In this document: one piece after another, positions 1 through 64,000 of the stretch
How the letters are laid out: every line of letters begins with the position of its first letter
Numbering within the stretch: the stretch's first letter is position 1
Assembly: GCA_027484575.1 (NCBI GenBank)
Contig: JAIXSQ010000004.1
Span: 124,001 to 188,000 of the forward strand
DNA length: 64,000 nt
Reading direction: 5' to 3'
From: Comamonadaceae bacterium
Lineage (GTDB): Bacteria > Pseudomonadota > Gammaproteobacteria > Burkholderiales > Burkholderiaceae_C
Program-made: the position numbers and the translations under genes
Notes under the pieces: model-generated
What the model was told of the DNA's origin: nothing
The model's database searches: none
Seen by the model: the letters and a program-made list of their open reading frames with translations, nothing else

Positions 1-2
1 AC

Positions 3-1322
<1,320 letters not shown>

Positions 1323-1343
1323 GGCCTGCGCCTCGCCAGGAAG

Positions 1344-1366
1344 AAGCCGCCTCGGGGCGGCTTTTT
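1344..1366 (+). terminator. Rho-independent terminator after clpA
   Basis: Stem AAGCCGCC / GGCGGCTT with a 4-nt loop, running into TTTTT, 22 bp after the clpA stop and before the convergent EVE gene. Confidence 0.85.
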
Positions 1367-1388
1367 CATGCCTGCAGCAGCACTGTTC

Positions 1389-1874
1389 TCACGTGTCCAG
1401 CAGCTCCAGCAGCCGCCGCCAGTGGTGCGGCTGGACGGGCGTGATCGACAGCCGGTTGCCCTTGCGCAGGACCAGCAGGTCCTCCAGGCCCGGCGCGGCG
1501 CGCAGCTCCTGCAGGCCCAGCAGGCGCGTCTTGCGCAGCGCCTGCACGTCCACCAGCAGCCAGCGCGGCGACTGCGGCTGCGCACCGGGGTCGTGGTACG
1601 GCGAGGCGGTGTCGAACTGCGTCGGGTCGGGATAAGCCGTGGAGGCCACGCGCGCGATGCCGGCGATCCCCGGCTGGGCGCAGCCCGAGTGGTAGAACAG
1701 CACGCCGTCGCCCACCCGCATGGCGTCGCGCATGAAGTTGCGGGCCTGGTAGTTGCGCACGCCGGTCCACGGGACCGTGCTGCGCGGCGCCGCCAGCGCA
1801 TCGTCGATCGAGACCTCGTGCGGCTCCGACTTCATCAGCCAGAAGCGCTGTCCTGCTTGCTGCTCCATGCCCAC
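1389..1874 (-). CDS. EVE domain-containing protein
   Basis: A 161-residue single-domain protein of the EVE/PUA-like fold. It opens with the family signature FWLMKSEP followed by WTGVRNYQARNFMRDAMRVGD and a GVLFYHSG block, the usual EVE order. EVE domains bind modified bases in DNA or RNA; the substrate here is unknown. Length fits a stand-alone EVE protein. It is convergent with clpA and 32 bp downstream of the SGNH lipoprotein gene on the same strand. The start may be Met1 or the Met two codons later; nothing in the spacing decides it. Confidence 0.88.
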   Translation of the reverse strand: MGMEQQAGQRFWLMKSEPHEVSIDDALAAPRSTVPWTGVRNYQARNFMRDAMRVGDGVLFYHSGCAQPGIAGIARVASTAYPDPTQFDTASPYHDPGAQPQSPRWLLVDVQALRKTRLLGLQELRAAPGLEDLLVLRKGNRLSITPVQPHHWRRLLELLDT

Positions 1875-1906
1875 GCCCTTCCTGGGCGCGGATCATAGGC
1901 GGCGGG

Positions 1907-2608
1907 TCACCAGCCGCGCGCTGCCAGGGCCTCGCGCACCAGCCGCGCCACCAGGGCGTAGCCCGGTGCATTCAGGTGTGCGCCATCGGCCCGCAGCGAT
2001 GCGGGCGGCGTGTCGTCGGCGCGGTCGGCCTGGTCCTGCGCGTCGCCGGCATCGGCGGCCTGCACGAGTGTGCTGCGCACGTCGAGGTAGTTCTGCGGAT
2101 AGTCGGCCGCCAGTTGCCCGTTCAGGCGGACGATGCCGTCGTAGGTCCAACTGCCGCGGCGCTCGCCTGCCTGGTTCAGCACCGACAGCACCAGGAACCG
2201 CCGGTTGCCCGGTGCAAGCGCCGCGACAGAGCGGGCGATGTCCGCGCGGATGCGGTCCGGGTCCCATTGGTTGTTGCCGCCGTACCAGAAGATCGTCACG
2301 GCATCGCGCGAACCGGCATCGGCCACCTGCCTGTCGGCGATCTGCGTCGATGTCTGCCCGGCGATCCCGCGGTCGTCCACGCTGCGCCCGGGCAGCAGGG
2401 CCGCCAGCGCCGAGGCGTAGCCGGGCACACGGGGGTCGCCGGGCAATCCCGCCGTGTGCGAGTCGCCCCAGGCCACGATGCGGTCGGCCGACAGGCTGCT
2501 GGCCGAGGCGGCCGGCGCGGCAGTGGAGCCACCGCCGCCGCCACCCCCTCCGCAGCCGGGCAGGGCGATGGCAAGGGCGATGCTGGCGAGGACGGTCCTG
2601 CGTTCCAT
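1907..2608 (-). CDS. SGNH/GDSL-type esterase lipoprotein
   Basis: A 233-residue exported hydrolase. The N terminus has charged MERR, a hydrophobic stretch and a lipobox LPGC, so Cys19 is probably lipidated. An eight-glycine run follows the Cys as a flexible tether. Catalytic blocks of the SGNH family are visible: WGDSHTAG (block I, nucleophilic Ser), a block with GIAGQTS, WYGGNNQWD (block III, Gly/Asn) and the C-terminal DGAHLNAPGY with Asp and His. The natural substrate cannot be told. Its upstream neighbour on the same strand is an aminotransferase gene 110 bp away, so an operon is possible but not clear. Confidence 0.85.
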   Translation of the reverse strand: MERRTVLASIALAIALPGCGGGGGGGGSTAAPAASASSLSADRIVAWGDSHTAGLPGDPRVPGYASALAALLPGRSVDDRGIAGQTSTQIADRQVADAGSRDAVTIFWYGGNNQWDPDRIRADIARSVAALAPGNRRFLVLSVLNQAGERRGSWTYDGIVRLNGQLAADYPQNYLDVRSTLVQAADAGDAQDQADRADDTPPASLRADGAHLNAPGYALVARLVREALAARGW

Positions 2609-2718
2609 GATGGCTCCGGTGGCAACGGAGCCATGGTCGCGAGCACGACCGCCCGCGGGCTGTCAGGGGGCGTGCCGTGGGGTCGGCCGCGCGGCCGCGA
2701 GCGCCTGTCGGGCGCTGC

Positions 2719-3894
2719 TCACAGGCGTGCCAGCCGCTGCAGCGCGGTGGCGAGCGTCTCGTCCTTCTTGGCGTAGCAGAAGCGCACCACCCGCTGGTCG
2801 AAGCCGTCGCCGTAGAAGGCCGACAGCGGGATCGCGGCGACCCCCACCTCGCGGGTCAGCCATTGGCAGAACTGCGCCTCGGACAGGTCGCTCACGGCCG
2901 AGATGTCGACGCACTGGAAGTAGCTGCCCTGGCTGGGCAGCAGCCGCAGGCGCGTGCGCGCCAGGCCCTCGCGGAACAGGTCGCGCTTGCGCTGGTAGAA
3001 GGCCGGCAGGTCCAGGTGCGGCCGCGGGTCGGCCATGTACGTGGCCAGCCCGTGCTGCACCGGCGTGTTCACGGTGAACACATTGAACTGGTGCACCTTG
3101 CGGAACTCGGCGCTCAGCGGCGCCGGCGCGGCCACGTAGCCGACCTTCCAGCCGGTGACGTGGTAGGTCTTGCCGAAGCTCGAGACGATGAAGCTGCGTG
3201 CCGCCAGCCCGGGAAAGCGCGCCGCGCTCTGGTGCTGCTGCCCGTCGTACACCATGTGCTCGTACACCTCGTCGCTGATCACCAGCACCTCGGTGGGCGC
3301 CAGCAGCTCCTGCAGCCGCAGCATCTCCTCGCGCGTCCACACCGTGGCACTGGGGTTGTGCGGCGTGTTGACGATGATGGCGCGCGTGCGCGGCGACAGC
3401 GCGGCGGCGATGCGGTCGAAGTCGGGGCGGAAGGTGCCGGGCGTCAGCGGCACGCGCACCACGGTGCCGCCGGCCAGCTCGATGTTGGGCACGTAGCTGT
3501 CGTAGCAGGGCTCGAGCACGATCACCTCGTCACCCGGGCGCACCACGGCCAGCACCGCGGTGATGATGGCCTGGGTGGCGCCGGCGGTGATGGTGACCTC
3601 GGTGGCCGGGTCGTAGCGGCGACCGTACAGCGCCTCGAGCTTGGCGGCCACGGCGTCGCGCAGCACCGGCACGCCGGTCATGGGGGGGTACTGGTTCAGG
3701 CCCTTGGCCATGGCGTCGGTCACCGCCTGCACCAGCCGGGGGTCGCAGTCGAAATCGGGGAAGCCCTGGCCGAGGTTGACCGCCCCGGTCTCGGCCGCCA
3801 GGGCCGACATCACGGTGAAGATGGTCGTGCCCACGGCGGGCAGCTTGGTCTGCACGGCGGGCGTGCGGGCGGGGGCGAGGGCTTCAGAGCTCAT
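2719..3894 (-). CDS. PLP-dependent aminotransferase, methionine-aminotransferase (YbdL) type
   Basis: A 391-residue class I/II fold-type I aminotransferase. Seen are NLGQGFPDF near the N terminus, AGATQAI for phosphate binding, NTPHNPSATVW, the ISDEVYEHM block with Asp and Tyr, SSFGKTYHVTGWKVGY with the Schiff-base Lys, and the Arg of RVVRFCYAKKDE that binds the substrate carboxylate. Sequence style matches the YbdL methionine aminotransferase branch more than aspartate aminotransferase; substrate is inference. Its start overlaps the end of cysB by 11 bp on the same strand. That suggests co-transcription with this sulfur regulator and fits a role in methionine metabolism. Confidence 0.86.
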   Translation of the reverse strand: MSSEALAPARTPAVQTKLPAVGTTIFTVMSALAAETGAVNLGQGFPDFDCDPRLVQAVTDAMAKGLNQYPPMTGVPVLRDAVAAKLEALYGRRYDPATEVTITAGATQAIITAVLAVVRPGDEVIVLEPCYDSYVPNIELAGGTVVRVPLTPGTFRPDFDRIAAALSPRTRAIIVNTPHNPSATVWTREEMLRLQELLAPTEVLVISDEVYEHMVYDGQQHQSAARFPGLAARSFIVSSFGKTYHVTGWKVGYVAAPAPLSAEFRKVHQFNVFTVNTPVQHGLATYMADPRPHLDLPAFYQRKRDLFREGLARTRLRLLPSQGSYFQCVDISAVSDLSEAQFCQWLTREVGVAAIPLSAFYGDGFDQRVVRFCYAKKDETLATALQRLARL

Positions 3895-4831
3895 AGTCGT
3901 TGACGTGGCCCGACAGGGCCTTGGCGATCAGCTGGCGGTCGAGCCGGTCGGACAGCAGCTCGGCGAAACGGAAGACGAAGTTGCGCAGGTAGGCGCCGCG
4001 CTTGAATGCGATGCGCGCGACGTTCTGCCCGAACAGCTGCCCCACCGGGCGCACGGCCAGGTCGGTGGGCTGCTGCGCGTCGTCGCGCACGGCCATCTCG
4101 GCGACGATGCCGATCCCCAGCCCCAGCCGCACATACGTCTTGATGACGTCGGAGTCGATCGCCTCGAGGGCGACGCGCGGCTGCAGCTTGCGGGTGGCGA
4201 AGGCCGCATCGATGCGGGTGCGGCCGGTGAAGGACGGGTGGTAGGTGATCAGCGGCTCGGCGGCCAGGTCCTCGAGGGTGATGCGGTCCTTGGTGGCCAG
4301 CGCATGGCCCTGGGGCACCACCAGCACGTGCTGCCATTCGTAGCAGGGCAGGGTGACCAGCTCCTGGTAGTCCGACAGCGACTCGGTGGCGATGCCGACC
4401 TCGGCGGTCTCGTCGATCACCATGCGGGCGACCTGGTCGGGCGAGCCCTGGTGCAGGCTCACGTTGACCTTGGGATAGGCCTCGCGCAGCCGCGCGACGG
4501 GCAGCGGCAGCACGTAGCGGGCCTGGGTGTGGGTGGTGGCGATCGACAGCGTGCCGCTGTCCTGGGCGCTGAACTGCTCGCCGATGCGCTTGAGGTTGCC
4601 CACCTCGCGCATGATCAGCTCGATGCTGCGCAGCACGTGCTGGCCCGGCTCGGTGATGCGCTTGAGGCGCTTGCCGTGGCGGGCGAAGATCTCGACCCCG
4701 AGTTCCTCTTCCAGTTCGATGATGGCCTTGGACACACCCGGCTGCGAGGTGTGCAGCGCCTTGGCGGCTTCGGTCAGGTTCAGGTTGCGCCGTGCGGCTT
4801 CCTGGACGAACCGGAACTGGTGCAGGTTCAT
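3884..4831 (-). CDS. cysB: CysB-type LysR transcriptional regulator
   Basis: A 315-residue LysR-family regulator of sulfate assimilation. The winged HTH at residues 1-60 (NLNLTEAAKALHTSQPGVSKAI) and HGKRLKRITEPG are typical of CysB/Cbl and unlike generic LysR proteins. The effector domain keeps THTQARYVLP and QGSPDQVARMV, the region that binds N-acetylserine or sulfate in characterised CysB. It overlaps the downstream aminotransferase gene. A small inverted repeat and a -10-like box lie immediately upstream, consistent with autoregulation. A CbiX/sirohydrochlorin-chelatase-like gene lies just upstream on the same strand, and sulfite reductase needs siroheme, so the context is coherent. Confidence 0.9.
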   Translation of the reverse strand: MNLHQFRFVQEAARRNLNLTEAAKALHTSQPGVSKAIIELEEELGVEIFARHGKRLKRITEPGQHVLRSIELIMREVGNLKRIGEQFSAQDSGTLSIATTHTQARYVLPLPVARLREAYPKVNVSLHQGSPDQVARMVIDETAEVGIATESLSDYQELVTLPCYEWQHVLVVPQGHALATKDRITLEDLAAEPLITYHPSFTGRTRIDAAFATRKLQPRVALEAIDSDVIKTYVRLGLGIGIVAEMAVRDDAQQPTDLAVRPVGQLFGQNVARIAFKRGAYLRNFVFRFAELLSDRLDRQLIAKALSGHVNDYEL

Positions 4832-4840
4832 GGTTGGAAT

Positions 4841-4864
4841 CTTCTAAGAGAAGGCTCCATTATG
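4841..4864 (-). promoter_or_regulatory. Putative cysB promoter with LysR-type inverted repeat
   Basis: CTTCTAAGAGAAG (4841-4853) is a perfect 5-bp inverted repeat about 10 bp before the cysB start. A CATAAT -10-like hexamer lies at 4859-4864 on the minus strand. LysR regulators often bind such repeats near their own promoters; this is a motif guess. Confidence 0.4.
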
Positions 4865-4875
4865 CCTAATTCCGT

Positions 4876-5238
4876 CTAACGAGCCAGCGCGAGCTCGGCC
4901 ATCAGGTCCAGCAGCGCGGGCTGTTCGCCCACGGCGGGCAGGACCTCCAGCGCCAGCCCCGGATGCTGCGCCCGGATCTCCTGCAGGATCACCGGCAGGT
5001 CCTCGCGGGCATGGCGGCCCACCCCGAGGAACATCGGCAGCACCCGGATGGCGTCCACGCCCTCGCGCACCAGCTGGTCGACCGCCGAGGGCAGGTCGGG
5101 GGCCTGCAGTTCCAGGAAGGCGCAGGCCACCGTGGCCTCGGGCGCTCGCTGCGCCACCCGCAGCGCCACCGCATCCATGGGCGCGCGCCACGCCGGGTCG
5201 CGCGACCCGTGGCCGAACAGGACGATGCCGTGCTTCAT
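4876..5238 (-). CDS. Sirohydrochlorin chelatase / CbiX-like protein
   Basis: A 120-residue single-domain chelatase of the CbiX-short/SirB type. It begins with GIVLFGHGSRDPAW, which carries the metal-coordinating first His, and has the ELQAPDLPSAVDQLVREG block and the IRVLPMFLGVGRHAREDLP block with the second His. Such proteins insert cobalt, nickel or iron into sirohydrochlorin. It starts inside the last codon of lptG (ATGA overlap), so it is translationally coupled to the LPS-transport gene. Chelatase assignment is firm at family level, metal unknown. Confidence 0.85.
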   Translation of the reverse strand: MKHGIVLFGHGSRDPAWRAPMDAVALRVAQRAPEATVACAFLELQAPDLPSAVDQLVREGVDAIRVLPMFLGVGRHAREDLPVILQEIRAQHPGLALEVLPAVGEQPALLDLMAELALAR

Positions 5239-6332
5239 CGCCGCAGCACCAGCCAGGTGAACGCGCCGAGCGACAGCAGCGTGTAGAGCAGCCCAGGGGC
5301 GGCCGCCGCGATCCACGGCGCCCAGGCGTTGAGGTTGCCCACGTAGCCGAACACGTTGTTGAGCAGGAAGAAGCTGATGCCGATCAGCACGCCGCCGAAC
5401 ACGTAGCTGGTGATCCCGCCCGAGCGGAAGTGCAGGTAGGCGAAGGGCAGGGCCAGCACCACCATCACCAGGCAACTGAGCGGGTAGAACAGCTTGCGCC
5501 AGAACTCGATGGCGTAGCGCTGGGCGCTCTGCCCGTTGCTCTCCAGGTGGCCGATGTAGCGGAACAGGTCGTAGGTGGGCATGCGGTCGGGCTTGAGGAG
5601 CGCCACCGAGACCATCTCCTGGGTGATCTCGGTCGGCCAGAGCAATTCGGGGACCTGGGTGCGCTCGACGCGCGCCAGTGTGTCGCGGGCGCCGAAGCGG
5701 GTGCGTTCCACGGCCTGCAGCGTCCAGCCCTGCGGCCCGAAGCCGCCGCGCCTGGCCTGCAGCATGGTGCTCAGGTAGCCGCGCTCGTCGGACTCGAAGA
5801 TGCGGATCTGCGCCATGGTGCCGTCGGGCGCCAGCGAGCCCACGTTGACGTTGTAGGTCATCGCGCCCTGGCGCTCCTTGAGCCAGGCGCCGGTCTGGCC
5901 CACGCTGATCGCGCCCTGGTAACGGGCCCGCAGCAGCTGCGCGGCGCGGTCGGCCGCAGGCGCCACGTAGTCGCCCATCGCGAAGGTCAGCAGGGTGAAG
6001 CCCAGACCCAGCACCAGCAGGCTGCGCAGCGCCCGGGCCGGCCCCAGCCCGCTGGTGCGCAGGATGGTGTATTCGGACGACTGCGCCAGCCTCGCCATCA
6101 CGAAGATGGTGCCGATCAGCACCGTGATGGGCAGCAGCTCGTACAGGTGGCTGGGCACGTTCAGCGTCACGTACAGCAGCGCCTGCGTGAGCTTGTAGGG
6201 GGTCGCGCCCTTGCCGATGTCGGGCAGCTCCTCGACGAAGTCGAAGAAGAAGAACAGGGCCAGGAAGCCGATCGTCACGAAGCTGACGGACAGCAGCACC
6301 TCGCGGTAGATGAGGCGGCGGATCGTCCTCAT
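5235..6332 (-). CDS. lptG: LPS export ABC transporter permease LptG
   Basis: Inner-membrane permease of the LptB2FG complex that extracts lipopolysaccharide from the inner membrane. The 365 residues show the LptF/LptG plan: TM segments near residues 12-35, 60-80 and 97-120, a large periplasmic jelly-roll region (about 130-270), and three C-terminal TM segments. It starts 4 bp inside lptF (ATGA overlap), and lptF-lptG order is the usual one. The start was chosen because MRTIRRLIYREVL fits the conserved N terminus. Confidence 0.95.
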   Translation of the reverse strand: MRTIRRLIYREVLLSVSFVTIGFLALFFFFDFVEELPDIGKGATPYKLTQALLYVTLNVPSHLYELLPITVLIGTIFVMARLAQSSEYTILRTSGLGPARALRSLLVLGLGFTLLTFAMGDYVAPAADRAAQLLRARYQGAISVGQTGAWLKERQGAMTYNVNVGSLAPDGTMAQIRIFESDERGYLSTMLQARRGGFGPQGWTLQAVERTRFGARDTLARVERTQVPELLWPTEITQEMVSVALLKPDRMPTYDLFRYIGHLESNGQSAQRYAIEFWRKLFYPLSCLVMVVLALPFAYLHFRSGGITSYVFGGVLIGISFFLLNNVFGYVGNLNAWAPWIAAAAPGLLYTLLSLGAFTWLVLRR

Positions 6333-7429
6333 GCCCCGGTCCCCACGCCGGCGCGGCGCAGCCGCGGCAGGGCCCAGTTGTTGTGCTGCTTGGCCAGCCA
6401 CAGCACCGCCACCGCCAGCACCGCGCCGTGCATCCCGAGCAGGAAGCCGCCGAAGGTGGCGCGCCCCGAGGAGATCCAGCTCTGGCCGAGGTTGACGAGG
6501 TTGTAGTACACGATGAACGCGAACAGGGCGAACACCAGGTTGCTGCTGCGACCGGCGCGCGGGTTCACGCTGGAGACGGTGACCGCGATCACGATGAAGT
6601 TCGCCGCCGCCAGCGCCAGCCCCAGGCGCCAGGCCAGCTCGCCCAGGTTGGCGCGCGTGGGCTCGAGCACCAGCAGCCAGGTGGGCACGGTCTTGACCGG
6701 CGCGTTGCCGCCGGGCAGGGCCTGCGCCGAGCCCACCCGGTTGCCCAGTTCCTCGAACTCGCTGACCTTCAGCTCGCTGCCATCCAGCGTCGTCTCGAGC
6801 CGCTGGCCGTTGGCCAGCAGCAGGAACTGGCTGTCGCCTTCGGTGACCACGCGCCCGGTGCGTGCGGAGGTGACGGTCTGCTTGCCCCGCTCGACGGTGG
6901 AGATGAACACGTTCTTGCCCGACTTGTTGTCGGGCGTGTCCTTGTCCAGGAAGAACACGCGCGTGCCGCTGGCCGACTCCTGGAACTGGCCGGGCGCCAC
7001 GCGCTCGAGGTCGCCGCGGCTGCCGTAGCGGTCCTTCAGGTCCTGGGTCTGCTGGTTGGCCCAGGGCCACACGACCAGCGCGAGCACCGCGATCGCCACC
7101 AGGATCGGCCAGGCGAACGCGAACAAGGGCCGCAGCAGCGACGACAGGCCGCGCCCGGCCGAGAACCAGATGACCATCTCGCTGTCGGTGTACATGCGCG
7201 AGAGCGTGCCCACGATGGCCATGAACAGGCACAGCGTGAGCACCGGCGGCAGGTAGCCGAGCACGGTGTAGCCCATCACCATCAGCACTTCCTGCGGGTT
7301 GACGCTGCCCCGGTTCGCCTGGCCCAGGGTGCGGATCAGGGTCATCGTCATGACGATCGTCACCAGCACCACCAGGCTCGCGCCGAAGCTGCGGGCCAGC
7401 TCTTTGCGCAGGGAGGAATGGAATAACAT
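6329..7429 (-). CDS. lptF: LPS export ABC transporter permease LptF
   Basis: Partner permease of LptG in the LptB2FG complex. The 366-residue product starts MLFHSSLRKELARSFGASLVVL, the conserved LptF opening that leads into TM1, with TM2-3 at about 55-130, a periplasmic beta-jelly-roll domain, and three C-terminal TM helices. The frame is open far upstream in the antisense of pepA; the start at 7429 was chosen from the family N terminus. It is divergent from pepA with only 39 bp between starts, the same arrangement as in many proteobacteria, so both promoters must share or overlap this gap. Confidence 0.95.
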   Translation of the reverse strand: MLFHSSLRKELARSFGASLVVLVTIVMTMTLIRTLGQANRGSVNPQEVLMVMGYTVLGYLPPVLTLCLFMAIVGTLSRMYTDSEMVIWFSAGRGLSSLLRPLFAFAWPILVAIAVLALVVWPWANQQTQDLKDRYGSRGDLERVAPGQFQESASGTRVFFLDKDTPDNKSGKNVFISTVERGKQTVTSARTGRVVTEGDSQFLLLANGQRLETTLDGSELKVSEFEELGNRVGSAQALPGGNAPVKTVPTWLLVLEPTRANLGELAWRLGLALAAANFIVIAVTVSSVNPRAGRSSNLVFALFAFIVYYNLVNLGQSWISSGRATFGGFLLGMHGAVLAVAVLWLAKQHNNWALPRLRRAGVGTGA

Positions 7430-7468
7430 CGGCGCGGTTCGCGACTGCTTGGACAAGAACGACGGATT

Positions 7469-8977
7469 ATGGACTTCGAACTCAAAGCCTCGTCCCTGGC
7501 CGACGCCGCCCGCCTCAAGGCCGATGCGGTGGTGGTGCTGGTGCCCGATGCGGGTGTCGTGGGCGACGGCCCGCTGGCTGAACTGGTGGACCATGCGCTG
7601 CGTGCAGGCGACCTCGACACCAAGGCGGGCAAGCTGCTGCAGGCCTACCGGGTGGCCGGTGTCAGTGCCCCGCGGGTGCTGCTGGCCGGCTGCGGCGATG
7701 CGTCCGGGCGCAAGGTGATGACCGCCGTGCAGGCCGCCGTCGGCGCGCTGCGCGGGCGCAAGGTGCGCCGCCTGGCCCTGTGGCTGCCGGAGGGCGCGGC
7801 GGCCGTGCGGGCCGCGGTCACCGCCACGGCCGAGACCAGCTACGCCTACGTGACCACCAAGTCCAAGCCGGAGCCGCGTGAGCTCGAGAAGGTCAGCCTG
7901 CTGGTGGCCGAGGCCGGTGCCGAGGCGAAGGCCGAGCTGCGCACCGCCCGCGCCGTGGCCGCCGGCATCGAGTTCGCCCGCGAGCTGGGCAACCTGCCGC
8001 CCAACGTCGCCACGCCCACGCGGCTGGGCGAGGAGGCCCGGCAGATGGCCAAGTCGCACGGCTTCCAGTGCGAGGTGCTCGGCCCGAAGGAGGTCGCCAA
8101 GCTCGGCATGGGTTCGTTCATGGCGGTGGCCCAGGGCTCCCAGGAGCCGCTGCGGTTCATCGTGCTGCGCTACCAGGGCGCGGCCGCCGGCCAGGCACCG
8201 GTGGTGCTGGTGGGCAAGGGCATCACCTTCGACAGCGGCGGCATCTCCATCAAGCCGGCGGGGGAGATGGACGAGATGAAGTTCGACATGAGCGGCGCGG
8301 CCAGCGTGCTGGGCGTGTTCCGGGCGCTGGCCGAGTCGCGGCCCGCGATCAACGTGGTGGGCCTGGTGCCGGCTTGCGAGAACCTGCCGGACGGCCGCGC
8401 GTTCAAGCCGGGCGACGTGGTCACCAGCATGAGCGGCCAGACCATCGAGGTGCTCAACACCGATGCCGAGGGCCGGCTGATCCTGTGCGACGCCCTGACC
8501 TACGCCGCCCGCTTCAAGCCGCGCGCCGTCATCGACATCGCGACGCTCACGGGCGCCTGCGTGGTGGCGCTGGGCGGCGTGCGCAGTGGCCTGTTCGCCA
8601 GCGACGATGCGCTGGCGGCGGCCCTGCAGCAGGCCGGCGATGCGGCGTTCGACCCGTGCTGGCGCATGCCGCTGGACGACGAGTACGGCGAGGGCCTGAA
8701 GACCAACTTCGCCGACATGGCCAACGTGGCGGGCCGCCAGGCCGGCGCGGTGACCGCGGCCAAGTTCCTGCAGCGCTTCGTCGGCGACTTCCCGTGGGCG
8801 CACCTGGACATCGCCGGCACGGCCTGGAAGGGCGGGGCGGCCAAGGGCTCGACCGGCCGCCCCGTGCCGCTGCTGCTGCAGTACCTGCACGGGCTGCAGG
8901 CGGCGCCCGCCAAGGCCGACAAGGCGGCCAAGGCCGACAAGCCGGCCACCGCGGTGCGCCGCCGGCCGGCGCGCTGA
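7469..8977 (+). CDS. pepA: Leucyl aminopeptidase PepA
   Basis: A 502-residue cytosolic M17 metalloaminopeptidase. The variable N-terminal domain (about 1-165) is followed by the catalytic domain with VLVGKGITFDSGGISIKPA, the DMSGAASVLG segment and the signature NTDAEGRLIL, which supplies the two-metal ligands and catalytic Arg. In E. coli PepA also acts as an accessory protein in Xer recombination at plasmid cer sites; this window carries a dif-like site, but no link is shown. The C terminus has an Ala/Lys-rich tail (KADKAAKADK) longer than needed for the fold. holC follows after 4 bp, an operon-like spacing. Confidence 0.97.
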   Translation: MDFELKASSLADAARLKADAVVVLVPDAGVVGDGPLAELVDHALRAGDLDTKAGKLLQAYRVAGVSAPRVLLAGCGDASGRKVMTAVQAAVGALRGRKVRRLALWLPEGAAAVRAAVTATAETSYAYVTTKSKPEPRELEKVSLLVAEAGAEAKAELRTARAVAAGIEFARELGNLPPNVATPTRLGEEARQMAKSHGFQCEVLGPKEVAKLGMGSFMAVAQGSQEPLRFIVLRYQGAAAGQAPVVLVGKGITFDSGGISIKPAGEMDEMKFDMSGAASVLGVFRALAESRPAINVVGLVPACENLPDGRAFKPGDVVTSMSGQTIEVLNTDAEGRLILCDALTYAARFKPRAVIDIATLTGACVVALGGVRSGLFASDDALAAALQQAGDAAFDPCWRMPLDDEYGEGLKTNFADMANVAGRQAGAVTAAKFLQRFVGDFPWAHLDIAGTAWKGGAAKGSTGRPVPLLLQYLHGLQAAPAKADKAAKADKPATAVRRRPAR

Positions 8978-8981
8978 GCGC

Positions 8982-9416
8982 ATGACCGAGGTCACCTTCC
9001 ACGTCCGTGTCGCCGACCCGCTGGCCCACGCCTGCCGCCTGGTGCGCAAGGCCTGGGCGAGCGGCGCGCAGGTGGTGGTGACCGCCGAGCCCGACGTGCT
9101 GCGCGAGCTGGACACCAGCCTCTGGACCTTCGCCGAGCGCGACTTCATCCCGCACTGCGTGGCCGGCGCCGCGCCGGCGCACGTGCAGGCGCGCAGCCCG
9201 GTGGTGCTGGCCGCCGACCCCTTGTCCGGGCCGCACCGGCAGGTGCTGGTGAACCTCGCGCCGCGCGTGCCCGAGGGGTTCGAGCGCTTCGAGCGGCTGG
9301 TCGAGGTGGTGGGCGCCGAGCCCGAGGCCCATGGCGAAGGCCGGCGCCGCTGGAAGCACTACAAGGACCGCGGCTACGCCCTGGTGCACCACGACATGTC
9401 GGAGCCGCGGGCATGA
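8982..9416 (+). CDS. holC: DNA polymerase III chi subunit HolC
   Basis: A 144-residue chi subunit that links the clamp loader to single-strand-binding protein. It begins MTEVTFHVRVADPLAHACRLVRKAW and keeps the family order: FIPHCVAG, PVVLAADP, VLVNLAPRVPEGFERFERLVEVV and the C-terminal WKHYKDRGYALVHHDM. It follows pepA by 4 bp, the usual pepA-holC pairing, and overlaps the next gene by 4 bp. Confidence 0.92.
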   Translation: MTEVTFHVRVADPLAHACRLVRKAWASGAQVVVTAEPDVLRELDTSLWTFAERDFIPHCVAGAAPAHVQARSPVVLAADPLSGPHRQVLVNLAPRVPEGFERFERLVEVVGAEPEAHGEGRRRWKHYKDRGYALVHHDMSEPRA

Positions 9417-9718
9417 CGGCGCGCAAGCCGCCGCGCTTCGTGCCCACGCTCACCGAGGTGGTGCAGCCCGCGGCATCGGCGCAGCAGCGGCTGTCGCAGG
9501 AGCAGCTGGTGCACCGCATCCTGCAGCGCATCGACCTGACCCTGGACCGGCGCCTGCGGGAGGCGGTGGCACGCGTCGTGCTCGAGCAGACGCGCCAGCT
9601 GGCGCCGGCGCTGCGCGTGCAGATCGAGGTCGAGGTCGCTGCCGCCGTCTCCGAGGCCCTGGCGGAGGAGTTCGGGCCCGGGGCAGGGCAGGCCGGCGGC
9701 GCGCCGCCGGCGGAATGA
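9413..9718 (+). CDS. Hypothetical protein downstream of holC
   Basis: A 101-residue, Arg/Gln/Glu-rich protein whose start overlaps the holC stop by 4 bp. Residues 25-85 read as amphipathic helix or coiled coil (HRILQRIDLTLDRRLREAV...VVLEQTRQLAPALRVQIE). There is no signal peptide or TM segment. I recognise no functional family. Translational coupling to holC suggests it is real. Confidence 0.7.
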   Translation: MTARKPPRFVPTLTEVVQPAASAQQRLSQEQLVHRILQRIDLTLDRRLREAVARVVLEQTRQLAPALRVQIEVEVAAAVSEALAEEFGPGAGQAGGAPPAE

Positions 9719-9834
9719 CCGCAAAGCCCACATGCCCGTGGTGGACCCGATGCGGCAACGTAGAGTTCTCGGTTATGTTTTCGCCCGTTGTGTCAACAAC
9801 AAGTTCCACTCTCACACACACTGGAGGTAGAGAT

Positions 9835-10980
9835 ATGCAGATGCGTCTGAAGCTGACGGCCGCCGTGGCCATGGCGTTCGTGGGGAGCGTCGCCAGCGCC
9901 CAGGACGTGCAGGTGATCAAGATCGGCCACGTGGCACCCACCTCGGGCCAGATCGCGCACCTGGGCAAGGACAACGAGAACGGCGCCCGGATGGCCATCG
10001 AGGACCTGAACGCGAAGAACCTGACCATCGGCGGCAAGAAGGTCAAGTTCGAGCTGCAGGCCGAGGACGATGCAGCCGATCCCAAGCAGGGCACCGCGGC
10101 CGCCCAGAAGCTCGTGGACACCAAGGTCTCCGGCGTCGTCGGCCACCTGAACTCGGGCACCACCATCCCGGCGTCGAAGCTCTATTCCGATGCCGGCATC
10201 CCGCAGATCTCGCCGTCCGCCACCAACCCCAAGTACACCCGCCAGGGCTACAAGACCGCCTTCCGCGTCGTGGCCGACGACGTGCACCTGGGCGGCACGC
10301 TGGGCCGCTACGCCGTCAAGGACCTCAAGGCCAAGACCGTGGCCCTGATCGACGACCGCACGCCGTACGGCCAGGGCGTCGCCGACGAATTCGAGAAGGC
10401 CGCCAAGGCCGCCGGCGCCACCGTCGTGGGCCGCGAGTTCACCACCGACAAGGCCACCGACTTCATGGCCATCCTGACCACCCTGCGCGCCAAGAAGCCC
10501 GACGTGGTGTTCTTCGGCGGCATGGACTCGGTCGCCGGCCCGATGCTGCGCCAGATGAAGTCGCTGGGCATCAATGCCAAGTTCATGGGCGGCGACGGCA
10601 TCTGCACCTCCGAGCTGCCCAAGCTGGCCGTCGACGCGGTGGGCGACAGCAAGGTCTACTGCGCCGAAGCCGGCGGCGTGGACGGCGCGCTCAAGAAGGA
10701 CCTCGACGCCTTCAAGGACCGCTACAAGAAGCGCTTCAACGCCGACGTGCAGATTTACGCGCCGTACGTGTACGACGCCGTGATGGTGATGGCCGACGCC
10801 ATGGTCAAGGCCGGCTCCTCCGAGCCCGCCAAGTACCTGCCGGTGCTGGCCAAGACCAGCGCCTACAAGGGCGTGACCGGCCCGATCTCCTTCGACGAGA
10901 AGGGCGACATCAAGAACGGCGCGCTGACGCTCTACACCTACAAGGGTGGCAAGCGCGAGCAGCTGGCCGTGGTCCGCTGA
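9835..10980 (+). CDS. Branched-chain amino-acid ABC transporter substrate-binding protein (LivJ/LivK type)
   Basis: A 381-residue periplasmic binding protein of type-1 fold. A signal peptide (residues 1-22, ending SVASAQ) precedes two lobes with KIGHVAPTSGQIAHLGKDNENGA, the ligand-pocket segment VVGHLNSGTTIPASKLYSDAGIPQISPSATNP, and IDDRTPYGQGVADEF. This is the Liv family; ligand may be Leu/Ile/Val or another amino acid. The start has a strong GGAGG five to ten bases upstream. It stands alone, with a terminator behind and no permease genes nearby, so the rest of the transporter must be elsewhere. Confidence 0.92.
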   Translation: MQMRLKLTAAVAMAFVGSVASAQDVQVIKIGHVAPTSGQIAHLGKDNENGARMAIEDLNAKNLTIGGKKVKFELQAEDDAADPKQGTAAAQKLVDTKVSGVVGHLNSGTTIPASKLYSDAGIPQISPSATNPKYTRQGYKTAFRVVADDVHLGGTLGRYAVKDLKAKTVALIDDRTPYGQGVADEFEKAAKAAGATVVGREFTTDKATDFMAILTTLRAKKPDVVFFGGMDSVAGPMLRQMKSLGINAKFMGGDGICTSELPKLAVDAVGDSKVYCAEAGGVDGALKKDLDAFKDRYKKRFNADVQIYAPYVYDAVMVMADAMVKAGSSEPAKYLPVLAKTSAYKGVTGPISFDEKGDIKNGALTLYTYKGGKREQLAVVR

Positions 10981-11001
10981 TCCGGTACCCCTGACCGCCA
11001 T

Positions 11002-11025
11002 GAAGGCCGCCTGCGGGCGGCCTTC
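11002..11025 (+). terminator. Terminator after the Liv-type binding protein
   Basis: Ten-bp perfect stem GAAGGCCGCC / GGCGGCCTTC with a 4-nt loop, then CGTCTTTG. The T tract is weak. Confidence 0.65.
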
Positions 11026-11075
11026 GTCTTTGGTGTCCGCCCCGTGCCGGACCGTGCGGTGTGCTGCTGCGCTGC

Positions 11076-11081
11076 TACAAT
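11076..11081 (+). promoter_or_regulatory. -10 box of the tRNA-Ser gene
   Basis: TACAAT lies 12 bp before the mature tRNA 5' end, the host consensus also seen before rimP, ratA and guaB. No clear -35 could be chosen. Confidence 0.5.
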
Positions 11082-11093
11082 CGCGGGCTCCTC

Positions 11094-11184
<91 letters not shown>

Positions 11185-11266
11185 GGCGACCCCCAGCGGT
11201 CGATCACGCGGCCTCCGCGCCGCAGCCTGGCCCGCCCGGTTCAGCACCGGCGCAACGTTCCCCACG

Positions 11267-11293
11267 AAAAAAAGCCCGCGCAGCGCGCGGGCT
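11267..11293 (-). terminator. Terminator of the small orphan gene
   Basis: On the minus strand the stem AGCCCGCGC / GCGCGGGCT with 3-nt loop runs into seven T residues, about 30 bp after the stop of the gene at 11325. Confidence 0.85.
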
Positions 11294-11324
11294 CGTCCGA
11301 GCCGGGTGCCTGCCGGCCGGTGGG

Positions 11325-11699
11325 TCACTCCCCGTCGAACGGCTGGCCGTTGCTGCGGCCCAGCGGGCTGGGGCGCGAGCGCAGCCCCGCGGGCAGGAGG
11401 TCCGTGAACATCTCGCCGAGCAGGGCCATCTGCTCGTAGGCCCAGGCCTCGCCCCGCTGGCGTGCCAGGTGCCCCATCAGCTCGCCCCGCATGAACCAGA
11501 GCGCCTCGGGATCGTCCGCATAGCGCAGGCGCCGGCGCAAGGACTGCAGGCGCTCCTCCTCGCCCGTGGGCAGCAGCTCGAGCATGCGTGCACGCAGGTC
11601 GTCGAGCGACCACCGCGCCGGCGTCGGCGAGGTCGCCGGCGCGGTGACGCTGAACAGCGCGTGCAGGCTGTTGCGCAGGTTGGGCTTGAACCATCGCAT
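11325..11699 (-). CDS. Conserved hypothetical protein, paralogue of the gene at 47542
   Basis: A 124-residue cytosolic protein of unknown function. It shares with the protein at 47542-47883 an MxWFK start, a RRLRYADDPEALWFMRGEL helix (the other has RRIRYAADIQGLWYLRGDL), a GEMF/TEMF segment and an LLPxxLxSRPSPL C terminus. The start at 11699 is favoured over the Met four codons earlier because GGAG sits 6-7 bp before it. It lies 15 bp downstream of the MerR/cyclase-like gene on the same strand and shares its terminator, so the two form a probable operon. Confidence 0.75.
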   Translation of the reverse strand: MRWFKPNLRNSLHALFSVTAPATSPTPARWSLDDLRARMLELLPTGEEERLQSLRRRLRYADDPEALWFMRGELMGHLARQRGEAWAYEQMALLGEMFTDLLPAGLRSRPSPLGRSNGQPFDGE

Positions 11700-11714
11700 G
11701 TCGTTCTCCACTGC

Positions 11715-13301
11715 TCAGGCGCCCTGCGGGCGCGCGTTGTCGTCCATGGCGGCGGCTGCCGGCATGGCCATCTCCATGTCCACGAGTTCGGTCACCGGCA
11801 GCTGCTCCAGCGCGGCGGGCACGGTGGCGCCGGGTGCGCCGTGGGCCGCGGCCAGGTCCAGCAGGCGGGCGAAGCTGCTGAGCACGCGGGCATCGCCGCC
11901 CGACGCATCGCGCCGGGGCACGCCGTAGCTCAGGCGTTCGCGCTGCGCGCCGTCCAGCTTGCCCACCAGGTTGCGGGTGATCCACACCGCCCCGCCGTGG
12001 GCGAGGGCCGAGAGCTGGCGGGCGTGGTCCACGGCGTCGCCCAGCACGGTCAGCTCCTGGGGATGGGTGGGGCGCAGCACGCCCATCCACTCCAGCCCCT
12101 CGGCCAGGCCCGTGTTCATGCACAGCTCGATGTCCCAGCCCTTGCGCACGCGCCAGCGGCTGCTCACGTGGCGCATCGCCTCGCGCACGTCGTGCGCTGC
12201 GGCCAGGGCATTCCACAGGTAGCCCTCGGCCGGGCCGTGTCCGGGCAGGAAGTAGCACAGCATCCCGTCGCCGGGGTGGCGGCCGTGGCGGCCACCGTGG
12301 CGGGCGAACACCGCATCCAGCGCCAGCCAGACCTCGTTGACCAGCTCGAAGTACTCGCGGGCGGGCAGTTGCAGCCACAGCCCGGCCGCGTCCTGCAGCC
12401 CGGCGGCCAGCACGGCGACCTGGGTCAGCTGGGGCGGGGGCAGGGGACCGGTGGCCGGATCCACGGCCACCGGCGCGGGAACGAGCTGCAGCAGGATGCC
12501 GGCGTCGGAGCGGACGGCTTGCAGCAGGTGCGGCACCCCCGCCAGCTGCAGGCGCAAGCTGGCCACCGGCTGCGCCAGGCTCAGGCGCGGGACGTGCTCG
12601 CGCAGGCGGTCGCGCGTGGCGGGGTCGAGATCAGCCAGCAGCGGATCGAGCGCCAGCCCGTGCTCGCGTGCGAGGCCCAGGTGCAGCGCCAGCACGCCGT
12701 CGCGGCCGGGGGCGTCCGGCCCAGCCCAGGCCTGGAGGGTGGCGAGCAGCCGCGCGGCCGGTGCCGTGGTGCCGACGCCCGCCAGCGGGCCGCCGGGCCG
12801 GCGGGCCAGCGCATTGCTCCAGACCAGGCCGGCCTGGCGGTCCAGCAGCCAGGCGGGCACCTGCAGCTCCGGCAGGGTGGGGGTGCCGGCAGGGCGCGCG
12901 GGCGGCGCCGGATCCATGGCCGCCGGTGCGGACGCGCCGCCCACCAGCCCCGTTCGCGAGGGCGGGAAGGAGGCCGGGAGCGCCGACGTCGTGACCTCAG
13001 CGGACGCGGCGCCCGGTGCCGGACGCGACGGCGCAGCCGGCTGCTGGGGCGTATCGCCGGCGCCGGCCTGGCCGAAATGCGCGCCGATGCGCGCCATGCT
13101 CCAGCCTTCGCGCTTGAGGCGCTGGATGTCCAGCACGCGCTGCACGGCCGACTCGGGGAAGTAGCCGATGCGGGGCGCGCCACCATCGTCCGGCTGAGGC
13201 GGCAGCACCTCGGGGCGCGGCAGCAGGCCGGTGGCGATGTAGTTGTTCAGGGTCGCCCGCGAGATGCCGGTGCGCTCCAGAACGTCCTTGCTGGTCAGCA
13301 C
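11715..13301 (-). CDS. MerR-type HTH protein fused to a degenerate class III nucleotide-cyclase domain
   Basis: A 528-residue protein starting at GTG. Residues 1-75 are a MerR-like winged HTH (TSKDVLERTGISRATLNNYIATGLLP, then IGYFPESAVQRVLDIQRLKREGWS). A Pro/Ala linker and a middle domain follow. From about residue 300 the order resembles an adenylate/guanylate cyclase homology domain: HPGDGMLCYFLPG (Asp345), MNTGLAEG, and ELTVLGDAVDHARQLSALAHGG. The first metal-binding Asp expected in the leading beta strand reads AAG, and the usual Asn of the VN-AAR motif is Asp, so catalysis is doubtful. It probably regulates the adjacent repeat-rich promoter region. Confidence 0.72.
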   Translation of the reverse strand: MLTSKDVLERTGISRATLNNYIATGLLPRPEVLPPQPDDGGAPRIGYFPESAVQRVLDIQRLKREGWSMARIGAHFGQAGAGDTPQQPAAPSRPAPGAASAEVTTSALPASFPPSRTGLVGGASAPAAMDPAPPARPAGTPTLPELQVPAWLLDRQAGLVWSNALARRPGGPLAGVGTTAPAARLLATLQAWAGPDAPGRDGVLALHLGLAREHGLALDPLLADLDPATRDRLREHVPRLSLAQPVASLRLQLAGVPHLLQAVRSDAGILLQLVPAPVAVDPATGPLPPPQLTQVAVLAAGLQDAAGLWLQLPAREYFELVNEVWLALDAVFARHGGRHGRHPGDGMLCYFLPGHGPAEGYLWNALAAAHDVREAMRHVSSRWRVRKGWDIELCMNTGLAEGLEWMGVLRPTHPQELTVLGDAVDHARQLSALAHGGAVWITRNLVGKLDGAQRERLSYGVPRRDASGGDARVLSSFARLLDLAAAHGAPGATVPAALEQLPVTELVDMEMAMPAAAAMDDNARPQGA

Positions 13302-13307
13302 GTCTGT

Positions 13308-13370
13308 GTGTCCAAGAGTTGTTGGACACAGTATTGGACGGTCTAATCAGACAGTCAACACATTTGGACA
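13308..13370. promoter_or_regulatory. Operator cluster of TTGGACA / TGTCCAA repeats before the MerR-type gene
   Basis: A perfect 8-bp inverted repeat GTGTCCAA-6 bp-TTGGACAC (13308-13329) is followed by further TTGGAC copies at 13334 and 13364. Spacing and dyad form fit MerR-type operators, and position just upstream of the HTH gene suggests autoregulation. Confidence 0.6.
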
Positions 13371-13511
13371 CAGGCGTGGCAGAAATCGCACAAATCGACG
13401 CGTGCCCGCTGAGCGACAGCCTTGCGTTGAATGCCGTCCCGTCGCGGGGCAGCGTGAGACCTCTGTCTAAATGACTGTCCAAGTCTGGTTATCTGTCTTG
13501 GACAGATAACC
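13371..13511. promoter_or_regulatory. Further TTGGACA copies and a 25-bp hairpin between regulator and SPFH gene
   Basis: TGTCCAA at 13476 and TTGGACA at 13498-13504 continue the repeat family. 13487-13511 is a perfect 11-bp inverted repeat GGTTATCTGTC / GACAGATAACC around TTG. Because no T run follows, it could be a weak terminator of the SPFH gene or an operator. The rest of this 215-bp gap holds no gene I can support. Confidence 0.5.
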
Positions 13512-13516
13512 GGGCC

Positions 13517-14431
13517 TCACGGGTTGCGCCCGGCCTGCACAAGACGCATCGCCGACGCGATCAGCGCCGAGACCTCGCCCATGTGGGTGGGCACGATCAG
13601 GGTCGACTGGGAGTCCTTGGCGACGTTGCGGAAGGCCTCGACGGCCTTCTCGGCCACTTCCAGCTGCACCGCCTGGTCGCCGCCGGGTTGGCGGATCGCC
13701 TCGGCGATCTGGCGGATCGCCTCGGCCTTGGCCTGCGCCACCGCCAGGATGGCGGCGGCCTGGCCCTGGGCCTGGTTGATCTCGGCCTGCTTCTCGCCTT
13801 CCGAGCGCGCGATGAAGGCTTCGCGTTCGCCGGTGGCGATGTTGATCTGCTCCTGGCGGCGGCCCTCGGAGGCGGCGATCAGGGCGCGCTTCTCGCGCTC
13901 GGCCGTGATCTGCGCCTGCATGGCCCGCAGGATGTCGGCCGGGGGCGTGAGGTCCTTGATCTCGTAGCGCAGCACCTTGACGCCCCAGTTGAGCGCCGCC
14001 TCGTCGATCGCCGCCACCACCTGGGCGTTGATGACGTCGCGCTCCTCGAAGGTCTTGTCCAGCTCGAGCCGGCCGATCACGCTGCGCAGCGAGGTCTGGG
14101 CCAGCTGGGTGATGGCCACCACGTAGTTGGACGAGCCGTAGCTGGCCCGCATGGCGTCGGTGACCTGGAAGTACAGGATGCCGTCGACCTGCAGCTGGGT
14201 GTTGTCCTTGGTGATGCAGACCTGGCTGGGCACGTCCAGCGGGATCTCCTTGAGGCTGTGCTTGTAGGCCACCCGGTCGATGAACGGGAAGATGAAGTTC
14301 AGGCCCGGCGTCAAGGTGCGGTCGTACTTGCCCAGGCGCTCGATGACCCAGGCGTTCTGCTGCGGCACCTGCTTGACCGACTGCACCACGAAGACGGCGG
14401 CCAGGACGAACAGGACGAGTGCGATTTCCAT
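13517..14431 (-). CDS. SPFH/Band 7 membrane protein (stomatin-like, QmcA type)
   Basis: A 304-residue stomatin/prohibitin-family protein. An N-terminal membrane segment (residues 3-18) precedes the SPFH domain with VPQQNAWVIERLGKYDRTLTPGLN, SQVCITKDNTQLQVDGILYFQV and ERDVINAQVVAAIDEAALNWGVKVLRYEIKDLTPP, then a long coiled coil rich in Glu/Ala/Gln. These proteins form large rings or microdomains in the inner membrane. The NfeD-like gene directly upstream is its usual operon partner. Confidence 0.92.
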   Translation of the reverse strand: MEIALVLFVLAAVFVVQSVKQVPQQNAWVIERLGKYDRTLTPGLNFIFPFIDRVAYKHSLKEIPLDVPSQVCITKDNTQLQVDGILYFQVTDAMRASYGSSNYVVAITQLAQTSLRSVIGRLELDKTFEERDVINAQVVAAIDEAALNWGVKVLRYEIKDLTPPADILRAMQAQITAEREKRALIAASEGRRQEQINIATGEREAFIARSEGEKQAEINQAQGQAAAILAVAQAKAEAIRQIAEAIRQPGGDQAVQLEVAEKAVEAFRNVAKDSQSTLIVPTHMGEVSALIASAMRLVQAGRNP

Positions 14432-14459
14432 TGCGGGATCTCCGGACGGGGACGGGGGT

Positions 14460-14885
14460 TCAGATCTTCTCGACCACGAGGCGGTTGCCCACCACCTCGC
14501 GCACGCGGTGCAGGCCGGTGGACGGGGCCGAGCCGGGGGCGTGGGACACGGTCCACTGTGCGCCGCGGTAGCGGACCTGGGCGGTCCCGTCGGCGTGCCA
14601 GGCGTCGACGGTGACGGTCTCGCCGACGTCGAGGTTCACATCGGGGTTGGCGCGCGCCTCCAGGCCGGCCGGCCGGCGCCCGCGCACCAGGTGCCAGGCG
14701 CCCACCGCGCCGCCCCCGACCAGCGCGGCCGCGACCAGTTGCACCGGCACGCCCGCGCCGGCATGCGCCGCCAGCGCGCCGGCCGCCAGCCCCAGGGCCA
14801 GCATGAGCAGGTAGAAGGTCCCGCTCACCAGTTCCAGGGCGACGGCCGCACCGGCCAGCACCCACCACAGCGTCGACGCCGCCAT
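14460..14885 (-). CDS. NfeD-like membrane protein
   Basis: A 141-residue short NfeD protein, partner of the downstream SPFH gene. Residues 5-65 contain two to three TM helices (WWVLAGAAVALELVSGTFYLLMLALG and VPVQLVAAALVGGGAVGAWHL). The C-terminal OB-fold has VGETVTVDAW...GTAQVRYRGAQWTV and ends REVVGNRLVVEK, the family pattern. The start at 14885 has GGAGG five bases before it. It lacks the serine-protease domain of long NfeD proteins. Confidence 0.88.
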   Translation of the reverse strand: MAASTLWWVLAGAAVALELVSGTFYLLMLALGLAAGALAAHAGAGVPVQLVAAALVGGGAVGAWHLVRGRRPAGLEARANPDVNLDVGETVTVDAWHADGTAQVRYRGAQWTVSHAPGSAPSTGLHRVREVVGNRLVVEKI

Positions 14886-15002
14886 TGCATCCTCCAGGGT
14901 CAAGCTGGTCCGATTGTGGCGGTGCCGGGTGTCGAGGCCGCGGCCCGGGGTTTGAATACACTTGCCGCCTTTCGCCTTCGCGCCAAGCGCCTGGACCGCC
15001 CG

Positions 15003-17267
15003 ATGAAATTCCGCTTCCCCATCGTCATCATCGACGAAGACTACCGCTCGGAGAACACGTCCGGGCTGGGCATCCGCGCCCTGGCCCAGGCGATCGAGGC
15101 CGAGGGCATGGAGGTGCTGGGGGTCACGAGCTACGGCGACCTGGTGCAGTTCGCGCAGCAGCAGAGCCGCGCCAGCGCGTTCATCCTGTCGATCGACGAC
15201 GAGGAGTTCACGCCCGGACCCGACCTGGACCCCGCGGTGCTGAACCTGCGCGGCTTCATCAACGAGGTGCGGCGCAAGAACCCGGACGTGCCGATCTACG
15301 TGTACGGCGAGACCAAGACCTCGCAGCACCTTCCCAACGACGTGCTGCGCGAGCTCCATGGCTTCATCCACATGTATGAAGACACCCCGGAGTTCATGGC
15401 CCGCCACATCATCCGCGAGGCCAAGAGCTACCTGGAGGGCATCCAGCCGCCGTTCTTCAAGGCACTGCTGGACTACGCCGAGGACGGCTCCTACTCGTGG
15501 CACTGCCCGGGCCACTCGGGCGGCGTGGCCTTCCTCAAGAGCCCGATCGGCCAGATGTTCCACCAGTTCTTCGGCGAGAACATGCTGCGCGCCGACGTCT
15601 GCAACGCGGTCGACGAACTGGGCCAGCTGCTGGACCACACCGGACCGGTGGCGGCCAGCGAGCGCAACGCGGCGCGGATCTTCAACGCCGACCACTGCTT
15701 CTTCGTCACCAACGGCACCTCGACCTCGAACAAGATGGTCTGGCACCACACGGTGGCGCCCGGCGACGTCGTGGTGGTCGACCGCAACTGCCACAAGTCG
15801 ATCCTGCACTCGATCATCATGACCGGGGCGATCCCCGTGTTCATGAAGCCGACGCGCAACCACTTCGGCATCATCGGCCCGATCCCGCAGAGCGAGTTCA
15901 CGCCCGAGGCCATCAAGGCCAAGATCCGCGCCAACCCGCTGCTGGCCGGGGTCGACCCCGAGACGGTCAAGCCGCGGATCATGACGCTGACCCAGTCGAC
16001 CTACGACGGCGTCCTGTACAACACCGAGACCATCAAGGGCATGCTCGACGGCTACGTCGACGCGCTGCACTTCGACGAGGCCTGGCTGCCGCACGCCGCC
16101 TTCCACCCGTTCTACGGCGCCTTCCATGCCATGGGCAAGAAGCGCTCGCGGCCGGAGAAGTCGCTGGTCTACTCGACCCAGTCCATCCACAAGCTGCTGG
16201 CGGGCATCAGCCAGGCCAGCCACGTGCTGGTGCAGGACGCCAAGGACACCAAGCTGGACCGCCACCTGTTCAACGAGGCGTTCCTGATGCACACCTCGAC
16301 CAGCCCGCAGTACTCGATCATCGCCAGCTGCGACGTGGCCGCCGCGATGATGGAGCCGCCCGGCGGCACCGCCCTGGTCGAGGAGAGCATCCTGGAGGCG
16401 CTGGACTTCCGCCGCGCCATGCGCAAGGTCGACCAGGAGTACGGCAAGGACTGGTGGTTCAAGGTCTGGGGACCCGACAAGCTGGCCGAGGACGGCATCG
16501 GCCGCGCCGACGACTGGATCATCAAGGGGGAGGCCCGCACGGCCAAGTGGCACGGCTTCGGCAACCTGGCCGAGGGCTTCAACATGCTGGACCCGATCAA
16601 GTCCACCATCGTCACGCCCGGCCTGGACCTGAACGGCAAGTTCGCCAAGACCGGCATCCCGGCCTCGATCGTCACCCGCTTCCTGGCCGAGCACGGGATC
16701 ATCGTGGAGAAGACCGGCCTGTACAGCTTCTTCATCATGTTCACCATCGGCATCACCAAGGGCCGCTGGAACACGCTGCTGACGGCGCTGCAGCAGTTCA
16801 AGGACGACTACGCGCGCAACCAGCCGATGTGGCGCATCCTGCCGGAGTTCTGCGCCCAGCACCCGCAGTACGAGCGCATGGGCCTGGCCGACCTGTGCCA
16901 GCACGTGCACGAGCTGTACGCCAAGTACGACATCGCGCGCCTGACCACCGACATGTACCTGTCGCCGCTGATGCCGGCGATGAAGCCCAGCGACGCCTAC
17001 GCGCACATTGCGCACCGCAAGACCGAGCGGGTGCCCATCGACGACCTGGAAGGCCGCATCACCACCTCGCTGGTGACGCCGTACCCGCCGGGCATCCCGC
17101 TGCTGATCCCGGGCGAGGTGTTCAACCGCAAGATCGTCGACTACCTGAAGTTCTCGCGCGAGTTCAACCGCAGCTGCCCGGGCTTCGGCACCGACATCCA
17201 CGGACTGGTCGAGGAGGCCGGTCCGGATGGCCACAAGCACTACTACGCCGACTGCGTGAAGGCCTGA
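15003..17267 (+). CDS. Arg/Lys/Orn decarboxylase (group III PLP decarboxylase)
   Basis: A 754-residue inducible-type amino-acid decarboxylase. Residues 1-130 form the response-regulator-like wing domain (FPIVIIDEDYRSENTSG). The PLP domain has SWHCPGHSGGVAF, TNGTSTSNKMV, FDEAWLPHAAFHPFYG and the Schiff-base Lys in STQSIHKLLAGISQAS. The C-terminal domain runs to VTPYPPGIPLLIPGE. It catalyses decarboxylation of arginine, lysine or ornithine to the polyamine; which one cannot be read from motifs. It is a single gene with its own terminator and no antiporter beside it, so polyamine synthesis is as likely as acid resistance. Confidence 0.9.
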   Translation: MKFRFPIVIIDEDYRSENTSGLGIRALAQAIEAEGMEVLGVTSYGDLVQFAQQQSRASAFILSIDDEEFTPGPDLDPAVLNLRGFINEVRRKNPDVPIYVYGETKTSQHLPNDVLRELHGFIHMYEDTPEFMARHIIREAKSYLEGIQPPFFKALLDYAEDGSYSWHCPGHSGGVAFLKSPIGQMFHQFFGENMLRADVCNAVDELGQLLDHTGPVAASERNAARIFNADHCFFVTNGTSTSNKMVWHHTVAPGDVVVVDRNCHKSILHSIIMTGAIPVFMKPTRNHFGIIGPIPQSEFTPEAIKAKIRANPLLAGVDPETVKPRIMTLTQSTYDGVLYNTETIKGMLDGYVDALHFDEAWLPHAAFHPFYGAFHAMGKKRSRPEKSLVYSTQSIHKLLAGISQASHVLVQDAKDTKLDRHLFNEAFLMHTSTSPQYSIIASCDVAAAMMEPPGGTALVEESILEALDFRRAMRKVDQEYGKDWWFKVWGPDKLAEDGIGRADDWIIKGEARTAKWHGFGNLAEGFNMLDPIKSTIVTPGLDLNGKFAKTGIPASIVTRFLAEHGIIVEKTGLYSFFIMFTIGITKGRWNTLLTALQQFKDDYARNQPMWRILPEFCAQHPQYERMGLADLCQHVHELYAKYDIARLTTDMYLSPLMPAMKPSDAYAHIAHRKTERVPIDDLEGRITTSLVTPYPPGIPLLIPGEVFNRKIVDYLKFSREFNRSCPGFGTDIHGLVEEAGPDGHKHYYADCVKA

Positions 17268-17287
17268 GGCGCGGCCGCCCCAACGAA

Positions 17288-17312
17288 AAAGCCGGCGCTG
17301 GACGCCGGCTTT
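17288..17312. terminator. Bidirectional terminator between decarboxylase and fabI
   Basis: Ten-bp perfect stem AAAGCCGGCG / CGCCGGCTTT, with A-run before and T-run after, between convergent genes; it can serve both. Confidence 0.85.
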
Positions 17313-17349
17313 CTTCATGCGGGGCCCGCGCGCGCGGGCCGCGCGGGGC

Positions 17350-18132
17350 TCACTCGGCCAGGTTCACCGCCGTGTGGCTGTAGCCGCCGTCGACGTAGGT
17401 GATCTCGGCGGTCACGCCGCCGGCCAGGTCCGACAGCAGGAAGGCCGCGACGTTGCCCACGTCCTCGATGGTCACGTTGCGGCGGATCGGCGCGGTCTCG
17501 GCGACCACGTTCAGCAGCTTGCCGAAGTCCTTGATGCCGCTGGCCGCCAGCGTCTTGATCGGGCCCGCGCTGATGCCGTTGACCCGCACGCCCCGCGGGC
17601 CGAGCGAGCCGGCCAGGTAGCGCACCGAGGCCTCGAGCGAGGCCTTGGCCAGGCCCATGGTGTTGTAGTTCGGCACGATGCGCAGCGCGCCCAGGTACGA
17701 CAGGGTCAGGAGCGCCGCCTTGTCGTTGAGCATCGGCAGCGCCGCCTTGGCCATGGCCGGGAAGCTGTAGGCGCTGATGTCGTGGGCGATGCGGAAGGCC
17801 TCGCGAGACAGGCCGTCGAGGAAGTCGCCCGCGATGGCCTCGCGCGGGGCGAAGCCGATGCTGTGGACGAAGCCGTCGAAGGTGGGCCAGTGGGCCGACA
17901 GGTCGGCGAACAGCCTGGCGATCTGGGCGTCGTCGCCGACGTCGCAGTCGAACACCAGTTGCGAGCCGAAATCGGCGGCGAACTCGGTGATGCGGTCCTT
18001 GAAGCGCTCGCCCACGTAGCTGAAGGCGAGTTCGGCGCCCTGCGCGTGGCAGGCCTTGGCGATGCCGTAGGCGATCGAGCGGTTGGACAGCACGCCCGTG
18101 ATCAACAGTTTCTTGCCGGTGAGAAAGCCCAT
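17350..18132 (-). CDS. fabI: Enoyl-[acyl-carrier-protein] reductase (NADH) FabI
   Basis: A 260-residue SDR enzyme that reduces the trans-2-enoyl-ACP double bond in each fatty-acid elongation cycle. It shows [20 protein letters not shown], the FabI form of the cofactor loop, [19 protein letters not shown], and the FabI catalytic pattern [21 protein letters not shown] with two Tyr and Lys spaced as expected. The start at 18132 (MGFLTGKK) is chosen over an upstream Met because it matches family length. It is divergent from yejA with 37 bp between starts. Confidence 0.96.
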
Positions 18133-18169
18133 GCGTCGTGACTCGTGGAAAACTGGGCAGAATTGTCGC

Positions 18170-19975
18170 ATGCGAGCCTGGCTCCCCCTGCTGGCGACCG
18201 TCCTGTTGCTGGCAGCCGCACCCGCCCGCGCGGCCCACGCCTATGCCCAGTTCGGCGACGTCAAGTACCCGCCGGGCTTCGCGCATTTCGACTACGTCGA
18301 TCCCAAGGCGCCCAAGGGCGGCGAGATCCGGATGGTGCCGCCCACGCGGCCGACCAACTTCGACAAGTTCAACCCGTTCACGCTCAAGGGCACGGCGCCC
18401 TACGGGCTGGCCTCGCTGCTGTTCGACACGCTGCTGGTGGGCAACCTGGACGAGCCCACCACCGCCTACGGCCTGCTGGCCGAGGACGTGCAGGTCGCCC
18501 CCGACGGCCGGTCGGCCACGTTCCGGCTGCATCCGGCGGCCCGCTTCCACGACGGCAAGCCGGTGCTGGCGGCCGACGTGGCGCATTCCTTCCGCACCCT
18601 CACCAGCAAGCTGGCCGCGCCGCAGTACCGCACCATCTTCGCCGAGGTGAAGCAGGCGGTGGAGGAGGGCGAGCGCACGGTGCGCTTCGACTTCGCCTCG
18701 GCCAACCCCGAGCTGCCGCTGGTGGTCGGCGGCATGCCGGTCTTCAGCCGGGCCTGGGGCGCCGGCAAGCCCTTCGACCAGGTGGTGTCCGACGTGCCCA
18801 TCGGCTCGGGCCCGTACCGCATCGCCAACCCGCGCATGGGGCGCGACATCACCTACCAGCGCGACCCCGATTACTGGGCGCGCGAGTTGCCGGTGCGGCG
18901 CGGGCACTGGAACTTCGACCGCATCAGCTTCAAGATCTACCTGGACGAGACCTCGCGCTTCGAGGGCCTCAAGGCGGGCGAGTTCGACTTCATGCGCGAG
19001 TTCATCTCGCGCAACTGGGCCCGCCAGTACACCGGGCGGCAGTTCGCCTCGGGCGAACTGGCCAAGCGGGCCTTCCCCAACCGCAACCCGGGCGACTTCC
19101 AGGGCTACGTGTTCAACCTGCGCAAGCCCAAGTTCCAGGACGTGCGCGTGCGCCAGGCCCTGGGGCTGGCGCTGGACTTCGAATGGATGAACCGGCAGCT
19201 GTTCTACAACCTGTACAAGCGGGTGGACGGCTACTTCCCCAACAGCGACTTCCAGGCCAAGGGCCTGCCCGGGCCCGACGAACTGGCGCTGCTCGAGCCC
19301 CTGCGCGGCAAGCTGCGGCCCGAGGTGTTCGGGCCGGCGCCGCTGTCGCCCAGCACCGCGCCGCCGCGCAGCCTGCGCGGCAACCTGCGCGAAGCCCAGC
19401 GCCTGCTGGCCGAGGCGGGCTGGACCTACCGCGACGGCGCGCTGCGCAATGCGAAGGGGGAGCCCTTCGTCATCGAGTTCCTCAACGACCAGCCCTCGCT
19501 GGTGCGGGTGGTCGGCCCGTTCCAGAAGTCGCTGGAGAAACTGGGCATCCAGCTGGTCTACCGGGTGGTCGACTTCTCGCTGGCCAAGCAGAAGCTGGAC
19601 CAGTTCGACTTCGAGGCGACCACCGTGCGCCTGCCGGGCAGCACCTCGCCGGGCAGCGAGCTGATCGAGCGCTTCGGCGCCGAGGCGGCGAAGACGCCGG
19701 GCTCGTCCAACCTCTGGGGCATCGCCGATCCCGCGGTCGACGCGTTGCTGCAGAAGGTCGTCTCCGCCCGCACCCGGCCCGAGCTGGCCGCGGCGATGCG
19801 GGCGCTGGACCGCGTGCTCTCGCACGGCCACTACTCGGTGCCGCAGTACTACGGCAGCGACTTCCTCATCGGCTACCGCCCCGGCCGCTTCGTGCTGCCA
19901 CCCAGCATCCCGCCGTACTACGACGCCCACGGCTGGGCCATGTCGACCTGGTGGGCGTCGGCCTCCAACCGGTGA
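18170..19975 (+). CDS. yejA: Oligopeptide/microcin-C-type ABC transporter substrate-binding protein YejA
   Basis: A 601-residue SBP family 5 protein. Signal peptide residues 1-22 ([18 protein letters not shown]) precede [30 protein letters not shown], the YejA hallmark. Solute-binding family 5 segments follow ([31 protein letters not shown]). YejABEF imports oligopeptides and, in enterobacteria, microcin C. It opens the four-gene yej operon, with yejB 4 bp on. Confidence 0.93.
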
Positions 19976-19979
19976 CCGC

Positions 19980-21014
19980 ATGGCCAGCTACATCCTCAAG
20001 CGCCTGCTGCTGATGCTGCCCACGCTGTTCGGCATCCTCCTGCTGACCTTCGTGGTGATCCAGTTCGTGCCGGGCGGACCCGTCGAGCAGATGGTGGCGC
20101 AGCTGCAGGGGCGCGACTCCGGCGGCGAGCGCGCGGCGTCGGCCGGGGCCGGCTACCGGGGGCGCCAGGGCATCGACGACAAGCGCATCGAGGAGATCAA
20201 GGCGCTCTACGGCTTCGACAAGCCGGCCCACGAGCGCTTCCTGCAGATGCTCGGGCAGTTCGCGCGCTTCGACCTGGGCAAGAGCTTCTACCAGCACAAG
20301 GACGTGTGGTCGCTGGTCCAGGAGAAGCTGCCGGTGTCGGTCAGCCTGGGGCTGTGGACCTTCTTCCTGTCGTACCTGATCGCGGTGCCGCTGGGCGTGG
20401 CCAAGGCGGTGCGGGCGGGCACGCGGTTCGACTTCCTCACCACGCTGGTGGTGCTGGTGGGCTATGCGATTCCCGGCTTCGTGCTGGGGGTCGCGCTGCT
20501 GGTGGTCTTCGGCGGGCAGCTGCAATGGTTCCCCCTGCGTGGCCTGACCTCCTCGAACTGGGAGCAGCTGAGCCTGGCGGGCAAGGCGATGGACTACCTG
20601 TGGCACATCGCGCTGCCGGTCACGGCCATGGTGCTGGGCAGCTTCGCCGTGACGGCCATGCTGACCAAGAACGCCTTCCTCGAGGAGATCCGCAAGCAGT
20701 ACGTGCTGGTGGCGCGGGCCAAGGGCCTGGACGAGCGCAAGGTGCTGTGGAAGCACGTGCTGCGCAACGCGCTGATCCCCATCGTCACGGGCTTTCCGGC
20801 CGCGTTCATCGGCGCCTTCTTCACCGGCTCGCTGCTGATCGAGACGCTGTTCTCGCTCGACGGCCTGGGCCTGCTCAGCTACGAGAGCGTGATCCGACGC
20901 GACTACCCGGTGGTGCTGGGCACGCTCTACCTGTTCACGCTGATCGGCCTGGTGACCAAACTCATCTCGGACCTCTGCTATGTCCTCGTCGACCCTCGCG
21001 TCAAGTTCGACTGA
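19980..21014 (+). CDS. yejB: ABC transporter permease YejB
   Basis: A 344-residue inner-membrane permease. TM1 is in residues 9-30 (LLMLPTLFGILLLTFVVIQFVPGG), followed by a periplasmic insert and five more TM helices. The EAA-type cytoplasmic loop (YVLVARAKGLDERKVLWKHVLRNALIP) contacts the ATPase. The Dpp/OppB family plan is complete. Its end overlaps yejE by 35 bp. Confidence 0.94.
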   Translation: MASYILKRLLLMLPTLFGILLLTFVVIQFVPGGPVEQMVAQLQGRDSGGERAASAGAGYRGRQGIDDKRIEEIKALYGFDKPAHERFLQMLGQFARFDLGKSFYQHKDVWSLVQEKLPVSVSLGLWTFFLSYLIAVPLGVAKAVRAGTRFDFLTTLVVLVGYAIPGFVLGVALLVVFGGQLQWFPLRGLTSSNWEQLSLAGKAMDYLWHIALPVTAMVLGSFAVTAMLTKNAFLEEIRKQYVLVARAKGLDERKVLWKHVLRNALIPIVTGFPAAFIGAFFTGSLLIETLFSLDGLGLLSYESVIRRDYPVVLGTLYLFTLIGLVTKLISDLCYVLVDPRVKFD

Positions 21015-22056
21015 GGTGCCGCTCGCGCCGCCGTCGGTGTCGCCCGGCCGCCGGGCCTGGCAGCGCTTCCGCCGCAACCGCCTGGGCTTCGTCAGCCTGG
21101 TGGTGTTCTCGGTGCTGGTGGTGGCCAGCCTGTTCGCCGAGGCGCTGTCGAACGACAAGCCGCTGCTGGTGCGCTACGAGGGCCAGTTCTACCTGCCGCT
21201 GCTGCGCGACTACCCGGAGACGACCTTCGGGGGCGACTTCGCCACCCCCGCGGACTACCTGGATCCCTACATCCGCGAGCGCCTGACCACGGGCGGCAAC
21301 TGGGCGGTCTATCCGCCCAATCCCTACGGGCCGCGGACGCTGAACTACTTCGCCAGCCAGCCCAACCCGGCCGCGCCGTCGGGCGAGAACCTGCTGGGCA
21401 CCGACGACCGGGGGCGCGACCTGCTGGCCCAGCTCGTCTACGGCTTTCGCGTCAGCGTGCTGTTCGGGCTGGCGCTGACGGTGATCGGCGTGCTGCTGGG
21501 CGTGCTCACCGGGGCGATCCAGGGCTACTTCGGCGGCAAGACCGACCTGGCGTTCCAGCGCTTCATCGAGATCTGGGGCTCCATGCCCGAGCTGTACCTG
21601 CTGATCATCTTCTCGGCGGTGTTCGCGCCCAGCGTGGCCTTGCTGCTGCTGCTGCTGTCCCTGTTCGGCTGGATGGGGTTGTCCGACTACGTGCGGGCCG
21701 AGTTCCTGCGCAACCGGCAGATGGACTACGTGCGCGCCGCGCGTGCCCTGGGCGTGGGCAACGGCCGGATCATGTGGCGCCACATCCTGCCCAACAGCAT
21801 GACGCCGGTGGTGACCTTCCTGCCGTTCCGCATGAGCGCGGCCATCCTGGCGCTGACCTCGCTGGATTTCCTGGGCCTGGGCGTGCCGCCCGGCACCCCG
21901 TCCCTGGGCGAACTGCTCAGCCAGGGCAAGGCCAACCTCGACGCCTGGTGGATCTCGTTGTCCACCTTCGGCGTGCTGGTGGTCACGCTGCTGCTGCTCA
22001 CGTTCATGGGCGATGCGCTGCGCGACGCGCTGGACCCCCGCAAGGCGGCCGCATGA
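20980..22056 (+). CDS. yejE: ABC transporter permease YejE
   Basis: A 358-residue OppC-type permease. The N terminus has a Ser-rich leader, then RFRRNRLGFVSLVVFSVLVVAS as TM1. GTDDRGRDLLAQLVYGFRVSVLFG precedes the membrane core, and the EAA loop is YVRAARALGVGNGRIMWRHILPNSM. The ATG at 20980 overlaps the yejB 3' end by 35 bp; an internal start would shorten the leader, so the exact N terminus is uncertain. It overlaps yejF by 4 bp. Confidence 0.93.
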   Translation: MSSSTLASSSTEVPLAPPSVSPGRRAWQRFRRNRLGFVSLVVFSVLVVASLFAEALSNDKPLLVRYEGQFYLPLLRDYPETTFGGDFATPADYLDPYIRERLTTGGNWAVYPPNPYGPRTLNYFASQPNPAAPSGENLLGTDDRGRDLLAQLVYGFRVSVLFGLALTVIGVLLGVLTGAIQGYFGGKTDLAFQRFIEIWGSMPELYLLIIFSAVFAPSVALLLLLLSLFGWMGLSDYVRAEFLRNRQMDYVRAARALGVGNGRIMWRHILPNSMTPVVTFLPFRMSAAILALTSLDFLGLGVPPGTPSLGELLSQGKANLDAWWISLSTFGVLVVTLLLLTFMGDALRDALDPRKAAA

Positions 22057-23669
22057 GCGCCGCACCCCTGCTCGAGGTCCGCGGCCTGCAGGTCGCCTTC
22101 GGCGGCCGGCCGGTGGTGCACGGCATCGACTTCGCGGTCGCGCCCGGCGAGAAGCTGGCGCTGGTGGGCGAGTCGGGATCGGGCAAGTCGGTGTCCGCGC
22201 TGGCCCTTCTGGGCCTGGTGCAGAACGCCCGGGTGACCGGCTCGGCCCGGCTGGCGCCGCGGCGCCCCGGCGAGCCGGCGCGCGACCTGCTGGCGCTGCC
22301 CGAGCGCGAGCTGCTGGCCGTGCGCGGGGAGGACATCGCCATGGTGTTCCAGGAGCCGATGACGGCGCTCAACCCGCTGTTCGCGGTCGGCGACCAGGTG
22401 GCCGAGGTGCTGGAGCTCAAGCAGGGGCTGTCGCGCCGCCAGGCCTGGGACGCGGCGGTCGAGGCGCTCGCCGCCACCGGCATTCCCGAGCCCGCCCGCC
22501 GGGCGCAGGCCTTCCCGCACCAGCTGTCGGGCGGCCAGCGCCAGCGCGCCATGATCGCCATGGCGCTGGCCTGCCGGCCGCGGCTGCTGCTGGCCGACGA
22601 GCCCACCACGGCGCTGGACGTGACCCTGCGGCTGCAGATCCTGGGCCTGCTGGCCGACCTGCAGCGCCAGACCGGCATGGCGGTGCTGCTGATCACCCAC
22701 GACCTGCACCTGGTGCGGCGCTTCGCCGACCGGGTGGCGGTCATGCAGGAGGGCCGCCTGGTGGAGGAGGGCGCGGTCGCCACGGTCTTCGGCCAGCCGC
22801 AGCATGCCTACACCCGCAAGCTCGTCGACAGCCGGCCCAGCCGCGACGTCGCCGAGGCGGCGCCGTGCGAAGGCCAGGCCCCGGTGCTGCGCGCCCAGGG
22901 GCTGCGGGTCGACTACCCGGTGCCGCTGCCCGGCCTGCGCGGCTGGTTCCGGCGCGGCCGCTTCACGGCCGTGCAGGGCGCCGATTTCGCCCTGGCGCCC
23001 GGCCGCACCCTGGGCGTGGTCGGCGAGTCGGGCTCGGGCAAGAGCACGCTGGCGCTGGCCGCGCTCGGGCTGCTGCCGGCCGGCGGCACGCTGCAGGCCT
23101 GCGGGCAAGGCTGGCAGGGGCGGCTGGACGCCGACCGGCCGTTGCGCCGCCAGGTCCAGGTGGTGTTCCAGGATCCGTTCTCCTCGCTGTCGCCCCGCAT
23201 GACCGTCGGCGAGATCGTGGGCGAGGGCCTGCTGGTGCACGAGCCCGGGCTGCCCGAGGCGCAGCGCCGTGGACGCGTCGTGGCCGCACTGGCCGACGTG
23301 GGCCTGTCCGAGGCCCAGTTCCCGGGCCTGCTGGACCGCTACCCGCACGAGTTCTCCGGCGGCCAGCGCCAGCGGCTGGCGATCGCGCGGGCCCTGATCG
23401 TGGAGCCGCGCCTGCTGGTCCTGGACGAGCCCACCAGCGCGCTGGACGTCACCATCCAGAAGCAGGTGCTGCAGCTGCTGCAGCGCCTGCAGCGCGAGCG
23501 GGGCCTGGCCTACCTGCTGATCACCCACGACGTGGACGTGGTGCGGGCCATGGCGCACGACGTGGTCGTCATGAAGGACGGGCAGGTGCTCGAGGCCGGG
23601 CCGGTGGCGCAGGTGCTGGGCGCGCCCGCCCATGCCTACACCCGGGCGCTGGTCGAGGCCGCCGCCTGA
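22053..23669 (+). CDS. yejF: ABC transporter ATP-binding protein YejF (tandem ATPase)
   Basis: A 538-residue protein with two complete nucleotide-binding domains. Domain 1 has Walker A GESGSGKS, LSGGQRQR signature and LLADEPTTALDV. Domain 2 has a second GESGSGKS, FSGGQRQR and LVLDEPTSALDV. It powers the YejBE pore. Start by ATGA overlap with yejE. The arfB gene follows after 1 bp. Confidence 0.95.
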   Translation: MSAAPLLEVRGLQVAFGGRPVVHGIDFAVAPGEKLALVGESGSGKSVSALALLGLVQNARVTGSARLAPRRPGEPARDLLALPERELLAVRGEDIAMVFQEPMTALNPLFAVGDQVAEVLELKQGLSRRQAWDAAVEALAATGIPEPARRAQAFPHQLSGGQRQRAMIAMALACRPRLLLADEPTTALDVTLRLQILGLLADLQRQTGMAVLLITHDLHLVRRFADRVAVMQEGRLVEEGAVATVFGQPQHAYTRKLVDSRPSRDVAEAAPCEGQAPVLRAQGLRVDYPVPLPGLRGWFRRGRFTAVQGADFALAPGRTLGVVGESGSGKSTLALAALGLLPAGGTLQACGQGWQGRLDADRPLRRQVQVVFQDPFSSLSPRMTVGEIVGEGLLVHEPGLPEAQRRGRVVAALADVGLSEAQFPGLLDRYPHEFSGGQRQRLAIARALIVEPRLLVLDEPTSALDVTIQKQVLQLLQRLQRERGLAYLLITHDVDVVRAMAHDVVVMKDGQVLEAGPVAQVLGAPAHAYTRALVEAAA

Positions 23670-23670
23670 G

Positions 23671-24087
23671 ATGGGTCTGCATCCGCTGCCCACGCCCATC
23701 CCGCCGTCCGAGGTGGAGATCACCGCCGTGCGCGCCCAGGGCGCGGGCGGTCAGAACGTCAACAAGGTCTCCAGCGCGGTCCACCTGCGCTACGACATCC
23801 GCGCCTCGTCGCTGCCGCCCGACCACAAGGCGCGGCTGCTCGCCCTGGACGACCGGCGGATCAGCCGCGCCGGCGTGCTGGTGCTCAAGGCCCAGACCCA
23901 CCGCAGCCAGGAGCTGAACCGGGCCGAGGCGCTGCAGCGGCTGCAGGACCTGGTCGACAGCGTGGCGCGGGCGCCGCACGTGCGCCGGGCCACCCGGCCG
24001 CCACCGCGGGCCGCCCGCGTGCGCCTGGCCGACAAGCGCCACCGCGCCGAGGCCAAGCAGCTGCGCTCGGGGCGGCTGGACGGCTGA
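23671..24087 (+). CDS. arfB: Aminoacyl-tRNA hydrolase ArfB (YaeJ)
   Basis: A 138-residue stalled-ribosome rescue factor. The catalytic GGQ lies in RAQGAGGQNVNKVSSAVHLRYDI, the YaeJ/ICT1 form of the release-factor motif. The basic C terminus (RVRLADKRHRAEAKQLRSGR) is the tail that senses an empty mRNA channel. It hydrolyses peptidyl-tRNA on non-stop ribosomes, backing up tmRNA; smpB is also in this window. It starts 1 bp after yejF. Confidence 0.93.
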   Translation: MGLHPLPTPIPPSEVEITAVRAQGAGGQNVNKVSSAVHLRYDIRASSLPPDHKARLLALDDRRISRAGVLVLKAQTHRSQELNRAEALQRLQDLVDSVARAPHVRRATRPPPRAARVRLADKRHRAEAKQLRSGRLDG

Positions 24088-24137
24088 GCCGCGTCCGGCG
24101 CACACCGCGCCACGGGGCGCCGGACGTGTGCAACCCG

Positions 24138-24166
24138 TTGCGCGGACGACATTCGCACGGTACAAT
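24138..24166 (+). promoter_or_regulatory. Promoter of the rimP-nusA-infB operon
   Basis: -35 TTGCGC (24138-24143), 17-bp spacer, -10 TACAAT (24161-24166). It lies upstream of the leader hairpin and the rimP start at 24284. Confidence 0.7.
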
Positions 24167-24184
24167 CTTTGCTTCGCGACCAAC

Positions 24185-24211
24185 CGGGCGGGTACCAACC
24201 GCCCGTTTTTT
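24185..24211 (+). terminator. Attenuator-like terminator in the rimP leader
   Basis: CGGGCGG pairs with CCGCCCG around a 7-nt loop and runs into eight T residues. It sits between the promoter and rimP, about 75 bp before the start codon, so full-length transcripts must read through it. Confidence 0.75.
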
Positions 24212-24283
24212 TTGGGTCGCCCGAATTGAACCGTCCCGCGGCTCCCGCGGGATCCGCACACAGGCACAAAGGAACGCACGGGT

Positions 24284-24853
24284 TTGGCGCTGCAGGACAT
24301 CGTCCAGGAGACCGTCACCGGTCTCGGCTACGAGCTGGTGGAGCTCGAACGCTCCGCCGGGGGCTTGTTGCGCGTGACCATCGACCTGCCGTGGCAACCC
24401 GGCGCGCCGGAGCAGTTCGTCAACGTCGAGGACTGCGAGAAGGTCACGCGCCAGCTGCAGTATGCGCTCGAGGTCGACGCCGTCGACTACCGGCGGCTCG
24501 AGGTGTCCTCGCCCGGCCTGGACCGGCCGCTGCGGCACGAGCGCGACTTCGAGCGCTTCGCCGGCGAGCAGGTCGACATCGTGCTCAAGGCGCCCATGGG
24601 CGCCGCCGGCGCCGGCCTCGTGGCCTCGGGGCGCAAGAAGTTCAGGGGCGTGCTCGCGCGCGCCGACGGCGGCGGCTGGCAGCTCGCATGGAGCGACGCG
24701 CCCGAGCCCAAGCCGGGCCAGCGCCGGCGCAAGGACGACGCGCCGGTCAACGTGCTCGGCTTCACGCTGGACGAGTTGAAGGAGGCGCGGCTCGCGCCCA
24801 TGGTGGATTTCAAGGGCAGGAAGCCCAGGCAGACGCAGACAGGAGAGTCCTGA
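24284..24853 (+). CDS. rimP: Ribosome maturation factor RimP
   Basis: A 189-residue 30S assembly factor. Signature [26 protein letters not shown] is followed by [20 protein letters not shown] and [25 protein letters not shown], the RimP core. Start is TTG. The C-terminal domain is longer than in E. coli, with a basic, low-complexity insert ([11 protein letters not shown]). First gene of the operon, 1 bp before nusA. Confidence 0.95.
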
Positions 24854-24854
24854 G

Positions 24855-26348
24855 ATGAATCGCGAATTGTTGATGCTGGTGGAGGCGATCTCGCGCGAGA
24901 AGAACGTCGAGCGCGACGTGGTGTTCGGTGCCGTCGAGTCGGCGCTGGCCCAGGCCACCAAGAAGCTCTACGAAGGCGAGGTGGACATCCGGGTGGCGAT
25001 CGACCGTGACACCGGCGACTACGAGACCTTCCGCCGCTGGCTGGTGGTGCCCGACAGCCAGGGCCTGCAGAACCCCGACGCCGAGGAACTGCTCATGGAC
25101 GCCCGCGAGCGCGTGGCCGACGTGGAGGAGGGCGACTACATCGAGGAGCCGATCGAGTCGCTGCCCATCGGCCGCATCGGCGCCATGGCCGCCAAGCAGG
25201 TGATCCTGCAGAAGATCCGCGACGCCGAGCGCGAGATGCTGCTGAACGACTTCATGTCGCGCGGCGACAAGATCTTCGTGGGCACCGTCAAGCGCATGGA
25301 CAAGGGCGACATCATCGTCGAGAGCGGCCGCGTCGAAGGGCGCCTGCGCCGCGGCGAGATGATCCCCAAGGAGAACCTGCGCAACGGCGACCGCGTGCGG
25401 GCGATGATCATGGAGGTCGACCTCACCCTGCGGGGCGCGCCGATCATCCTGTCGCGCGCGGCCCCCGAGTTCATGATCGAGCTGTTCCGCCAGGAAGTGC
25501 CTGAGATCGAGCAGGGCCTGCTGGAGATCAAGAGCTGCGCCCGCGACCCCGGCTCGCGCGCCAAGATCGCCGTGCTGTCGCACGACAAGCGGGTCGACCC
25601 GATCGGCACCTGCGTCGGCGTGCGCGGCACCCGCGTCAACGCGGTCACCAACGAGCTAGCCGGCGAGCGCGTGGACATCGTGCTGTGGTCCGAGGACCCC
25701 GCCCAGTTCGTGATCGGCGCGCTGGCCCCGGCCAACGTGAGCTCCATCGTCGTCGACGAGGAGAAGCACGCGATGGACGTGGTGGTCGACGAGGAGAACC
25801 TCGCCATCGCCATCGGCCGCGGCGGCCAGAACGTGCGCCTGGCGTCCGAGCTGACCGGCTGGAAGATCAACATCATGGACGCCAACGAATCGGCCCAGAA
25901 GCAGGCCGAGGAGCAGTCCACGCTGCGCACGCTGTTCATGGAGAAGCTGGACGTCGACGAGGAGATCGCCGACATCCTGATCTCCGAAGGCTTCACCAGC
26001 CTCGAGGAAGTGGCCTACGTGCCGATCCAGGAAATGCTCGACATCGAGTCGTTCGACGAAGACACCGTCAACGAGTTGCGCGCACGCGCCAAGGATGCCC
26101 TGCTGACGATGGAGATCGCCCGCGAGGAGAGCGTCGAGGAGGTCTCGCAGGACCTGCGCGACCTCGACGGCGCCGGCCCCGAGCTGATTGCCAAGCTGGC
26201 CGAGGCCGGCGTGCACACCCGCGACGAGCTGGCCGACCTGGCCGTCGATGAATTGACCGAAATCACCGGCCAGTCCGCGGACGAGGCCAAGGCCCTGATC
26301 CTCAAGGCCCGCGAGCACTGGTTCTCCGGTGCGGCGGCGCAGGCTTGA
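24855..26348 (+). CDS. nusA: Transcription termination/antitermination factor NusA
   Basis: A 497-residue RNA-polymerase-binding elongation factor. N-terminal domain (1-130), S1 domain (about 135-200), tandem KH domains ([25 protein letters not shown] and [21 protein letters not shown]), and two C-terminal acidic repeats (residues 365-490) that bind alpha-CTD or lambda N. Full length for the beta/gamma class. Confidence 0.97.
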
Positions 26349-26371
26349 CGTGATGGGAGGGATCTGAACAG

Positions 26372-29221
26372 ATGTCCATGACGACCGTCGCCGAGTTCGC
26401 GAACGAGCTCAAGAAGTCCCCTGCCACGCTGCTCGAGCAGCTGCGCAGCGCCGGCGTGGCCAAGTCGGCCGCGACCGACCCGCTGAGCGAGGCCGACAAG
26501 CAGAAACTGCTCGGCTACCTGCGGGCCAGCCACGGCACCGACTCGCCCGAGCGCAAGAAGATCACCCTGGTCAAGAAGTCGACCAGCGAGATCAAGCAGG
26601 CCGATGCCAGTGGCAAGGCCCGCACCATCCAGGTCGAGGTCCGCAAGAAGCGCACCTTCGTCAAGCGTGACGACGGCCCCGAGACCACCGGCGGCGCCGA
26701 CGCCGAGGCCGAGGCACGCGAGACCGCCACCACCGTCCCCCTGCGCGACGACGCCGACCTGGCCCGCCGCGAGGAAGAGGCGCGCCGCCAGGCCGAGCTG
26801 ATCCGCCGCCAGGAGGAAGACCTGGTCGCCAAGCGCGCCGAGCGCGAGGAAAAGGAGCGCCGCGAGCGCGAGGCCGAGGAACGCGCCGCCGCCTACGCCG
26901 CCGCCGAGGCCGCCAAGCGCGAGGCCGCCGCCGCCGCCCAGGAGGAAGCCAGCGCCGAGGCGCAGGCCGCCAACGCCGCCCGCAACGCCGCCGCTGCCGA
27001 GGCCCGCGCCAAGGCCGAGGCCGAGTCCAAGGCCCGCGCCGACGAGGAGGCCGCACGTGCCCGCGACCTCGACGAGCGCCGCCGCAAGGCGCTGGCCGAG
27101 GCCGAGGCCATCCGCGCCATGATGGCCAAGCCCAAGCAGGTGCTGGTGGCCAAGAAGCCCGAGGAGGCCAAGCCGGTCGCCAAGCCCGGCGACGCCAAGC
27201 CCGCGGCCAAGGGCACGCTGCACAAGCCGGCCATGCCGGCCCGCACCACGGCCGCCCCGGCCGCGCCCGGCGGCAACAAGGAGGTCAAGTCGGCCAAGCT
27301 GTCGTCCAGCTGGGCCCAGGACCCCGCCAAGAAGAAGGCCATCCCCACCCGCGGCGACGCCTCGGGCGGCATCGGCCGCAACAACTGGCGCGGTGGCCCG
27401 CGCGGCCGCCGCAGCAACGACCGCGACCACCGCGACGACGCGCAGCAGCAGCCGCAGGAGCAGCGGATCATCGAGGTGCACGTGCCCGAGACCATCACGG
27501 TCGCCGAGCTCGCGCACAAGATGGCCGTCAAGGCCTCCGAGGTCATCAAGGCGCTGATGAAGATGGGCCAGATGGTCACCATCAACCAGCCCCTGGACCA
27601 GGACACGGCCATGATCGTGGTCGAGGAGATGGGCCACAAGGCGGTCACCGCCGAGCTGGATGATCCCGAGGCGTTCACCGAGGAGGAGCAGTCGCAGCAC
27701 CAGGCCGAGGCCCTGCCGCGCGCCCCGGTGGTCACCGTCATGGGCCACGTCGACCACGGCAAGACCTCGCTGCTGGACTACATCCGCCGCGCCAAGGTCG
27801 CCGCGGGCGAGGCCGGCGGCATCACGCAGCACATCGGCGCCTACCACGTCGAGACCCCGCGCGGCGTCATCTCGTTCCTGGACACCCCGGGCCACGAGGC
27901 GTTCACCGCGATGCGGGCCCGCGGCGCGCAGGCCACCGACCTGGTCATCCTGGTCGTGGCCGCCGACGACGGCGTCATGCCGCAGACCAAGGAAGCCATC
28001 AAGCACGCCAAGGCCGCCAAGGTGCCGATCGTGGTGGCGGTCAACAAGATCGACAAGCCCGGCGCCAACCCCGAGCGCGTCAAGCAGGAGCTGGTGGTCG
28101 AGGAGGTCGTGCCCGAGGAGTACGGCGGCGAATCGCCGTTCGTCAACGTCTCGGCGCTGACCGGCGAGGGCGTCGACAACCTGCTCGAGCAGGTGCTGCT
28201 GCAGGCCGAGGTGCTGGAGCTGAAGGCGCCGGTGGATGCCGCCGCCAAGGGCCTGGTCATCGAAGCCAAGCTGGACAAGGGCCGCGGCCCGGTGGCCACG
28301 GTGCTGGTGCAGACCGGCACGCTGAAGGTCGGTGACGTGGTGCTGGCCGGCCAGACCTACGGCCGCGTGCGCGCCATGGTCGACGAGGACGGCCGCACCA
28401 GCAAGTCGGCGGGTCCCTCCATCCCGGTGGAGATCCAGGGCCTGACCGAGGTGCCGCAGGCCGGCGACGACTTCATGGTGATGACCGACGAGCGCCGTGC
28501 GCGCGAGATCGCCACCTACCGCGCCGGCAAGTTCCGCAATACCAAGCTGGCCAAGCAGCAGGCCGCCAAGCTCGAGAACATGTTCGCCGACATGACGGCC
28601 GGGGACGTCAAGACCCTGCCGATCATCGTCAAGGCCGACGTGCAGGGCTCGCAGGAAGCGCTGGCGCAGTCGCTGCTCAAGCTGTCGACCGAGGAAGTGC
28701 GCGTGCAGCTGGTGTACGCCGGCGTGGGCGGCATCAGCGAGTCGGACGTCAACCTGGCGATCGCCTCCAAGGCGGTGATCATCGGCTTCAACACGCGCGC
28801 CGATGCCGGTGCGCGCAAGACGGCCGAAGGCAACGCGATCGACATCCGCTACTACAACATCATCTACGACGCGGTCGACGACCTGAAGGCCGCGATGTCG
28901 GGGATGCTGGCGCCGGAGAAGCGCGAGGAAGTCATCGGCGGCGCCGAGATCCGCACCGTGTTCGTGGCCTCCAAGATCGGCACGGTCGCGGGCTGCTATG
29001 TCACCTCGGGCCACGTCACGCGTTCCTCGCACTTCCGCCTGCTGCGCGAGAACGTGGTGATCTACACCGGCGAGCTCGAGTCGCTCAAGCGGATGAAGGA
29101 CGACGTGCGCGAGGTCAAGGAAGGCTTCGAGTGCGGCATCAAGCTCAAGAACTACAACGACATCAAGGAAGGCGACCAGCTCGAGTTCTTCGAGATCAAG
29201 GAAGTCGCGCGGACCCTCTGA
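26372..29221 (+). CDS. infB: Translation initiation factor IF-2
   Basis: A 949-residue GTPase that places initiator tRNA on the 30S subunit. It has the IF2_N domain (1-55), a long charged Ala/Glu/Lys/Arg linker (about 100-350), a second IF2_N copy ([25 protein letters not shown]), then the G domain from about residue 455 with GHVDHGKT (G1), DTPGHEAF (G3) and NKIDKPGA (G4), and domains II-IV. The start at 26372 follows the nusA stop by 23 bp with GGAGGG upstream. Confidence 0.97.
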
Positions 29222-29289
29222 TCCGCGGGAATCCCGGGCGGCCGGCGCACTCCAAGCGCCCGGTGCCCGGCCTCCTTGCCTGACCTGCC

Positions 29290-29661
29290 ATGCCCAAGCG
29301 CTCCACCAAGCCCAACCGCAGCTTCCAGATCGCCGACCAGATCCAGCGCGACCTGTCCGAGCTGATCCGCGAGGTCAAGGACCCGCGCCTGGGCATGGTC
29401 ACCCTCAGCGCCGTCGAGGTCACGCCCGACTACGCGCACGCCAAGGTGTTCTTCAGCGTGCTCGTGGGCGACCCCCAGGACTGCGAGGCCGCGCTGAACC
29501 ACGCCGCCGGCTTCCTGCGCAGCGGCCTGTTCAAGCGCCTGCACATCCACACCGTGCCGACGCTGCATTTCCAGTTCGACCGCACCACCGAACGTGCGGC
29601 CGACATGAACGCGCTGATCGCCCGCGCGGTCGCCTCGCGCGCCAAGGACGACATCGAGTGA
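29290..29661 (+). CDS. rbfA: 30S ribosome-binding factor RbfA
   Basis: A 123-residue KH-fold factor for 16S 5' end maturation. It has [48 protein letters not shown] and the C-terminal [17 protein letters not shown]. It overlaps truB by 4 bp. Confidence 0.96.
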
Positions 29662-30625
29662 CCCCGCGCGCCCCCCGTACACGGGTCGTCAGGCGCCCCG
29701 TGCATGGGGTGCTGCTGCTGGACAAGCCGCGCGGCCTGTCCAGCAACGACGCGCTGCAGAAGGCCAAGTGGCTGCTGCGGGCCGAGAAGGCCGGCCACAC
29801 CGGCACGCTCGACCCGCTGGCCACCGGCGTGCTGCCGCTGTGCTTCGGGGCCGCCACCAAGTTCAGCCAGCTGCACCTGGAGGCCGACAAGACCTACGAG
29901 GCGGTCGCCGTGCTGGGCGTGCGCACCACGACCGGCGACGCCGAAGGCGAGGTCGTGGCCACGGCGAGCGTGCCGGCGATCACGCCCGCGATGCTCGACG
30001 ACCTGCGCCAGCGCTACACCGGCCCCATCCGGCAGGTGCCGCCCATGCACAGCGCACTCAAGAAGGACGGCAAGGCGCTGTACGAATACGCCCGGGCCGG
30101 CCAGGAGGTCGAGCGCGAGGCGCGCGAGGTGACCGTCCATGCGCTGGACCTGCAGCTGGCCGAGGACGCCGGCCGGCCGGCGCTGCGGTTCACGGCCCGC
30201 GTGAGCAAGGGCACCTACATCCGCACGCTGGGCGAGGACCTGGGCCAGGCCCTGGGCTGCGGCGCCCACCTGTCGTTCCTGCGGCGCACCGCCACCGGCC
30301 CTTTCGGCCAGGCGCAGTGCACCACGCTCGAGGCGCTCGAGGCCCTGCCCGAGGACGAGCGCACCGCGCGCCTGCTGCCGCCCGAGGCGCTGCTGGACGG
30401 CCACACCCGCGTCACGCTCGATGCGGACAATGCCGGCCGGTTCCTGTCGGGCCTGCGCCGCCGCGGCGGCTGGCCCGACGCACCCGCCGTCGCCGTCTTC
30501 GGCGACGAGCCCTCCACGCTGCTCGGCACCGCCCATGTGCGCGGCGGCGAACTCATCCCGGGCCGCTTGCTGAGCCCGATCGACATCCAGCAAATCCTGC
30601 AGTCGCGCAACGCGGCCACCACACC

Positions 30626-30629
<4 letters not shown>
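29658..30629 (+). CDS. truB: tRNA pseudouridine(55) synthase TruB
   Basis: A 323-residue pseudouridine synthase acting on U55 of tRNAs. [38 protein letters not shown] (catalytic Asp), and [10 protein letters not shown] are diagnostic. A PUA-like C-terminal domain follows [31 protein letters not shown] start overlapping rbfA; it overlaps typA by 4 bp. Confidence 0.96.
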
Positions 30630-32455
<1,826 letters not shown>

Positions 32456-32478
32456 TCCCCGCCGCCGGGCCCGCGCGC

Positions 32479-33351
32479 ATGAAGCTGTCCCACGCCCAGG
32501 CCGTCGCGACCATGGTCGCGGTCACCCTGATGTGGTCGATCGCCGGGGTGGTCACGCGCCACCTCGAGCAGGCCCGCAGCTTCGAGGTCACCTTCTGGCG
32601 CAGCCTGTTCACGGTGCTGTCGCTGGCGGCGATCCTGGCGCTGTTCCAGGGCCGCGCGGTGGTGGGCAAGCTGCGCCGCGCCGGCCCGTCGCTGTGGGCC
32701 TCGGGCCTGTGCTGGAGCGTGATGTTCACCGCCTTCATGGTGGCCCTGACGCTGACCAGCGTGGCCAACGTGCTGGTCACCATGGCCGTGGGGCCCTTCC
32801 TGACCGCGGTGTTCGCCTGGATGTTCATCGGCCAGCGCATTCCCGCGCGCACCTGGGCGGCCATCGCCGTCGCGGGTGCCGGCATCGCCTGGATGTACGG
32901 CACGCAGGTCTCCGAAGGCGGGCTCGCCGGCACGCTGGTGGCCCTGTGCGTGCCGCTGGCCGGTGCGGTCAACTGGACCATCACCCAGCGCTCGCACGCC
33001 CGCGGCGAGGACATCGACCTGGTGCCCGCCGTGCTGGTGGGCGCGGTCCTGTCCTGCCTGGCCACGCTGCCGCTGGCCCTGCCGTTCTCGGCGTCCGCGC
33101 GCGACGTGGGCCTGCTGGCGCTGCTGGGGCTGGTGCAGCTGGCCATCCCCTGCGCCCTGTCGGTGGTCTGTGCCCGGGTGCTGGCAGCGCCGGAGATCTC
33201 GCTGCTGGCCCTGCTGGAGGTGATCTTCGGCATCCTGCTGGCCTGGATGGGGGCGGGCGAGGCGCCCACGGCCACGGTGCTGGCCGGCGGTGCGCTGGTG
33301 CTGGGCGCCCTGGTGCTCAACGAACTGATCGGATGGAAGCAACGCGCATGA
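32479..33351 (+). CDS. EamA/DMT-family transporter
   Basis: A 290-residue inner-membrane protein with ten predicted TM helices in two repeats of the EamA type. The N-terminal VTLMWSIAGVVTRHLEQARSFEVTFWRSLFT and the second-half ARVLAAPEISLLALLEVIFGILLAW are family landmarks. The substrate is unknown. It overlaps the next gene by 4 bp, which suggests co-expression. Confidence 0.88.
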   Translation: MKLSHAQAVATMVAVTLMWSIAGVVTRHLEQARSFEVTFWRSLFTVLSLAAILALFQGRAVVGKLRRAGPSLWASGLCWSVMFTAFMVALTLTSVANVLVTMAVGPFLTAVFAWMFIGQRIPARTWAAIAVAGAGIAWMYGTQVSEGGLAGTLVALCVPLAGAVNWTITQRSHARGEDIDLVPAVLVGAVLSCLATLPLALPFSASARDVGLLALLGLVQLAIPCALSVVCARVLAAPEISLLALLEVIFGILLAWMGAGEAPTATVLAGGALVLGALVLNELIGWKQRA

Positions 33352-34412
33352 TCGAGGAAGTGCAAGCCGAGGTGGCCGGCCGTGCCGGCCGCATCACCCT
33401 GAACCGCCCCAAGGCGCTGAACGCGCTGTCGCTGCCCATGGTGCGGGCGCTGACCGGGGTGCTGCAGGCCTGGGCGCAGGACGCGCGGGTCGAGGTCGTC
33501 ACCATCCGCGGCATGGGCAAGGAAGGCCCGTTCGGCGCCTTCTGCGCCGGCGGCGACATCCGCTTCTTCCACCAGGCCGCACTGGCGGGCGACGCGGCGC
33601 TGGGCGAGTTCTTCACCGAGGAGTACACCCTCAACCACCTGGTGCACCACTATCCCAAGCCCTACGTCGCCTTCATGGACGGCATCGTCATGGGCGGCGG
33701 GATGGGCATCGCCCAGGGCGCGCGCACCCGCATCGTGACCGGCCGCACGAAGATGGCCATGCCCGAGACCAACATCGGCCTGTTCCCCGATGTGGGGGGC
33801 GGCTGGTTCCTCTCGCGCTGCCCCGGCCGCCTGGGCGAGTACCTGGCCCTCACCGGCGAGGTGATCGGCGGTGCCGACGCGGTGGACGCCCGGCTGGCCG
33901 ACGTGCTGCTCGAGGCGCAGGCGCTGCCTGCCTTGTGGGAGCGCTTCAGCGTGGACGGTGCCGCGGCCCTGCCGCCGCCCCAGCGGGTCGACGGTTCCGC
34001 GCTCGCTGCCCACCGCGCGGCGATCGACCGCCACTTCGCCGCCGGGACCGTGCCGCAACTGCTGGCGGGGCTCGAGGCCGACGGCTCCGACTGGGCCGCG
34101 CAGACCGCGGCGGCGCTGCGCAAGCGCTCGCCGCTGATGCTGCACGTGGTGCTCGAGCAGGTGCGCCGGGCCCGCAGCCTGTCCCTGGCCGACGACCTGC
34201 GCATGGAGCGCGACCTGGTCCACAACTGCTTCCACCTGCGGCCGGGCGCGGCCAGCGAAACGGTGGAGGGCATCCGGGCGCTGGCCGTCGACAAGGACCA
34301 CGCGCCACGCTGGAATCCGGCGCGCGCCGAGGAGGTCACGCCGGCGATGGCGCAGGCCTACTTCGCCAGCCCCTGGCCGGCGGGCGAGCATCCGCTGCGC
34401 GGCCTGGCCTGA
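33348..34412 (+). CDS. Enoyl-CoA hydratase/isomerase family, 3-hydroxyisobutyryl-CoA hydrolase type
   Basis: A 354-residue crotonase-fold enzyme. GRITLNRPKALNALSLPMV, the oxyanion-hole segment GAFCAGGDIRFF, VMGGGMGI and METNIGLFPDVGGGWFL-like segment (PETNIGLFPDVGGGWFLSR) match 3-hydroxyisobutyryl-CoA hydrolase of valine breakdown rather than a hydratase; the extra C-terminal region (residues 230-354) also fits. No other valine-pathway genes are beside it. Confidence 0.85.
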   Translation: MIEEVQAEVAGRAGRITLNRPKALNALSLPMVRALTGVLQAWAQDARVEVVTIRGMGKEGPFGAFCAGGDIRFFHQAALAGDAALGEFFTEEYTLNHLVHHYPKPYVAFMDGIVMGGGMGIAQGARTRIVTGRTKMAMPETNIGLFPDVGGGWFLSRCPGRLGEYLALTGEVIGGADAVDARLADVLLEAQALPALWERFSVDGAAALPPPQRVDGSALAAHRAAIDRHFAAGTVPQLLAGLEADGSDWAAQTAAALRKRSPLMLHVVLEQVRRARSLSLADDLRMERDLVHNCFHLRPGAASETVEGIRALAVDKDHAPRWNPARAEEVTPAMAQAYFASPWPAGEHPLRGLA

Positions 34413-34421
34413 GCGCGGCGT

Positions 34422-35228
34422 TCAGAGCTGCTTGTAGACGGCCTCGGCCAGCGGCAGCAGCTCGGCCCGCTGCAGCCGGCCGGCCAGGGCGTAGCCGTAG
34501 CCGTTGTCGACCCAGTAGAAGCTCGAGGCGCCGGACTCGCTGGTGAAGCGGAACGCGGTCTCGCGCGCGGCCGCGTCGCGGGCGTCGAGGGCGCCCACGT
34601 ACAGCGTCAGGCGTTCGCCACGCAGGTTCTGATACATGAACTGCGCCCGCGGGCCCTGGCCGCCGGCCAGCAGGCGGCCGCCGACCAGTTCGTAGCCCTG
34701 CGCGGCCAGATCGGGCACCTTGAGCGGCCGGCCCAGGCGCTTGGAGAGCCACTGCACCAGGTGCTCCTGCTGCGCCGCCGGCACCTCGACCGGATGCCGC
34801 ACCTCGGGCGCGAACACGACGTGCGCCACCAGCGCCTGCCGGCCGAATTCCTGCACGGGCCGTGCGCGGGCCAGCGACGGACCCGCCTGCGTCTCCCACA
34901 GGCCGCGGCCGGTCCAGCCCGCCACGACGGCCAGCAGCACCGCCGCGGCCATGCCGCCCCAGCGCTGCCAGCGCGCCAGCTGCGCGCCGGCTCGGCCGGC
35001 CGAGCGGGCCGCTGCGGCCTGCGCCGGGGGCACGGGCTGTTGCAGCACGTCCGCATGCAGGGCGCCGAGCAGGGCGCGCTGCTCGCGCCAGGCCCGCACC
35101 GTGGCGGCGGCCACCGGGTCGTGGGCCAGGGCCTGCTCGGCGGCCACGCGCTCGGCGGGCGGCAGCGTGCCGTCCACCAACGCGTGCAGCGTGGCTTCGT
35201 CCAGGCCGGAAGGGGCTTGCTTGTCCAT
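34422..35228 (-). CDS. Anti-sigma factor (transmembrane, RsiW/ChrR-like layout)
   Basis: A 268-residue protein encoded 7 bp downstream of an ECF sigma gene. Residues 1-60 read as a zinc-less anti-sigma cytosolic domain (DEATLHALVDGTLPPAERVAAEQALAHDP). One TM helix at about 91-108 (GGMAAAVLLAVVAGWTGRG) is followed by a periplasmic domain that ends in FRFTSESGASSFYWVDNGYGYALAG. It should hold the sigma factor at the membrane until a signal arrives; the signal is unknown. Confidence 0.82.
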   Translation of the reverse strand: MDKQAPSGLDEATLHALVDGTLPPAERVAAEQALAHDPVAAATVRAWREQRALLGALHADVLQQPVPPAQAAAARSAGRAGAQLARWQRWGGMAAAVLLAVVAGWTGRGLWETQAGPSLARARPVQEFGRQALVAHVVFAPEVRHPVEVPAAQQEHLVQWLSKRLGRPLKVPDLAAQGYELVGGRLLAGGQGPRAQFMYQNLRGERLTLYVGALDARDAAARETAFRFTSESGASSFYWVDNGYGYALAGRLQRAELLPLAEAVYKQL

Positions 35229-35235
35229 CCTCGTC

Positions 35236-35766
35236 TCACTTCAGCCGGCGCAGGGCCGGCTGCCCGGCGGTGCCCGTGGCCGGGGCACCGCCTTCCATCA
35301 GCTCGCGCAGCCGTGCGCGGGCGCGCGACAGGCGCGACATCACCGTGCCCACCGGCACGCCGGTGATGCGGGCCACGTCCTCGTAGCGCAGGTCCTGCAG
35401 CGTGACCAGCAGCAGCGCCTCGCGCTGTTCGGGGGGCAGACGCAGCAGGCAGCGCTGCAGGTCCAGCGCCTGCCCGGGCTCGTGGGCCGGGGCAGCCAGT
35501 TCGTGCGCGACCTCCTCGATGTCGACGCGGTGCGCGGCCTGCTGCCGCACCGCCCGGCGGGCGCCGTCGACGAACAGGTTGTGCATCAGCGTGAACAGCC
35601 AGGCGCGCAGGTCCGTGCCGGCCGTCCACAGCGCCCACCGGTCGCAGGCCCGCTCGAGCGTGTCCTGCACCAGGTCGTCGGCCGCCCAGGCGTCACCCGT
35701 CAGCGCGCGCGCGTAGCGGCGCAGCGAGGGGATCTGGGCTTCGAGGCCGGCGGGGGAGGGCGCCAT
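35236..35766 (-). CDS. ECF-family RNA polymerase sigma factor
   Basis: A 176-residue group-4 sigma factor. Sigma2 region: IPSLRRYARALTGDAWAADDLVQDTLERACDRW, then LRAWLFTLMHNLFVD. Sigma4 region: LPPEQREALLLVTLQDLRYEDVARITGVPVGTVMSRLSRARARLREL. The cognate anti-sigma gene follows after 7 bp. A COG4315-like lipoprotein gene lies 41 bp upstream on the same strand, possibly a target. Confidence 0.92.
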   Translation of the reverse strand: MAPSPAGLEAQIPSLRRYARALTGDAWAADDLVQDTLERACDRWALWTAGTDLRAWLFTLMHNLFVDGARRAVRQQAAHRVDIEEVAHELAAPAHEPGQALDLQRCLLRLPPEQREALLLVTLQDLRYEDVARITGVPVGTVMSRLSRARARLRELMEGGAPATGTAGQPALRRLK

Positions 35767-35807
35767 GGCAGGCCGTGGTGCGGCGCGTCAGCGACGGGCC
35801 TGGCAGG

Positions 35808-36197
35808 TCACGGCTTGGCGACCCGCCACACGTTGTTGAAGCCGTCGCCGGTGCGGTCGCCGGGCTTGGCGTCCTTGGCCCAGTAGTAGACCGGCTTGCC
35901 CTTGAAGGCCCACTGGCGGCTGCCGTCGTCGCGCGTCACCACGCTCCAGTCGCCCATGGGCGCGGCCGAGGCCGGCGCGGCCAGCGGCGGCCAGTTGGTG
36001 GCGCAGGCGCCGTTGCACACCGACTTGCCGCTGCCGGCGGCGTCGCGGTCGAAGGTGTAGAGCGTCATGCCCGAAGGGCCGACCAGCACGCCGTCGGCGG
36101 CCTTGGCGGGGGCGTCGGTGCCGCCCATGCCCATGGAGCCGCAGGCGGCCAGGGCGACGGTGACGGACAGGATCGAGAGGCGGAGGGCAGTGCGCAT
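35808..36197 (-). CDS. COG4315-type secreted lipoprotein with repeat domain
   Basis: A 129-residue exported protein. Signal sequence MRTALRLSILSVTVALAAC ends in a lipobox (Cys19). Two copies of the secreted-repeat motif follow: GMTLYTFDRDAAGSGKSVCNG...WPPLAAP and WAFKGKPVYYWAKDAKPGD. The family has no firm function; some are found with ECF sigma factors. The start at 36197 is chosen for the signal peptide. Confidence 0.85.
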   Translation of the reverse strand: MRTALRLSILSVTVALAACGSMGMGGTDAPAKAADGVLVGPSGMTLYTFDRDAAGSGKSVCNGACATNWPPLAAPASAAPMGDWSVVTRDDGSRQWAFKGKPVYYWAKDAKPGDRTGDGFNNVWRVAKP

Positions 36198-36273
36198 GGG
36201 AATCTCCTGGGGTGGACGGGATGTCACCACCCCACGAACGACCGCACGGGCCGGTTTATTCCCGCCGTCCGTT

Positions 36274-36747
36274 TCAGCGGTTGCGGCTCTTCATCGCGCG
36301 CTCGACCTCGCGCTTGCCCTCGCGGTCGCGGATCGTGTCCCGCTTGTCGTGCTCGGCCTTGCCCTTGGCCAGCGCCACCTCGCACTTCACCCGGCCGCCC
36401 TTCCAGTGCAGGTTCAGCGGCACCAGGGTGTAGCCCTTCTGCTCGACCTTGCCGATCAGCCGCCGGATCTCGTCCTTGTGCATCAGCAGCTTGCGGGTGC
36501 GGATCGAGTCGGGGTTGACGTGGGTGGAGGCGGTCTTGAGCGGGTTGATCTGGCAGCCGATGATGAACAGCTCGCCGTTCTTGACCACCACGTAGCCGTC
36601 GGTCAGCTGCACCTTGCCCTCGCGCAGGGCCTTGACCTCCCAGCCCTGCAGCACCATGCCGGCCTCGTACTTCTCCTCGAAGAAGTAGTTGTAGGCCGCC
36701 TTCTTGTTCTCGGCGATGCGGGCGGTGCTGTCCTTGGGGTTGGCCAT
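36274..36747 (-). CDS. smpB: SsrA-binding protein SmpB
   Basis: A 157-residue tmRNA partner for trans-translation. [38 protein letters not shown], then the KLLMHKDEI and the basic tail ([28 protein letters not shown]). It is divergent from ratA, a conserved pairing. Confidence 0.96.
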
Positions 36748-36778
36748 GTGCTGACAAGTGGGGGCGCGCGGCCGTCTC

Positions 36779-36784
36779 TACAAT
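36779..36784 (+). promoter_or_regulatory. -10 box of ratA
   Basis: TACAAT 22 bp before the ratA ATG, in the 58-bp smpB/ratA divergent gap. No -35 at 17 bp spacing is obvious. Confidence 0.45.
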
Positions 36785-36805
36785 CCCGCGAGCCCGACAT
36801 TCTGT

Positions 36806-37246
36806 ATGAAAACCGTCCACCGCTCCGTGCTGATCTGGTACAGCGCGGAAGAGATGTTCCAGCTGGTCACCGACGTGGCGCAGTACCCCAAGTTCCTGCC
36901 CTGGTGCGACCACGCGGCCGTGCTCGAGCACGACCCCCAGGGCATGAAGGCCGAGGTGGGCATCGCCTTCGGCGGCATCCGCCAGACCTTCACCACCCGC
37001 AACGACCACGTGGCCGGCCGCGAGGTGGCCATGCGGCTGGTCGAGGGGCCGTTCTCCAACCTGGATGGCCGCTGGTCCTTCACCCCGGTGGGCGGCGAGG
37101 GCCAGCGGGCCTGCCGCGTGGGGCTGGACCTGAATTACGGCTTCAAGAGCGGCGCGCTGGCCGCGGTCGTGGGCCCGGTGTTCGACCGCATCGCCGGCAG
37201 CATGGTCGACGCCTTCGTCAAGCGCGCCGAGCAGGTCTACGGCTGA
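36806..37246 (+). CDS. ratA: RatA / coenzyme Q-binding START-like protein
   Basis: A 146-residue START/SRPBCC-fold protein. HRSVLIWYSAEEMFQLVTDVAQYPKFLPWCDHA is the family signature, and SNLDGRWSFTPV follows. In E. coli RatA affects 50S-30S association and its Coq10 relatives bind ubiquinone. It overlaps rnfH by 1 bp (TGATG), the normal smpB/ratA/rnfH cluster. Confidence 0.93.
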   Translation: MKTVHRSVLIWYSAEEMFQLVTDVAQYPKFLPWCDHAAVLEHDPQGMKAEVGIAFGGIRQTFTTRNDHVAGREVAMRLVEGPFSNLDGRWSFTPVGGEGQRACRVGLDLNYGFKSGALAAVVGPVFDRIAGSMVDAFVKRAEQVYG

Positions 37247-37557
37247 TGCGCGTGACCGTCTGCCATTCGCCGGGGCCACGCGAGGTCGTCGAACGCACGC
37301 TCGACCTGCCCGAGGGCGCCACCGTGGCCGATGCACTGCGCGCCTGCGCGCTGGAGGTGCCGGCCGGGGGCGAGGTGGGGTTGTGGGGTCGCCGTGCCTC
37401 GCTGCAGCAGGCGCTGCGCGAGCGCGACCGGGTGGAGGTGGTGCGTCCCTTGCGGGTGGATCCGAAGGTGGCCCGGCGCGAGCGCTTCAGCCGCCAGGGT
37501 GCGCGCACGGCCGGCCTGTTCGCCAGCCGCCGCCCGGGCGCCAAGCCCGGTTACTGA
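37246..37557 (+). CDS. rnfH: RnfH family ubiquitin-like protein
   Basis: A 103-residue beta-grasp protein of unknown role. [58 protein letters not shown] are the RnfH blocks. Extended C-terminal tail. Its end overlaps the convergent DUF4124 gene by 7 bp. Confidence 0.92.
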
Positions 37558-38093
37558 GCCGGGCAGTCGCGCTCGATCAGGCCCTGCAGGCGCTGCGCTT
37601 CGGACGCGCGCTGCTTGTCGTCCAGGAACTCGCGCTCGCCCTTGTCGTTCTGGCGCGCGATGCGCACGCCGCTGTCCAGCTGCGACTTGGCCTGCCGCGA
37701 GCGCGCGCAGTTGTCGGCCTTTTGCTCGGCCACCGCCTGCTCCTCGGCCTTGCGCTTGTCGGCCTCGGCGCCCTCGAGCTGCTTGCGGCGCTGCTCCAGC
37801 GATGCGTCGCGGCCCGAGGGGCGCGGACCCGACGCCAGGGCCGGGGCCGTGCCCGCGGGCACGGCGGCGTCCGACGGGCCGCCAGCCGCCGCCGGGCCCG
37901 ACGGTGCCGGTGCGGCGGCACGGCCGCCGGGCTGCTTGAGGATGTTGCGTTCGGGCACGTCGGGCGGGGGCGCCTTGTCGCTGAACACGCGTCGACCGCT
38001 CTGGTCGATCCATTGCCACTGGGCCAGCGCGGCGCAGGGCAGGGCGCCGGCAACCAGCGCGGCGATGCAGGCGAGGGCTCGGGCAGAACGCAT
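37551..38093 (-). CDS. DUF4124-domain periplasmic protein
   Basis: A 180-residue exported protein. Signal peptide 1-24 ([19 protein letters not shown]), then [32 protein letters not shown], a DUF4124 motif. A Pro/Ala-rich middle and a charged coiled-coil C-terminal part ([26 protein letters not shown]) follow. Function unknown; it lies opposite guaB. Confidence 0.85.
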
Positions 38094-38106
38094 CGGGCGA
38101 GTGTAG

Positions 38107-39693
<1,587 letters not shown>

Positions 39694-39711
39694 GCGACCG
39701 CGGCGATCTTC

Positions 39712-39740
39712 AAAAGGGCCAGAATTTTCTGGCCCTTTTT
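39712..39740 (+). terminator. Terminator after guaB, possibly overlapping a toxin-antitoxin operator
   Basis: Thirteen-bp perfect inverted repeat AAAAGGGCCAGAA / TTCTGGCCCTTTT with T5. Its CCAGAA/TTCTGG core recurs just downstream near the antitoxin promoter. Confidence 0.85.
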
Positions 39741-39753
39741 CATGCGCGCCGTT

Positions 39754-39768
39754 AGAATTCTGGCCAGA
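39754..39768 (+). promoter_or_regulatory. Putative operator/promoter of the phd-vapC pair
   Basis: Overlapping palindromes AGAATTCT (39754-39761) and TCTGGCCAGA (39759-39768), with a TAGAAT -10-like hexamer at 39753-39758, 25-40 bp before the antitoxin start. Antitoxins usually bind such palindromes to autoregulate. Confidence 0.5.
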
Positions 39769-39792
39769 TTTCTTTCCAGTCGAGCCAGAACC

Positions 39793-40107
39793 ATGCAAAC
39801 AGTTCCCATCCACCAGGCCAAGAGCCAGCTGTCGGAGCTGATCCGCGCGGTGGAGCAGGGCGAGGAGGTGGTGCTCACGCGGCACGGCAAGCGGGTCATC
39901 CGGCTCATCAAGGAACCCGAGACCGAGCAACCCAGCATCGAGGCTCGCCGACAGGCCATCCAGGCCGAGCTCGTGGCCTTGCGCGAGAAGGTCGGCCGCG
40001 GCGGCCCGGGGTTCGGCGAGCTCTGGGCCGAACACAAGCGCGAGCGCGACGCCCGCGGTGACAGCTGGACCGACGAGCCCAAGCAGGCCCGAGATGCTGG
40101 TCGTTGA
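39793..40107 (+). CDS. Phd/YefM-type antitoxin
   Basis: A 104-residue antitoxin. N-terminal Phd/YefM DNA-binding fold is plain: VPIHQAKSQLSELIRAVEQGEEVVLTRHGKRVIRLI. The charged C-terminal half is the toxin-neutralising part. The gene overlaps the PIN toxin gene by 14 bp, typical of a TA operon. It lies 100 bp after guaB, behind the terminator. Confidence 0.9.
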   Translation: MQTVPIHQAKSQLSELIRAVEQGEEVVLTRHGKRVIRLIKEPETEQPSIEARRQAIQAELVALREKVGRGGPGFGELWAEHKRERDARGDSWTDEPKQARDAGR

Positions 40108-40510
40108 CGCGTCGGCCTTCGCGAGCTGGGCCTTCCCGGACGAAGCGGGCGAAAAGGTGTCGCAGGCGCTGATCCGGGTGATGACCGAAGAGGAGAGCGC
40201 CACCAGCGCCGCGATCTTCCCGCTGGAGGCGCTGCATGCCGCGGGCCGTGCGCTCGCGCGCGGGCGCTTCACCCCCTCGGCCCACCAGCACGTGCTGCGG
40301 CTGCTGGCACGGCTGCCGGTAGCGCTCGCCCCACTGCGCGTCTCGCCGATCGAGTTCTGGACCTGGGCCCAGTCGCTGGAGCTCACCCCCTACGACGCCG
40401 CCTACCTGAAGGTGGCGGTCGACCTCAAGGCGCCGCTGGTGACCATGGACCGCGCCCTGCAGCGCGCCTGCCACCGGCTCGACCATCCCCTGATCACGGA
40501 CCTGGACTGA
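40094..40510 (+). CDS. VapC-type PIN-domain toxin
   Basis: A 138-residue PIN ribonuclease. Acidic residues fit the active site: [11 protein letters not shown] (Asp5), Glu near position 45 in [24 protein letters not shown], and [10 protein letters not shown]. It should cut RNA unless bound by the upstream antitoxin. The guaA ATG is only 9 bp after its stop, so guaA may be transcribed from the TA promoter. Confidence 0.88.
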
Positions 40511-40518
40511 CACCTTCC

Positions 40519-42132
40519 ATGACCCACGACACCATCCTCATCCTCGACTTCGGTTCCCAGGTCACGCAGCTGATCGCCCGCCGCGTGCGCGAGGCGCACG
40601 TGTACTCCGAGGTCCATCCCTGCGACGTGTCCGATGACTGGATCCGCCGCTACGCCGCCGAGCACCGCCTCAAGGGCGTGATCCTGTCGGGCAGCCATGC
40701 CAGCGTGTACGAGGAGACCACCGACCGCGCGCCGCAGGCCGTGTTCGAGCTGGGCGTGCCGGTGCTGGGCATCTGCTACGGCATGCAGACCATGGCCCAG
40801 CAGCTGGGCGGCCGGGTCGAGGGCGGCCACCTGCGCGAGTTCGGCTTCGCGGCGGTCCGCGCGCGCGGGCACACCGAGCTGCTGCGCGACATCGCCGACG
40901 TCACCACGGCCGAGGGCCACGGCATGCTCAACGTGTGGATGTCGCACGGCGACAAGGTGGTCGAGCTGCCGCCGGGCTTCAAGCTGATGGCCTCGACCGA
41001 CAGCTGCCCGATCGCCGGCATGGCCGACGAGCAACGCCGCTTCTACGGTGTGCAGTTCCACCCCGAGGTCACGCACACCGTGCAGGGCCGCGCGATCATC
41101 GAGCGCTTCGTGCTGGGCATCTGCGGCGCCGGCGCCGACTGGGTGATGAAGGACCACATCGCCGAGGCGGTCGCCGCCATCCGTGCGCAGGTGGGCGACG
41201 AGGAGGTGATCCTGGGCCTGTCGGGCGGCGTCGATTCCTCGGTGGCGGCGGCGCTGATCCACCGCGCGATCGGCGACCAGCTGACCTGCGTGTTCGTCGA
41301 CCACGGTCTGCTGCGGCTGAACGAGGGCGACGCCGTGATGGACATGTTCGCCGGCAAGCTGCACGCCAAGGTCGTGCGGGTGGATGCCAGCGAGCTGTTC
41401 CTGGGCAAGCTGGCCGGGGTCACCGACCCCGAGGCCAAGCGCAAGATCATCGGCGGCCTGTTCGTCGACGTGTTCAAGGCCGAGGCCGCGAAGATCAAGC
41501 AGACCCACGCCCGCCACGTGGCCTGGCTGGCCCAGGGCACGATCTATCCCGACGTGATCGAGTCGGGCGGCGCCAAGAGCAAGAAGGCCGTGACCATCAA
41601 GAGCCACCACAACGTGGGCGGCCTGCCCGAGCAGCTCGGGCTCAAGCTGCTCGAGCCGCTGCGCGACCTGTTCAAGGACGAGGTGCGCGAGCTGGGCGTG
41701 GCCCTGGGCCTGCCGCCCGAGATGGTCTACCGCCACCCCTTCCCCGGCCCGGGCCTGGGCGTGCGCATCCTGGGCGAGGTGAGGAAGGAGTACGCCGACC
41801 TGCTGCGCCGGGCCGACGACATCTTCATCCAGGAGCTGCGCAACCACGTCGACCCGCACACCGGCAAGAGCTGGTACGACCTGACCAGCCAGGCCTTCAC
41901 CGTCTTCCTGCCGGTCAAGAGCGTGGGCGTGATGGGCGACGGCCGCACCTACGACTACGTGGTGGCGCTGCGCGCGGTGCAGACCAGCGACTTCATGACC
42001 GCCGACTGGGCCGAGCTGCCGTACGCGCTGCTCAAGAAGGTGTCCGGCCGCATCATCAACGAGGTGCGCGGCATCAACCGCGTGACCTACGACGTGAGCA
42101 GCAAGCCGCCGGCGACCATCGAGTGGGAGTGA
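40519..42132 (+). CDS. guaA: GMP synthase (glutamine-hydrolysing) GuaA
   Basis: A 537-residue enzyme converting XMP to GMP. Class I amidotransferase domain with catalytic Cys in [18 protein letters not shown] and HPEVTHT; ATP-pyrophosphatase motif [15 protein letters not shown]; dimerisation domain ending PATIEWE. Full length. It directly follows vapC. Confidence 0.98.
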
Positions 42133-42190
42133 CCCCGGCCGCCACCGCAGGCGAGGCGCGCAGCCCCAGCCTGCCCATGCCACCGCGTGC

Positions 42191-44227
42191 ATGACGCGCA
42201 CCACCGCGCCCCTGTCGCACCCGAAGTACCGGCCCGACATCGATGGCCTGCGGGCGGTCGCCGTGCTGTCGGTGGTGGCCTTCCATGCCTTTCCGGAGGT
42301 GCTGCGGGGCGGCTTCATCGGCGTGGACGTGTTCTTCGTCATCTCCGGCTTCCTGATCTCGACCATCCTGTACGAGAACCTGGAGCGCGGCAGCTTCAGC
42401 TTCGCCGGCTTCTACGCACGGCGCGCACGCCGGATCTTCCCGGCGCTGGCCATCGTGCTGCTGGCCAGCCTGGGCTTCGGCTGGCTGGTGCTGCTGCCCG
42501 ACGAGCTGAACCAGCTGGGCAAGCACCTGCTGGCCGGTGCGGGCTTCGTCTCCAACCTGGTGCTGTGGGGCGAGGCCGGCTACTTCGATGCCGCCGCGGA
42601 CACCAAGCCGCTGCTGCACCTGTGGAGCCTGGGCATCGAGGAGCAGTTCTACATCGTCTGGCCCGTGCTGCTGTGGGCCGCATGGCGCCTGAAGTGGAGC
42701 CTGCCGGTGCTCGGGCTGCTGGCGGCTGCGGCCTCCTTCGCGCTGAACGTCGCCAGCGTGCGGGCCGACCCGGTCGCGACCTTCTACTCGCCGCTGACGC
42801 GCTTCTGGGAGCTGCTGTGCGGCGCGCTGCTGGCCTGGCACGTGCTGCGCCGCGACCGGGTGCCCGCAGCCGGCGGCGACATGGCGGGCCTGCGGACGCT
42901 GGGGGCCTGGGCCGGCCTGCTGCTGCTGGCCGCCGGCTTCGGCGCCCTGCACAAGGGCGTGCGCTTCCCGGGCTGGTGGGCGCTGGTGCCGGTGCTGGGC
43001 ACCGTGCTCGTGATCTGGGCCGGCCCCGACGCCTGGCCGAACCGCCGGCTGCTGTCCCTGCGGCCGGTGGTCTGGTTCGGGCTGGTCAGCTTCCCGCTCT
43101 ACCTGTGGCACTGGCCCATCCTGTCGTACGCCCGGATCATCCAGTTCGACGTGCCGTCGGTCCGCACCCGCATCGTCGCGGTGCTCGTGGCCATCCTGCT
43201 GGCCTGGCTGACCGTGCGCTTCGTCGAGCGGCCGGTGCGCTTCGGCAGCCGGCAGGCCCTGGCCAAGGTCGCCGTGCCCTCGCTGGCGATGCTGGCCATC
43301 GCCGCCGTGGGCTGGGGCGTGCTGCGGACCGACTTCACGGGCAGCCGCAGCGTGGACACGCTGGCCATCCAGCGCAAGGGCGCGCACGCGATCGGGCCCT
43401 CGCTGGCATGGTTCCGGGGCAAGGACGACTGGCTGTTTCTGGGCGACGCGCATGACCGCACGGTGGCCAAGCTGAAGCTGGCGATCGTGCCCGACGCGCG
43501 CCAGGTCCGCAGTGCCACCGACCCCCTGTCGCGGCTGGCGCAGGCGGCCGCCGCGCACGGGGTGCCCGTGGCCCTGCTCGTGGGCCCGGACAAGCCCAGC
43601 GTCTACCCGGAGTACCTGCCCGACGGCCTGGTGCCGTCGCCGCGCCGGTACGTGGACGTGTTCCTCGACGGGCTCAAGGCCGTCCCGAACCTGACCGTCC
43701 ACGACCCGACCGGCGAGCTGCGCGCAGCCAAGGCCGGCGCGGGTCTGCTGTACTGGCGCACCGACACCCACTGGAACGAGCGCGGCGCCTTCCTCGCGTA
43801 TGCCGGGTTCGCCCGGTCGCTCGGCCTGCCCGTGCCCGACGTGGGTTTCCGTGCGGGCCCGCCCCGCGGTGGCGACCTGGTCGGCATCTCCGGGCTGAAG
43901 GATTTCCCGCTGCACGGCGGCGACCAATGGGAGGTGGTGTGGACCGTGCCGCCGGCCTGGACCGAGCAGGTGGTGCCGAACGAGCGGCAAACCTCGTTCG
44001 GTTCCACCACCGTGGTGCGCAATCCCCGGGCACCGGCGGACAAGGTCGTCTGGGTGGTCGGCGACTCGTTCGCGGCGAGCCTCAAGCCCTGGTTCAACGC
44101 GAGCTTCGCGGAAGTGCGCTATGTCGGCCACTGGATCGAGAAGCTGCAGGACCTGCCGGCCGACCTGGCCGCCGCCGCGCGCAAGCCCGACCTGGTCGTG
44201 GTCGTGCGGGTCGAGCGCTCGTTCTGA
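42191..44227 (+). CDS. Acyltransferase 3 fused to an AlgX/AlgJ-like SGNH domain
   Basis: A 678-residue membrane enzyme likely O-acetylating a surface polysaccharide. The N-terminal half is Acyltransferase_3: YRPDIDGLRAVAVLSVVAFHAFPEVLRGGFIGVDVFFVISGFLIS, RRARRIFPAL and about ten TM helices to residue 370. The C-terminal periplasmic half has DDWLFLGD, TDTHWNERGAF (Asp525, His527) and VVGDSFAAS (Ser626), the D-x-H then Ser order of AlgJ/AlgX rather than the common OafA-type SGNH order. A single gene with no polysaccharide cluster beside it. Confidence 0.85.
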   Translation: MTRTTAPLSHPKYRPDIDGLRAVAVLSVVAFHAFPEVLRGGFIGVDVFFVISGFLISTILYENLERGSFSFAGFYARRARRIFPALAIVLLASLGFGWLVLLPDELNQLGKHLLAGAGFVSNLVLWGEAGYFDAAADTKPLLHLWSLGIEEQFYIVWPVLLWAAWRLKWSLPVLGLLAAAASFALNVASVRADPVATFYSPLTRFWELLCGALLAWHVLRRDRVPAAGGDMAGLRTLGAWAGLLLLAAGFGALHKGVRFPGWWALVPVLGTVLVIWAGPDAWPNRRLLSLRPVVWFGLVSFPLYLWHWPILSYARIIQFDVPSVRTRIVAVLVAILLAWLTVRFVERPVRFGSRQALAKVAVPSLAMLAIAAVGWGVLRTDFTGSRSVDTLAIQRKGAHAIGPSLAWFRGKDDWLFLGDAHDRTVAKLKLAIVPDARQVRSATDPLSRLAQAAAAHGVPVALLVGPDKPSVYPEYLPDGLVPSPRRYVDVFLDGLKAVPNLTVHDPTGELRAAKAGAGLLYWRTDTHWNERGAFLAYAGFARSLGLPVPDVGFRAGPPRGGDLVGISGLKDFPLHGGDQWEVVWTVPPAWTEQVVPNERQTSFGSTTVVRNPRAPADKVVWVVGDSFAASLKPWFNASFAEVRYVGHWIEKLQDLPADLAAAARKPDLVVVVRVERSF

Positions 44228-44325
44228 AGCGCCCGGCGGCGCCGCGCGCAGGGCGCAGGGCGGTGACGATGGCGTGGGCCACGCGCGGCACAGGGCAGGC
44301 GGTACAGTGCGGCCCGGAGCCCGCC

Positions 44326-47505
<3,180 letters not shown>

Positions 47506-47541
47506 GCGCGGGCGGGGCCGCCCCGGGCGGGCGGCAGGTTC

Positions 47542-47883
47542 TCAGCCCACCAGCGGGCTGGGCCGCGACGCCAAGCTGCCGGGCAGCAGGCCGTGGAACA
47601 TTTCCGTGATCGTGCCCACGCGCGCCCGGGCACCGGCTTCGCCGTGCACCGTGGCCAGCGCGCCCATCAGGTCGCCGCGCAGGTACCACAGGCCCTGGAT
47701 GTCGGCGGCGTAGCGGATGCGGCGGTGGACCGAGGCGTGGCGCGTGGCGCCTTCGTCGCCGAGCAGCGCGAGCATGGCGTCGCGCACTTCTTCGAGGGAA
47801 TCCTCGAGGACGGACAGCGTCGGATCGCCGTGTCCCAGCAGGCCGTAGATGCTCTGGCGGAGCCCGCGCTTGAACCATTGCAT
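47542..47883 (-). CDS. Conserved hypothetical protein, paralogue of the gene at 11325
   Basis: A 113-residue cytosolic protein. MQWFKRGLRQS, RRIRYAADIQGLWYLRGDL and LLPGSLASRPSPL mirror the protein at 11325-11699, giving the only clear paralogous pair in the window. Convergent with the LD-carboxypeptidase gene. The right neighbour is the prophage attL, about 190 bp away. Confidence 0.75.
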   Translation of the reverse strand: MQWFKRGLRQSIYGLLGHGDPTLSVLEDSLEEVRDAMLALLGDEGATRHASVHRRIRYAADIQGLWYLRGDLMGALATVHGEAGARARVGTITEMFHGLLPGSLASRPSPLVG

Positions 47884-48023
47884 GGCTGTTGTCGTCCCTG
47901 ATCTGGCAAAAACTGTCACGAGCAGCAACGGTATGCCAAAACGCGCCTCAGCCATTGGTTGGAGGTGTGCACCAGTTCACGCAGGCAGGTCCGGGTGAAC
48001 CCGGGAACTGGTAACGAGCCGTG
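47884..48023. other. Host gap with nested inverted repeats left of the prophage
   Basis: ACCAGTTC (47971-47978) pairs with GAACTGGT (48005-48012). Inside, GTTCAC/GTGAAC and CCGGGT-GA-ACCCGG form further dyads. No gene is visible. Confidence 0.55.
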
Positions 48024-48470
48024 TCAGCGAGCCCGAAAGCCGCAGCTCTGCATTCCATCTGGATCAGTTGACATAACGATCACCTGGGGGCCGCCGGGCG
48101 CGGCCTGGGCCGGGGGAGGGGTGCCCCCACCCACCGTGACCACCAGGCCAGCGGCTGCAGCTGCAGCCCACCGCGCCCAGAACTGCCGCGCCGGCTCACT
48201 CTCTGCGCGCTCAGCGTGCGCGCTGGCGATCACGGGCCGAGGGTCGACCTCGAGGATCTCCGCCACCTTGAGCGCAACGTCGTCGCTCAGAAAGGATTTG
48301 CCCTGCCTGTAATTGCTCATTGCACCGCGAGTAATTCCTAGCTGGGGCGCAAGTGCGTAATCGGAAATTCCGCCGAGCTTTTCCTTGCACCGATCTAACC
48401 ACCTGGTCGTGCTTGTCTCAACGACTTGGACGGTGATCGTCTTTGTGACCACGGTTTTCATAGGCTGCAC
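48024..48470 (-). CDS. Prophage DUF3693-like HTH repressor, C terminus altered by integration
   Basis: A 148-residue protein starting at GTG with AGGAG eight bases before. Residues 24-95 are an XRE-type HTH of the DUF3693 style: CKEKLGGISDYALAPQLGI, TRGAMSNYRQGKSFLSDDVA, LKVAEILEVDPRPVIASAHAERAES. Residues 98-115 (WARWAAAAAAGLVVTVGGG) may be a membrane segment. The attL core falls at codon 130-134, so the last 14 residues are host-derived. In the circular phage the frame runs to 58024, giving a basic 31-residue tail instead. It is divergent from the early operon and presumably controls it. Confidence 0.8.
   Translation of the reverse strand: MQPMKTVVTKTITVQVVETSTTRWLDRCKEKLGGISDYALAPQLGITRGAMSNYRQGKSFLSDDVALKVAEILEVDPRPVIASAHAERAESEPARQFWARWAAAAAAGLVVTVGGGTPPPAQAAPGGPQVIVMSTDPDGMQSCGFRAR
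48066..48093 (-). other. attL: half dif site inside the repressor gene
   Basis: On the minus strand the XerD-like arm TTATGTCAACT and spacer TGATCG are present. The XerC-side arm is CGGCCCCCAGG, which has no dif character. The site lies in codons 128-137 of the repressor gene. Confidence 0.72.
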
Positions 48471-48494
48471 ACCTTTCTCTCCTGGAAGACGTCG

Positions 48495-48523
48495 AGTGTA
48501 GGGAGCCCATCCAGCGCCCGCAA
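48495..48523 (-). promoter_or_regulatory. Repressor promoter (leftward)
   Basis: On the minus strand -35 TTGCGG (48518-48523), 17-bp spacer, -10 TACACT (48495-48500), about 25 bp before the repressor GTG. Confidence 0.6.
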
Positions 48524-48537
48524 CGCTCCTGTCTGCG

Positions 48538-48566
48538 TTGACGTTCAGTGCTCATGAACGTACAGT
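48538..48566 (+). promoter_or_regulatory. Early rightward prophage promoter with operator palindrome
   Basis: -35 TTGACG (48538-48543), 17-bp spacer, -10 TACAGT (48561-48566). The spacer holds ACGTTCA-7 bp-TGAACGT (48541-48561), a perfect inverted repeat between the boxes. A second dyad CAACGC/GCGTTG (48521-48540) overlaps both -35 boxes. Confidence 0.75.
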
Positions 48567-48668
48567 CCCGGTCGTCCCCGGCTCATCCAGGCTGATCCCC
48601 TGGCTGGCGCACACCAGATCTCCGGGCCGGGGACCCCTTCGGGGGTGCGCCAGGTGACGGAGACCACT

Positions 48669-48929
48669 GTGACCGCATCCACCGCTGCGCCCGCGCGCCG
48701 CTTCGACCTCCCCGGCTCCCACTTCGCCCCCCTCCGCCTCGACATGGGGGAGCAGATCTACACCGCCGGCCTGCACCAGGACCCCACCGACCCCGAGAGC
48801 GAGCCCTCCGTCGCGCTGCATGCCTGGTCGGGTGGCATGTGCATGCTGCTCGAGCTCACCCCCCTGCAGGCCCGCCAGCTGGCCGCGCGCATGCTCGAGC
48901 AGGCCGACAACGTGGAAGGCCTGCTGTGA
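48669..48929 (+). CDS. Prophage early small protein 1
   Basis: An 86-residue acidic protein. The GTG at 48669 is preferred over upstream GTGs because GGAG lies six bases before it. LPGSHFAPLRLDMGEQIYTAGLHQD and LLELTPLQARQLAARMLEQADN are its most ordered parts. No TM, no known family. First gene of the early operon; GTGA overlap with the next. Confidence 0.65.
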   Translation: MTASTAAPARRFDLPGSHFAPLRLDMGEQIYTAGLHQDPTDPESEPSVALHAWSGGMCMLLELTPLQARQLAARMLEQADNVEGLL

Positions 48930-49177
48930 CCGGCCGCACGATCGACGTCGGCGGCAACCAGGGCAGGGGAGACCCGGCCCTCACTGCGCGCCACCTGCGC
49001 CTGACCTCCTGGTCCCTCGAGTTCCGCACCCCGCACGGCGCCCCCCTGGTGTGGCGCGGTGACGCGGCCAGCGCGCAGGCCGCCGAGCGCCTGGCGCGCC
49101 TCGAGCTCGAGCGGGACCACCCCGACGCCGCCGGGGCCCGCCTGGTGGCCTGTGTGGAGCGTGGCCATGTTCTCTGA
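48926..49177 (+). CDS. Prophage early small protein 2
   Basis: An 83-residue soluble protein (TARHLRLTSWSLEFRTPHGAP, AAERLARLELERDHPDAAG). GTG start overlapping gene 1; it overlaps the next ATG by 11 bp. Function unknown. Confidence 0.62.
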   Translation: MTGRTIDVGGNQGRGDPALTARHLRLTSWSLEFRTPHGAPLVWRGDAASAQAAERLARLELERDHPDAAGARLVACVERGHVL

Positions 49178-49400
49178 CCGCCCCTACCGCACCACGGCCT
49201 ACCTGGACTGGGAGGGCCTGGCATTCATCGCAGCCGGGGTCACTGTCGTCCTCAGCGCCGTCGGCATCGTGGCCCTGGGCATGTGGCTGGGCAGCGCCAA
49301 CGATCGGGTGATCGCGGCATCGGCGGACCCCGTGGCCACGGCCTGCGCGATCGGCCGGCAGAGCGCCTGCGAGGTGCTCGAGCGGCGCTCGATCAGGTGA
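49167..49400 (+). CDS. Prophage small membrane protein
   Basis: A 77-residue protein with one clear TM helix at residues 16-38 (AFIAAGVTVVLSAVGIVALGMWL) and a short tail with CAIGRQSACEVLERRS. It overlaps both neighbours, so it belongs to the early operon. Confidence 0.65.
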   Translation: MFSDRPYRTTAYLDWEGLAFIAAGVTVVLSAVGIVALGMWLGSANDRVIAASADPVATACAIGRQSACEVLERRSIR

Positions 49401-49960
49401 GCGGCCGATCGCCTACCCAGCTGCGCATCGATGAGGCGCTGGGCCAGCTGCAGCAGCTGGCCGCGCGCAAGGCCGGCGAGGCCACGAGCAAGCCCGCCAA
49501 GGCCCCAACGCCGCGCGATCGCACCCTGGGCCGCCCCCGCGTCGAGAACGCGCCTGCGGCCTCTGTGCGGATCCTCACGCCGCCCTTCCTGGTGCTGGTG
49601 GACGACGAGCTCCGCGCCATCTGGAACCGCACCGGCAACCCGGTGCTGTGCCGGGCCGTCTACGAGCTCCTGTGCTTCGCCTCGACGCTCGACCAGGCCG
49701 ACCCGAAGTGCGGCCACTTCCTCACCTACTACCGCGACCTGGAGCCCAAGCTGCGCGGCCCCAAGCCTGAGCGCGGGCAGTGGGCAGCCGGGCCCACCCG
49801 GAAGCAGGTGCGCGGCGCGATCGACCAGCTGGAGGCCGCCGGCCTGGTGTGGCGGGACCACCAGGCGAACGCCGACCTGCAGCAGCTGCGGGGGGTGCTC
49901 CTGGTGCGCGAAGACGCCGCCAGGCGCGTGCGGCGCGCGAAACGAAAAGGCACGCCCTGA
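49397..49960 (+). CDS. Prophage winged-helix protein, putative replication initiator
   Basis: A 187-residue basic protein starting at GTG (overlap GTGA). Residues 60-170 read as a helical domain followed by a winged helix: FLVLVDDELRAIWNRTGNPVL, then TRKQVRGAIDQLEAAGLVW and a beta hairpin ending in LLVREDAARRVRRAKRKG. No HUH, helicase or polymerase motif is present. Position immediately before the iteron/DnaA-box region suggests an iteron-binding initiator; a transcriptional regulator is the alternative. Confidence 0.6.
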   Translation: MSGRSPTQLRIDEALGQLQQLAARKAGEATSKPAKAPTPRDRTLGRPRVENAPAASVRILTPPFLVLVDDELRAIWNRTGNPVLCRAVYELLCFASTLDQADPKCGHFLTYYRDLEPKLRGPKPERGQWAAGPTRKQVRGAIDQLEAAGLVWRDHQANADLQQLRGVLLVREDAARRVRRAKRKGTP

Positions 49961-49965
49961 GGATC

Positions 49966-50116
49966 AAAGGGCAGGGCAAAGGGCAGGGTTCATCCCTGCC
50001 CTTTTTCATTGGAGAAACGGCCCCCTAAGGGGGGGGCAAAGGGCAGGGTAAAGGGCCGGGGACTTATCCAGTCCAGTAGAACTTAGGGGAAGAACTAGCA
50101 GGGCAGGTTGTCCACA
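49966..50116. repeat. Iteron cluster with DnaA-box-like sites, putative prophage origin
   Basis: AAAGGGCAGGG occurs at 49966, 49978 and 50038, with AAAGGGCCGGG at 50050; pairs are 12 bp apart and the pairs are phased by 60 bp. TTATCCAGT (50064-50072) and TTGTCCACA (50108-50116) resemble DnaA boxes. The layout fits an iteron origin. Confidence 0.6.
49978..50006 (+). terminator. Terminator after the prophage early operon
   Basis: Iteron 2 (AAAGGGCAGGG, 49978-49988) pairs perfectly with CCCTGCCCTTT (49994-50004) around TTCAT, and ends in T5. Confidence 0.8.
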
Positions 50117-50370
50117 GGCCGGGGCCTTTCAACAGGCCCCCGCGCTGCGGGGGCTGAGCAGAAGCCCCCGGGTGCAGCCGGTGCGCTTCGCGTCACCGGC
50201 ACCAGGTGCGCGCGCCGCGCGCCAGGCTGACCCCGCGCCCGCTCGAGCGCCGTCCCTGTTCGGCAGTAAGGGGGGCGGCCAGAGCTCCGCCCCGGACGCA
50301 CCAGGCGGGCCGCCAAGGGCCGATCGAGGGGAGGGCCAGGGGTAGGGTGCGGCCGGCACAATCGGGCCGC
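50117..50370. other. Non-coding stretch with GC hairpins
   Basis: A 254-bp gap. GCCCCCGC-GCT-GCGGGGGC is a perfect 8-bp hairpin near 50137-50155, and GCCGGTG/CACCGGC (near 50178-50201) is another. Such hairpins could act as origins or packaging signals. A CACAAT box sits 10 bp before the next start. No gene is supportable. Confidence 0.5.
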
Positions 50371-50631
50371 ATGAAGCGCTACAGCCTGCCGCCCGGCATC
50401 AAGCCCGGCGACATCCCCGTTCCCCTGATCCGAGACGGCGACGTCAACCTGGTGCACGCCTACACCGTGCTGCACGGGGCTGCGGTGCTTCATGGCCTCG
50501 TGGGGCCGCTGACGGCGGCGGAATGGCTCGCCCCTTTCCCCCGGCGCGGCGACCTAGATCCGGCCGCCTTCGGTGAGCAGCTGCAGCGGCTGGCGGAGCT
50601 CGGCTACCTCGAAGTGCAGATGCTGGCCTAA
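50371..50631 (+). CDS. Prophage hypothetical protein
   Basis: An 86-residue protein (MKRYSLPPGIKPGDIPVPLI start) with helices VHAYTVLHGAAVLHGL and FGEQLQRLAELGYLEVQML. No TM or known family. First gene after the origin-like region. Confidence 0.6.
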   Translation: MKRYSLPPGIKPGDIPVPLIRDGDVNLVHAYTVLHGAAVLHGLVGPLTAAEWLAPFPRRGDLDPAAFGEQLQRLAELGYLEVQMLA

Positions 50632-50709
50632 GGCCCCCTATCCGCTGCGGCTGAGCTAGGCCACAATGCGCGCCGTGCGACCAGCCAGGGACCCCCCGGA
50701 GGATTCCCC

Positions 50710-50889
50710 ATGGCTCCCTATCCCGTCTTCACCAGCGTCCAGGTCAAGAACCCCGACCACCCCCGCGCCGAGCTCGCCGGCATCGTGTGCGGCTGGGACC
50801 CCGCCCACCCCGACCAGATCGCGGTCCGCTTCGACGTCGACGGCGCCGAGCAGGCCGTCGCCCTGGCCGACCTGCGCAAGCTGGGCTGA
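50710..50889 (+). CDS. Prophage small hypothetical protein
   Basis: A 59-residue protein with strong GGAGG seven bases before the ATG. It reads as a small beta-barrel (FTSVQVKNPDHPRAELAGIV, QIAVRFDVDGAEQAVALADL). A CACAAT -10-like box is about 40 bp upstream. Function unknown. Confidence 0.65.
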   Translation: MAPYPVFTSVQVKNPDHPRAELAGIVCGWDPAHPDQIAVRFDVDGAEQAVALADLRKLG

Positions 50890-50891
50890 CC

Positions 50892-51155
50892 GTGGCGCAT
50901 CGCGGCTCGATCCCCTGCCTGGCCCCCGCGTGCGGGGGTGAGGCCGCCGTCTCGCACTCCGCCAGCGGCGTGCGCAACGTCAAGTGCCCGCGCTGCGGGC
51001 TGAGCGCCTTCGCAGGCGCCGGCTCCCGCGCCGCGCGGCTGATCGACCAGGCCACGCGCCTGGACGACGACGACGCGGGGGCCCCGGCCGCCGCGCCCCG
51101 GCCGGCCGCGCCGGCTCCTGCATCCAAGAAGCCCGCCGGGCTGCTCCTGGGGTGA
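50892..51155 (+). CDS. Prophage zinc-ribbon-like small protein
   Basis: An 87-residue protein with four Cys arranged as PCLAPACGG and KCPRCG, a likely zinc ribbon. The C-terminal tail is Ala/Pro-rich. GTG start 2 bp after the previous stop. A nucleic-acid role is a guess. Confidence 0.62.
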   Translation: MAHRGSIPCLAPACGGEAAVSHSASGVRNVKCPRCGLSAFAGAGSRAARLIDQATRLDDDDAGAPAAAPRPAAPAPASKKPAGLLLG

Positions 51156-51157
51156 CC

Positions 51158-51769
51158 ATGGCCAAGCCCGACCAGCTGCAGCTGCAGGCCGACCAGGCCA
51201 ACCAGGCCGGCGCCGCGCGCGCCGCCAACGACCAGGCGCCGATCGGCGACGGCCTCCAGGCCCTGGCCCTGAAGATCGAGCGCGCCGAGGGTGCGCCGAT
51301 CGAGGGGGAGGGCGGCGCACCAGGCGACGCCCACCTGGTCGACACGGCGCCGGCCGAGCCCCCGGCGCCGTCCAACGCGGAGGTGGTGACCGGCATGGTG
51401 ACCACGATCCGCGAGACGGTCCTCATCCTGCAGCCGCTCGAATCCCTGCGCGACAAGCTCACCGACCAGGTGGCCGCGCAGCTGGGCGCGCTCTGGGGCC
51501 CCGTGCTGGACGGCTACGGCATCCAGCTGGGCCGCACCATGGGCCGCCACGCCCCCGCGATGGTGGCCGCCTGGTCGACCTTCCAGCTGGTGGGCCCGAT
51601 CGTGCAGGCCGTGCGCGCCGAGGTGCTCGCGCTCGATCGCAAGCCCTCGAGCTCGAGCTCGAGCCCCGCCGCGATCGACGCGCCGACCGAGGCCAAGCCG
51701 GTGGCCGCCGCGCCGCCGGCCGCCAACGGGCCGGCCTTCGCTGACGGCGTGGTCCGCCCGGCCTTCTGA
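51158..51769 (+). CDS. Prophage hypothetical structural or assembly protein with Ser tract
   Basis: A 203-residue mostly helical protein. N-terminal Gln/Ala-rich helix, central segment (VVTGMVTTIRETVLILQPL to VRAEVLALD) and a six-serine run (51647-51664, TCGAGC x3) before an Ala/Pro tail. It lies just before the packaging ATPase; 2 bp gap each side. Function unknown. Confidence 0.62.
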   Translation: MAKPDQLQLQADQANQAGAARAANDQAPIGDGLQALALKIERAEGAPIEGEGGAPGDAHLVDTAPAEPPAPSNAEVVTGMVTTIRETVLILQPLESLRDKLTDQVAAQLGALWGPVLDGYGIQLGRTMGRHAPAMVAAWSTFQLVGPIVQAVRAEVLALDRKPSSSSSSPAAIDAPTEAKPVAAAPPAANGPAFADGVVRPAF

Positions 51770-51771
51770 GC

Positions 51772-52464
51772 GTGACCAAGGCCCTGGCCTATGCGATCTT
51801 CGGCGCGCGCGGCACCGGCAAGGGTGCCGGCGCGCGCCAGCTGATCGACCGCACGATCAAGCCGGCGCGGCTCCTGGTGTTCGACTTCAAGAACGACCCC
51901 GGCCCGTCCATGGCCGACGTCGGGACGCCGATCGCCAGCCTGGCCGACCTGGCGCGCGCCGCGCAGGCGCCGCGCTTTCGCCTGCGCTACCTGGTGCGCC
52001 ACGACGGGCCCCTGAGCGCCGTCGAGCAGTTCGAGTACTTCTGCTCGATCGCCTGGGCCGCCGGTGACCTGCTCATGTGGGCCGACGAGCTCGCCGAGGT
52101 GACCAAGGCCAACCGCGCGCCGCCCACCTGGCGGCGGTGCGTCAACGTCGGCCGGGACTACAGCTACCAGGGCCGGCGCCGGTGGCTGTCGATCCTGGGC
52201 ACCAGCCAGCGGCCGGCCGAGGTCGACAAGTCCTTCATCGCCAACTGTGACGTGGTGCGCTCGGGCCGCCTGGGCTACCTCTCCGATGCGCGCGAGCTCG
52301 CCGCCGGCTGGGGAGTGGATCCGCGCGAGCTCATGCACCTGCCGGACCTGAGCTACCTGCAGAAGCGCGCCGACCGCGCCGAGATTGAGCGGGGAACGTT
52401 GTCCTTCGGCAACGCGCCGGCCTCGAGCTCGAAGAAAACCGCGACCAGGCGCCGCACCGCCTAA
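51772..52464 (+). CDS. FtsK/HerA-type genome-packaging ATPase
   Basis: A 230-residue P-loop ATPase that probably packages the phage genome. Walker A GARGTGKG at residues 11-18, Walker B LLMWADE at 100-106 with the Asp-Glu pair, and a polar sensor motif in ILGTSQRPAEVD (Gln146). The short single domain without TM fits A32/PM2-P9-like ATPases of double-jelly-roll viruses; Zot of filamentous phages would have a C-terminal TM. C-terminal Ser-Ser-Ser-Lys-Lys tail. GTG start. Confidence 0.8.
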   Translation: MTKALAYAIFGARGTGKGAGARQLIDRTIKPARLLVFDFKNDPGPSMADVGTPIASLADLARAAQAPRFRLRYLVRHDGPLSAVEQFEYFCSIAWAAGDLLMWADELAEVTKANRAPPTWRRCVNVGRDYSYQGRRRWLSILGTSQRPAEVDKSFIANCDVVRSGRLGYLSDARELAAGWGVDPRELMHLPDLSYLQKRADRAEIERGTLSFGNAPASSSKKTATRRRTA

Positions 52465-52490
52465 GGGGGCAGGGCAGGGGGCCCCTTAGG
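52460..52490. repeat. Inverted repeat after the ATPase gene
   Basis: CCTAAGGGG (52460-52468) and CCCCTTAGG (52482-52490) form a 9-bp perfect dyad. A similar CCCCTAAGGGG hairpin lies near the origin-like region (50022-50032). Confidence 0.6.
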
Positions 52491-52561
52491 GGGGCCGCTT
52501 CGCCGATCGGCCGTGTGCGAATCCCATCGGGGCTACCTCAACACCCGGCCGGGACTCCGCC

Positions 52562-52726
52562 ATGAATCTGACCTCCGCTCAACTGACCAAGCTCGGCATC
52601 GCGCTGGGCGCCTGCTTCGCCGTCTACAAGTTCGTGGACAACAGCATGGCGAAGACCGCCGCCGCCGCCGTGGGCGCCGTCATCGTCGCCAAGCAGCTGC
52701 CGTACATCGGCGAAGCCCTGGCCTGA
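52562..52726 (+). CDS. Prophage small membrane protein preceding the capsid gene
   Basis: A 54-residue protein with two short hydrophobic stretches (TKLGIALGACFAVYKF and AAAAVGAVIVAKQLPYI). Too short for most gene finders. It lies 14 bp before the major coat gene; membrane or minor capsid protein. Confidence 0.65.
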   Translation: MNLTSAQLTKLGIALGACFAVYKFVDNSMAKTAAAAVGAVIVAKQLPYIGEALA

Positions 52727-52740
52727 GCGGGGGACCGACC

Positions 52741-53580
52741 ATGCAGAAGCAAGTCCCCCTCGATCCGTTCCAGAACGTGGTCGCCAACGGCGTGGCCGTG
52801 TGCGACCTGAACAAGTTCCTGGGCATGACCCTGGAGAAGCTGACCCTCACCCTGGGCGGCACCGCGCTGACGCGCGCCATGATCACGAAGATGGAGCTCA
52901 AGGCCAACGGCAAGGTGATCCACGAGACCGACGGCTCCAAGCTGGCGAGCTCGAACCTGTACAACGGCCAGCCCGACGACTCCACGATCCTGAAGCTGGA
53001 CTTCATGGACCGCAAGGCCGTGACCGTCAACGCGCGCCAGGCCGGCGCCATGGACCTGTCGGCCGCCAGCGGCGTGGCGAACCTGCGCCTGGAGATCACG
53101 ATCGCCGGTGCCACCGCGCCGACCCTGACCGGCTTCGCCGACGTCTCGCCGGTGACCGACGACCCCAACGAGGCCGGCATTCGCCCCCTGGTGGCCCGCC
53201 GCCACCGCGCCACGGTGGTGATCGGTGGCGCCGGCCAGTTCGCGCTGCCGGTGCCCCACCTGGACCCGGCCGGCGGTGGCTCCAACTTCCGCCGGATCTA
53301 CATCTACAGCGCGCAGATGACCGGCTTCAAGGCCGTGCGCGACGGCGTGACCGACTTCGAGCTCACCAAGCTGCAGAACGAGGCCGCGCAGAAGGACAAC
53401 TACAAGACGCCGCAGGCCAACGTGGTGGTGTTCGATCCCGTCCAGGACGGCCAGCTGGCCGGCCGCACCTGGGACACCCGCAAGGGTGTGTGCCAGAGCG
53501 CGCAGTTCTACGGCACCTTCGGCAGTGGCGAGACGATCACGATCGAGACCGAGGAACTGATCGGCCTGGGCGCCTACTGA
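52741..53580 (+). CDS. Major capsid protein, PM2-P2-like double jelly-roll
   Basis: A 279-residue beta-rich protein. Its N-terminal third matches the viral coat P2 N-terminal family pattern I know: QVPLDPFQNVVANGVAVCDL, LGMTLEKLTLTLGGTALTRA, MITKMELKANGKVIHETDGS, then a second barrel with RRIYIYSAQMTGFKAVRDGV. Length (about 280) fits PM2/FLiP-type double-jelly-roll coats. Position after the packaging ATPase supports it. A fold prediction would be decisive. Confidence 0.82.
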   Translation: MQKQVPLDPFQNVVANGVAVCDLNKFLGMTLEKLTLTLGGTALTRAMITKMELKANGKVIHETDGSKLASSNLYNGQPDDSTILKLDFMDRKAVTVNARQAGAMDLSAASGVANLRLEITIAGATAPTLTGFADVSPVTDDPNEAGIRPLVARRHRATVVIGGAGQFALPVPHLDPAGGGSNFRRIYIYSAQMTGFKAVRDGVTDFELTKLQNEAAQKDNYKTPQANVVVFDPVQDGQLAGRTWDTRKGVCQSAQFYGTFGSGETITIETEELIGLGAY

Positions 53581-53593
53581 TCGGGGACCAGGC

Positions 53594-53881
53594 ATGTGGC
53601 CGCAACCCGCAACGACCGGGCCGAGTGACGGCCTGACCACCATCCGGCAGTTCGTGGGCTCGCTGAACAGCGCGCTCAACGACCAGACGTATGCGGGCCA
53701 GGACTTCGCGCCCTACAACCCCACGGGGCAGTTCGCCACGCGGGGGCCGCTGTCGACCGCGATCGAAGGCCAGCCGGTGAGCGTCTCGCGCCAGGACGGG
53801 ATCGTCCTGCCTTCGGGCGTGATCCTGATCGGCCTGGGCCTGGCCGCCGGCTGGTGGTTCTCCCGCCGCAAGGGCAGCTGA
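53594..53881 (+). CDS. Prophage membrane protein with C-terminal anchor
   Basis: A 95-residue protein. Soluble N-terminal part (GLTTIRQFVGSLNSALNDQT) and TM near residues 72-88 (GVILIGLGLAAGWWF) followed by RRKGS. Probable virion membrane protein. TGATG overlap with the next gene. Confidence 0.66.
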   Translation: MWPQPATTGPSDGLTTIRQFVGSLNSALNDQTYAGQDFAPYNPTGQFATRGPLSTAIEGQPVSVSRQDGIVLPSGVILIGLGLAAGWWFSRRKGS

Positions 53882-54075
53882 TGCCCCCGCTCCCTCCGCT
53901 GTCCTTCTCCGACACGGCCAACGCCCTGGGCGGCACCGCCGGGGGCGGGTGGATGCAGGGGGACTGGAACGTCAACCTAGGCGGCTCCGGCATCGCGTTT
54001 CAGGGGGGCATGCCTCCCTGGCTGCTCCTGGGCCTGGCTGCGGGGGCCGCGTGGCTGCTCATGCGCCGTCGCTGA
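53881..54075 (+). CDS. Prophage small membrane protein
   Basis: A 64-residue Gly-rich protein with C-terminal TM (PPWLLLGLAAGAAWLLM) ending RRR. It starts on the stop of the previous gene. Confidence 0.63.
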   Translation: MPPLPPLSFSDTANALGGTAGGGWMQGDWNVNLGGSGIAFQGGMPPWLLLGLAAGAAWLLMRRR

Positions 54076-54110
54076 CCCTGCGCCAGTGGGACGCGGATGC
54101 CCTCGAGGCC

Positions 54111-54464
54111 ATGGCCCCGGTGGCGACCGCGACCCCCTGGGCCGGCCTGGACTCCCTCGCCGACGTCCTCAATGGCTCCCACCTCTGGGAGTTCGAGCAC
54201 GGCCGGCGCCGCGCGCTGGTGGCCCTGACGGCTCGCCAGCTGGCCGCCGGCCGCGTGCTCGAGGTGACCGGCATGGTGAGCCTGGGCGAGCGGCTGCAGC
54301 TGGCCGAGGTGGGCCGGCAGATCGAGGCCGTGGCCGCGACCAGGTACGGCGACGTCGACCTGGTGAGCATGACCACGCGATGGGCGCACCTGGCGCGCGC
54401 CTGTGAGCGTGAGGGCTGGCAGCCGGCCGGCGTGACGATGACCAAGCGCCTGCGCGCGCACTGA
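54111..54464 (+). CDS. Prophage hypothetical protein with uncertain start
   Basis: A 117-residue helical protein from the first in-frame ATG (MAPVATATPW). The coding-like frame extends back to a CTG at 54072, which overlaps the previous stop (LTLRQWDADALEA), so a non-ATG start is possible. No TM, no family. Confidence 0.55.
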   Translation: MAPVATATPWAGLDSLADVLNGSHLWEFEHGRRRALVALTARQLAAGRVLEVTGMVSLGERLQLAEVGRQIEAVAATRYGDVDLVSMTTRWAHLARACEREGWQPAGVTMTKRLRAH

Positions 54465-54467
54465 ACC

Positions 54468-54836
54468 ATGGGCAGCAAATCGAGCTCGAGCCAGCAGCAG
54501 GTCCAGCAGGACCAGCGCATCGTCGCGGGGGAGGGTGCCGTCGTCGCCAAGGACGGATCGAGCGTCCAGGTCCTGGACAACGGCGCGATCCAGCGGGCCT
54601 TCGACACGGCCGACTCCAGCCTGAAGGGTGCGCTCGACTTCGGCACCAACGCGCTGGGCTTCGCCAAGCAGACGACCAACGCCGCGATCGACAACCTGCA
54701 GGTGACCCAGCAGCTGGTCGCCGACGCCTACAACGACGCGAAGGGCCGCGGGGCCCTGACCGACAAGCTCCTGATCGGGGCGGTGGCCGCTATGGGCCTG
54801 GTGGCCTTCGCGGCCGTGCGAAGGAACAACGGATGA
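54468..54836 (+). CDS. Prophage membrane protein with Ser-rich N terminus
   Basis: A 122-residue protein. SKSSSS run encoded by TCGAGC repeats (54480-54491), a Gln-rich coiled region, and C-terminal TM (LLIGAVAAMGLVAFAAV) ending RRNNG. ATGA overlap into the spike candidate. Likely a virion membrane protein. Confidence 0.66.
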   Translation: MGSKSSSSQQQVQQDQRIVAGEGAVVAKDGSSVQVLDNGAIQRAFDTADSSLKGALDFGTNALGFAKQTTNAAIDNLQVTQQLVADAYNDAKGRGALTDKLLIGAVAAMGLVAFAAVRRNNG

Positions 54837-55573
54837 CCCTCCCCACCGAAACCTACACCTTCACGATCCCGGCCGGCGGGATGTATCCGCTCCTGACCGT
54901 GGGGCGGATGTTCAAGATCATCAGCGCTACCGGTGCGGTCAACGTGACGGGCGACCGCTTCGGCACCTTCGGCCCGATCCTGGCCGGCCAGGGCCTGCGC
55001 GACGTCGACTTCTCTCAGCTGCAGTTCGTGGACGTCTCCGGCGCGGCCAACCGCGTGACCGTGATCGTCGGCGACTCTGTCTTCATCGATGACCGGATCA
55101 CGGGCGAAGTGTCCGTCGTGGACGGCGGCAAGGCCCGCACCCTGGCCGGCGGCATCGGCCTGGTCTCGGGGCAGCTGCCCGCCGTCGCGGGCCAGGTGTG
55201 CAAGTCGGGCATCTGGAACCCCGCCGGCTCTGGCCGGCGCGCCGTGATGCGCTCGATGCGCGCGGCCCTGAGCCTGGCCGGGGACATCTACATCGCGCGG
55301 ATCAATGCGGCCCTGCCGTCCCTGACGGTGCCGTTCTCTCTCCTGGCGGACGGTTCGGCCTTCGGTGGATCCTGCCGCGCCGCAGGCGACACCAGCGCGG
55401 GCTATGCGGGGACCATCGTCGGCACCTTGTCGGTTCCGGCATCCCAGACCGTCGAGTTCCGCCTGGACGAGCCGATCGTCATCCGCCCCGGATACGGCAT
55501 CGTCTTCCAGTCGGCCGCCGTGAACGTGCAGCTGACCACGTTCCTGACCTTCTTCGAGGAACTGGACGCGTGA
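54833..55573 (+). CDS. Beta-rich putative spike or receptor-binding protein
   Basis: A 246-residue protein without signal or TM. It is nearly all predicted beta (MYPLLTVGRMFKIISATGAV, DVDFSQLQFVDVSG, VEFRLDEPIVIRPGYGIVFQ) and reads as stacked barrels. Position after capsid and membrane genes suggests a vertex spike or host-recognition protein. No homologue identified. Confidence 0.58.
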   Translation: MTLPTETYTFTIPAGGMYPLLTVGRMFKIISATGAVNVTGDRFGTFGPILAGQGLRDVDFSQLQFVDVSGAANRVTVIVGDSVFIDDRITGEVSVVDGGKARTLAGGIGLVSGQLPAVAGQVCKSGIWNPAGSGRRAVMRSMRAALSLAGDIYIARINAALPSLTVPFSLLADGSAFGGSCRAAGDTSAGYAGTIVGTLSVPASQTVEFRLDEPIVIRPGYGIVFQSAAVNVQLTTFLTFFEELDA

Positions 55574-56256
55574 GATGGCTCCCCGTGGCCGTGACCGTCG
55601 CTGCAGCTGCCGCCCTGGCCGCTGCGGCGCGCGCGGCCTCGAGCTCGAGCTCGAGCTCGAGCAGCTTCTGGAGCGTGCCCGACGTCCTGCCGGAGTTCTT
55701 CGGCGAGCCTGACCAACGCACCGATCTACTGGACGACCTGGCCGTGACCCTGGACCCTTCGAGCTACACCGCCGCCGGCGTGGACGACGCCACCGCCGCG
55801 CGCAACGTGCGCGCCTTTCTGGACACGATCGCCTACGCCGAGGGCACGGCCGGCCGGGGAGACAACGGCTACAACATCCTGTTCGGCGGCGGCACCTTCG
55901 CCAGCTACGCCGACCACCCGCGCCAGCTGATCCCCTTCACCGACCTGGCGGGCCGCCAGCTGCGCAGTTCCGCCGCAGGCCGGTACCAGTTCCTGGCGCG
56001 CACCTGGGACGGGCTCAAGGTGAAGCTCGGCCTCCGGGACTTCGGGCCCGCCAACCAGGACGCCGCCGCCGCCGAGCTCATTCGTGAGCGCGGGGCCCTG
56101 CGGGACGTCCAGGCGGGCCGCTTCACCACCGCTATCACCAAGGTGCGGCCCGTGTGGGCCTCCCTGCCTGGTGCCGGCTACAGCCAGCCGGAGCGCAGCT
56201 TTTCCCACCTGCTCGCCGCGTACCAACGCGCGGGGGGCTTCACCGTCGAGACCTGA
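55570..56256 (+). CDS. Phage lytic transglycosylase (lambda R-like, GH104) with N-terminal anchor
   Basis: A 228-residue lysin starting at GTG. Residues 4-21 form a weak Ala-rich hydrophobic segment that may act as signal-anchor-release. A nine-serine run follows (TCGAGC x4, 55639-55662). The catalytic domain (about 75-228) matches lambda endolysin R: FLDTIAYAEGTAG with Glu91 as catalytic residue, NGYNILFGG, YADHPRQL, AAGRYQFLARTWDGLK, ERGALRDV, and VWASLPGAGYSQPE. It cleaves peptidoglycan glycan strands. GTGA overlap with the previous gene. Confidence 0.85.
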   Translation: MRWLPVAVTVAAAAALAAAARAASSSSSSSSSFWSVPDVLPEFFGEPDQRTDLLDDLAVTLDPSSYTAAGVDDATAARNVRAFLDTIAYAEGTAGRGDNGYNILFGGGTFASYADHPRQLIPFTDLAGRQLRSSAAGRYQFLARTWDGLKVKLGLRDFGPANQDAAAAELIRERGALRDVQAGRFTTAITKVRPVWASLPGAGYSQPERSFSHLLAAYQRAGGFTVET

Positions 56257-56258
56257 CC

Positions 56259-56618
56259 ATGAGCGCCAACGCATCCCCCGACCCGACCAACCTGGTTGTC
56301 CTCGCCGCCGTGGGCGTGGGGGCCTTCTGGTTCCTCACGCGCCGCGCAGCTGCGCAGCCGGCCAACGTTGCCGGCGTGGCCGCGCCGTCGCCCAACGCCG
56401 CCGGCATGAGCCAGCGCGCCGCGACCAACATCGGGCTCCTGGGCGCGGTGGGCAAGGCCCTGTTCGGGGGCCGCGCCGCCTACGCCTCGAGCGCGATCGA
56501 CGGCGTGGCCTACAACCCCACCGGATCGGTGAGCCCCTTCAACGCGATCGCCGGCATGCAGGCCGCGAACAGCGTCGGCGGCTACGCCTCGAACGACCCC
56601 GCCGCCTGGTGGCAGTGA
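56259..56618 (+). CDS. Prophage membrane protein
   Basis: A 119-residue protein with TM near residues 11-26 (NLVVLAAVGVGAFWFL) and a Gly/Ala/Asn-rich C-terminal domain with YNPTGSVSPFN. Related in style to the protein at 53594 (both have YNPTG). Unknown role. Confidence 0.6.
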   Translation: MSANASPDPTNLVVLAAVGVGAFWFLTRRAAAQPANVAGVAAPSPNAAGMSQRAATNIGLLGAVGKALFGGRAAYASSAIDGVAYNPTGSVSPFNAIAGMQAANSVGGYASNDPAAWWQ

Positions 56619-56622
56619 CGCC

Positions 56623-57006
56623 GTGAAGGTGGGCCCCGTCTCCGGCGACCTGGTGATCAAGCTCGCGCTCGGCGGCCTGGTCCTGGGCCTGGGCGCGTGG
56701 GCCGTGGCCCGTGCAGCTCGCGCGGTGGCCGGCCTCGAGGTGCCCGACGCGATCAACCCGGCCAGCCGGAACAACGTCTTCTATTCCACCTTCAACCAGG
56801 TGCTAGGGGCAGTGCTCCCGAGCGCGCCCGAGGCCGCCGGCCGCATGGCTGACGGCTCCTTCAGCCTGGGCGCCTTCGCCTACGACATGACGCACGGCGG
56901 CCAGGTGACCCCCGAGGGCAGGCCGTCGCGTCCCAACCTCTCCACCGTCGAGGTGGGCCCCTTCGGGCCCGTGACCTACGACGCGATGGGCAACCGCATC
57001 AACTGA
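56623..57006 (+). CDS. Prophage membrane protein
   Basis: A 127-residue protein, GTG start. TM at residues 10-32 (VIKLALGGLVLGLGAWAVARAA), then a soluble domain (NNVFYSTFNQVLGAVLP) ending PFGPVTYDAMGNRIN. Unknown role. Confidence 0.62.
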   Translation: MKVGPVSGDLVIKLALGGLVLGLGAWAVARAARAVAGLEVPDAINPASRNNVFYSTFNQVLGAVLPSAPEAAGRMADGSFSLGAFAYDMTHGGQVTPEGRPSRPNLSTVEVGPFGPVTYDAMGNRIN

Positions 57007-57020
57007 CCGAGACCCCCACC

Positions 57021-57197
57021 ATGGACAAGCTCCTGCGCTCGAAGACCTTCTGGACCGGCGTGGCCACGATCGCCGCCGCCGGCACCGGCTACGCCGAGGG
57101 CGTGCTCGCCGCCGGTGACGCCCTGCAGGCCGTCTCCACCGGCCTGATCGGCATCTTCCTGCGCCTGGCGATCGCCAAGGGCCTGGCGCCGCGATGA
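57021..57197 (+). CDS. Prophage tiny membrane protein, holin-like
   Basis: A 58-residue protein with two hydrophobic stretches (TGVATIAAAGTGYAEGVLAAG and GLIGIFLRLAIAKGL). Location three genes after the lysin makes a holin plausible. ATGA overlap into the next gene. Confidence 0.58.
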   Translation: MDKLLRSKTFWTGVATIAAAGTGYAEGVLAAGDALQAVSTGLIGIFLRLAIAKGLAPR

Positions 57198-57352
57198 CCG
57201 AGCGTGTTGTCGTCGCCGTCATCTCCGCCCTGGCCGGCGGGATGCTCACCTACGGGGCCAAGACCCTGACCCTCGAAGGCCGCCTGGACGCGATCGAGCG
57301 CGCCCTGGTGCGCATCGAGCAGCGGATCTATCCGGTGGGGGGCAGGCCGTGA
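57194..57352 (+). CDS. Prophage tiny membrane protein
   Basis: A 52-residue protein with TM VVVAVISALAGGMLTYG and an amphipathic helix (LEGRLDAIERALVRIEQRI). Overlaps both neighbours. Could be part of a holin/spanin set; not recognised. Confidence 0.55.
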   Translation: MTERVVVAVISALAGGMLTYGAKTLTLEGRLDAIERALVRIEQRIYPVGGRP

Positions 57353-57489
57353 AGCTGCCCCCGTGGATGCCGCGTTGGCCCGAGCTCACGCGCGAGACCC
57401 TGACCGTGATCGGTGGCGCCGTCCTGGCCGCCGTGATCATCAGCCAGGTGCCCAGCGTGAAGCGATTCATCAAGGACGCCTGGAACTGA
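57349..57489 (+). CDS. Prophage tiny membrane protein
   Basis: A 46-residue protein, GTG start overlapping the previous stop. N-terminal Trp/Pro segment and TM (LTVIGGAVLAAVIISQV) with a basic tail. Last gene before a terminator. Confidence 0.52.
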   Translation: MKLPPWMPRWPELTRETLTVIGGAVLAAVIISQVPSVKRFIKDAWN

Positions 57490-57523
57490 TCGCACCAGGC
57501 GCGCACCTGGTCGATCGTGACCT

Positions 57524-57564
57524 GGTGCAATTGCACCTTCACAATTCGCTGCTCATGCAATTGC
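57524..57564. repeat. Palindromes GGTGCAATTGCACC and GCAATTGC
   Basis: A 14-bp perfect palindrome at 57524-57537 and its 8-bp core again at 57557-57564. Position at the end of the late operon; regulatory or structural role unknown. Confidence 0.6.
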
Positions 57565-57594
57565 CCCGCCGGCCTGGTGCTGGCGGGGGCTTTC
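57563..57594 (+). terminator. Terminator of the prophage late operon
   Basis: GCCCCGCC pairs with GGCGGGGGC (one bulge) and is followed by TTTCT. Confidence 0.7.
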
Positions 57595-57616
57595 TAATTC
57601 CGTAAGGGGAATTGAT

Positions 57617-57826
57617 TTGAATCCGATGGAACGCATGCTGCTATTGCAGGCTTTGCAGCGCGCCGACGTGCGCCTGGTGGCGCAGTGGGCGGCCAAGTTC
57701 GTGGCGACGCACCCGGAGGCGCTCGATGCACCTGGTGCAGCCGAGGCGCTGCAGCTGCTGCACCTGGCCGGCGTCAATGCCAGCGGAAGCGCGCCCACCA
57801 GTGCGGGGGCGGCGGCTCGCGGCTGA
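57617..57826 (+). CDS. Prophage small protein at the right end
   Basis: A 69-residue protein from TTG 57617 (AAGGGG eight bases before) or ATG 57626. Helical (MLLLQALQRADVRLVAQWAA), no TM. Convergent with and overlapping the next gene by 53 bp. Unknown. Confidence 0.55.
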   Translation: MNPMERMLLLQALQRADVRLVAQWAAKFVATHPEALDAPGAAEALQLLHLAGVNASGSAPTSAGAAARG

Positions 57827-58010
57827 TCACGAGCTCGAAGGTGCCCGCCAGCTTGGCGCGGCGGATCTTGTCGGGGACGTTCCAGCCGGCCGCGTAGCGC
57901 GCGGCGCGGTGGGACTCGCGGGGGATGCCGGCGACGGCCTCGCACCAGGCCCAGACCTCAGGCCACGTGACGGGGACCTCGCCGAACAGGTCGACGGGGT
58001 TCGGCTTCAC
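57774..58010 (-). CDS. Prophage immunity-region protein linked to the repressor in the circular form
   Basis: A 78-residue soluble protein, GTG start. TWPEVWAWCEAVAGIPRESH and AGWNVPDKIRRAKLAGTFEL resemble a small protein I have seen beside DUF3693 repressors in small phages. In the circle the repressor stop (58024-58026) would lie 13 bp upstream, so both would share one transcript. In the prophage it lies at the other end, behind host genes read in the same direction. Confidence 0.62.
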   Translation of the reverse strand: MKPNPVDLFGEVPVTWPEVWAWCEAVAGIPRESHRAARYAAGWNVPDKIRRAKLAGTFELVISREPPPPHWWARFRWH

Positions 58011-58116
58011 ACCCTGGAGGGTGCTAGGCTGCGGCCAGCGCCGGGGGTGCAACCAGCGCACGCAGGCCATCCGCCATCCTGCCGATTGCGCTCCTGGTGC
58101 GCCGCTTGCGCGCACT

Positions 58117-58144
58117 GTTCGACATAACGATCATCGTACGAAGT
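58117..58144 (-). other. attR: complete dif-like site
   Basis: On the minus strand ACTTCGTACGA (XerC-like arm), spacer TGATCG, TTATGTCGAAC (XerD-like arm). It closely resembles the proteobacterial dif consensus as I recall it. It lies 22 bp from the ankyrin gene stop. Confidence 0.78.
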
Positions 58145-58165
58145 CACAACACGATCGCCACCAGC

Positions 58166-58825
58166 TCACCAGGTGCCTGCCGGCCGCTGCGCCCGGACCC
58201 TGGCCAGGATCATCTCGACCGCATCCGGCCGGTTCGCCCGGCGTGCGAAGTCCAGTGCGCTCAGCCCCAGCTGGTTCTTCATCGCCACGTCGGCGCCGGC
58301 CTCCAGCAGCAAGCGCACGGACTGCGGCGAGCCGTACATCGCAGCCATCATCAGCGGCGTGCTGCCGTTGGGCGACTCGGCGTCGATGAACGCATGGTGC
58401 TCCAGCAGCAGTTCCATCAGTTCCAGGTGCCCGCCCGTGGCCGCGTAATGCAACGGCGCCCAGCCCGGCTTGTTCACGTCGGCGTCCCGGGCGATCAAGG
58501 CCCGCGCCTGGGCCACGTGGCCCTTGAGCGCCGCCATCATCAGCGGCGTCTCGTCGGCCTTGTTGCGCTGGTCGACCTTGGTCGCCGGCCAGTCGATCAG
58601 GGCCTGGGCCACCTTCAGCGACGGCTGGCGCAGCGCCAGGTACAGCGGATGCTGGCCCGAGGGATCGGGCGTGTTGGGGTCGAAGCCGCGTCGCAGCAGC
58701 CCCATGACCGCGGCCGCATCGTCGCGGACCAGCGCCTGGAAGAAGTCGTCGTACGAGCCGGAGCGTGCGACAGAAAACCCAATGGCGACAACGCACAAGA
58801 GGATGAACTTGAAGTAATGCTTCAA
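58166..58825 (-). CDS. Exported ankyrin-repeat protein
   Basis: A 219-residue protein. Signal sequence 1-20 (YFKFILLCVVAIGFSVA), then about five ankyrin repeats (DETPLMMAALKGHVAQARAL, GWAPLHYAATGGHLELMELLLE, GSTPLMMAAMYGSPQSVRLLLEAGAD). Periplasmic protein interaction is likely; partner unknown. It overlaps tatD by 4 bp. The dif-like site is just downstream. Confidence 0.9.
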   Translation of the reverse strand: MKHYFKFILLCVVAIGFSVARSGSYDDFFQALVRDDAAAVMGLLRRGFDPNTPDPSGQHPLYLALRQPSLKVAQALIDWPATKVDQRNKADETPLMMAALKGHVAQARALIARDADVNKPGWAPLHYAATGGHLELMELLLEHHAFIDAESPNGSTPLMMAAMYGSPQSVRLLLEAGADVAMKNQLGLSALDFARRANRPDAVEMILARVRAQRPAGTW

Positions 58826-59628
58826 CTCAGGACCCCCCGGAACAGGCGCTCGAAGTTGCGGCTCGTGAGCTGTCCGATCGCTTCCGCGTCCGTGCCCCGC
58901 AGCTGCGCCAGCAGGCTGGCCACATGCGGCACGTAGGCCGGGGTGTTGAGCTTGCCGCGGTACGGCACCGGCGCCAGGTAGGGGCTGTCGGTCTCGATCA
59001 GCAGCCGGTCGTCGGGCACGAACGCCGCCACTTCGCGCAGGTCGGCCGCGCTCTTGAAGGTGACGATGCCCGAAAAGGAGATGTAGTAGCCCAGGTCCAG
59101 CGCCGCGCGGGCGACCTCGGCGGTCTCGGTGAAGCAGTGGAAGACGCCGCCGGCACTGCCCGCCGAGCCGTCCTCACCCTCCTCCCGCAGGATCGCCAGC
59201 GTGTCGGCCGACGCGGCACGCGTGTGGATGACCAGCGGCTTGCCGCAGGCCCGGGCGGCCCGGATGTGGGTGCGAAAGCGCGCCCGCTGCCAGTCCAGGT
59301 CGCCGACGCTGCGGCCGCCCTTGCGCTCGTCCATCTGGTAGTAGTCCAGCCCGGTCTCGCCGATGGCGACCACCCGCGGCCGTGCCGCCAGTGCCAGCAG
59401 GCCGTCGACGGTGGGTTCGGCCACGCCCTCGTTGTCCGGGTGCACGCCCACGCTGGCCCAGAAGTTGTCGTGCGCCACCGCCAGCGCGTGGACGGACTCG
59501 AACTCCTCGAGCGTGGTGCAGATGCACAGGGCACGGTCCACCCGGGCCTCGTGCATGGCCTGGCGGATCTGGGGCAGCTGGCTGGACAGCTCGGGGAAGC
59601 TGAGGTGGCAATGCGAATCGACGAACAT
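58822..59628 (-). CDS. tatD: TatD-family DNase
   Basis: A 268-residue metal-dependent hydrolase. FVDSHCHLSFPEL (metal ligands), VGVHPDNEG, IGETGLDYY, FRTHIRAARACGKPLVIHTRAAS, HCFTE and LIETDSPYLAPVPYRGK. In E. coli-type clusters tatD follows mltG-tmk-holB-pilZ, as here. Confidence 0.94.
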   Translation of the reverse strand: MFVDSHCHLSFPELSSQLPQIRQAMHEARVDRALCICTTLEEFESVHALAVAHDNFWASVGVHPDNEGVAEPTVDGLLALAARPRVVAIGETGLDYYQMDERKGGRSVGDLDWQRARFRTHIRAARACGKPLVIHTRAASADTLAILREEGEDGSAGSAGGVFHCFTETAEVARAALDLGYYISFSGIVTFKSAADLREVAAFVPDDRLLIETDSPYLAPVPYRGKLNTPAYVPHVASLLAQLRGTDAEAIGQLTSRNFERLFRGVLS

Positions 59629-59664
59629 CCGCCGATGATGCCAGCGCGCCGGCGCGCCGCCGGC

Positions 59665-60021
59665 TCAGATGGTCTGGGTCGGCCGCTCGGACGCGAGGTG
59701 GCCGCCCAGGATCTCCTCGATCTTGATCTTCAGCAGCCGGGACTTCTCGTCGTTGGGGAACCGCACGCCCACGCCCTGGGTGCGGTTGGCCGCGGCACGG
59801 GGCGGCGTGACCCAGGCCACCTTGCCGGCGACCGGGTAGCGCTGCGGATCCTCGGGCAGGGTCAGCAGCACGTAGACGTCGTCACCCAGCTTGTAGTCGC
59901 GCGTGGTGGGGATGAAGACGCCCCCGTCGGCGAACAGCGGGATGTACGCCGCATACAGCGCCGCCTTCTCCTTGATGGCGAGCTGGATGACGCTGGGACG
60001 GGGGGTGGTGGAACTGCTCAT
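59665..60021 (-). CDS. PilZ domain protein
   Basis: A 118-residue PilZ protein placed between tatD and holB, where type IV pilus PilZ usually lies. IQLAIKEKAALYAAYIPLFADGGVFIPTTRDYKLGDDVYVLLTLP, then GKVAWVTP and GVGVRF. The RxxxR and D/NxSxxG c-di-GMP motif is not evident, as in true PilZ. Confidence 0.9.
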   Translation of the reverse strand: MSSSTTPRPSVIQLAIKEKAALYAAYIPLFADGGVFIPTTRDYKLGDDVYVLLTLPEDPQRYPVAGKVAWVTPPRAAANRTQGVGVRFPNDEKSRLLKIKIEEILGGHLASERPTQTI

Positions 60022-60030
60022 CGGGCGGGC

Positions 60031-61026
60031 TCAGGGTCGCGAGTGTAGGGCCGTGCGCGCCCGGCTCACAAGCGCCTCCAGCATCAGGCCGGCGTTGAAG
60101 GGGTGCTCGGCCGTGCGTTGTTCACGGGCCAGTTCCTTCCACCACGCGCCCAGCGCCGCCACGTTGCCCCCGGCCGGCAGGTCGCCCGGCGCGAAGAATC
60201 GCGGCGCCGCGCCCACCCGCACCGCCAGCAGGTCGTGGCAGACCTTCTGCAGGGCATCCACGGCCTGGGCCGGCGTGCAGTCGCCCAGCGCCGCCACCTC
60301 GCCCTTGGCCAGCGCCTTGGGCAGGCGGGCCCAGGCCGCCGCGTCGCGGCCCGCGCGCGCCATGGCCAGGGCTTCCTCGGGCCGGCCGCCCACCGCCCTC
60401 AGCAGCACCGGCGCGTCGGCCGCCGGCACGCCCTCGGCCGCCAGCCAGTCGGCGGCCGCCTGCGGCTGCGGCCAGTCCATCACGTGGGCCTGGCAGCGGC
60501 TGCGGATCGTGGGCAGCAGCTGGTGCGCCGCCTCGGTGGCCAGCACGAAACGCACGTGGCCGGGCGGCTCTTCCAGCGTCTTGAGCAGCGCGTTGGCGGT
60601 CACGTGGTTCATGCGCTCGGCCGGATAGACCAGCACCGCCTTGCCGCGGCCCGCGGCGCTGGTGCGCTGCGCGAACTCGATGGCATCGCGCATGGCCTCG
60701 ACCCGGATCTCGCGGCTGGGCTTGCGCTTCTTGTCGTCGATGTCCTTCTGCGCCTTCTCGTCCAGCGGCCACTCCAGGGCCAGGGCCAGCGTCTCGGGCA
60801 TCAGCACGCACAGGTCGGCATGGGTGCGCACGTCGATGGCGTGGCAGCTGCCGCAGCGGCCGCAGGCGCCCTCGGGGCCGGGCTGCTCGCACAGCCAGGC
60901 GCGCACCAGGGCGAGCGCCAGCCCGTACTGCCCCAGGCCCGAGGGCCCGTGCAGCAGCCAGGCGTGGCCCCGCTGGGCCAGCAGCCGCTGCGCCTGCGCC
61001 GCGATCCACGGGGCGGTCGTGCTCAT
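60031..61026 (-). CDS. holB: DNA polymerase III delta' subunit HolB
   Basis: A 331-residue clamp-loader subunit. [20 protein letters not shown] (P-loop remnant with Gln in place of the Lys, so no ATP hydrolysis), zinc-binding [25 protein letters not shown], and LPTIRSRCQ. Overlaps tmk by 4 bp. Confidence 0.94.
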
Positions 61027-61679
61027 GCCAGCCACCCGCGGGCCTGCACGGCGGCCAGGGCCTGGGCCCGCACGGCCTCGCGCGGCTGGTCGGCCTCGAT
61101 CCTGGCGAAGCGGCCCGGATCGCCCGCCTGCCGCTGCGCATAGCCGGCCGCCACCCGGCGGAAGAACTCCAGCGGCTGGGCTTCGAAGCGGTCGGGCACC
61201 CGCGCCGCCGCCAGCCGCTGCGCGGCCACCTCGGGCGCGAGGTCGAACCACAGCGTCAGGTCGGGCTGGCGCAGGCGCCCGGCCGGCAGGGCCTGGACCG
61301 ACTGCACCCAGCGCTCGAGCTGGCCCAGCACCCCCAGGTCGAAGCCGCGCCCGCCACCCTGGTAGGCGAAGGTCGCGTCGGTGAAGCGGTCGCACAGCAC
61401 CACGTCGCCGCGGGCCAGCGCGGGCTCGATGACGGTGGCCAGGTGGTCGCGCCGGGCCGCGAACATCAGCAGCGCCTCGGTCAGCGGGTCCATGGCCTCG
61501 TGCAACGCCAGCTCGCGCAGGCGTTCGGCCAGCGGCGTGCCGCCGGGCTCGCGGGTCAGCACCACCCGCCGGCCGGCGCCGCGCAGGGCCTCGGCCAGCG
61601 CCTCGATGTGGCTGCTCTTGCCCGCGCCGTCGATGCCCTCGAAGCTCAGGAACAGCCCTGCCCCGCCGGTGTCCGTCAT
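61023..61679 (-). CDS. tmk: Thymidylate kinase
   Basis: A 218-residue dTMP kinase. [19 protein letters not shown] (P-loop), [34 protein letters not shown], and [15 protein letters not shown]. Overlaps mltG by 4 bp. Confidence 0.96.
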
Positions 61680-62671
61680 TGGCGCCTCTGGTACTGGTTG
61701 ACCGCGCGGTTGTGCGCGTCGAGCGTCTCGCTGAACTGGCTGCTGCCGTCGCCGCGCGCGACGAAGTACAGCGCCTTGCTCTCGGCCGGCTGCACGGCGG
61801 CCAGCAACGACGCCCGGCCGGGCATCGCGATCGGCGTGGGCGGGAGGCCATTGCGGGTGTAGGTGTTCCAGGGCGTGTCGGCCAGCAGGTCGGCCTTGCG
61901 CAGGTTGCCGTCGAAGCGCGCGCCCAGGCCGTAGATCACCGTGGGGTCGGTCTGCAGCGGCATGCCGATGCGCAGCCGGTTGTTGAAGACGGCGGACACC
62001 AGCGGCCGGTCGCTGCCGCGCCCGGTCTCCTTCTCCACGATGCTGGCCAGCACCAGCGCCTCCTCGGCCGACTTGACCGACGCCCGCGGCGCGCGCTGCT
62101 CCCAGGCCTGGGCCAGCCGCTTGTCCATGGCGCGCAGGGCGCGGCGCAGCAGCGCGGTGTCGCTGCTGCCCTTGGCGTAGGTGTAGGTGTCGGGAAAGAA
62201 CCGCCCCTCGGGGTGCTGGCCCGGCCGTCCCAGCAGTGCCATCAGCGCCGCATCGTCCAGGCCGCGGGTGTCGCCCTTGAGCCCCTCCTCCCTGGCCAGC
62301 GCCGCGCGCACCTGGCGGAAGGTCCAGCCTTCCACCAGCGTCACGGCCCGCAGGCTCTCCTCGCCCCGGGCCAGCTTGTCCAGCAGCCGGCGCGGCGTGA
62401 TGCCCGCCTCCAGTTCGTAGCTGCCGGCCTTGATCTGCCGCGCTTGGCCCGACAGCCGGAACCACCAGAACAGCAGCTCGGGCGAGGTGTCCACGCCCGC
62501 GTCGGCCACCGCCTGGGCGACGCCGCGCGGCAGCGTGCCCGGCTCGATCGACAGGTCCACGGGCGCCGAGCGCAGCGCCAGCGGCTGGCCGACCCACCAC
62601 CAGGCCCAGCCCGTGCCTGCCGCAGCCAGCACCAGCAGCGCCAGCAAGACCGTCGTGAAGAAGCGCCGCAA
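61676..62671 (-). CDS. mltG: Endolytic transglycosylase MltG
   Basis: A 331-residue inner-membrane glycan-strand terminase. N-terminal TM ([25 protein letters not shown]), LysM-like region, and the YceG core with [24 protein letters not shown]-like segment ([12 protein letters not shown]), [11 protein letters not shown] (catalytic Glu) and [12 protein letters not shown]. The start is probably TTG at 62671. Confidence 0.93.
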
Positions 62672-62717
62672 CCCCGTGAGTCCCTGAGTGGAAAGAGCCG
62701 GCCATGATAATCGGGCG

Positions 62718-63629
62718 ATGGACCTGCTTCCCGATGGCACCACCGCCCTCGCCCACCTCGGCGTGATCCGCGCCCAGGGCGAGGAGGCCGCGCGCTTCCT
62801 GCACGGCCAGCTCACCCAGGACGTCGCCCTGCTGCGTCCCGACCAGGCCCGCCTGGCCGCATTCTGCAGCGCCAAGGGCCGCATGCTGGCCAGCTTCGTG
62901 GCCCTGCAGCGCGCGCCCGACGACCTGCTGCTGGTCACCCCGCGCGACCTGCTCGCGCCCACGCTCAAGCGGCTGTCGATGTTCGTGCTGCGGGCCAAGG
63001 TCAAGCTGTCCGATGCCACCGCCGACTGGGCCCTGCACGGCCTGGCCGGCAGCGCCGCGGCGCCGTCCGACGGCCTGGCGCCCTGGGGCAAGCGCGACGT
63101 GGGCGAGGCCTCGGTGGTGCGGCTGTACCCCGCCGGTGGCGTGGCCCGCGCGCTGCACGTGGCGCCCACCGGAGCGGCGGCGCCGGCCGGCCCCGCGCTC
63201 GATCCCGCGCTCTGGGCCTGGGGCGAGGTGCGCAGCGGCATCGCCTGGATCACCCAGTCGGTCACCGAGGCCTTCGTGCCGCAGATGCTCAACTACGAGT
63301 CGGTCGGCGGCGTCAACTTCAAGAAGGGCTGCTACCCCGGCCAGGAGGTCGTCGCGCGCAGCCAGTTCCGCGGCACGCTCAAGCGCCGCGCCTTCGTCGC
63401 CCACGCCGATGCACCGCTGGCCGCCGGCCAGGAGGTGTTCCACGATGCCGACCCCGGCCAGCCCTGCGGGCTGGTGGCCCAGGCGGCCGGCGCGCCGGGC
63501 GGCGGTTGTGATGCCATCGTCTCGCTGCAGCTGACCGCCACCGAGGGCGGCCGGCTCACGGTGGGCGGTGCGGACGGTCCCGCGCTGCAGCTGCTGCCGC
63601 TGCCCTACGACCTGCTCGCCGACGTCTGA
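62718..63629 (+). CDS. ygfZ: Folate-binding Fe-S cluster assembly protein YgfZ
   Basis: A 303-residue GcvT-like protein. [33 protein letters not shown] and the diagnostic [12 protein letters not shown]. Divergent from mltG. It supports maturation of some Fe-S enzymes. Confidence 0.94.
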
Positions 63630-63641
63630 GGCGCCTCGTCA

Positions 63642-63714
63642 TCCCCGCGCAAGCGGGGATCCACGCGCCACCACGCCCTGCCGGATCGTGGGGCCCCGCC
63701 TGCGCGGGGACGGC
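63642..63714. repeat. REP-like palindromes between ygfZ and the GNAT gene
   Basis: ATCCCCGCGCAAGCGGGGAT and CCCCGCCTGCGCGGGG form strong hairpins between convergent genes; such CCCCGC-GCGGGG units are common intergenic repeats in Burkholderiales and may end transcription. Confidence 0.6.
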
Positions 63715-63726
63715 GCAGCCTGACGC

Positions 63727-64000
63727 TCAGCCCCGCACCAGCGGCAGCGGCGCCACCATCGTCACGTGCGGGATGCCCACCTCGTCGAAGGGCTCGCCGT
63801 CCACGCTGAAGCCCAGGCGCCGGTAGAAGCCCTCCGCGCTGCGCTGCGCATGCAGCACCAGGTCGCCGTCGCCGCGCTCGGTGGCCGCTGCCGCCAGCGC
63901 CTGCAGCACCGCGCTGCCCACGCCGGCGCCGCGCAGCACCGGGTGCACGGCCATGCGCCCCACCTTGCCGATGCCCGGCTCGGGTTGCAGCAGCCGGCCG
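63727..64000 (-). CDS. GNAT family N-acetyltransferase (5' end cut by window edge)
   Basis: The C-terminal 91 or so residues of an acetyltransferase. GRMAVHPVLRGAGVGSAVLQAL carries the acetyl-CoA-binding R-G-x-G-x-G loop; AEGFYRRLGF is motif B. The frame is open to the edge. Substrate unknown. Confidence 0.88.
   Translation of the reverse strand, partial: GRLLQPEPGIGKVGRMAVHPVLRGAGVGSAVLQALAAAATERGDGDLVLHAQRSAEGFYRRLGFSVDGEPFDEVGIPHVTMVAPLPLVRG

Follow-up and report, generated by a model that had tools for sequence, protein, structure and literature searches.

A regulator gene, the small gene behind it and an array of repeat words in the promoter ahead of them make up a real, conserved and probably autoregulatory unit in the window, as we call the whole stretch of 64,000 nucleotides of Comamonadaceae DNA analyzed here. 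The regulator joins a MerR-type winged helix-turn-helix (HTH) to a PAS-like part and to a class III cyclase homology domain with a degenerate catalytic site. In the reading that we favor, with moderate confidence, this protein would act as an autoregulator that holds itself and the small gene at a set level through an array of TTRGACAG words. The features concerned are as follows.

11715 to 13301, minus strand: regulator gene with MerR-HTH, PAS-like and cyclase-homology parts (528 aa, GTG start, open frame)
13068 to 13301, minus strand: MerR-type winged HTH, residues 1-78 (Pfam MerR_1, structure model and column conservation)
12888 to 13067, minus strand: linker, residues 79-138, low confidence, fast evolving (pLDDT and dN/dS)
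12447 to 12887, minus strand: PAS-like middle part, residues 139-285 (low-confidence model, block pLDDT 39-71)
11937 to 12440, minus strand: class III cyclase homology domain, residues 288-455 (fold match and alignment)
11325 to 11699, minus strand: small gene, 124 aa, directly downstream, probable operon partner (conserved neighbor)
13353 to 13358, minus strand: -35-like TTGACT (consensus match only)
13330 to 13335, minus strand: -10-like AATACT, spacer 17 (consensus match only)
13308 to 13371, no strand assigned: candidate proximal operator cluster, spanning promoter and leader, with six sites at most one mismatch away from TTRGACAG
13463 to 13505, no strand assigned: candidate distal operator cluster, three exact TTRGACAG sites

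Domain make-up of the regulator

A previous sequence-only reading had placed the regulator at positions 11715 to 13370; the open reading frame accounts for 11715 to 13301, and the remainder takes in the promoter. The gene is present in one copy in the window's own genome. The MerR-type HTH named in that reading was recovered by Pfam MerR_1 (E 4.7e-4, 20.7 bits), slightly below the cut-off of 21.6, which among four relatives scanned was passed by L117 and L122 and not by L033 and L114, and the order of helices and strands in the predicted structure agrees with an N-terminal MerR winged HTH. The model was built from five sequences and has a mean pLDDT of 57.7, so that only its HTH (blocks at pLDDT 70-89) and its cyclase core are reliable. 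The latter clearly adopts a cyclase fold, with 166 residues aligned to CyaC (1wc1; VIA-align Z 19.9, rmsd 2.7), and a phmmer comparison relates the protein to photoactivated cyclases (E 1.9e-4). Between these two parts, residues 79-146 are modeled at pLDDT below 50, without a helix from residue 80 to 146; in MerR family proteins, a coiled-coil dimer helix comes after the HTH.

The PAS-like middle part is predicted, at low confidence, as two strands followed by helices and three strands, and it is absent from 11 short members (315-392 aa) of the window's Ramlibacter-like genus. A similar order is found in the ligand-binding domain of MltR/MmyB, described in the accessible text of PMC3406030 as PAS-related, with several helices inserted between strands 2 and 3. 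Matches of the family to the corresponding Pfam entry, MLTR_LBD, nevertheless stay below the cut-off: they are weak in 6 of 19 members (best E 0.0027) and missing in the window protein, three member rows score 12.8-16.2 bits against a cut-off of 26.3, and hhalign of the middle part with one true MLTR_LBD member returned a probability of 0.6%. A search of the middle-part profile against PDB chains yielded nothing better than E 0.52, and the middle part of L033, folded alone, reached a pLDDT of 40.8 and gave no usable model. An MltR-like fatty-acid pocket in this part is thus only a hint, and eleven members do without the part altogether. A true MLTR_LBD protein (L172, 90.9 bits) is encoded elsewhere in the window's own genome.

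The catalytic site has been replaced in the window and kept in distant relatives

We aligned 54 related proteins and located the six catalytic positions of the window protein at G301, R341, D345, T418, D425 and Q429. The sequence-only reading had described a retained G-D-G turn next to a missing first metal aspartate and a missing asparagine. All of this was borne out, with the second metal aspartate present as Asp345 in the turn, Gly301 in place of the first, and Asp425 in place of the asparagine. Beyond that claim, the lysine is changed to Arg341 and the arginine to Gln429, and four of the six positions are therefore altered, leaving Asp345 and Thr418. The window protein thus lacks one of the two metal aspartates of active cyclases (Gly301, Asp345) as well as their Asn, Arg and Lys, and while its fold is that of the class III adenylyl cyclases CyaC, CyaB, bPAC and OaPAC, the changed positions set it apart from them. 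It also has no match to Pfam Guanylate_cyc, an entry whose cut-off was exceeded by each of the four scanned relatives (L117, L122, L114 and L033). From these residues, the cyclase-fold domain of the window protein would no longer make cyclic nucleotide.

The wider family is not a pseudo-enzyme, as relatives elsewhere keep the catalytic set. L033, from a Desulfobulbaceae metagenome-assembled genome (MAG) of a different phylum, L075-L077, from another genus in the family of the window's genus (three genomes), and L114-L122, from other families of the order, read D-K-D-T/V/A-N-R at the six positions; L033 and L114-L122 keep all three of the transition-state Asn and Arg and the substrate Lys. Within the Ramlibacter-like genus, L098, L101 and L124 are intact, L094 lacks the Asn only, and the others lack up to five positions. 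One genome outside the genus, G611, which belongs to another family, carries both a decayed (L123) and an intact (L120) member; no core words of the array described below lie upstream of L123. An unrooted tree of the cyclase part requires a minimum of four changes between the 16 intact and the 38 decayed rows, three of them forced by supported branches. The direction of these changes was presumably loss rather than gain, since the intact rows on this unrooted tree carry the canonical residues.

The decayed cyclase domain remains under constraint

In nine decayed pairs, dN/dS of the cyclase domain ranged from 0.09 to 0.28, compared with 0.011 and 0.014 in two intact pairs, all at high dS, with dS near saturation in the L116/L120 pair and no ratio from L075/L077. 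The MerR part gave ratios of 0-0.26, and the linker 0.22-1.14 over the ten pairs measured. A pseudogene was ruled out by the open frame in the window and by these low MerR and decayed-cyclase ratios in pairs of relatives. Column retention was scored in 36 decayed members, leaving out L093, L123 and three near-copies. The 26 MerR columns that are invariant in intact members were 95% kept, and the other invariant cyclase columns were 74% kept on average. The catalytic columns were kept in 4 (first Asp), 10 (Lys), 8 (second Asp), 6 (Asn) and 5 (Arg) of these members (11-28%), values that are partly circular given that five catalytic columns define the split between intact and decayed. Cyclase domains of the Ramlibacter-like genus are thus decayed to varying degrees and still under constraint, and since the domain is constrained while its catalytic columns drift, it appears to serve a purpose other than catalysis.

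One such purpose could be nucleotide sensing, in which ATP or a cyclic nucleotide would occupy the dead cyclase site and thereby alter DNA binding. Such a role was proposed for mycobacterial Mclx2 and Mclx3 in the accessible text of PMC4452763, and the conserved fold, the constraint on the domain and the presence of Asp345 and Thr418 in the window protein are consistent with it. We nonetheless consider it unlikely: a site retained for binding should not drift as this one does, with four of the six positions replaced in the window protein and each catalytic column kept in just 4-10 of the decayed members. The sequence-only reading had suggested a nucleotide-sensing transcription factor. The sequence lends good support to a probable transcription factor whose cyclase domain is catalytically dead and whose own promoter holds a repeat array; the sensing part is disfavored by the retention of the second Asp in 8 and of the Lys in 10 of 36 members. 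A structural or allosteric role of the cyclase domain seems likelier.

An array of TTRGACAG words lies upstream of the regulator

The same reading had counted six TTGGACA/TGTCCAA copies ahead of the gene. Five are exact, with first bases at 13309, 13322, 13364, 13476 and 13498, and the sixth, from 13464, reads TGTCTAA (TTAGACA). The underlying repeat word is TTRGACAG, found at nine sites with up to one mismatch between 13308 and 13505; elsewhere in the window, no 220-bp stretch holds more than two such sites. None of 1,000 dinucleotide shuffles reached the count of six core words seen within 300 bp ahead of the regulator. TTGGACA occurs 10 times exactly in the window (2.76 expected), five of them in the array, and TRGACAG is not enriched across the whole window (7 versus 9.2 expected), indicating that the enrichment at the array is local. 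A single TTGGACA at 7449-7455 lies just ahead of an open reading frame at 7469 that resembles a leucyl aminopeptidase gene. The regulator is adjoined upstream by a Band_7/SPFH gene in the same direction (13517-14431, minus strand), and by eye a similar tail lies ahead of the regulator in L091 and L092. Right after the SPFH stop codon, a perfect inverted repeat at 13487-13511, GGTTATCTGTC-TTG-GACAGATAACC, overlaps a distal site; both this repeat and the lack of a T-run at it were judged by eye.

Upstream words were counted at 46 of the 54 aligned loci, leaving out seven without a located start (L073, L099, L106, L118, L119, L121 and L124) and one whose start lies at a contig edge (L103). TAGACAG was present upstream of 41 of the 46 loci and in none of 46 control stretches, and TTGGACA upstream of 32 versus 1. 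In the 300-bp upstream regions of 42 loci, a set that also drops L075-L077 and L123, which had no sites, we found 240 core words; mononucleotide shuffling left 10.3, and the gene itself contained 8. Chance repeats were ruled out by this excess, by that of TTGGACA in the window and by the shuffles. Taken individually, 38 of the 46 loci, including L033, L115 and L120, reached p <= 0.004 (dinucleotide shuffles, uncorrected), related loci sharing ancestry and thus not being independent. The other eight (L075-L077, L114, L116, L117, L122 and L123) showed no clear array (p > 0.01); seven of these have an intact cyclase, with the exception of L123.

The arrangement of the words recurs as well. At 35 loci of the genus, they form two clusters, one proximal (-90 to -10) and one distal (-250 to -120), and in most loci the best promoter consensus match lies near -50 to -85, with a TTGACA-like -35 element and a spacer of 15-19 bases. 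Across the 42 loci, the spacings of direct pairs gather at 12, 20-22 and 31, with peaks at the first two, and those of TGTCYA..TRGACA pairs at 13-16, 24-25 and 35-36, with peaks at 4 (as in CTGTCTAGACAG) and 13-16.

Strict pairs were then sought in 40 genomes, namely 27 of the genus with the regulator, five of the genus without it and eight outside the genus, bearing in mind that pair rows from one array overlap. Across the 27 regulator-bearing genus genomes, 32 of the 37 rows of inverted pairs, spread over 21 genomes, lay within 400 bp upstream of the regulator, as did 36 of the 65 rows of direct pairs, also spread over 21 genomes (29 of 65 elsewhere). In the window's own genome, strict pairs were found only at the regulator. 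The five genus genomes without the gene held one inverted pair, in one genome, and eight direct rows, and of four places elsewhere in the genus with inverted pairs, three were inspected and carried neither the regulator nor the small gene. This near-uniqueness holds for the genus only, as pairs in the eight genomes outside it were mostly not at the regulator (inverted 0 of 6, direct 3 of 11, all in G611). With looser patterns in the window's own genome, inverted pairs occurred at 15 places versus 2 in the control, 3 of the 15 at the array, and direct pairs at 28 versus 22, a number in line with chance. The promoter of the regulator itself is thus the principal clustered target in the genus.

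The array might instead be bound by a different regulator or form a DNA element of its own, with the MerR gene as no more than its target. Binding by the MerR protein is drawn from co-location, and the eight loci without a clear array would fit such an arrangement. We regard it as very improbable, given that the array stands ahead of the gene throughout the genus and, outside it, at L120, L115 and L033, the last in another phylum, and that inverted pairs are scarce elsewhere in the genus (5 of 37 rows), with a single one in total in the five genomes devoid of the gene.

Distribution and the small downstream gene

The regulator was found in 40 of 60 genomes of the genus, and G330 adds a contig-edge fragment. 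At the family level, 65 of 299 genomes gave a match, seven of them (own included) with the HTH part as well and the rest with the cyclase part alone. The order search, at 1e-12, matched 10 of 300 genomes (own included), and the class search 3 of 369, namely the window's own genome, G855 and G781 (cyclase part only), the match in G855 consisting of two pieces on two contigs that are probably one gene. Searches of L117 against plasmid and phage collections gave no match at 1e-10, and a viral fold search added nothing. At L093 (positions 6001-7317, genome G310), the regulator is split over two frames near residue 412, by a possible frameshift or sequencing error.

The small gene follows the regulator in 38 of 38 genus loci with room for it, at a gap of 7-69 bases in 37 and of 418 in L093, and was seen at that place in none of 14 loci outside the genus. 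Its product, of about 124 aa, has no Pfam or NCBIfam match, and NCBIfam returned none for any of the five proteins scanned. Of 59 genus genomes, 55 carry the small gene, frequently as two or more copies; in 19 genus genomes without the regulator, it was absent from four, single in nine and present in two or three copies in six. A second copy in the window (47548-47883, minus strand; 46% identity) has no regulator beside it. From their conserved adjacency, we infer that regulator and small gene form one operon.

Proposed mechanism and related systems

In the mechanism that we favor, the MerR-type domains would bind the TTRGACAG words of the regulator's own promoter, as suggested by their co-location. 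The bound protein would most likely shut out RNA polymerase, since six of the nine words lie from just upstream of the -35-like hexamer to the leader, thereby keeping regulator and small gene at a set level. The recurring helical steps in the two word clusters suggest cooperative binding of multimers across them, perhaps with a loop between the two. The cyclase-fold domain would most likely act as the module for pairing and for changes of shape, and the PAS-like part might take in a signal. Binding to the array words, repression, cooperativity and the signal are all predictions from sequence comparison.

MerR proteins can activate as well as repress, and a classical MerR activator that remodels the promoter on a signal, with the array as its activator sites, would agree with the type of HTH and with sites placed over the promoter. 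MerR promoters, however, hold the operator inside a lengthened spacer of 19-20 bp, whereas the spacer of the best-matching promoter-like pair in the window measures 17 bases and many of the sites fall outside it, making this reading quite unlikely.

Among known systems, the closest to an HTH combined with a degenerate cyclase are the Mclx proteins of Mycobacterium (Rv0386, Rv1358 and Rv2488c), where, in the accessible text of PMC4452763, a class III cyclase homology domain is fused to a LuxR HTH regulator, one member having all residues and two lacking some. There the HTH is C-terminal, with a possible AAA/NB-ARC part, whereas the family described here has an N-terminal MerR HTH, a PAS-like part and a conserved array at its own promoter. 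LitR/CarH proteins (PmlR2, PplR1) share the MerR-type HTH and TGT-type words at target promoters, according to the accessible text of PMC9758184; their word is TGTACA-N12-TGTACA, in contrast to the TGTCYA/TRGACA enriched here, and their B12-binding domain found no Pfam match in the window protein up to E 1. BldC, as presented in the accessible text of PMC5859096, binds cooperatively through a MerR-like winged HTH to varying numbers of direct repeats. It offers a precedent for multimers on repeats and not for the form, as BldC consists of 68 residues with only the winged HTH and uses 9-bp repeats, whereas the window protein has 528 residues, more domains and words in mixed orientations at steps of 10-12 and 20-22 bp. 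Among the titles and abstract openings of open-licence papers, we found no MerR-cyclase protein, and such a gene was neither mentioned in the accessible text of PMC3164672 nor found in that of PMC2447327.

We tentatively entertain a scenario in which intact members, found in other families and in one Desulfobulbaceae MAG, couple nucleotide binding or cAMP synthesis to binding of the TTRGACAG array, and in which the Ramlibacter-like genus would have lost catalysis stepwise while keeping the DNA switch and its operator. The family offers a natural series from intact through partly to strongly decayed cyclase domains on one type of DNA-binding head and one operator word. The operator word lends itself to immediate assay, and the series allows a test of whether cyclase folds work as allosteric parts without catalysis and of what use the intact versions make of the nucleotide.
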